A DNA stretch of 28,494 nucleotides from a virus. Under the pieces are notes generated by a model. That model saw only the letters and a program-made list of their open reading frames with translations. It was not told the origin of the DNA and did no database searches. Below, in pieces: positions 1 to 28,494 of the stretch (the first letter of the stretch is position 1; each line of letters begins with the position of its first letter). A program made the translations under genes and the position numbers. The stretch covers positions 1-28,494 of the IMG/VR virus record IMGVR_UViG_3300030107_001164; one strand, written 5' to 3'.

Positions 1-560
1 ATTAAACCTTGTCTAGCATAAGCTCTTCCACGTTCTAATCTTTCTTGTACTTCTTTATAACCTTTTAGCTCATCAGTTAAAGGAATACCTGTAGCAGCTT
101 CCTGTCTTGCTCTCATATCTTTCGACCAGAACAGACTTGCAGCCTGATTAACTCCATAAGAGGAAGTACCAGTAAAACCACCAAACGCTTGATCTTGTAA
201 AGCCCAAGGTTCTGTTGTTTGCGCCCTATGCTGCATAGAAGCTACAGCAGAGTCAGGAGCACTAACAACGGCTGAAGGTATTGCTTTTAATAGGTTTTTA
301 GTTTGTTGCCACCACTTTGGTTGATCGACTCTAAAACCTTCATTGTCATAAACGATTTGCTCCTGATATTTCTTATCTTTCTTTACTTCCTTTTTATCAC
401 CACCATCATCTTCACTGGTGTCTGTATCTAGTTTTTCACCTCCTCCATCATCTTTCGGTTGATCTACATCAGGAGTTTCTGGAGGTACATAGGATTCAGA
501 TAATTCCTCTTCTGATTCGTAATACTTGACTTCACCGTTAGGGAGTATGATTCTAGGCAT
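1..560 (-). CDS. Internal virion (ejection) protein, gp16-like, N-terminal part only
   Basis: The frame opens with ATG at 560 and stays open to the window edge, so about 186 codons of a longer gene are visible and the stop lies outside. The ATG overlaps the TAA of the preceding gene as TAATG, which fixes the start. The first ~65 residues are very acidic, then Asp/Lys-rich and low in complexity; after that comes a more ordered stretch with Trp, Gln and Arg. I recognise no motif in the visible part, and any lytic transglycosylase domain such as the one in T7 gp16 would have to be judged from the missing sequence. The assignment rests on position: it is the third gene after tail tube B, where T7 has gp14, gp15 and gp16. 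A general ejected core protein is the likely role. It could also be a different late structural protein. Confidence 0.55.
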   Translation of the reverse strand, partial: MPRIILPNGEVKYYESEEELSESYVPPETPDVDQPKDDGGGEKLDTDTSEDDGGDKKEVKKDKKYQEQIVYDNEGFRVDQPKWWQQTKNLLKAIPSAVVSAPDSAVASMQHRAQTTEPWALQDQAFGGFTGTSSYGVNQAASLFWSKDMRARQEAATGIPLTDELKGYKEVQERLERGRAYARQGL

Positions 561-3364
561 TAGAAAGAGAAACCAGGGGACAATACTTCTTTAAAGATTT
601 TACTTACTTCTTGCTGCGAAAGTCTAGTTCCGTTAGCGTCAGTTATGTAAAGGTTTAGATGTGGACCAGCACCAGGCGTATCGGCCTGATCGACTCCTTT
701 TTGGAAGGTTTTAGCGTTATGAGGCATACCTAAGTAATTACCTGGATATAGCATTTGCCCTTTGAGCAAACCTCCGAAACTACGGGCATGTCTAATAGTT
801 ATAATATAACCCTTCCTTAAGCCACCAGAATCCTTTTGTACTTCAAATCTAGCAAAGTTACCATCAGTACCTTCAGCAAATCCTACATCTAATACTTTTA
901 ACTTAACTGGAGCTAAAAGGTTTACGTTGCTAGAGCCATTAGTATTATCTTCTAACCAGAAGTTAACAGATCCATTGCTAGTATTACCTTGTTGGTTATC
1001 TACCCATCTAATAGTAGAAGATTTTCCTACTGTGTTATTGGCTAAACGCCTCTTTAGCGTATTCATCATAAGTTCATTATCTAACTTAAATGGCTCTTTA
1101 TATCCTTCAGAGTCTGGATCTCTCCAGTCAAAAATATTAGATCCACCTTGTCCTGTTAAAAAGTCTTCTAAACTTAAATGCTTACCATTCTGTAGGGTTT
1201 GAGCCAGTTTATAAGCTTGAGATACTTCAAGAAGAGTCTCATCATCTAACTGAACTCCAGCAGCTAAGAAAGCGTAAACCTTACCAAAAGCCTTAGAACT
1301 CATCATAGGCTGCTCATTATGGTAATTAACCATCTGAGATGTGCCTAATAAGTACTTATTCTCTTTTAAAAAAGCTTCGTTACTCCTTAATTTGGTAAGA
1401 GTAACATCTCTTACATCTCCAGGTTTTCCTTTATCGTTTGTACCTCTTGTATATAGATATAACGGTTGAACTGATTTAGTAGGATCAAAATCATCTCTGT
1501 TTAAATCTGCAAGACTTGGTGTTTTAAATCTTTCATCAGAATTAATAGCAACTATAAAATCATCTCTTTGTTCTTTCCACCAAGTTGGATCAGCTCTTTG
1601 TGCTTCAGTAGATTTCAACAACCTTGCATACATAAAGTCGTTAAAGAGTTCTTCTGCAAGTAAATTGTTCTGATTTAATAGTTCTTTAAAATCTTTTTCT
1701 ACTTGTGCTCTATCTGATTTAGGTGATTCTTTTCTTTCTGCTTTTAAAGCATCTCTCCAATTATTGTTGTAAGACTCTTTTACTGCTGCAAATTGATCGG
1801 TAATTTTACCACTCCAATCCTTATTCAATAAAACCTTTACAGCTTGGAATTGAAGCTTATTTATAGTTTCCCATTGAGATGTACCTGGAACTAGCTGTTC
1901 AAAGATGTCATCTAAAGAATCAGAAGGATCAGTAGCTAAACGCTTAATAACGTCTGTTTGTAACTCTTTAAATTCAAACGAACCTAGTTCTTGACCTGTT
2001 TTACCAAGTTCTTTAATTAACTTTTGAACATCAACATTGGAAGGTAGTTGAAATTCTTGTTCTACTATGTCTCCTTTTTCATTCCTTACCAGCAAAACAA
2101 TTGGAGAATTATCTGCATAAGAATTTTCTAATTGTTGTATTAGGTTATCCTTTGCTATTTGAGCTTCTGGACCTGTTTTACCTTGTAATTGTTGATGTAT
2201 AGAAAACTTAGCAGCACGTTTAAACTGCAGAGCTTCTCTAGTATTAGTCTGCTCTATAGCTCCTTCTACTTTATTTTCAAGAAGAATTGAATTTATCTTT
2301 GCTGTACTTATTAACTCTTTAAATGTAATACCATTTTCATCTGTTAGATCTAAGAATGTAGTTCCTTTAGGTAGACCAGCACTATCTGGTATTTCAAAAT
2401 TCAAAGCTTCAATAACTTGATTATATAAATTCTTATCGTGTAAGTCATTTACACCATTACCATCTTTATCTATAACCATTCCTTTTACCCACTTACCTGC
2501 TAAACCTTGCCACTGATGGTAAGTACCACCATTAGCTATAAAGTTATCTCTAGCTTCAATAATGCCTTGTTGAAAAGTACCTTGACCTATTTTGTTTCTC
2601 TCAGTATTACTAGGATCTTGAGAAATTCCTGCAAATAATCTTTTTTCAGCTTGGTTTAAAGCTGTAAGTGTTGTTAAGTTTCTTACATTACCTTTCCACT
2701 GTGTATGGTTCTTATTGATTTCTGCTAATAGAGTTGGAGAAGCTTTAGCAAGTACAGGTTCTACAAGACCTACATAATTCTCATTAGAAATATTTGGATA
2801 ATTTTTAGCTAAATAGCTATCTAACTGGTTCTGAACTATGCCTCTAACAACAGTAGGATCTTCTATCTGCTGAAGAGTATTCATATTTGCATCAATATAA
2901 TTTGATGCGTTAACTACTGAGTCCTGTCCTGCATAACTAGCTTCTTGGACCTTAAGACCAAAGAATAACCAAGGGTTGCTATCTAGTAACTCCTCTGCAA
3001 GATCAGGTCTACCAGCCTTTCTAAGATCTCTAGCACCTTGACCTATATCTCTAGTATCTATCTTGTACTGAGCAATCTTTTCAAATAGACGTTTACCTTG
3101 TGCTTCTTTCTTCTTTGACTGTTCTTTAACTTTTGCATCTACAGTTTTTAAGCTGTTATCTACTAGGTTTCTAATAGAGTCAACTTGTTGTTGAGTCTTT
3201 AACTGAGTAGCAGGATCATAAGTTTCAAAATCTAAAGTAGTACCACCTAAGCGTTTCTTATGGTATTGGGGAGCAGTGGGTTGTCCTCCTTCAGGAGCCT
3301 GTTCAGCCTCTTCAGTAGCTTGCCTTATTTGGCGTTGTGGTGATATTTGGAATGAGTTAGTCAT
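560..3364 (-). CDS. Internal virion protein, gp15-like, with a degenerate M23-peptidase-like C-terminus
   Basis: This 934-residue protein sits between the gp14-like and gp16-like genes and overlaps both as TAATG. T7 gp15 is about 750 residues and forms part of the internal core that is ejected across the host envelope, so this one is longer. Most of the chain (roughly 40-800) is Gln/Asn/Glu-rich and predicted helical, with no signal peptide or membrane segment. From about residue 821 the character changes to a beta-rich domain that ends in a GPHLNLY motif (His about 902) followed by a TDANG turn. This resembles the last strand of lysostaphin/M23 peptidases, where the motif is normally HxH. 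Here the second His is Asn and no clear HxxxD zinc ligand is visible, so the domain may bind peptidoglycan without cutting it. The position-based role is fairly secure; the domain call is an inference. Confidence 0.65.
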   Translation of the reverse strand: MTNSFQISPQRQIRQATEEAEQAPEGGQPTAPQYHKKRLGGTTLDFETYDPATQLKTQQQVDSIRNLVDNSLKTVDAKVKEQSKKKEAQGKRLFEKIAQYKIDTRDIGQGARDLRKAGRPDLAEELLDSNPWLFFGLKVQEASYAGQDSVVNASNYIDANMNTLQQIEDPTVVRGIVQNQLDSYLAKNYPNISNENYVGLVEPVLAKASPTLLAEINKNHTQWKGNVRNLTTLTALNQAEKRLFAGISQDPSNTERNKIGQGTFQQGIIEARDNFIANGGTYHQWQGLAGKWVKGMVIDKDGNGVNDLHDKNLYNQVIEALNFEIPDSAGLPKGTTFLDLTDENGITFKELISTAKINSILLENKVEGAIEQTNTREALQFKRAAKFSIHQQLQGKTGPEAQIAKDNLIQQLENSYADNSPIVLLVRNEKGDIVEQEFQLPSNVDVQKLIKELGKTGQELGSFEFKELQTDVIKRLATDPSDSLDDIFEQLVPGTSQWETINKLQFQAVKVLLNKDWSGKITDQFAAVKESYNNNWRDALKAERKESPKSDRAQVEKDFKELLNQNNLLAEELFNDFMYARLLKSTEAQRADPTWWKEQRDDFIVAINSDERFKTPSLADLNRDDFDPTKSVQPLYLYTRGTNDKGKPGDVRDVTLTKLRSNEAFLKENKYLLGTSQMVNYHNEQPMMSSKAFGKVYAFLAAGVQLDDETLLEVSQAYKLAQTLQNGKHLSLEDFLTGQGGSNIFDWRDPDSEGYKEPFKLDNELMMNTLKRRLANNTVGKSSTIRWVDNQQGNTSNGSVNFWLEDNTNGSSNVNLLAPVKLKVLDVGFAEGTDGNFARFEVQKDSGGLRKGYIITIRHARSFGGLLKGQMLYPGNYLGMPHNAKTFQKGVDQADTPGAGPHLNLYITDANGTRLSQQEVSKIFKEVLSPGFSF

Positions 3365-4254
3365 TATGCTACGGTAGCTGAACCAGGATTAACAGGGAAA
3401 TCTCCTATTGGACCATCCGTTTGTATATCCCAATTTGTTGTTGGTGTGTTTTCTGGTGTTGGTGTGTTTACAGGTTTCTCAGAGCTTGCGCTATAAGTCT
3501 GCTGTTGAGGTCTGTTAGACATATAGTTGTTATAAGCTCCCATACCTGCACCTAATATATCTGTAAAGCTTAGACCAGCAGAGACTTGCGGTGTCATTGG
3601 TCCGTACATTTCTGTAGGTAAAGGAGCCTCAGGTTTAACTGGATCTTGGAAAGGTCTTGGCTCATACAAGCGTACAGAGTTAGCTTTGTTCTTAGCTGAA
3701 ATGTTTGCAGCTCTCATAGCAGCTAGTTTATCTCCAATTCTAAACTCTCTAGTAATCAATCTATTACTAGCATTTTCCATATATTGTTGATTATATGTAT
3801 TATGTATTCTCTCTACACTTCTACCTACTTGACCACTTGATACTCTCTTAACAGAATCTGCTAAAGCTTTCTGCTTAATTGTCTCTAATTGCATTGTGTC
3901 AGCAGCTTCTTCTTCATAAAACCTAGCGTTTAAATCTGCGTACTCTCTACCTAAAGCTTCTGTAGCGTTAATAGAAGTCTCAGTTTTTAGCTTTGCTGCG
4001 TTGCTTTTTAACTTATTCTCATACTGCCTTAAGTCTGATACATACTGAGAAGTCTTAAGGTAGTTCTTTTGATCTACTGTATGCTGTCTAAAATTCTGTT
4101 TATCAGTCTCTAGTTTCTTCCTTATAGCGTTCCTACTATCTGCTTCCCATTTAGCCCAAGCTTGTCTATAAGCTCCAGTTTTCTGAGCTGAAGTGCTCAG
4201 TATATTCATCCCGAAATTCATGAAACCGCCCATAGCGGGTGAAAATAAATCCAT
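3364..4254 (-). CDS. Internal virion protein, gp14-like
   Basis: This 296-residue protein lies directly after tail tube B, overlapping it as TAATG at 4254, and its own stop overlaps the next start the same way. The N-terminus is hydrophobic and rich in Met, Gly and Phe (residues 1-25). A long charged helical region follows to about residue 200, rich in Lys, Gln, Ala and Arg. The last ~90 residues are rich in Pro, Thr and Asn. T7 gp14 (196 residues) is ejected first and forms the outer-membrane channel; this protein has the same place in the order and the same helical, Ala/Gln-rich look, but is longer. No catalytic motif is visible. The assignment relies on synteny more than on sequence. Confidence 0.6.
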   Translation of the reverse strand: MDLFSPAMGGFMNFGMNILSTSAQKTGAYRQAWAKWEADSRNAIRKKLETDKQNFRQHTVDQKNYLKTSQYVSDLRQYENKLKSNAAKLKTETSINATEALGREYADLNARFYEEEAADTMQLETIKQKALADSVKRVSSGQVGRSVERIHNTYNQQYMENASNRLITREFRIGDKLAAMRAANISAKNKANSVRLYEPRPFQDPVKPEAPLPTEMYGPMTPQVSAGLSFTDILGAGMGAYNNYMSNRPQQQTYSASSEKPVNTPTPENTPTTNWDIQTDGPIGDFPVNPGSATVA

Positions 4255-7139
4255 TACTGATACTTTCTAGCGACATCGTAATACAAGCCAGTCCATTCTA
4301 GAGCAACAAACTTGGCTTGATCCATACTGTCGTTGACTACTTCTATCGTAACTTGATCGTTCTTACTTTGTACAAATGATCTGAATTTAGCCTCATCGAA
4401 GTCAGAGACTGTACCTACAGTGATGTTGGCATTTAGAGGATCTCTACGATCAAATTCATAAGTAACTTTATCTCTAAATTTAGGAGTAACATCTACTTGG
4501 AAGTATCTTGCATCATTGTAGTAAACATCAACATATCGTAACTGAAGGCGACCAGTACGATTACCGATAAAAGTGTTGTCAGTCGCAGTTTTTGAATAGG
4601 GCATGAGCTGAGGAGGCTCAAACTTGAAAGCAAACTTTTCACCAAAGATCCAAGAGCTGCTAGAAAAGTCTCCCAAACTATCGCAAACAAAGCTATTAAC
4701 ACCAGCAGGAACAGTCGCAGCCACAACCCAACGTTTTTCAATTTCGTTAGCATCGTTCTTATCCTTTTTGATAATTACGAATTGACTTTCATTTACTGTG
4801 TAGTATGGCAGCGTTACTGTAGTTTTATTCGTTAAGTTGTTATAAGCAAGCGTAACTATATTACCAACACTTACTCGTACATCAGTTTCAACAGTACTAG
4901 CTAATTGTCTATCTAAAAGAAATAGATCCTTACTTTCTTGTGGTGGTCTAGATGCGTTAAGAGCTTCTAGGTAATATCTTGTTTGACTATTTTCTGTGTA
5001 TTTAGCAACGGTATATAAAGTACCTTCAACGAAATCAGCCCAATACAAACTCTTATTAGGGAAGGTCCATTTAGACCAAGCATTCTGTCTATTGGTTAAA
5101 GAACCTCCAGATGCTTCCCAGAAGAATTGATAAACATATAAAGCATCAGGATCATCTTTACTAAGAGCTATTAGATATTGATCCGTTCTACTAACTGCTA
5201 AAGAGTCTATATTTTTAGGAATATATTTTGGTACTGTTTCAGTAATAACAGCGGTTTGTCCTAAGTTAATACCAACAGTACGGTCAGTAGTTATAAACGT
5301 ATGCAGTCCTGTAAAGTCTCCTTCCTTAACAGGGAAAATAACCTGTGGCCCTACTTGTTGAGGCTTGACATTAGATTCCATTGTGATGGAACTAATACGA
5401 CCTACAGAGGCTGTCTCAGGGCTGAATGTGACGTTATCTCCTGAATATAGTCTGAACTGGTTTTCATTAGAAAATAGGACTAACTCATCCTGTTGCTGTA
5501 AAGCATAGTTAAGAACAGCAACATCATTACTAACTGCTGTTAAATCAATAGGGTCATTATCAGTTACTTGTAAAGCTGACTGTTGCCAGAAATTATAGTA
5601 ATCACCTGCTTCACTGAGAATTATATTCTCTCCACTAATAAACCCTAAACGGTTTTTAAAGAAGACAATATCGTTAATAGCTTCTTCTTCAAAAGAAGGT
5701 CCAGGTAACTCATCAGCATCACCAGCTAAACGTAAAGTCCAACCAGGAATTTTAACTGTTGTAGAACCATCGGTATAGTCAGAACCACTAAAAGGTTGAA
5801 CAGTAAATCTAGTTAAACCATCATCATTCTTGTAGTAAACAAATGAATGAGGCATTGTATTGTCATCTAACTTTCCTTTAGCTCCCCACCCTCCTTTTTC
5901 TTCCCAAGTACCTCTACCATAAGTACCAGCTACAGATGTGTTCTCAGCGTTAAACGTTAGATAATAGGAACTTTGATCTGCTGAACCATCTGGAGCAACA
6001 ATGATTTGATAACCTTCCCAGGATGTTTGAGGTAATTCGACAATACTTGTAACCTGACTAGCAAAACCACTCATCAGAGTGTTACCTCTAGCGTCAGATA
6101 CAACAAACTTTTTAAAGGATCTAGATGCATTAGCTAACCCTAAAAGTATTTGAGAGTCAACTGTTGAGAACGTTAAATGATTACTACTGTCTGCTGTGTT
6201 AAGAGCTGCAGCCAAGTCGGTAGCAATTGTTTGAGTACTTACTGCTGTACCTGACGCTAAAGTTGCTGTAGTTATGTTTGCATCAATAGTATCTCCATTA
6301 TCTAGTTCAATTGATACTTCATACTTAGTTGCATAGTCAACCAACTTCACCCATATCTGAGCCTTAATAGGTACGTAAGCATTGCTGATATATCCAATGT
6401 TATATCTAGTTAAAGTTTCAGAACTGTCGTAAGCAGTTTTCTTTTGAGTATTAGTTATAAATACAAAGTCTTGGAAAGAAGTAGCTCTAAATCTATCTCT
6501 AGCTCTACCTGACCCTCTGAAGTATTCAAGGTTTGCAGTAGTAATACCAGCAAAGGTTTGTTCGACTGGTACAACCGTAGGAAGTACACCACTAATAGGT
6601 TCTACATCTGACAAACCACTTACATAAGTACGACTAGCTGCAGCAGTCATTGTGATGCTAGAACCTGCTGCAGTACAGTTTTTATCAATAGTAATTTTAT
6701 TAGTACCTATCTCTTTAATTACAGACCCTGCTGGTATGTTCGTACCACTAACGCCATTACCAACAAATAAGTCTGTTGTACCTCCTGAAGATATTGTTAT
6801 AACTGGAGAAGCATTAACTGTAGTTATAGTCTTGGTTACTGTATAACTATCATCGACTATTGCTAAAACAAAACGCTCATCAGTACTTCTGTTATAAACG
6901 TAGTACCAAGCTTCATCCCATTTAACAGTACCAGTAGGTGCGTTACCTCCATGATTAGTTGTTAAGTTATCTATTCGTTTTACAGGTACGCTACCTAATC
7001 GTTTTTTAAGTCCTTCAACTAAATCACAATTTCCATTTTCAAGAGTTTTAGCAAACCCAGGTAAAACAAAACTTGTTGCTTGTTGATTGACTCCTTTATT
7101 AAGAGGACCAATAACTTGACTATAAAGTTCTCTAGACAT
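4254..7139 (-). CDS. Tail tubular protein B (nozzle), gp12-like, with an inserted beta domain
   Basis: This is the long nozzle protein of the short tail, 961 residues compared with 794 in T7 gp12. The N-terminus (GPLNKGVNQQAT, residues 11-22, then a GNCDLVEGLKKRLGS stretch) is the typical opening of podovirus nozzle proteins, in which the chain binds the tail-tube A ring. The following repeats are beta-rich, with many aromatic residues and FxN/FxD turns. Residues about 106-168 look like an insertion: an Ig-like/adhesin-type module with an NIPAGSVIKEIG signature, Thr/Ser-rich and followed by alternating hydrophobic residues. This module type is common on exposed faces of phage structural proteins. 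Start and stop both use TAATG overlaps with the neighbours. Confidence 0.88.
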   Translation of the reverse strand: MSRELYSQVIGPLNKGVNQQATSFVLPGFAKTLENGNCDLVEGLKKRLGSVPVKRIDNLTTNHGGNAPTGTVKWDEAWYYVYNRSTDERFVLAIVDDSYTVTKTITTVNASPVITISSGGTTDLFVGNGVSGTNIPAGSVIKEIGTNKITIDKNCTAAGSSITMTAAASRTYVSGLSDVEPISGVLPTVVPVEQTFAGITTANLEYFRGSGRARDRFRATSFQDFVFITNTQKKTAYDSSETLTRYNIGYISNAYVPIKAQIWVKLVDYATKYEVSIELDNGDTIDANITTATLASGTAVSTQTIATDLAAALNTADSSNHLTFSTVDSQILLGLANASRSFKKFVVSDARGNTLMSGFASQVTSIVELPQTSWEGYQIIVAPDGSADQSSYYLTFNAENTSVAGTYGRGTWEEKGGWGAKGKLDDNTMPHSFVYYKNDDGLTRFTVQPFSGSDYTDGSTTVKIPGWTLRLAGDADELPGPSFEEEAINDIVFFKNRLGFISGENIILSEAGDYYNFWQQSALQVTDNDPIDLTAVSNDVAVLNYALQQQDELVLFSNENQFRLYSGDNVTFSPETASVGRISSITMESNVKPQQVGPQVIFPVKEGDFTGLHTFITTDRTVGINLGQTAVITETVPKYIPKNIDSLAVSRTDQYLIALSKDDPDALYVYQFFWEASGGSLTNRQNAWSKWTFPNKSLYWADFVEGTLYTVAKYTENSQTRYYLEALNASRPPQESKDLFLLDRQLASTVETDVRVSVGNIVTLAYNNLTNKTTVTLPYYTVNESQFVIIKKDKNDANEIEKRWVVAATVPAGVNSFVCDSLGDFSSSSWIFGEKFAFKFEPPQLMPYSKTATDNTFIGNRTGRLQLRYVDVYYNDARYFQVDVTPKFRDKVTYEFDRRDPLNANITVGTVSDFDEAKFRSFVQSKNDQVTIEVVNDSMDQAKFVALEWTGLYYDVARKYQ

Positions 7140-7777
7140 TAGAAACGATTCAGAATATCAGGACCAAATGTTGTTAATACACGACCACCATACATATCAT
7201 CAGGACCACTAATGTAGTTATGATTTTGTGACATATCTTCTGTACGTTTTAAAGTTTGCAAAGCTTTCTCTTCATCTTCTTTAGTGTAACTTTCTATGGT
7301 ACTGGATGATATTAATCTATTAGAAAACTGTCTAGCAGCTCTAATCATGATGTATCTTTTACCTGTTTCAGGTACATCATCCCAAGCTAATTCTTCTACA
7401 AGTTGTGCTATTAAATCAGTAGTAGAACCAGTTAAAGCTACACCAAGACTACCCCTTAAATCATAAGTATTCTTAACACGATCAAATAGTTTAATACCCC
7501 TTAGTACAAAACGCTGTGAAGGATATGAGACGGGATTGAAACGTAAAGCAAGAGTATTGCTAGGAAGAGTAGAATGTCCATTGGTATCTAAAGGAATGCT
7601 GTCATAGACCATTGTGTTCCAAGACCAACCTTCGCCTTGGACTTCTGTACTTACCTCTTCTAAAACTCTTTCTGCTAAAGCTGCATCACCAGTTAACGGT
7701 GGGGTTAAAGAGTTTAAAGGAGCTTCTCCAACGATTGAGAGAAGTGTGTTTACTGCTTGTAGTTTTGTAGTTGCCAT
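7139..7777 (-). CDS. Tail tubular protein A (gatekeeper ring), gp11-like
   Basis: This 212-residue protein matches the usual length of T7 gp11 (196 residues), the ring that joins portal to nozzle. The N-terminus (KLQAVNTLLSIVGEAPLNSL, residues 5-24) is characteristic of the family, and the middle and C-terminal helices contain the conserved AARQFSNRLISS segment (about residues 148-159). It lies between the capsid gene and the nozzle gene, as in T7. Its start is separated from the capsid stop by 59 bases that hold a terminator-like hairpin, and its stop overlaps the nozzle start as TAATG. Only a weak ribosome-binding site is visible before the ATG at 7777. Confidence 0.88.
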   Translation of the reverse strand: MATTKLQAVNTLLSIVGEAPLNSLTPPLTGDAALAERVLEEVSTEVQGEGWSWNTMVYDSIPLDTNGHSTLPSNTLALRFNPVSYPSQRFVLRGIKLFDRVKNTYDLRGSLGVALTGSTTDLIAQLVEELAWDDVPETGKRYIMIRAARQFSNRLISSSTIESYTKEDEEKALQTLKRTEDMSQNHNYISGPDDMYGGRVLTTFGPDILNRF

Positions 7778-7785
7778 ATATAAAC

Positions 7786-7812
7786 AAAAAGGGGAAACAT
7801 ACGCCTCCCCTT
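7786..7812 (-). terminator. Intrinsic terminator after the capsid gene, placed like T7 T-phi
   Basis: Read on the minus strand, a perfect 7-bp stem AAGGGGA/TCCCCTT (plus-strand arms 7789-7795 and 7806-7812, 10-base loop) runs straight into five T residues. It lies 24 bases past the capsid stop and 8 bases before the tail-tube A ATG. The location between capsid and tail genes is the one occupied by T-phi in T7, where it makes capsid mRNA more abundant than tail mRNA. Confidence 0.75.
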
Positions 7813-7836
7813 ATTGTATGAGATTTTACTTGGTAT

Positions 7837-9255
7837 TTACCAAGGATTACCATCATGAAGTAGCGATACTGCACAATCAGGACGGAGAATACCGTGTCCA
7901 ACTGCGTAGCTTGCAACCATCATTGTGCTTTGAGTCATTGCCTTGTACTCAGCACCTGTCATCTGCATATTCAAGTCTTTAAGAGCTACTGTTCCTACAG
8001 CTTCTTTTGTGAAGCATAGACCGAACAAGTTAGTAAGAGTTGAGGTGTTACCTTGCTCATCTTGCCAGTAGTCGTTAGTACCTGAAGCAGCGGTTCCATC
8101 AGAACCATCCTGACCATTGATGTAGTTAGGACGCTCACCACGTACAGTTGCTGCTTGAGCTGCTGTACCTGAGTAGCTATTACCGTAAGAAGCAGATCCA
8201 AGGTTGTTAGAAGTCTTGACTGTAAAACCAGCAACACTAAGAACGTTATTACCCTTGAATGTTCCGTTAGCTCCTCCTCCACCATTCCAATCAGTGTTAA
8301 TTGCACGATCAGAATTTAGAAGGTCATAGTAAGCACCTGGAGATAAGACAACAATACGTCCATCCTTAGGTGCATCCTTTTCGTCAAGTGCTTGACAAGC
8401 CTTGTAGAGATTCTCAACAATCAGTTCGCCTCTAGCGTTGCGGTTAGCAGCACCGTTAAGGTCAATACCTGTGTATGAGGTTCCACCAGGAAGCTTCTCA
8501 AGAACGAAGATACGCTCACCAACATCAAATGCAGCTTTAGTACCTGTACCAATAGCTCCAATTGGGTTGATAACAATAACTGAAGGGTTAGCGTTAGAAG
8601 CGGTTGTTGTAATAACACCGTATGCTCCACTATCCTCTCCATACATCACTTCACCAGCAGCAAACTTGGCTTGTGAGCCAGAAGTCATTTGAGCTGACAT
8701 TGTGATGTTGTTACCAGAGATGCTGGCTATAGTTGCATCACCACCAGAGTGGACTGCGAAAGTCTTGTTATCCCAGTCATCAACACGACCATCAGACTCA
8801 GAAGCTGTTAGAAGTGTTCGTACTAAACGCTGGTCATAGGCTCTACTTAAAGCCCTTCCTAATTCACGTGAGTATATAGACCTAACGTCCCAATGGAGTT
8901 TGGCCTCATCTAAGTCATAGATACTAGCGTCTGCTATAAGGAGATCATCAATTGTGATAATTTTCTCACCAGTCATGCCTTTGTTTCCTTGGCCTGTTAT
9001 CCAGTCACCAGGACGGTGGTAGCGACTTGAAAAACGACCCGTGATTGGGAAGCTGGCTGATTTGCCTGAGGAGATAGTTCTCTTTTGAGTTAAGTCTTTG
9101 AAAATTGTTTCTCTATTGAAGACTGTTAGGACTTCTCCAGAAAAGATTTTCAGAAAATTCGCATTCTCTTTTTCGTAGTTACCAGCGGCAGAGTTAGCGT
9201 TATATTGAACGCCATTAATACCACCTAACCTAGAGATGCTCGAAAAATCTGGCAT
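7837..9255 (-). CDS. Major capsid protein, gp10-like, with an extra beta-rich insertion
   Basis: This HK97-fold capsid protein has 472 residues, compared with about 345-400 for T7-like capsids. Recognisable parts are the helical N-arm (residues 1-50), the GKSASFPITG segment with following RYHRPGDWITG loop (64-88), the spine helix region TIDDLLIADASIYDLDEAK (101-119) with RELGRALSRAYDQ (130-142), and a C-terminal P-domain with VLSPGAYYDLLN. Residues about 165-255 do not fit the core. They form a Gly/Thr/Ala-rich beta module of the type GEV...SGAYGVI...F.VGERI, which recurs in phage surface proteins and probably makes a decoration-like bump on the capsid. It follows the scaffold gene by 95 bases that I read as a leader without any gene. 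No clear Shine-Dalgarno sequence precedes the ATG at 9255. Confidence 0.92.
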   Translation of the reverse strand: MPDFSSISRLGGINGVQYNANSAAGNYEKENANFLKIFSGEVLTVFNRETIFKDLTQKRTISSGKSASFPITGRFSSRYHRPGDWITGQGNKGMTGEKIITIDDLLIADASIYDLDEAKLHWDVRSIYSRELGRALSRAYDQRLVRTLLTASESDGRVDDWDNKTFAVHSGGDATIASISGNNITMSAQMTSGSQAKFAAGEVMYGEDSGAYGVITTTASNANPSVIVINPIGAIGTGTKAAFDVGERIFVLEKLPGGTSYTGIDLNGAANRNARGELIVENLYKACQALDEKDAPKDGRIVVLSPGAYYDLLNSDRAINTDWNGGGGANGTFKGNNVLSVAGFTVKTSNNLGSASYGNSYSGTAAQAATVRGERPNYINGQDGSDGTAASGTNDYWQDEQGNTSTLTNLFGLCFTKEAVGTVALKDLNMQMTGAEYKAMTQSTMMVASYAVGHGILRPDCAVSLLHDGNPW

Positions 9256-9350
9256 CGATTTGAATGATTAAATGTTAAAAACGCTCACGACACAACTGCT
9301 GTTATCTCCTCAGAGGCAACAATTCTTACATAAGCTACTTTAATAATAGC

Positions 9351-10004
9351 CTATCTAGGTGTTAATACATTACTACGACTAACTTTATCTTCTACATCTT
9401 TGGTATAAGCAGTGTCATTAAGATAACGTGGATCATTCATAGCAGCTTCAACTTCCTGAACTGAACGATATACATCAGTAGATCTATTAGATAAACGTCC
9501 ATCTATCAATGAAGGTTCATACCCTTCTTGTTGCTGCATAGCGAAGTACATGGACTGAAGAGCATTTCTAGCTCTAGTGAAGTCTCCACTATTAACTTCT
9601 GAGTTATACACCTTAATTTCAGAAGGATCTAAATTATCTTTAGCCCATTGAGCTAAAGTCTCTAAACCCTGATCTCCTCCTATACTCTCAATGATTGCAT
9701 TTTCATCAGCTTCACTGAGAGGTTGCTGTTCAACACCACCTACAATGTCCCCTGCCTGAACATCCTGATCTTCTGATTCATACTGCGTATCCTGCGGTAC
9801 TTCCTCAGTTCTCTCTTGGCTACCAAGTTTCTTTTCAAGTTCTTGGTAAGCCTGTAAAAGATCATCGGCAGACTTAAACTTACCGCCAATAAGTTCTTCA
9901 TTTGATTCATTTGGATCTCTACCCTCAAGAATCGCTTGATCGGTTTCATTATATGGTTGAGTCTCTTCAGGGAAGGCTCCACCTGTTGTGTTGATTTCTG
10001 GCAT
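9351..10004 (-). CDS. Capsid assembly scaffolding protein, gp9-like
   Basis: This 217-residue protein is strongly acidic, with many Glu, Gln and Asp residues, and lies just before the capsid gene as in T7. The segment IGGKFKSADDLLQAYQELEKKLG (about 39-61) is the hallmark of podovirus scaffolds: a short 'GKFKS.DDL..AY..LE.K.G' helix shared widely in the family. The central part (85-165) is predicted helical. The C-terminal region (about 165-217) is richer in Arg and contains paired aromatic and charged residues, as expected for the part that contacts the capsid protein. It directs procapsid assembly and leaves before DNA packaging is complete. T7 gp9 is longer (about 307 residues). Confidence 0.85.
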   Translation of the reverse strand: MPEINTTGGAFPEETQPYNETDQAILEGRDPNESNEELIGGKFKSADDLLQAYQELEKKLGSQERTEEVPQDTQYESEDQDVQAGDIVGGVEQQPLSEADENAIIESIGGDQGLETLAQWAKDNLDPSEIKVYNSEVNSGDFTRARNALQSMYFAMQQQEGYEPSLIDGRLSNRSTDVYRSVQEVEAAMNDPRYLNDTAYTKDVEDKVSRSNVLTPR

Positions 10005-10006
10005 TT

Positions 10007-10222
10007 TTAACCAATACGAATTGATAAGTCAGGATAAATGCTAACTCTTTTTTTAGATTTAACAGCATTACGATAAACCTCATAGGTTTGAGGCTTCTCT
10101 TCTTTTAGCTGTTCTATTAAAAGATCTAACTTAGTTTTAGGAGCTTCTTCCTTTGGTGTTTCTATTGGTTTAGATACCGCCTTCTGGGTCTGCGGTTTCT
10201 TGGTCTGTCCTGATTGCGTCAT
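10007..10222 (-). CDS. Small basic hypothetical protein between portal and scaffold
   Basis: A 71-residue reading frame starts inside the end of the portal gene (53-base overlap) and stops 2 bases before the scaffold ATG. The first ~30 residues are rich in Lys, Gln, Pro and Thr and look disordered. A predicted helix follows (about 32-53, LDLLIEQLKEEKP), then a basic tail ending in YPDLSIRIG. I do not recognise the family. Its exact fit between two structural genes and its ordered C-terminal half argue that it is real. Small genes in this place occur in several marine T7-like phages, but I cannot assign a role. Confidence 0.55.
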   Translation of the reverse strand: MTQSGQTKKPQTQKAVSKPIETPKEEAPKTKLDLLIEQLKEEKPQTYEVYRNAVKSKKRVSIYPDLSIRIG

Positions 10223-11768
10223 TTTCAGCTTGTAGTAATTGAGCTTGTTTTGCAGGATCGTTATTAGGATCTTGCGCTGCAGCTTGTTGTTGCATCATCA
10301 TAGCTGATTGCTGCTCTTCTTCCATTAGTTGCTCATCAGACTTGATTAGCTTGTAAGTATCAAGACCATCAGAAGCTGCCAATCTAGTAATTAATTCTCT
10401 GTTATTTACAAACTTAGCCATACCTTCTGGACCAATAGTTTGTGACAAAGTTGTTATAAATTCAATTAACTTAGCTTTATCGTTACCTCTACCAAGAGCA
10501 TCTAGACCTGTTGTAATACGTGGAGTTACTACTCCTTTAGGTAACTTAGGAAGACTTCCACTTTTCTCCATAAGAGCCATCTTTCTATTAACTAGAGGTA
10601 GCTGTAATTCAACAGAAAGTATGGAATATACACCTCCTAATCCAGATTCCAGCTCATTAGCGACCATTCGTATCTCTTCCGCAGTAACACGGTCCCTACC
10701 TTGAGCACCTGCTTGTATAGCACTATTAAGTAGGAAAGCAAAACTTAATCTTTGTTCAATTCTTGCAATCGTATTTAAAGCAACCGTAAGGTCTGCCTGT
10801 TTCTGCATTTGTAGCGGTGCTACATCATTAGGATTGCCAGCCACAATGCTACCATTGCTAGCTCTAGCCAACGAATCGGGTCGTGTAGTTCCATTTGGGT
10901 TACATAAGAATATAATTTTAGCTGCTGCAGCACTACCCTCAACAATTGCTTTTGAGAGATACTCTAAAGATTTAAGGTCACCTAGCAGCTCTTCACAGAA
11001 TGAACGTCCGTAAGCTTCATGTGCTACCCGATAAAGTCTCAAAGGAATCCAAGGAGCCTTCTCTATAGGTACTGAACCTTGTTTACCTATTCTCTTTCCG
11101 TAAGCTTCTTGATGCCACTTACATCTATTCTTATCGTAATCCCAATCAATATAGGTATATAAGAAGACTGATTTATCTAGTAAGTTACCATCTTGATTCT
11201 TAGGTGCTAAACCTTCTGGTAATACCTCAGGATTAACCTCTTCTCTAACAACCACCTCAAGAATATTTCCTTCTGGATCTCTATTAAGTACAAAAGATTT
11301 AAGAGGGTAAACTCTAGTTCCTTTTTCTGTTACATAAAGTAACGCATTACCACCAATTATTAAATGCTTTAAAGCTTCAAAGAGTGCTGTACGATCACCA
11401 GACTCTTCAATGTTACGCATTACTGCACGTTCCATTAAAGAAAGCTGCTGTTCAAATTCAGATTGCAAATCTTTAAAGTTATCTAATTCTTGCTGTAGTT
11501 TTATGTCATCTACAGACAATCTAAAAAATGCTTGGTTTGGAGGTAGAAGAGCGATTAAGAGTTTGGCTGCTAAGTTATTTACACCTCTGGCTCCCAGTCC
11601 TTGAAATGTTGTAGTTATTTTGTTATAGACCTGTTTACCTGAACTCCTATCGTTATCAGTTATAAGAGTAGGCAGTGTATATTTACTGCACTCAATAGCA
11701 CGATCTAAATATAAACTTTTTTCAGGCTCTAAATAGCGATACCTGGATTCAGCAGTTCCTTTATACAT
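10170..11768 (-). CDS. Portal (head-tail connector) protein, gp8-like
   Basis: This 532-residue protein is close to the T7 gp8 length (536). It forms the dodecameric ring through which DNA is packaged and ejected. Family features visible are the opening helix RYRYLEPEKSLYLDRAIECSKYTLPTL (residues 9-35), the conserved TTFQGLGARGVNNLAAKLLIALLPP segment (53-77), and the SGLGGVYSILSVELQLPLVNRKM region (about 373-395) with the upstream RVTAEEIR motif. The C-terminus is rich in Gln, Ala and Met and is probably the flexible barrel end. The ATG at 11768 overlaps the preceding gene by 8 bases. Confidence 0.92.
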   Translation of the reverse strand: MYKGTAESRYRYLEPEKSLYLDRAIECSKYTLPTLITDNDRSSGKQVYNKITTTFQGLGARGVNNLAAKLLIALLPPNQAFFRLSVDDIKLQQELDNFKDLQSEFEQQLSLMERAVMRNIEESGDRTALFEALKHLIIGGNALLYVTEKGTRVYPLKSFVLNRDPEGNILEVVVREEVNPEVLPEGLAPKNQDGNLLDKSVFLYTYIDWDYDKNRCKWHQEAYGKRIGKQGSVPIEKAPWIPLRLYRVAHEAYGRSFCEELLGDLKSLEYLSKAIVEGSAAAAKIIFLCNPNGTTRPDSLARASNGSIVAGNPNDVAPLQMQKQADLTVALNTIARIEQRLSFAFLLNSAIQAGAQGRDRVTAEEIRMVANELESGLGGVYSILSVELQLPLVNRKMALMEKSGSLPKLPKGVVTPRITTGLDALGRGNDKAKLIEFITTLSQTIGPEGMAKFVNNRELITRLAASDGLDTYKLIKSDEQLMEEEQQSAMMMQQQAAAQDPNNDPAKQAQLLQAENDAIRTDQETADPEGGI

Positions 11769-12267
11769 TTGTTCCCATACCAGTTGCAGAACTTCCAGCA
11801 GTACCTCCAGTACCTCCAGTACCTAATCCTGAATCAATACTCAGTTTAGTCCTCATACTTTCAGGAGTACCACGTTTAGCTGTTCGTCTAGTTTTACTAA
11901 CAGGAGAACCTTTTTGAGATCTAGCTATAGCAGATTGTAACTGTTGTTGGTGAATCATTAAGTTTGATTGCGCCTGCTGTTGTTGCATTTGCAATTTAGA
12001 TTGCTGCGTAGCTTGATCCGCTGCGGAGACTGAAGCTGCTGTTGCTGCTCTACTCTGTTCTATTTGTGTCTGGAACTGTCTAGCTCTTTGTGCAGCATCA
12101 GCTTGCATTTGAGATATTTGAGCTTGAGCAGATTCTCTAGCTTGAGCTGTACGTGCTCTAGAAGCAGCGGCAGCTTTTCTAGCATTGGCTGCTGCTTGTC
12201 TTGCTTGATATACAGATGCGCCAGCTATTGCTAGGCCAGCGATCATAGTTCCAGTAATTACGACCAT
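11761..12267 (-). CDS. Small virion protein with N-terminal membrane segment, possibly gp7.3-like
   Basis: This 168-residue protein begins with a short hydrophobic Ala/Gly/Ile segment (residues 3-19), followed by a long Ala/Gln/Arg-rich helix (20-120), a basic stretch (120-140) and a Gly/Thr tail that includes a TGG triplet repeat and ends in GMGTNV. T7 gp7.3, which lies at the same place just before the portal, also has a basic Ala-rich chain, a KKSLSV-type patch and a Gly-rich end. Here RTKLSI precedes the Gly tail. That resemblance and the position suggest a tail-associated, ejected protein. The similarity is by eye only. It starts 9 bases after the stop of the small gene upstream. Confidence 0.5.
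   Translation of the reverse strand: MVVITGTMIAGLAIAGASVYQARQAAANARKAAAASRARTAQARESAQAQISQMQADAAQRARQFQTQIEQSRAATAASVSAADQATQQSKLQMQQQQAQSNLMIHQQQLQSAIARSQKGSPVSKTRRTAKRGTPESMRTKLSIDSGLGTGGTGGTAGSSATGMGTNV
11799..11824. repeat. Short tandem repeat, nearly three copies of a 9-mer
   Basis: The unit CAGTACCTC is repeated 2.9 times. It encodes the Thr-Gly-Gly triplets in the tail of the small virion protein and may vary in copy number by slippage in steps of three residues. Confidence 0.8.
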
Positions 12268-12276
12268 CTATAGCCC

Positions 12277-12450
12277 TCAGTTGTACTTAGTTTCTTCTTG
12301 TAGTTTAAACTGATCTTTCAAATGACGTACAACCGCCACTTGTCCAGCAGTAAACCAAATAAGTTTCTCTTCCATACTAATATCTGGAGCCTTATCTGGA
12401 TAGGTTTCCTCTAGATATTTGATTATTTCCTCAGGAATAAATGGAGTCAT
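12277..12450 (-). CDS. Small hypothetical protein (57 aa)
   Basis: A 57-residue frame starts directly after the stop of the upstream coiled-coil protein (TAA then ATG with no gap) and ends 9 bases before the next ATG. It begins MTPFIPEEIIKYLEETYPD and contains a predicted second helix (about 26-50, MEEKLIWFTAGQVAVVRHLKDQF). The composition is well balanced with Trp, Tyr and Ile, which supports real coding. I do not recognise the family. The tight fit in the pre-portal gene string suggests a virion or assembly protein, but no function can be read from it. Confidence 0.65.
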   Translation of the reverse strand: MTPFIPEEIIKYLEETYPDKAPDISMEEKLIWFTAGQVAVVRHLKDQFKLQEETKYN

Positions 12451-13164
12451 TTAGCCGATAAGTAACTTACCTGCTTTATCTTTTGGTCCTTTAGTCTTAC
12501 CTTTAGCAGATCCAGTTTTACCTGTACCACCTAAACCACCAATAGCTTTAACTACAGTTCCAGATACACCTGGAGCTTTAGCTGTCTTAACATTCTGAAG
12601 AGCTTTCTTTCTTGCTGCAGCATCTTTAGTAGCCTTAGCTATCTTCTCAGATTGTAGTCTTGACTTAGTTGCTGCAGTCTGTCTGGTGGCATAAGCAACA
12701 TTTCTTTTACCTTCTTCAGTTGCTTTTGTAGCTGCTAAAGCGGCTGCTGTTTGAGCACCTCTAGCAGCAGAAACCTGAGCTTCCCCTTCTTTTGTTTGCT
12801 TTGCATAAGCAGTCTGACGTGCTTTTACGTTAGCTGTAGTTTCTTTACTTACTCTGTCAAATTCTGCAGCGGCTTCATTCTGTTGTTTAGCTGCTTCTTT
12901 GTAAGCTTCTCTAGCTTCATTTTCAGCTTTCGTAATACCAGTTACGTCTTTAACTGTATTAACTGCTTTTGTTTTGACATAATTAATAGCTCTATCTATA
13001 GGTCTAGTAATCCTTCTAAAGAACCTACCAATCCTAAATTCAAAGAATTGTTTGAATAGTTCCTCCTCTTCCTTCTTTTCCTCTATAACAGGATCTACCT
13101 CTGCATAGGCATAAGCAAAATCATAAGGATTAAAAAGTTTGTCAAACCAGTTTTTGTTACGCAT
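12451..13164 (-). CDS. Basic coiled-coil protein of the pre-portal region
   Basis: I choose the ATG at 13164, which overlaps the RNR beta stop by 8 bases. The frame stays open up to 13251, but the extra residues are read across the beta gene. The 237-residue product starts RNKNWFDKLFNPYDFAYAYAE, has a short hydrophobic/basic helix (about 40-60), and then a very long Ala/Lys/Glu/Gln coiled coil (about 75-195). It ends in a strongly basic Gly/Lys tail (KGKTKGPKDKAGKLLIG). No enzyme motif is visible. It sits between nucleotide metabolism and the portal, where T7 keeps small virion proteins such as gp6.7 and gp7.3. A DNA-contacting ejected virion protein is a reasonable guess, not more. Confidence 0.6.
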   Translation of the reverse strand: MRNKNWFDKLFNPYDFAYAYAEVDPVIEEKKEEEELFKQFFEFRIGRFFRRITRPIDRAINYVKTKAVNTVKDVTGITKAENEAREAYKEAAKQQNEAAAEFDRVSKETTANVKARQTAYAKQTKEGEAQVSAARGAQTAAALAATKATEEGKRNVAYATRQTAATKSRLQSEKIAKATKDAAARKKALQNVKTAKAPGVSGTVVKAIGGLGGTGKTGSAKGKTKGPKDKAGKLLIG

Positions 13165-13876
13165 AGCTAGGTAAGTCGCTGTTACTTGTTTCAAAGAACG
13201 CAGGCATTCTAGCTCTTTTAGTGTCAGAAAAACCCTCCGCCTTTCCAGCATACATCAGATTATCACTCTGATCTAACCAAAACTGCTTGTTAAGATAACG
13301 ATCTTCTGATCTACCTAAAGGTTCTAGAACCCAATTAATAGTAGCCTTTCTAAGTTTATCTAAAGAAGGACTAGGTTTTAGTCCTAACTCTAATGATACC
13401 AAGGAATTCGAGGCAACGTGAACAGTTTCGTCCCTTGAAATATCTTGAGAAATAGTTCTCAAACCTGAATCACCAAGAAAACGAAACATTGGAAGTATTA
13501 CAAAAAAGATAGCTTTCTCAGCTACCAACGCTTTGAGGATGGTGTGATCTGGGTGGAGTGTCCAAGCGTCTCTGATTCTGAGAGCCTCTGCCTCCGCTTT
13601 TTCATCCGCACCATGAGCATCGATAGCATAGTTAAGAGCAATGTCATGTCGAATTTCGTCTTGTACGTTTGATTCTAAAAGTTCTCTAGACGCTTTTGGA
13701 ATTTCCGTAAGTGCTTCCTGAATGAAGTTTCCCACTGGGACTTCCATGTGGCGTACTGAGAGAGCACGTCTAATAACATCGACTGCTTCATCTTTTATGA
13801 ATCCTTTACTAACTTTTACAGGAGTCCAAGTACGCTTCCTTTCTAGAAGCAGTTGGTATGGATGTTTTCTCATCAT
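13157..13876 (-). CDS. nrdB: Ribonucleotide reductase class I beta subunit (R2-like), without the usual radical tyrosine
   Basis: The beta subunit generates the oxidant that starts ribonucleotide reduction in the alpha subunit. I place the start at the ATG at 13876, where it overlaps the alpha stop as ATGATGA; the frame could also open at 13891. The 239-residue chain is much shorter than E. coli R2 (375). Ferritin-like metal ligands are visible: E74-xx-H77 in helix C, E120 in helix D, and E150-xx-H153 in helix E. The first ligand is uncertain (perhaps E45). The position four residues after His77, where E. coli has radical Tyr122, is Leu81; a Tyr is at 83 instead. This suggests a different cofactor chemistry. 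The start of the next gene overlaps its end by 8 bases. Confidence 0.85.
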   Translation of the reverse strand: MMRKHPYQLLLERKRTWTPVKVSKGFIKDEAVDVIRRALSVRHMEVPVGNFIQEALTEIPKASRELLESNVQDEIRHDIALNYAIDAHGADEKAEAEALRIRDAWTLHPDHTILKALVAEKAIFFVILPMFRFLGDSGLRTISQDISRDETVHVASNSLVSLELGLKPSPSLDKLRKATINWVLEPLGRSEDRYLNKQFWLDQSDNLMYAGKAEGFSDTKRARMPAFFETSNSDLPSYA

Positions 13877-15300
13877 TCTGCACAATCGCAATTAGGAGCT
13901 GCTGTTTCACTAAGTATTTCACTCAGATACTCATCAACATCTGTATCTGATAACGCAGAATACACACTTGTTTTATCTTGAGTATCTGGCTGTACCTGTA
14001 AAGAATAGTATAAGCTTTTTAGCGGTGAATTTAACCATCTAGCTATAAATTCCCTATTCATTTTTACCATATCTGACCACCAATTCATAGAAATTGCGTG
14101 GGCCTTACCAGTCTTATCCATCATTACTTGCCACTCTGCATTTAATTCAAAGAAAGTATCCCAACCTACTTCTTGTGCAATCTCACACTTTGGATGGAAC
14201 TGATAACTTGTAACACCAAGAGTAGAACTATCACGATCTATCTCCCTGCTGATTGGAGGAGATATTTCAGGTGAAGTTGTGTAACCATCTCTATCTTTAT
14301 AGCGATAAGCACAAGAAGCAGTAGGAGCTACTGTAAAAGCTCTAGACATACCAAATCTTTCAGCTACTTTAGTTGCTTCTTTATAACCAGTCTCTAAAGC
14401 AACAACTATTTGATGAGCTTTATCTATACCAGATGGAGATTGAGTATTTGGATGTAAGTTTCTAAACCTTAAAGCAGAAACAAAAGCTTTATACGACACA
14501 CCTTCTATAGCCAATAAATTAGCTAAACCCAAAACACCTAAACCTACTTGCTTATCTTTTCTTTGATAAATACCTGAACTTTCTACACCTGTTTGTTGAT
14601 AAAGAAGACATAGAAATTCCATACCATGAACAAAAGCACTAGGTATCTCATCAATATCTTTAGTACCAGCTAAATTTATATGACTTAAGAGACAAGTATC
14701 CCTTGATTTAATTAAAATTTCTTGACAAACATTGTGATAAATTCTTTCACCATCAGCATCATATTGCTTCTTAACAATCCAAATGTCTCCTTTACTAGCA
14801 CCATCCATGATGGCTTTTAAAACAGTTGGTTTGTTAATTACGTCAGGATCAACATTGACACAGCGTTTAACCCAAGGTATTCGACCACGATCATAATTAA
14901 TAAACTCAATAATATCGTCATGCTCCCAGTCGCAATGGACACAAATCGCACCGTTTCTGTATGTCCCACCTCTTCTAAGGACTTCGTTGAATTTACTATA
15001 GATCTCCATGAAACCACATGGACCTGACGCAACCATCCCATGCTTATTCTTAGTTCCTCTAGGACGCAACTTACTTAAATGAATAGCAACTCCAGCTCCA
15101 TAACGCAATGCTTTAGAAGCAAACAAAAAACTAGCTTCAATGGAGTCTTCATGCTCATCCATTGTGTCTTCTACAACAAAGACAGTACAGGATTGTGGAT
15201 AACGTCTTGTAGGTTCTTTTAACCAACTATCCACCCTACCTGTAACAGCTAGTGAAGGTGTGAATTGTTCTAATAGAGATGGTGGTTCTTTGAGTTTCAT
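13873..15300 (-). CDS. nrdA: Ribonucleotide reductase class I alpha subunit (R1-like, short form)
   Basis: This protein reduces ribonucleotides to deoxyribonucleotides for phage DNA synthesis. It has 475 residues compared with about 760 for E. coli R1, and the N-terminal ATP-cone is missing, so the usual dATP activity control is absent. Catalytic residues can be read: Cys38 (in PQSCTV) and Cys203 (in DTCLLSHINLAG) as the redox pair, and the finger-loop motif N190-x-C192-x-E194. A Tyr-Tyr pair at 431-432 (SLYYS) matches the E. coli Y730/Y731 radical path, and C-terminal Cys471/Cys473 (CDCAE) serve for re-reduction. The Tyr pair and the adjacent beta gene show class I, although cyanopodovirus homologues were long labelled class II. 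Start and stop overlap the neighbours as ATGA. Confidence 0.92.
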   Translation of the reverse strand: MKLKEPPSLLEQFTPSLAVTGRVDSWLKEPTRRYPQSCTVFVVEDTMDEHEDSIEASFLFASKALRYGAGVAIHLSKLRPRGTKNKHGMVASGPCGFMEIYSKFNEVLRRGGTYRNGAICVHCDWEHDDIIEFINYDRGRIPWVKRCVNVDPDVINKPTVLKAIMDGASKGDIWIVKKQYDADGERIYHNVCQEILIKSRDTCLLSHINLAGTKDIDEIPSAFVHGMEFLCLLYQQTGVESSGIYQRKDKQVGLGVLGLANLLAIEGVSYKAFVSALRFRNLHPNTQSPSGIDKAHQIVVALETGYKEATKVAERFGMSRAFTVAPTASCAYRYKDRDGYTTSPEISPPISREIDRDSSTLGVTSYQFHPKCEIAQEVGWDTFFELNAEWQVMMDKTGKAHAISMNWWSDMVKMNREFIARWLNSPLKSLYYSLQVQPDTQDKTSVYSALSDTDVDEYLSEILSETAAPNCDCAE

Positions 15301-15665
15301 AGATCCCCTAAATAAGGTGGTACATAATTTTTACCTTTTTGAACTTTACCGTCTTTAAATTCAAAAGGAATTTTGGTTTGGTTTGAAGCATAAATACGAT
15401 CAAATGCTTCATCAGGATCTACACCTAATAGATGTAAAAATCCGTAAGCGGTCCATATTAAATCAACAGCTTCTTTAATAACTTGTTGACGGTCTTCGTT
15501 ATTAAAAGCATGGAGAAGTTCATAGAACTCTTCCTCAACAAAACTTAGCTGCTGTTCTTGAAAAGTGGTTCCCCCATCTTTATAGTCACTTGTTATTTGT
15601 CCAGCCAATTGCATCCATGTCTTTACCATGCTTGCGTTTGTTTTTGTTTCTGAGGTCTGGCTCAT
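15297..15665 (-). CDS. mazG: MazG-like nucleoside triphosphate pyrophosphohydrolase
   Basis: This 122-residue protein belongs to the all-alpha NTP pyrophosphatase group. The metal-binding signature is visible as the acidic run E44-E45-E46 with E49, then E65-x-x-D68 (EAVDLIW). These residues hold magnesium and hydrolyse NTPs or related nucleotides to monophosphates. In cyanophages, MazG has been proposed to act on nucleotide pools or on the alarmone ppGpp, but the substrate cannot be read here. It overlaps the upstream DUF3310 gene by about 80 bases. A second Met at residue 13 (position 15629) would shorten that overlap and may be the true start. It is coupled to RNR alpha by ATGA. Confidence 0.75.
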   Translation of the reverse strand: MSQTSETKTNASMVKTWMQLAGQITSDYKDGGTTFQEQQLSFVEEEFYELLHAFNNEDRQQVIKEAVDLIWTAYGFLHLLGVDPDEAFDRIYASNQTKIPFEFKDGKVQKGKNYVPPYLGDL

Positions 15666-15912
15666 CAGATTTTAATAGGGACTCGTACAAGGATACATCG
15701 TGAGGTTTCATTTTAGTTTCTTCCCGTTTAATTAAACGATTAAGATACCAAGAAGCTTTTTTAAGATCTTCTAAACCATTCTTTTCTTCATAACGGGTTA
15801 CATATTTTATTATGTTTCCCTCAAGAAAATCGAACGCATGACTTTCAATGTAGTCAATACATTCAACTACGGCTTGGTCATGGCCGTAGTAACTGGGATT
15901 GGTGGGGTCCAT
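15586..15912 (-). CDS. DUF3310 domain protein
   Basis: This 108-residue protein carries the DUF3310 pattern: an early PSYYG, then ECIDYIESHAFDFLEGNIIKYVTRYEEKNG followed by EDLKKASWYLNRLI (about residues 17-61). The second half is basic and poorly ordered. DUF3310 is widespread in phages. As I recall, it also forms part of the T7 gp1.7 family of nucleotide kinases, so a role in nucleotide handling fits with MazG and RNR just downstream. No classical P-loop is visible. It overlaps the exonuclease end by 46 bases. Confidence 0.7.
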   Translation of the reverse strand: MDPTNPSYYGHDQAVVECIDYIESHAFDFLEGNIIKYVTRYEEKNGLEDLKKASWYLNRLIKREETKMKPHDVSLYESLLKSDEPDLRNKNKRKHGKDMDAIGWTNNK

Positions 15913-16643
15913 AATGAAATGTCGTTGTAAGAGTACTCTGTAGACCTAAGAATACGAGCAAGCCTAGCTTGTACTAGAGCTTGCTGCTCACTTAGACCTT
16001 TCTTTTTGTAGCTATTAACTACAGTTCGCCATGCGGAGGCAGGCGTGAAGTCCTTAAGAGGTATGAGTTTTTCCGCTGTTTTTGGGCCAATACTAGGGCA
16101 GCCCCCAAAACCGTCAACTGAGTCGCCAATAAGTACTTGCCTATAGAAGAACACATCAGCTTCTGGCTCAGTAATGGTTTTAACATTTCCATCATTGTCA
16201 AGGTGTAGTCCAGGTATTTGATTAAGATCTTTATCACCAGACCATATAACAGTATCCTTACTACAATCACGTGTCTGTAGGATTCCTAGTACATCGTCTG
16301 CTTCTAACCTATACCAACATTCTGAATTATATTTGTTTTCCATTCTACTTCTTGCTTCTTTAAAGCCAACAGGTTTAAGTCTGTGGTTAGTTGCTCTTCT
16401 ATTTGCTTTATAAGAAGGATCAACTTCAATACGAAAATTATCTTTTGATGTCCAACAAAGTACAACTTCATCAGCTTCTGATTGTGTCTTTTTATTAGTA
16501 ACCATCTCATCAAATAATAATGAAACTTCTTTTAAAGGTAGATGTGTAGTAATAACATCAGGCATCCACTCAATTTCTACTTCACTTAGTTTTACTGCTG
16601 CAAATAGCAGCATATCTGCATCAATTAGTAACCTCTTCATCAT
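15867..16643 (-). CDS. 5'-3' exonuclease, gp6-like (FEN/PIN fold)
   Basis: This 258-residue exonuclease probably degrades host DNA and removes RNA primers, as T7 gp6 does (about 300 residues). Metal-binding acidic residues appear in order: D8 and D10 (LLIDADML), E114-x-D116-D117 (LEADDVLG), D137 and D139 (SGDKDLNQIPG), and D174 and D177 (GDSVDGFGG). The helix-hairpin-helix segment GCPSIGPKTAEKL (181-193) for DNA binding follows directly. The start is MM at 16643 or 16640; both overlap the preceding endonuclease gene by about 20 bases. Confidence 0.9.
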   Translation of the reverse strand: MMKRLLIDADMLLFAAVKLSEVEIEWMPDVITTHLPLKEVSLLFDEMVTNKKTQSEADEVVLCWTSKDNFRIEVDPSYKANRRATNHRLKPVGFKEARSRMENKYNSECWYRLEADDVLGILQTRDCSKDTVIWSGDKDLNQIPGLHLDNDGNVKTITEPEADVFFYRQVLIGDSVDGFGGCPSIGPKTAEKLIPLKDFTPASAWRTVVNSYKKKGLSEQQALVQARLARILRSTEYSYNDISLWTPPIPVTTAMTKP

Positions 16644-17034
16644 TCTTTTCTTTATCTTCCGATACCTTACCTGCTCTAACTAAGTAATTAAGCCCTTGTA
16701 GGACACCTTCTACATTGTCACCTAGCTTCCCTATACCTGTATTGCAGTTACTACATATCCAACCTCTATGTTCACCAGTTTTATGGTCATGATCCCAGTG
16801 CAGGACTGAAGTACTATCACCACAACATTCGCAAGGCGTTCCTAGTTCAGGTGCTGTTTGTCCCTTACGTAATTTAAAATAGAGACTTTGCTGGTAGTTA
16901 TGACACTCCTTACATTCAGGTCTAGTCCAAGTACCATTAGCACCGAACTCAATAATAAGTTTCTCTTTACCACAAATCTTACAGACCTTAGTGGCATTCG
17001 GCCCAGTTGTTGCCAATTTTATACTCACTTGCAA
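16621..17034 (-). CDS. Recombination endonuclease VII-like protein (His-Me finger resolvase)
   Basis: This 137-residue protein has an N-terminal zinc-ribbon-like part (CKICGKEK at 18-25, then CKECH), a second zinc site starting CECC, and the endonuclease VII core LHWDHDHKTGEHRGWICSNC-NTGIG. The WDHDH pair and the Asn of CSNCNTGIG match the catalytic Asp/His and Asn of T4 gp49. Such enzymes cut branched DNA, including Holliday junctions and replication forks, before packaging. It overlaps the end of the polymerase gene by 47 bases and the exonuclease start by 23 bases. A TTG at codon 7 could be an alternative start. A homing-type HNH nuclease inserted next to the polymerase is possible but less likely, given the full endonuclease VII pattern. 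Confidence 0.8.
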   Translation of the reverse strand: MQVSIKLATTGPNATKVCKICGKEKLIIEFGANGTWTRPECKECHNYQQSLYFKLRKGQTAPELGTPCECCGDSTSVLHWDHDHKTGEHRGWICSNCNTGIGKLGDNVEGVLQGLNYLVRAGKVSEDKEKNDEEVTN

Positions 17035-18859
17035 CGTCTATTCTCATCTTAAACTGATTACCAGCTTTCTTAGAAGCGGCTGTGGCTATATCTGCAAGCT
17101 GTTGAGCATACTCTTCTCTTACTGCAAATTGAATTTCATCATGAATATGAGCTAAAAAAGCCCAATCTTTTCCATACGTCAAACCTTCTATAACTAAATC
17201 GTCATAGCAAATGTTATACCAAACCTTACTTAAAATTGCGCCAGCACTCTGAAGTAAAAAATTGAGAGCAGAATGAGGTGAACGAATCTTTATAGGTCTT
17301 CCATCTAGTGCCTTAAGAATTCCTTTATCTTCTGCTTTTGATGTTACTCTTTTAGTAAGCTCCGCTAACGCTGGCATATTTTTGTAATACGTTTGCTTCA
17401 ACTTCTTTCCATTCATACCAGTGATTTTAGAAAGTTTCTCTGCACCCACTCCATAAATTAGGGCATAGAAAAATGTTTTTGCTGAATCACGGGTAGGCAA
17501 ACCTGCAGCCATTTGATTAGCGGTGTGAATGTCGCCCTCAATGACCTCCTTCGCAAAGGAACCCCCATCAAAGGGCCACAAGAAATGCGCTAGACACCGT
17601 GCTTCAATTCCAGAGAGGTCCACGCCAACCTGTTTGGTGGCAGGCTCTTTAATACTGCCCTTACTTAAACCCCTTTTGGGACTGGACAGAACGTTAGGTC
17701 CAAACAATGAACGCATCTCTTTTCCAAGGGTTGACCTAACAGCAACAGCTTGGGCAACGTTCGGGCTGACATGGGCACATCTCATGGTGGCACATCCAAC
17801 CGTAATCACGTTTCCATGAATACGATTGTCAGACTGGACCAATCTCAACCAAGCGTTTGTGCCAGTGCTTAGTTGTCCAAGTCTTTTCTGAAGAGTAAGC
17901 GAAGTCAAAAATAACTCCGCCCCTGGTACATCTTTAAGAACCCCTTCATCGATCTTTGGTTTCCCAGTTTCGGTGAAAGTTTCTGCACTCCACTGCAAAT
18001 GGTTCTTTAAAACCCAAGCTATATGATCTCTAGAGTTAGGGTTCAAGGGAACCAAACGACACATAGTGGCTTGAGCTACGTATCCTCTAGAAGAATCATT
18101 ACGCTTAGGAGTGAAGAGTCCACCATCAACGAAAGGGAACCGTTGTCTCAATCTTTCGTCAATGTCCTTCAGTTGGTTGGCAATCTCAGCTTCCAATTCC
18201 ATTGCCCCTTTACAATCGAAATGGAAACCAGACTGCTCTTGTTTAGAGATAAGCTCTGCAAATCTCATCTCTAGGTCAACAGCAGAAGGGACTGCTTTTG
18301 CCTTAGGCTGCAGCCTGCTCCAAAGTTTAGCTGTTACGTCAACATCTGATATACACCTTTGTGCCAGTTCATGTGTCAGTTTTGAAAAGTCTTCTAGATC
18401 TGCGTGTTCTTTCTGCATACCTAAACGATGAGCATAAGCTTCTAACTTGTGTCTCCCATAAAGTTGTATAGGCATAGACTTCCACTTACGTTTGTAGTCA
18501 ATATCCAAAATGTCTGGATAGAACATCCTTGCAAGAATTAATGTATCTACGGCGTGGCCCTTAGGGTTAAAGGTAGGAAATAGATGCTTAATACATACCA
18601 AATCGTATTGGATGATGTTATGACCTACTAATACTTCAGCCTCTTCTAGTATTGGTAACCATTCTTTAGGATCTTTATATAACTTAGTTTCACCCCCATT
18701 ATTAATAGCACAACAATGAATTTCAGTTATGTCATTAATCTTCAGAGCGTTAGTTTCGATGTCGAATACTATCGTTGAAGTAGATAATGAGTTTGTTCTT
18801 CGTGCAGAACTTGATAAACTTTTTGAGAGTTTCTTCTTGGAAAGAGTGAACGACTCCAT
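16988..18859 (-). CDS. Family A DNA polymerase, T7 gp5-like
   Basis: This is the replicative polymerase with proofreading exonuclease. From the ATG at 18859 (numbering used here) the motifs are Exo I D33-x-E35 (VFDIETNAL), Exo II with D86 (GHNIIQYDL), polymerase motif A (GVDLSGIEAR, D414 and E419), motif B (RDSAKTFFYALIYG: R457, K461, Y465) and motif C (HIHDEIQ, D574). Residue 465 is Tyr, as at T7 Y526. The thumb region where T7 binds thioredoxin is only about half as long. The frame also opens at 18916. T7 polymerase starts right at Exo I, and the ~47 residues before that motif here are Ser/Lys-rich and overlap another ORF. The true start may therefore be a non-ATG codon near 18775. Confidence 0.93.
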   Translation of the reverse strand: MESFTLSKKKLSKSLSSSARRTNSLSTSTIVFDIETNALKINDITEIHCCAINNGGETKLYKDPKEWLPILEEAEVLVGHNIIQYDLVCIKHLFPTFNPKGHAVDTLILARMFYPDILDIDYKRKWKSMPIQLYGRHKLEAYAHRLGMQKEHADLEDFSKLTHELAQRCISDVDVTAKLWSRLQPKAKAVPSAVDLEMRFAELISKQEQSGFHFDCKGAMELEAEIANQLKDIDERLRQRFPFVDGGLFTPKRNDSSRGYVAQATMCRLVPLNPNSRDHIAWVLKNHLQWSAETFTETGKPKIDEGVLKDVPGAELFLTSLTLQKRLGQLSTGTNAWLRLVQSDNRIHGNVITVGCATMRCAHVSPNVAQAVAVRSTLGKEMRSLFGPNVLSSPKRGLSKGSIKEPATKQVGVDLSGIEARCLAHFLWPFDGGSFAKEVIEGDIHTANQMAAGLPTRDSAKTFFYALIYGVGAEKLSKITGMNGKKLKQTYYKNMPALAELTKRVTSKAEDKGILKALDGRPIKIRSPHSALNFLLQSAGAILSKVWYNICYDDLVIEGLTYGKDWAFLAHIHDEIQFAVREEYAQQLADIATAASKKAGNQFKMRIDVASEYKIGNNWAECH

Positions 18860-18977
18860 TGTATTTAAAGAATTTTTGTAAAGGTCTTTTGGCTTTCTCA
18901 CTTGCAGCGAAAGCATGGAATTTTAAACTATTGATTTTCGTTATATGAACATCAAAAGTCGGATTCAATAAAATCAT
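18750..18977 (-). CDS. Small hypothetical protein between primase-helicase and polymerase
   Basis: A 75-residue frame begins at 18977, overlapping the last 26 bases of the primase-helicase gene, and ends inside the 5' part of the polymerase frame. The product is basic and balanced (MILLNPTFDVHITKINSLKF, then Lys/Phe-rich helices, ending YFNDSIRHRN). It looks more like protein than the Ser/Lys-rich polymerase frame that shares the same DNA. Its stop comes 26 bases after the codon that aligns with the T7 polymerase start, which would be the same kind of short overlap seen between other genes here. I do not recognise the family. Confidence 0.5.
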   Translation of the reverse strand: MILLNPTFDVHITKINSLKFHAFAASEKAKRPLQKFFKYNGVVHSFQEETLKKFIKFCTKNKLIIYFNDSIRHRN

Positions 18978-20568
18978 TTTTCTGCGCTACAAAACTGGGG
19001 GTATCTTCAAGCGTCACCATTCTGCCAGTTTTTTCATTATATTTCACACTTCCTGCAACCCCACACCAACCACTAAAGCGGTTCTTGAGGACTCTTACAA
19101 CTGTTCCTGCACCTGAGGCATCCTGTTGATCTCTTTCTAATCCAATACAAATGTCACTAAGGCATCCAATACTTGAGCTACCTCTAAGACTAGAAAGAGA
19201 TGTTTGTTGTCCATCCTCATAGCCTTTACCTCCTTGAGGTCTTCTTAAATGACTAACTAATAGTAAACCTGCTCCAGTCTCTTCTACTAAAGACCTGAGT
19301 TTGGTCATTGTACGATCAATTGCTTTAACTTCATTGCTTTCATCTGAGCCTGACACCAAAATCGATAGGTGGTCAAAGATAACCCAGTCGCAACCCAAAC
19401 TGACAATACAATACCTGATCCTATTAAGAAGTACATCACAGTCAAGGGAGCCAAAATGATCGTAGAGCCAAAGCCGTCCTGTACCCAAGGTTTTCTCGAA
19501 TGCTTCTTCGATTTGTTCATCAGTAATGTCTCCTCTATCTATGTGAATTGGGTGGTTAAGATCCATACCTATGAATCTTCTAGCTGTTCTCCTTAAATTT
19601 TCTTCTAACGATATAACTCCAACAGTTTGATTCTGCCGTACTAAAAGGTCATAAGCTATTTCATTTACAAAAGTTGATTTGCCTATACCTGTGCCTGCAG
19701 TGATAGTACATAGCTCTGATTTACGTAGGCCATGAAGCTTGTCATTCAAGAACTCATAAGGATATTCAGCACTGCTTTCTTTAGGATCTTCTAGTACTTC
19801 AGTTAATAAGTTAGAAGCATTAATAATTCCATCAGGCTCATACTCCTTAGCATTCCATACCATATTCATAACAGCTTTTGTATCTCCAGCCATGAATGCT
19901 TCATTAGCATCTTTATAACTTTCAAGGGTTCCTATCTTCCCCTTACGTGGTGGTAATAGTTGTATATCTCTCTGAGCTGCACTCTGTCCATGCTCATCAT
20001 TGTCATAACAAAGTATGACTTGTTCAAATTTAAGTAACCAATCTAATTGAGACTTAATAACTTTCTGACCTGATTCAGCACCATTAGGTAGAGAGACACA
20101 AGGCCAGTTCTTTCTGACTGCATGGTAAGAGAGACAATCATATTCCCCCTCAAAGATTACTAAAAGCTTACCTCCATCACCCCATTTCTCTTGACCTAAA
20201 AACCTGCTGTCAGGATTAGATCCGTGCATTAAGAACTGCTTATTCTTCTTGCGGATCTTATAACCAACAAGTCTTCTTTGATTGTCATATATAGGCCAGA
20301 AGTAAGCAGGTTCTCCACCATGAATACCTTTTGCATAACCAAAAAACTTATTGCTATCTGCTGGTATTTTTCTAGATTTAATATCTACGTAATTACCAAT
20401 AATAGGTTCAATTTCTTGTGGCGTTGAAAGGGTAGGAGTAGGCATGATACCAGTTGCAGGTTTGAAGTAATTACAGTTAGGAGTAAAACAATATTCATGA
20501 CCATCTTCATAGATAGCTACATTATTTGTACTCCCACATTTAGGACAATTAGTATGGATAACACTCAT
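18952..20568 (-). CDS. DNA primase-helicase, T7 gp4-like
   Basis: This protein unwinds DNA at the fork and makes primers. I choose the ATG at 20568: it overlaps the preceding stop as ATGA and has GGGGAG six bases upstream, although the frame is open to 20589. The 538-residue chain has an N-terminal zinc finger (C8, C11, C27, C32) as in full-length gp4A, a TOPRIM domain with FEGEYD (E141) and YDND (D189, D191), then a RecA-like helicase. Walker A is GTGIGKST (292-299), Walker B is WVIFDHLS, and a later LLLVSHLRRPQGG contains the helicase H-motif. The C-terminus is acidic and ends DFIESDF, with the terminal Phe that contacts the polymerase in T7. Confidence 0.95.
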   Translation of the reverse strand: MSVIHTNCPKCGSTNNVAIYEDGHEYCFTPNCNYFKPATGIMPTPTLSTPQEIEPIIGNYVDIKSRKIPADSNKFFGYAKGIHGGEPAYFWPIYDNQRRLVGYKIRKKNKQFLMHGSNPDSRFLGQEKWGDGGKLLVIFEGEYDCLSYHAVRKNWPCVSLPNGAESGQKVIKSQLDWLLKFEQVILCYDNDEHGQSAAQRDIQLLPPRKGKIGTLESYKDANEAFMAGDTKAVMNMVWNAKEYEPDGIINASNLLTEVLEDPKESSAEYPYEFLNDKLHGLRKSELCTITAGTGIGKSTFVNEIAYDLLVRQNQTVGVISLEENLRRTARRFIGMDLNHPIHIDRGDITDEQIEEAFEKTLGTGRLWLYDHFGSLDCDVLLNRIRYCIVSLGCDWVIFDHLSILVSGSDESNEVKAIDRTMTKLRSLVEETGAGLLLVSHLRRPQGGKGYEDGQQTSLSSLRGSSSIGCLSDICIGLERDQQDASGAGTVVRVLKNRFSGWCGVAGSVKYNEKTGRMVTLEDTPSFVAQKNDFIESDF

Positions 20569-21155
20569 AACTCTCCCCACTGATCGCACATAGCTTGAGC
20601 TATACCATCGTATGTTTTACTACGTTTCTTCCAGCGATCCTTAGATGGTCCTAATTTGTTTTGACCACTAGGTGTTTGATTTTCCCAGTACCCACATTCA
20701 GGCTTGGGTAATATTTTTGTAGGATTTAAATGGTTTAAGCCCCTGAGCCATAAGCAAGTACGCTTAGATTCTGGATGACCAAATTCATACGGTTGTATTA
20801 TTTGGCTTGGCTTACCAAGTTTTGTTTTAGTAGAGATAACACTGACAGGATTCTCAATACACATCTTTGGTATTGGTGCATCCCATAAAGCAGTTACAAA
20901 ATCTAAAGCTCTTTGTTGCCTACCATCTGCAATCTTCTTAGCAAAATGAGCAGCACCTGAGACAGCTATATCCGTACACGGTGGGTGTAAAATCGCCAAA
21001 TCCCAGTCGTTGTCTATGATGTCAAAGATATCTCCTTGGTGATGTGGTCCTTCTACTTCAGTAGGTAATAGATCACAACTCCAAGCATCATGTCCTGCTG
21101 CTATGAACTTATCTCTGATAACACCAGAATGTTCACAACCAATTAAAACTCGCAT
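20565..21155 (-). CDS. Cytosine-C5 DNA methyltransferase-like protein (short)
   Basis: This 196-residue protein starts with a Rossmann-type strand and loop (MRVLIGCEHSGVIRDKF). It then has HPPCTDIAVSG (about 57-67), equivalent to the catalytic PPC motif of C5-methyltransferases, and CIENPVSV (about 98-105), equivalent to their ENV motif. It is much shorter than typical enzymes (300 residues or more) and has no visible target-recognition domain. Similar short proteins are widespread in phages and are usually labelled DNA methyltransferase. It could modify phage DNA against restriction, but activity is not shown. Its Shine-Dalgarno GGAGG is seven bases before the ATG and lies within a hairpin. 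The end is coupled to primase-helicase by ATGA. Confidence 0.65.
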   Translation of the reverse strand: MRVLIGCEHSGVIRDKFIAAGHDAWSCDLLPTEVEGPHHQGDIFDIIDNDWDLAILHPPCTDIAVSGAAHFAKKIADGRQQRALDFVTALWDAPIPKMCIENPVSVISTKTKLGKPSQIIQPYEFGHPESKRTCLWLRGLNHLNPTKILPKPECGYWENQTPSGQNKLGPSKDRWKKRSKTYDGIAQAMCDQWGEL

Positions 21156-21161
21156 TTAAAA

Positions 21162-21192
21162 GCCTCCAAGTTAGGGATCAATCCTTGGAGGC
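21162..21192 (-). promoter_or_regulatory. Hairpin enclosing the methyltransferase ribosome-binding site
   Basis: On the minus strand a perfect 9-bp stem GCCTCCAAG/CTTGGAGGC (arms 21184-21192 and 21162-21170, 13-base loop) lies between endonuclease I and the methyltransferase. The 3' arm contains GGAGG, spaced seven bases from the ATG at 21155, so the stem would hide the ribosome-binding site. It is followed by only four T residues, so it could also act as a weak terminator or an RNase III site. Confidence 0.75.
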
Positions 21193-21224
21193 AGTGGTAA
21201 CCCTTTCAAAACTTACCAACCGAA

Positions 21225-21623
21225 CTATAGCGCAGTCCAGCGTCTTGGCAAATGTGGTCCCTTGCACCAAGGAATATTATGTTTGTCACACCATTGGGCA
21301 TAAGACATCTTGGCTGTGCGACTTAGCTTTTGATGTGGATTTTGGAAACACATCCTGAGATCTACATCAGGGTGTTGCTCCTTAAAGACCTTGACCAGTC
21401 TGCGGTCATCTGAGTCAAAATATCCTTTAATCTCAACCACGATATTGTTAGCTAAAACAAGATCAGGCGTATAGCGTCTGGGGATCACTACGTCATACTT
21501 ATGTTTTTCGTACTCGAAGTGAACCCCATCTTCAGTGAGACTCTTAGCTACCTCTGACTCAAATCCCGAACGAAAGCCATCTCTTGTACGTTTGCCATAC
21601 TTGTGGAATCTTCGGGAGGTCAT
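21225..21623 (-). CDS. Endonuclease I (Holliday junction resolvase), T7 gp3-like
   Basis: This 132-residue enzyme is close to T7 gp3 (149 residues), which resolves branched DNA and helps degrade the host chromosome. The catalytic set is intact and nearly at T7 positions: E22 (SGFESEV), D54 (YTPDL), E64 and K66 (VVEIKG); T7 uses E20, D55, E65 and K67. A basic C-terminal half follows. It begins 5 bases after the SSB stop, so it is in the same transcript. Confidence 0.93.
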   Translation of the reverse strand: MTSRRFHKYGKRTRDGFRSGFESEVAKSLTEDGVHFEYEKHKYDVVIPRRYTPDLVLANNIVVEIKGYFDSDDRRLVKVFKEQHPDVDLRMCFQNPHQKLSRTAKMSYAQWCDKHNIPWCKGPHLPRRWTAL

Positions 21624-21628
21624 AAGCG

Positions 21629-22210
21629 TTAGAAGTCTTCGTCTTCGTCAGCTACAGTAGCAGGTTCTTTAACTGCTGGTTTAGCTTGTTTAAAACCTTT
21701 TTGTTTCTTAAAGGCAGTTGATACATCAAATGATGCTTCACCACTGTCGCTACCTGTAACAGTCACAGCTTTAAGTATTTGCATCCCTTGTGCTACTAAC
21801 CTCACACCACCTTGTCTTGCTTTAGGTGATATAACTTTAGGCTTGATTTGTACCATTGCTAAAGTACCAGCTTTTAAAATTACATCTTTATGTAATGGAT
21901 CTAAGTTCCCATCTACTACTGGAAAAGGAAACTCTTCATAAGCTGGATTTGCTGTAACAGTAACTGTTACTGAACCATCCTCATTAGTGGTGAAAGGAGC
22001 AGCAAAATAACCATTCTTCTTCTTAGTAGCTGATACTTTCTCTTTCCACCACTCACAAGCATTCTCATAAGCTTCACTTAATTCATCAAGTAGTTTCTCT
22101 GTATCTTCAGTTACTCGAATCTTAAGTCTATAGTTACATGGCATCTGCTGATATGTTGGTGGATTAATGTGATGAGGTATAAAACCCTCAAAAGCTCCAG
22201 TAAATTTCAT
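21629..22210 (-). CDS. Single-stranded DNA-binding protein, T7 gp2.5-like
   Basis: This 193-residue protein has the gp2.5 layout: an OB-fold with an early basic/aromatic segment, the conserved YENACEWWKEKV helix (about 47-58), a beta-rich core with PVVDGNLDPLHKDVI, and a VRLVAQGMQILK strand. The C-terminus is acidic and ends DEDEDF; a final Phe after acidic residues is the T7 signature for contacts with polymerase and primase-helicase. It is the first gene of the minus-strand replication block, with about 190 bases of upstream DNA shared with the divergent plus-strand cassette. Confidence 0.93.
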   Translation of the reverse strand: MKFTGAFEGFIPHHINPPTYQQMPCNYRLKIRVTEDTEKLLDELSEAYENACEWWKEKVSATKKKNGYFAAPFTTNEDGSVTVTVTANPAYEEFPFPVVDGNLDPLHKDVILKAGTLAMVQIKPKVISPKARQGGVRLVAQGMQILKAVTVTGSDSGEASFDVSTAFKKQKGFKQAKPAVKEPATVADEDEDF

Positions 22211-22266
22211 GTCGGTATTTGAAAGGACTTCTAGAAATTAATGAATAAGACCACCATTGTGAAGTA

Positions 22267-22294
22267 TTAATATGCCACTTCCTTAACCGTCCAA
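22267..22294 (-). promoter_or_regulatory. Candidate sigma70-type promoter for the SSB operon
   Basis: Reading the minus strand, TTGGAC (plus 22289-22294) and TATTAA (plus 22267-22272) are separated by 16 bases, which fits a host housekeeping promoter. It would give a leader of about 50 bases before the SSB ATG. A 7-bp inverted repeat AGCATTC/GAATGCT lies just upstream (22307-22313 and 22332-22338). This is inferred from sequence only. Confidence 0.4.
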
Positions 22295-22390
22295 TACGTG
22301 ATAGTAAGCATTCAGATAGGCATTAGAATAAGAATGCTATAAAGATGTTGTTTAAGTGACATCTCTACCTTTACAAAAACTACAGTACTT

Positions 22391-22409
22391 TACAATACAG
22401 TGGTACATT
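22391..22409 (+). promoter_or_regulatory. Candidate promoter of the plus-strand cassette
   Basis: TACAAT at 22391-22396 is a fair -10 element and would give an 18-base leader before the ATG at 22421. A second, extended -10-like element AGTGGTACATT follows at 22399-22409; its first nine bases recur exactly before the riboswitch at 23080. Confidence 0.4.
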
Positions 22410-22420
22410 CTCATAACCTA

Positions 22421-22786
22421 ATGAAATTCGCAATCGCTCTAGCTGCCCTGCTAGGTGTAGGTACAGCTCCTGCCCTTGCTGGTAATTTTTACTTAAACGC
22501 TGAATCAAACTCCAGCTTCACTGGGTCTGATTACACATCTACAAATACCGATCTGCATATTGGCTATGAAGGAGGCAACGACACTGCAACTTACTATATC
22601 CAAGGAGGACCAACAATCTCAGCTATTGATGGAGCTGATGATAATGACACTAATGTATCAGGTAAGCTTGGTGGCTCAGTCGCTGCTACTGATAAGTTAG
22701 ACATCTATGGAGAGATTGCTCTTCAAACAGCAGAAGATGTTGACAACAGCTATGCAACCAAAATTGGAGCAAAGTTCAAGTTCTAA
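22421..22786 (+). CDS. Secreted small outer-membrane beta-barrel-like protein
   Basis: I start at the ATG at 22421 because it begins a clean signal peptide: MKFAIALAALLGVGTAPALA, with cleavage expected after ALA at residue 20. A GTG in frame at 22400 is less likely. The mature chain of about 100 residues has alternating polar/hydrophobic strands with Gly/Asn/Asp turns (for example LHIGYEGG, ATYYIQGG, LDIYGEIAL) and ends in KIGAKFKF. A terminal Phe after alternating residues is the signal read by the outer-membrane assembly machinery. It would make a small barrel of perhaps 6-8 strands in the host outer membrane. It is the first gene of the plus-strand cassette and looks host-like, not phage structural. 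I do not recognise a named family. Confidence 0.75.
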   Translation: MKFAIALAALLGVGTAPALAGNFYLNAESNSSFTGSDYTSTNTDLHIGYEGGNDTATYYIQGGPTISAIDGADDNDTNVSGKLGGSVAATDKLDIYGEIALQTAEDVDNSYATKIGAKFKF

Positions 22787-22895
22787 AGCTTCGCATGAAA
22801 ATTGCAACTGCCCTCACTGCACTGAGCTAAGACGACAACAAGAACGCTATGCTCAGTGGCAGAAGCACGCTAATGAACGTATTGGTCAACTATGA
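22752..22895 (+). CDS. Small Cys-containing hypothetical protein (47 aa)
   Basis: This frame starts at the ATG at 22752, inside the end of the barrel gene, and its TGA overlaps the HLI start as ATGA. The 47-residue product has a CNCPHC motif near the middle followed by an Arg/Gln/Glu-rich helix (ELRRQQERYAQWQKHANERI). The frame continues upstream to an ATG at 22707, but that would lie deeper in the barrel gene. The tight coupling to HLI and the plausible helix suggest it is expressed. The CxCxxC group might bind a metal; no function can be stated. Confidence 0.5.
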   Translation: MQPKLEQSSSSKASHENCNCPHCTELRRQQERYAQWQKHANERIGQL

Positions 22896-23068
22896 CTTCT
22901 AACATTTATTCCAAAGAACCCCCTATTGAGGTCATGTCCCATCACAACCACGAAGGAGATCCTCTCCACATTGCAGAGGAACTCAATGGCCGCCTAGCTA
23001 TGATGGGCTTCATCGCAGCTCTAGGTGCTTATGTCACTACTGGTCAAATCATCCCAAATATCTTCTAG
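22892..23068 (+). CDS. hli: High-light-inducible protein (HLI/Hlip)
   Basis: A 58-residue single-helix thylakoid protein of the chlorophyll a/b-binding family. The signature AEELNGRLAMMGFIAALGAYVTTGQ (residues 28-52) is unmistakable: E30, N32 and R34 are the chlorophyll-binding and salt-bridge residues, followed by a membrane helix. In the host these proteins protect photosystem II and chlorophyll-synthesis complexes under light stress; in cyanophages they are thought to keep photosynthesis running during infection. It overlaps the preceding Cys protein as ATGA. It lies on the opposite strand from the rest of the phage genes, separate from any visible psbA. Confidence 0.95.
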   Translation: MTSNIYSKEPPIEVMSHHNHEGDPLHIAEELNGRLAMMGFIAALGAYVTTGQIIPNIF

Positions 23069-23079
23069 ACAGTTTCTAG

Positions 23080-23090
23080 AGTGGTACAAT
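23080..23090 (+). promoter_or_regulatory. Extended -10 promoter before the riboswitch
   Basis: AGTGGTACAAT contains TGG directly before TACAAT (23085-23090), the extended -10 form of host sigma70 promoters. Transcription would start near 23097, about 23 bases before the riboswitch stem P1. Two TTCTAGA copies lie just upstream (23063-23069 and 23074-23080) in place of a clear -35. Confidence 0.5.
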
Positions 23091-23118
23091 AGTAGGTAGC
23101 AACGACTACCAGATCTGA

Positions 23119-23200
23119 TAGCCTCTGCGTACGTTCATCTCACCTTTGAGACGCAGGCAACCTAACGATGGAACGGGCGTTAGGAAGTTAAGAGGCTCCC
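23119..23200 (+). ncRNA. Candidate glutamine riboswitch, 'downstream-peptide' type
   Basis: The RNA folds by eye into a compact junction. P1 is AGCCTCT (23120-23126) with AGAGGCT (23191-23197). Inside are CTGCGT (23125-23130; its first two bases are shared with P1) with ACGCAG (23151-23156), a TCTCA/TGAGA hairpin (23138-23142 and 23147-23151; the last base is shared) and a 7-bp hairpin CCTAACG/CGTTAGG (23161-23167 and 23178-23184). The conserved-looking stretches CGTTCATCT (23132-23140) and GGAAGT (23183-23188) resemble the core of glnA and downstream-peptide RNAs, which bind L-glutamine in cyanobacteria. P1 includes the AGAGG ribosome-binding site of the peptide that starts at 23201, so ligand binding could block its translation. 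A covariance-model search was not possible here. Confidence 0.75.
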
Positions 23201-23242
23201 ATGACTAGACTCGTCTATCGTGGTGTTGTTTACTACAAGTAA
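23201..23242 (+). CDS. 13-residue riboswitch-controlled peptide (YRG type)
   Basis: A very short frame, MTRLVYRGVVYYK, follows the riboswitch directly, with AAGAGG five bases before its ATG. The LxYRGVxY pattern is the start of the cyanobacterial DUF4278 family of small proteins, and short peptides of this kind are what sit behind downstream-peptide RNAs. A terminator begins 23 bases after the stop, so this is a complete mini-transcript. The peptide is shorter than usual for such ORFs. Its role is unknown; a small regulator of a host nitrogen-metabolism enzyme is one possibility. Confidence 0.65.
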   Translation: MTRLVYRGVVYYK

Positions 23243-23265
23243 GCACACTAACCACATATCGGATT

Positions 23266-23296
23266 GACCCTCAGTTTTCTGGGGGTCTTTCTGTTT
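23266..23296 (+). terminator. Intrinsic terminator of the plus-strand cassette
   Basis: A 9-bp stem GACCCTCAG/CTGGGGGTC (23266-23274 and 23279-23287, one T-G pair) with a TTTT loop is followed by TTTCTGTTT. It ends the riboswitch/peptide transcript and separates it from the convergent minus-strand genes. Confidence 0.85.
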
Positions 23297-23432
23297 CCCA
23301 ATGATCGATCAAATTTCTTTTGACCTCTTTCTCTTTGTCTTGCTCCCAGTGCTCCTTCTTTGCTATGCCATCTATCTTCTCAAGATGGTCAAGTAATTCA
23401 TAGGCTCTGGAGTCCTTCCTCTTCTTCTCCAT
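23271..23432 (-). CDS. Small charged hypothetical protein (53 aa)
   Basis: I choose the ATG at 23432, which has GAGGAAG four bases upstream; the frame is open further to 23453. The product is very rich in Lys, Glu and Asp, with a predicted helix through YELLDHLEKIDGIAKKEHW. It overlaps the end of the acidic protein gene upstream by 35 bases, and its stop lies in the stem of the plus-strand terminator. No family is recognised. Being convergent with the cassette and short, it could still be non-coding. Confidence 0.45.
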   Translation of the reverse strand: MEKKRKDSRAYELLDHLEKIDGIAKKEHWEQDKEKEVKRNLIDHWETERPPEN

Positions 23433-23832
23433 CGTCTTCCTCTTCTTCAGCACTTAACGGCTGATTCTGTACGTCATATAACGATACTAAGCGACCATCT
23501 GGACCCATGTAAAAGCAACCAGTGTCCCTTATCTTTGAATAATCATCTTGGAGTAGTTCTATAAATGCACCCACCAACTGCTGACAAGTTCCTGCCTCTA
23601 ATACTGCTTTGTGTAGGTCTGACTGCGCTGCAGCAACTGAGGCTATCCTTTCAGCCTCATCAAACTCCCACACCACCTCATGTGTTGTATCAGCCTCATC
23701 CTCTAGGTACTCCATAGCGTGTATTGATCGCTGCTCTAATACCTTCATTCTTGCTAGAAGCATAGGAAGGTAATCCTTAGCCACTCTACGTAGTGGCATA
23801 TAGAACTTATCTCTTGCTGTTAAAGCTGGCAT
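23398..23832 (-). CDS. Acidic hypothetical protein downstream of the Fur-box promoter
   Basis: I start at the ATG at 23832 (MPALTARDKFYMPL); a GTG at 23841 is in frame. The 144-residue product has a helical body (about 10-90) with a Leu/Met/Arg-rich first half, a CQQLVGAFIELLQDDYSKIRDTGCFYMGPDGRLVSLYD segment, and a very acidic tail (EEEEDDGEEEEG). I do not recognise the family. The 280 bases upstream hold two Fur-like boxes around a TATAAT element, and no ordinary ribosome-binding site is next to its ATG. It and the small charged gene behind it are the only genes placed to be controlled by those boxes. Confidence 0.65.
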   Translation of the reverse strand: MPALTARDKFYMPLRRVAKDYLPMLLARMKVLEQRSIHAMEYLEDEADTTHEVVWEFDEAERIASVAAAQSDLHKAVLEAGTCQQLVGAFIELLQDDYSKIRDTGCFYMGPDGRLVSLYDVQNQPLSAEEEEDDGEEEEGLQSL

Positions 23833-23858
23833 ACTTAACACAATACCCTAATTACAAT

Positions 23859-23874
23859 TTAGCTCATCACCTCC
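23859..23874 (-). other. Strong Shine-Dalgarno before a two-codon mini-ORF
   Basis: Minus-strand GGAGGTGAT (plus 23866-23874) is a nine-base perfect complement to the 3' end of bacterial 16S rRNA. The only start right after it is ATG-AGC-TAA (23867-23859). The next gene's ATG is 34 bases from the site, too far for normal use. It may be a leader element or ribosome stand-by site. Confidence 0.5.
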
Positions 23875-23948
23875 AATACTAATGTGTGGGTCGTGATAGT
23901 ATTTCCAGAATCTTTTGAAATTATGTTGATTTCTATTATTTCCTTATT

Positions 23949-24020
23949 GATAATGATTCTCATTATCATTTATTATATTAAGATTTATGATCCTCATTAT
24001 TGATAATGATTCTCATTCTC
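23949..24020 (-). promoter_or_regulatory. Tandem Fur boxes flanking a promoter
   Basis: GATAATGATTCTCATTATC (23949-23967) matches 17 of 19 bases of the classical Fur box, and GATAATGATTCTCATTCTC (24002-24020) matches 16 of 19. Their starts are 53 bases apart, five helical turns. A third TGATCCTCATTAT core lies between them at 23988-24000. On the minus strand a perfect TATAAT (plus 23972-23977) sits between the boxes. With a start near 23965, box 1 would cover -2 to +17 and box 2 about -55 to -37, a textbook repressor layout. No good -35 is visible. Binding by the host Fur protein is inferred. Confidence 0.6.
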
Positions 24021-24036
24021 AATAAGTATTGACAAG

Positions 24037-24061
24037 AAAAAAGCTCTAAATTAATAGAGCT
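24037..24061 (-). terminator. Intrinsic terminator after the GP88-like gene
   Basis: On the minus strand AGCTCTA/TAGAGCT (plus arms 24055-24061 and 24042-24048, 6-base loop) is followed by six T residues. It lies 55 bases past the stop of the GP88-like gene and insulates it from the Fur-box promoter. Confidence 0.75.
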
Positions 24062-24115
24062 ATTTAAATAATAAGATTAGAACAAATAAGGTAAGAGCTA
24101 TATAACACATAGGCT

Positions 24116-24826
24116 CTAAGTCTCTTTAAATACAACTATATTTTCTCTATTATGTTTGCTACATTCTCTGCATTGATTACAGTTACTTTCTTTATATGAA
24201 TGAGGACAAGGGAACAGTTCAACAGTTCCCTCTTTAGTTGTTAACGTTGCTTTTCTTCCTTGGTTTATCTCTTGATCTACTGCAAAGTTAAATAGTTTTG
24301 TATTGGTTAACGCTACATCATGACCATCAAAATATAATTTAGCCGCTGTTCGGCTGTTCTCAGCTGATACATTGATAACAAAGTTCTCAGTACTCCATTC
24401 TTTAACAACTGCAAGATTATATTCTCTATGTTTAGGGTCGCTATGTAAATGAGTATAAGTAAAAGCTTTTGCTCTTGCGTCTTGAGTAGCTATTAATAGT
24501 TTAGTTAAAGCATCAGTGCTAATCTTTCTTTCATCATTCTTATAGGTCACTGAAGGTAGGTCACCAGAAACATTTAATCTTAGTAGGCTATTAGGTCTTA
24601 ACTCTGATATTTCTTTTAATAGTTTGTCTAAGTCATAACCTCTTGAGCCTTCAGTTACTTTCTTTGCATGAAGTGCTTGTCTTCCTCTCTTTGCGTAGCA
24701 TTTAGAATGTAATGGGCAATGTTTAGAACAGGTCAACCAGCTGCTAGTAGTAGCTGAGACAAGCTTAAGCTTTTCACCTGATGTAAGCTTATGGTTGCTT
24801 GTCATTTCGGTTAGTTTATATTTCAT
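24116..24826 (-). CDS. Cys-rich phage protein, possibly GP88/DUF7227-like
   Basis: This 236-residue protein has two Cys clusters: SWLTCSKHCPLHSKCYAKRG near the start (C33, C37, C43) and CPHS...CNQCREC near the end (C207, C216, C219, C222). Between them is a mixed alpha/beta body with RLNVSGDLPS, AFTYTHLHSD and FVINVSAENS strands that looks like a barrel. The CP...CYA start and Cys-rich end recall the phage 'gene product 88' family. Their chemistry is unknown; an iron-sulfur or zinc site is plausible. It begins 3 bases after the small gene upstream and ends before a terminator, so it closes the operon that starts at 25669. Confidence 0.6.
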   Translation of the reverse strand: MKYKLTEMTSNHKLTSGEKLKLVSATTSSWLTCSKHCPLHSKCYAKRGRQALHAKKVTEGSRGYDLDKLLKEISELRPNSLLRLNVSGDLPSVTYKNDERKISTDALTKLLIATQDARAKAFTYTHLHSDPKHREYNLAVVKEWSTENFVINVSAENSRTAAKLYFDGHDVALTNTKLFNFAVDQEINQGRKATLTTKEGTVELFPCPHSYKESNCNQCRECSKHNRENIVVFKET

Positions 24827-24829
24827 TTT

Positions 24830-24988
24830 TTACTGCCTCTTTAATAAATCTGAATGCCTTCTGTCCTGCCAGTCTTGAGCAAATGAAGTGATAGTTTGAT
24901 TTAACTTTTCATCCGACCATTTGTACTGTTGAGCTGCTTCCTTAATGATTTCTAGACCTGCTAGAAAGTCGGTTGATCTATTCATCAT
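24830..24988 (-). CDS. Small hypothetical protein (51-52 aa)
   Basis: The frame starts at ATG-ATG (24988/24985), overlapping the stop of the gene upstream by 11 bases, and ends TAA three bases before the next ATG. The product is a two-helix, Gln/Lys/Asp-rich chain (FLAGLEIIKEAAQQYKW, then LNQTITSFAQDWQDRR). Tight coupling to both neighbours and balanced composition support coding. No family is recognised. Confidence 0.6.
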   Translation of the reverse strand: MMNRSTDFLAGLEIIKEAAQQYKWSDEKLNQTITSFAQDWQDRRHSDLLKRQ

Positions 24989-25103
24989 CGGTAAAGTCCT
25001 CATAATCTGGAATTAATAGGGTAGGTTCTTCATATATGTTGAATCCTACACATAAGCCATCACTGTTATAAACAAAGTAATGAGGGTTTAAGATTTCTTT
25101 CAT
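24978..25103 (-). CDS. Small acidic hypothetical protein (41 aa)
   Basis: The frame begins at 25103, overlapping the upstream stop as ATGA, and ends just inside the next gene. The 41-residue product has aromatic residues in its first half (NPHYFVYNSDGLCVGF) and an acidic tail ending DYEDFTDDE. Small acidic early proteins of phages often mimic DNA or bind host enzymes, but there is no direct evidence for that here. Confidence 0.55.
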   Translation of the reverse strand: MKEILNPHYFVYNSDGLCVGFNIYEEPTLLIPDYEDFTDDE

Positions 25104-25669
25104 GATCTACCACCATTTAATAGTCTTAACTGAGGGTTAACAGCATCTGCCATTCTCTTTATAAACTCTAGATACTTATTCCTTTTAGTTGCTTCATTAG
25201 CTATCTTTACCAAGTCACCTTTAACTATTGGTCTTGTGTTCCATGCTGGTATTGGTGCTTGATGCTGCTTGACTGGCTCAGTAGTTAAAACCTTAGTAGG
25301 TAATGGATTCAATAAAGGCTTTAGTCTTCCTTTAACTATTACCTCCCATAAGTCGTCAGACTGTTCGCATAGATCAAGCGCTGATCCTTGTTCATAACCT
25401 GTTTTAATAAATTTAAATGTCTTATAACATTTAATAGATCTTGAATTATTATGTTTCTTTTTAACTGTTGATAAAGCACTATTTGTAATTTTTATGCTTG
25501 ATCCTGGTATTGATGGGAACCAATCATAAATAAGTTTAGCCTCATCAAATGATCTAAAGGTAGCTAATAGAATAAAGGCGTCTTTATCCATTGGACCTTT
25601 AAGCATTAATTGATAAGTGTCATGCTCAATAGCATCATGTGCTATGCGTCTTTGTTTTACTTGAGACAT
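25100..25669 (-). CDS. Hypothetical protein, first gene of the putative early operon
   Basis: This 189-residue protein is mixed alpha/beta and basic. The N-terminal half contains YQLMLKGPMDKDAFILLATFRSFDEAKLIYDWFP, which looks like a small beta-alpha-beta unit. The middle is basic (VKKKHNNSRSIK), and the C-terminal part is a helix-rich KIANEATKRNKYLEFIKRM. I do not recognise the family. It is the first of four overlapping minus-strand genes (25669-24116) that follow a 308-base non-coding stretch. That makes it a candidate early gene if the genome ends meet in that stretch. Confidence 0.65.
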   Translation of the reverse strand: MSQVKQRRIAHDAIEHDTYQLMLKGPMDKDAFILLATFRSFDEAKLIYDWFPSIPGSSIKITNSALSTVKKKHNNSRSIKCYKTFKFIKTGYEQGSALDLCEQSDDLWEVIVKGRLKPLLNPLPTKVLTTEPVKQHQAPIPAWNTRPIVKGDLVKIANEATKRNKYLEFIKRMADAVNPQLRLLNGGRS

Positions 25670-25977
25670 TAGAAAAGATTTGAAAGGGACTTACTCATAT
25701 TGCTTATAGACTGTGAGTAAACAAGTAGTCTAGTTATATTTATTTATATTTATTGATTGTTGTTAATAATCTCAGTTGGTCGTGTGCCTATACACATAAA
25801 TAAAAAAAAAACAAGCATTTCGGGACAGTCTGGAAGCCGTCACATTGCATTTCCTATACCACATGACAGGTCGAAATTTTCAGACACTATGCCAGTAAAA
25901 AAATCGCACACCCCCCAGGGGGTTTTTGACCGCCAACATATACGTACTTGGACTTAAAAATTAGCAACAAAAATATT
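25670..25977. other. Non-coding stretch, possible genome-end junction
   Basis: No convincing gene is present. The part next to the 25669 gene (25725-25770) is very AT-rich, with TATTTATTTATA-type runs and an A10 tract at 25801-25810. The part from about 25820 to 25945 is noticeably more GC-rich than its surroundings and ends in a terminator-like hairpin. The position between the end of the packaging genes and the start of early genes is where linear T7-like genomes have their terminal repeats. I see no repeat of this segment elsewhere in the window. Confidence 0.45.
25910..25927. terminator. Candidate two-way terminator
   Basis: ACCCC/GGGGT (25910-25914 and 25919-25923, loop CCAG) is followed by T residues on the plus strand. 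On the minus strand it is followed, after six bases, by a T7 run (plus 25897-25903). It would stop late transcription coming from the terminase and HNH genes. Confidence 0.5.
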
Positions 25978-26199
25978 TCAAGCTTTATTTCTAGACCTAT
26001 TAGCACTTTCAGAAGTCACTCTAAGGTTAGACAGCTTATTATCCCTTGGATTACCGTTTTTATGGTCTATATCACCTTTAGGTTTATAACCTAACTGTTT
26101 AGTTTTAGCTCTACGTGCTTTATTTCTACTACTTCTATTAGCTACCTGTTCAGGTTTACCTTGGTAATTGTCGTATTCTTTACGATAATTTCTAGCCAT
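25978..26199 (-). CDS. Small HNH endonuclease next to the terminase
   Basis: This 73-residue basic protein has the HNH core IDHKNGNPRDNKLSNLRV (residues 44-61), with the catalytic His in DHKNGN and the structural Asn in NKLSNLR. The N-terminal half is Arg/Lys-rich and may bind DNA. Downstream position next to the large terminase recalls phages in which an HNH protein assists DNA packaging; a free-standing homing nuclease is the main alternative. It is separated from the terminase by 116 bases. Confidence 0.75.
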   Translation of the reverse strand: MARNYRKEYDNYQGKPEQVANRSSRNKARRAKTKQLGYKPKGDIDHKNGNPRDNKLSNLRVTSESANRSRNKA

Positions 26200-26216
26200 T
26201 GTTAGAAGTAGTGTAC

Positions 26217-26231
26217 GTATAGTACTTATAC
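26217..26231. repeat. Short palindrome upstream of the HNH gene
   Basis: GTATA-GTACT-TATAC is a 15-base dyad located 18 bases before the HNH start. It could be an operator or overlap a promoter, but nothing else supports it. Confidence 0.3.
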
Positions 26232-26268
26232 TAATTCATTCTAATGGACATCTCTAATAGGTCTTTCT

Positions 26269-26287
26269 AAAAATGCTTTCTTAAAGC
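26269..26287 (-). terminator. Weak terminator after the large terminase
   Basis: Minus-strand GCTTT-AAG-AAAGC followed by ATTTTT (plus 26269-26287) lies about 28 bases past the terminase stop. The stem is only 5 bp and AT-rich, so termination may be partial. Confidence 0.35.
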
Positions 26288-26315
26288 TTCTAATAAGCTT
26301 ATTGTAACAGACTAA

Positions 26316-28067
26316 TTAAATATCGTCTAACCAATTAGCTGCTCCAGAGGAAGCACTAGCAGCCTTCTGGAGGTCTTCAAAAGTCTTTGCATAGCCTAGA
26401 ACGCCTACGTTCAGACCACCTTCACCTTGAACAAATTTACGTTCTAATTCCCATCTTTCCCGTTCACGATTCTTAATAGCTTTTTGTTCAGTAAGGGCCA
26501 TATTTTCTGTAAAGTACTGCACAGCCATAGCTAGAGCATCTAGTCTGTCGTCATGTCTGATGGAATTTTTCTCTTTGGTAATTCTGGTCATTTGCCAAAA
26601 GAGTTGGTATTGCGATCTAGTTTCGCTTGGGTAGCACTCAGTGGAGGAAATATCTTTAGCGATTATGTCAGTGTCGATCATGAGCCTGTGTTGGTTCATA
26701 ACAGGTTCAAGGGTATCGATAATCCTAGCTTCTTTCTGTTTTGTATGTCTGACCTCTTCGACAGAGCATGGGTAGATAGTTCCAAGGTATCTTTTGAGAA
26801 GCTCACTGAACATTCCGAGTCCAAGGTTACTTTCAACCAATATCTCTTTAACCTTGTATTCCTTCGCAATGAGAGTGAGTTTTTTAAGGTTTGTTTCGCT
26901 ATAACCGCCCCTAAGACCGCCAGAGGCAAGGAGGAAGAGGTTACCATTCAAGTAAGCCACTACAGCATATCCAAGTTCATCACTTCCTTTTCCAGAAGGG
27001 TCGATAGCAAGTACAACCCCAGAGTATTTAATAAATTCAGACCCGATTTGTCCAGGTTTGTAAAAGAGATCACCGTGAAGCCCTACAGAAGGAAGATCTA
27101 AAGCTTTATCACCATTAGCACTCCAAATAACTCTGTCTGGACCTTCTTCTCTATTAAGTCTAAAGATACATAAATCTTGAAGTTTAAGAGGAAATCTTTC
27201 TTCATCAGAGAGGCTAATATCAAGAAGGAACTGGAGGTTAAACGTGGACCTACCAATGGATTCCTTTCGGGCTTCTAGTTCCTCCCAACCAAATCTACCT
27301 GAGTCAGTAGGGTGTCCTGCAAGAGTTTTATCGTTGTCTAAATCAGAAGCAATTTTAGGAGCTAACCGATTTTGATAATAGTCTTTACGTTTCTTAGCAG
27401 TAGGATAAATAGCAGGCCAGATTCTTGGAGAATAGCCAGCTAGTTCTAGTTTGGCGTAGATGCTGTCCTGCGTGTGGGGAGTGCCTAAGAAAACAATCTC
27501 TCCCCCAGGCTTTATAACGGAATCAAACTCTTTAATACTTTCTCTTAGTTTGTCTCTAATGAGTTGTGTTTCACAGCTTTGAGGAGTTTCTACATCATCA
27601 GCTACGATCAGATCTGCTCTAGACCCTGTGATTTGTCCGAAAATGCCGCTAGAACGAACGGAAGGGCTTTGATCGGGTTTAGATCCAAATACATCAAAAG
27701 CGACCTTAGAGAACCTCTGAGTGTCACTAGGGAAGAGATCCTGAACCATGAACCAGTTTCTAAGGAGATCATGGCAAAAGACACTAAAAGCGTCTGCACG
27801 GTCTTGTGCGGCTGATATGACCAATACCTTCGTGTCTGGGTCTTTACGCAGTCTCCAGAGCACGTAGCCTGCTGTGAGGAAGGATTTACCACAACCTCTA
27901 TAGGCCATAATAATTCTCCTGTTAGGACCGTTCTGAAGGTAATCAGCTAACTGGTACTGAACAGGAGTAGGACTGGGTAATCTTAAAAAGTGCCAGAGAT
28001 GAGTAGCAAAAACTGGAAAGCTACTGATCGCTTCCTTAATAATTTGTTTTTGAGTAGCATTAGGCAC
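26316..28067 (-). CDS. Terminase large subunit (DNA packaging ATPase and nuclease), gp19-like
   Basis: This 583-residue protein matches T7 gp19 (586). The N-terminal ATPase has Walker A AYRGCGKS (residues 55-62) and Walker B LIVADD (153-158), with a coupling motif FLGTPHTQD (193-201). The C-terminal RNase H-like nuclease has D356 (LAIDPSG), E412 (LVESNLG) and D510 in RHDDRLDALAMA (504-515). It translocates DNA into the procapsid through the portal and cuts concatemers into unit genomes. It overlaps the small subunit gene by 8 bases. In T7 it is close to the right genome end; here it is followed by the HNH gene and a non-coding stretch. Confidence 0.95.
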   Translation of the reverse strand: MPNATQKQIIKEAISSFPVFATHLWHFLRLPSPTPVQYQLADYLQNGPNRRIIMAYRGCGKSFLTAGYVLWRLRKDPDTKVLVISAAQDRADAFSVFCHDLLRNWFMVQDLFPSDTQRFSKVAFDVFGSKPDQSPSVRSSGIFGQITGSRADLIVADDVETPQSCETQLIRDKLRESIKEFDSVIKPGGEIVFLGTPHTQDSIYAKLELAGYSPRIWPAIYPTAKKRKDYYQNRLAPKIASDLDNDKTLAGHPTDSGRFGWEELEARKESIGRSTFNLQFLLDISLSDEERFPLKLQDLCIFRLNREEGPDRVIWSANGDKALDLPSVGLHGDLFYKPGQIGSEFIKYSGVVLAIDPSGKGSDELGYAVVAYLNGNLFLLASGGLRGGYSETNLKKLTLIAKEYKVKEILVESNLGLGMFSELLKRYLGTIYPCSVEEVRHTKQKEARIIDTLEPVMNQHRLMIDTDIIAKDISSTECYPSETRSQYQLFWQMTRITKEKNSIRHDDRLDALAMAVQYFTENMALTEQKAIKNRERERWELERKFVQGEGGLNVGVLGYAKTFEDLQKAASASSGAANWLDDI

Positions 28068-28314
28068 TTATATAAGATTTAACTTTAGACATATCTATTT
28101 CTGGAAGAGCTTCGATCATCTCTCCTATAGCAGATATATCACCATTCTTATCAAGAGTGATGCCTTGATCTTTAAGGAACTTAATAGCGTTAGCTAAATC
28201 AGAAGCTTTAACGTTTTCAGAGTTAAGCTGATCTACTAGCTTATTAGCAACTAAACGATGAAGAGCTTGAAGCTCAGTTTCAGTTGCCATTCCAACTTGT
28301 TTTCTTCTAGCCAT
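28060..28314 (-). CDS. Terminase small subunit (DNA maturase A), gp18-like
   Basis: This 84-residue protein is of the size of T7 gp18 (89). It contains the conserved segment ASDLANAIKFLKDQGITLDK (residues 37-56) and an N-terminal helix TELQALHRLVANKLVDQL. It recognises or organises the phage DNA for the large subunit, with which it overlaps by 8 bases. The start overlaps the preceding stop as TAATG. Confidence 0.85.
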   Translation of the reverse strand: MARRKQVGMATETELQALHRLVANKLVDQLNSENVKASDLANAIKFLKDQGITLDKNGDISAIGEMIEALPEIDMSKVKSYISA

Positions 28315-28487
28315 TAGACACCTTTCCCTTTGTATAGAGGTTTACCTGTAAGTTTATTAGTTTTACCAGCTTTATAACCTTGATAAGCAGGTGTATTAGC
28401 AGCTTTATCAGCAGGACTGACAATATACTGAGCTACTAAGTTTTTCTGCTTCTTAGGAGCTGGTTCGATACCTCTGTTGTTAGCCAT
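28314..28487 (-). CDS. Small basic hypothetical protein before the terminase genes
   Basis: The frame begins at the ATG at 28487, seven bases from the window edge, so its ribosome-binding site lies outside. The 57-residue product is rich in Lys, Ala and Gly (ANNRGIEPAPKKQKNLVAQY, then AYQGYKAGKTNKLTGKPLYK). It ends in a TAATG overlap with the small terminase. No membrane segment is present, so it does not look like the holin that T7 has before its small terminase. The family is not recognised. Confidence 0.6.
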   Translation of the reverse strand: MANNRGIEPAPKKQKNLVAQYIVSPADKAANTPAYQGYKAGKTNKLTGKPLYKGKGV

Positions 28488-28494
28488 TTTGTTA

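Follow-up and report, generated by a model that had tools for sequence, protein, structure and literature searches.

The Glutamine-II class of RNA (type 2 glutamine riboswitch, or Downstream-peptide) and its presence in phages are both known, and the original Downstream-peptide description reportedly noted one cyanophage copy. Glutamine riboswitches have already been reported in marine phages (PMC9004378), those of T4-like cyanophages are mentioned in PMC9602691 and PMC9964418, and in hosts the type 2 class is known together with DUF4278 genes, within marine picocyanobacteria only according to a 2018 review (PMC6316151). Selective binding of L-glutamine was shown for other copies of the class (PMC6316151; PMC6698751), and that review states that glutamine activates expression through a type 2 riboswitch of Prochlorococcus (PMC6316151). 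In the crystal study, the ligand stabilises a pseudoknot and is supposed to displace a structure that occludes the ribosome-binding site (PMC6698751). In the searchable literature, we found no regular pairing of the riboswitch with a YRG micropeptide across cyanopodoviruses, no single-repeat form of 13 residues and no phage helix pairing with the Shine-Dalgarno (SD) sequence.

The window considered here, the whole 28,494-nt stretch of viral record IMGVR_UViG_3300030107_001164, belongs to a podovirus akin to Prochlorococcus phage P-RSP2 (79.7% DNA identity in the portal gene). Its replication and virion genes lie on the minus strand, and a short plus-strand island carries an outer-membrane-protein-like (OMP-like) gene, a high-light-inducible protein gene (hli), the riboswitch with its peptide and a terminator (Table 1). 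Throughout the window's clade the module is an independent unit on the strand opposite to the flanking genes. A T7-type RNA polymerase was found neither in the window, which is a partial genome, nor in the P-RSP2 record, and is present in P-SSP7, S-TIP37 and NATL2A-133; the P-RSP2-like clade probably relies on the host polymerase.

Table 1. Positions in the window of the riboswitch module and its upstream neighbours.
Feature	Position	Strand	Basis or remark
Cyanophage OMP-like gene, same cassette	22400..22786	+	PF24653, 132 bits
hli, directly upstream, frequent clade neighbour	22892..23068	+	phrog_178, E 2e-20
Extended -10 TGGTACAAT (TGnTACAAT)	23082..23090	+	Conserved in 15 aligned clade sequences; putative host-RNAP promoter
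5' palindrome GTAGCAACGACTAC at expected transcription start	23096..23109	+	Putative RNA hairpin and/or NtcA-type GTAN8TAC box
22-nt segment, 5' palindrome to aptamer, carrying anti-SD	23110..23131	+	4-8 nt in hosts (spacing counts)
Anti-SD strand AGCCUCU of helix P0	23120..23126	+	Folding; pairing in relatives
Glutamine-II (type 2 glutamine, Downstream-peptide) aptamer	23129..23184	+	RF01704, 52.8 bits
Pseudoknot strand 1 CGUUC (partner GAACG, 23171-23175)	23132..23136	+	CGUUU/AAACG in 3 phage copies
Aptamer hairpin P1 (Huang 2019 naming), 23138-23142/23147-23151	23138..23151	+	RF01704 alignment; many compensatory forms
Aptamer stem P2 (Huang 2019 naming), 23161-23167/23178-23184	23161..23184	+	RF01704 alignment
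Shine-Dalgarno AAGAGG, mostly inside P0	23190..23195	+	Folding
SD strand AGAGGCU of helix P0	23191..23197	+	Folding; pairing in relatives
13-codon ORF MTRLVYRGVVYYK + TAA, single YRG repeat	23201..23242	+	pN/pS; aligns with last host repeat
Intrinsic terminator GACCCTCAGTTTTCTGGGGGTC then TTTCTGTTTC	23266..23287	+	Fold energy in isolation about -16 to -17 kcal/mol

Several elements had been recognised beforehand from the letters alone. The first-pass annotation named an extended -10, a 13-codon YRG peptide and a terminator in a phage, all of which were recovered at the positions of Table 1, and it suggested a covariance-model search of Rfam, which returned a strong Glutamine-II match. When the window was searched in full with the 4227 families of Rfam, RF01704 was the sole match, covering the full model (1-60) with 52.8 bits against a gathering score of 33 bits and an E-value of 2.6e-10 for the window. 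The features of the class are found in the window, namely the pseudoknot CGUUC/GAACG, whose second strand sits in the loop of aptamer stem P2, and the two stems, with compensatory change among phages (about 30 different paired forms of P2 in the phage copies). The window aptamer belongs to the Glutamine-II class, and by analogy with other copies it would bind glutamine. The aptamer of Prochlorococcus RS01, known from a crystal structure, was considered as possible phage DNA, as it shares CGCAUG with P-SSP7, and was rejected: RS01 is matched by 193 of the 266 genomes in the genus of one Prochlorococcus genome (G119; for example L366 and L368-L377) and exactly by no viral contig. Host genomes commonly carry RS01, and the ORF that follows it there starts MNNLL...IRE, unlike the LxYRGxxY proteins.

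In 14 relatives the extended -10 reads TGGTAnnnT or a close variant, although the preceding 3' region of hli varies; as a generic sigma-70 consensus scan did not exceed chance, the promoter call rests on this conservation, and the promoter would be read by host RNA polymerase. The palindrome pattern GTAGCAANNNCTAC has a single occurrence in the window. Of 83 distinct host copies, 63 show it shortly before the aptamer; the host stem still pairs after a C-G to T-A change, and the GTAN8TAC spacing is N8 in 74 of the 83. The window palindrome can be an RNA hairpin, an NtcA-type box or both; among host genes, PMM1846 has an NtcA motif in its promoter (PMC6316151). Because the palindrome is common to the window and most host copies, the whole leader appears to be derived from the host. 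At the other end of the transcript, related phages carry unrelated hairpin-T sequences at the terminator position, except L172 and L220, in which no clear terminator hairpin was seen at the corresponding position.

The first-pass annotation had also placed stem P1 over the ribosome-binding site. A helix covering most of the SD does exist, designated here as P0, but it lies outside the published aptamer, in which P1 is a different stem. When the window RNA was folded up to the ATG, P0 had a pairing probability of about 1 and the SD was hidden, while in the full-transcript fold structure between aptamer and coding region prevailed and P0 dropped to 0.01-0.19. The pairing of P0 is preserved across sequence change in relatives, and phage clades differ wholly in its sequence (AGCCTCT/AGAGGCT, AGCCTCC/GGAGGCT, TCTCCATAG/CTATGGAGA and TGATCTCCG/CGGAGATCA). 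In 65 distinct phage copies the P0 score, which should be read as a guide rather than as a probability, as partner shuffling splits related sequences, was 14.3; shuffled partners gave 11.1, with a maximum of 11.9 over 200 shuffles. In 83 host copies it was 10.1 against 10.4, without any excess. No clear P0 was seen in some phage clades, nor in the host copies as a set. These comparisons support a helix hiding the ribosome-binding site in phages and not in host copies, and P0 is a good candidate for the occluding structure supposed in the crystal study. The window also allows another pairing, CTGCGT:ACGCAG, which was discarded for want of conservation in the relatives L016-L018.

Taken together, the locus is likely to be a glutamine-ON translational switch that makes a mimic of host YRG proteins. 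An autonomous mini-gene, acquired from a cyanobacterial host, would be transcribed from a host RNA polymerase promoter into an mRNA of roughly 190 nt, the leader of which contains the Glutamine-II aptamer. In the absence of glutamine, the anti-SD strand 5' of the aptamer would pair with the SD 3' of it and block translation; abundant glutamine would stabilise the pseudoknot, which would compete with P0, free the SD and permit synthesis of the 13-residue peptide. Geometry bears on the direction of this switch. In three phage copies P0 abuts the aptamer with linkers of 2 nt and 0 nt. The aptamer begins within the pseudoknot helix and ends at the base of the second stem. With its two ends so placed and the linkers so short, P0 and the folded aptamer would be hard to hold together, and their mutual exclusion therefore favours an ON switch. 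In the window the linkers of 5 nt and 6 nt permit coexistence, so the ON direction is unproven by geometry there. This is the ground for an OFF switch, which we consider unlikely: the glutamine-bound aptamer and the flanking P0 would form together, the SD would be clamped and the peptide would be made at low glutamine. It also has the support of a fold in which P0 persists with the pseudoknot and CGCAG held unpaired (-36.7 kcal/mol, against -28.7 without the anti-SD). The improbable coexistence in clades with 2-nt and 0-nt linkers and the activation of a Prochlorococcus type 2 riboswitch by glutamine (PMC6316151) speak for the ON direction.

The product of the proposed glutamine-ON switch would be the 13-residue peptide. 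For codons 2-12 of 11 distinct sequences, obtained from 15 distinct clade regions, pN/pS was 0.07 in the reading frame, and the two frames to either side gave 1.86 and 0.63, from which it follows that the ORF is, as judged by substitution pattern, a translated gene under strong purifying selection. The consensus in the clade is MT[RK]LVYRGV[VT]YY[KR], at times with 2-3 extra residues. In hosts, the riboswitch copies stand before genes for proteins of about 33-57 aa that contain two to three YRG repeats, and a YRG-type ORF lies downstream in 118 of 120 host copies. The likeness to host DUF4278 proteins, a comparison proposed in the first reading of the sequence, is seen in the alignment of the phage peptide with the last host repeat, LxYRGVxYxK. 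Against an HMM of the host repeats, only 1 of 2000 shuffles scored higher than the 13-mer. The Pfam DUF4278 scan (PF14105) cannot be applied to so short a peptide; four longer viral relatives scored 15.4-27.5 bits in it and one passed the cut-off of 25.3. AlphaFold modelled a host three-repeat protein with low confidence (mean pLDDT 67, pTM 0.21), and the local beta-hairpin at its first and last YRG repeats (pLDDT about 75) is a hint only; the phage peptide is probably a single beta-hairpin of this kind.

With regard to function, the single YRG repeat leaves no room for the glutamine synthetase (GS)-binding IF domain, which is absent from the product. The GS inhibitor IF17 does not need its DUF4278 N-terminus for inhibition (PMC6316151), so that GS inhibition of the IF type is improbable for the 13-mer. 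The most economical idea, and the most likely, is that the single-repeat peptide would mimic or compete with the multi-repeat host YRG/DUF4278 proteins, which are under the same riboswitch in uninfected cells. It could also be presumed that the RNA is itself the effector, a decoy or antisense to host RNAs of the Yfr6/Yfr14 type with an incidental ORF, as no other DNA at the locus is as conserved as the aptamer, the initial description of Yfr6 was that of a functional RNA and Yfr14, antisense to it, rises early in phage infection (PMC2518516). The frame-specific pN/pS, the retained SD-ATG spacing and stop, and the terminator directly after the ORF make that improbable, and the early rise of Yfr14 fits loosely with mimicry as well, Yfr6 being YRG-encoding (PMC2518516).

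The phage setting named in the first-pass annotation extends well beyond the window, as the module recurs in cyanopodovirus isolates and viral contigs. The window's own DNA and peptide gave no matches as queries against the phage collection, the element being too short and diverged; a relative's copy, used as query, retrieved the isolates. Eight window-related records exceed the RF01704 cut-off. Viral contigs scanned with a degenerate pattern gave at least 119 stretches, and 79 records were scored with Rfam; among the matches listed, 62 of the 79 passed the cut-off, a YRG ORF followed shortly after the aptamer in 61 of these 62 (the other ends at a contig edge), and none of the 17 non-passing, chance records had one. 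The isolates P-SSP7, NATL2A-133, S-TIP37, S-CBP1 and S-RIP1 exceed the cut-off, each with a YRG ORF, and these ORFs are mostly unannotated in GenBank; P-RSP2 carries the element at 535-587, followed by MKQIKLVYRGVVYYINN.

Two genomic settings can be distinguished. In type A, psbA and/or the OMP gene, the riboswitch with its YRG ORF and the major capsid gene are on one strand; a host-like 5' palindrome was found in none of the distinct type A copies examined. In type B, that of the window, SSB on the minus strand is followed by OMP, usually hli, and the riboswitch with its peptide on the plus strand, and then by a minus-strand gene. In the window the latter lies at 23398-23841 (-), a constant neighbour of the type B module; it has a weak match to a PHD-like antitoxin (17.1 bits, cut-off 27) and no PHROG match. 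The PF24653 OMP-like gene is near the module in both arrangements, which suggests a mobile host-interaction cassette with hli and psbA. In P-SSP7-type phages (L349 at about 4150-4300, L350, L353), the interval from the YRG ORF to the capsid gene contains a hairpin resembling a tRNA T-arm/acceptor, e.g. GGGAGGTGCGAGTCCTCCC, with a conserved GGCATTGGCCCTC...GAGGAYACCC-like stretch 3' of it, neither of which is in the window; tRNA or tmRNA identity of this hairpin was rejected, as neither Rfam nor ARAGORN gave a match.

The type B arrangement persists even where the SSB of a contig shares no more than 38-47% identity with that of the window. Such retention, the compensatory pairing, the purifying selection on the 13 codons and the independently replaced terminators leave little to the view that the locus is a decaying host fragment without function in the phage, very improbable even though a host origin and shortening are apparent in the aptamer, the 5' palindrome and the peptide. 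The weakest alternative, a type 1 (glnA) riboswitch, goes back to the glnA-like conserved stretches of the first reading, and is hardly credible: the stretches CGUUCA, CGCAG and AUGGAACGG are present, but they fit Glutamine-II in full and glnA only below threshold, RF01739 matching at the same place with 25 bits, where its cut-off is 35 and RF01704 scores 28 bits more.

The module, which recurs across the virus group, is probably a real, host-derived viral response to host nitrogen status. A wider formulation can be offered tentatively, as possible rather than probable: that a glutamine-gated micropeptide common to the cyanopodoviruses imitates one host YRG repeat and blocks or replaces the host proteins in infection, with a helix hiding the ribosome-binding site added by the phage, and that in the polymerase-less clade it has become a free-standing unit reading nitrogen via glutamine and possibly NtcA. 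Nitrogen limits much of the ocean inhabited by Prochlorococcus, and glutamine, the immediate product of nitrogen assimilation, appears to be read by a conserved viral gene, the peptide of which seems copied from a nitrogen-responsive protein of the host; this would offer a direct handle on how cyanophage infection is adjusted to nutrient state. Being reduced to one 13-residue repeat and still protected by evolution, the phage gene also provides a route to testing the role of the unexplained YRG/DUF4278 proteins, and the idea is testable because the P-SSP7 copy sits in a cultured model phage.

Among known systems, OM43 phage Melnitz, Pelagibacter phage Mosig and the T4-like cyanophages are likewise marine phages with a glutamine riboswitch; that of the myophage Melnitz is glnA-like and linked to a tmRNA gene, whereas the window has a type 2 riboswitch with a YRG peptide in a podovirus. 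The Synechocystis GS inactivating factor gifB/IF17 also has a glutamine riboswitch before a gene with a DUF4278 N-terminus, but the riboswitch is of the other class, type 1, and the GS-inhibiting C-terminal part is missing from the 13-mer. The P-SSP7-type module (psbA, riboswitch, YRG ORF, major capsid gene) shares the aptamer and the YRG ORF and lies within the late operon of phages that encode an RNA polymerase themselves. Host Yfr6, which encodes a nitrogen-responsive 33-aa peptide, has the same aptamer leader and short YRG ORF, with its own promoter and an independent transcript, of 244 nt against the about 190 nt predicted in the phage, and has an antisense partner, of which no phage counterpart is known. 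Finally, the host Glutamine-II loci of Prochlorococcus and Synechococcus share with the window the aptamer, the pseudoknot, the short YRG/DUF4278 ORF and the 5' palindrome; the phage adds the 22-nt anti-SD segment, without counterpart in hosts, and its ORF has 13 codons and one repeat, against 33-57 aa and two to three repeats in the hosts.
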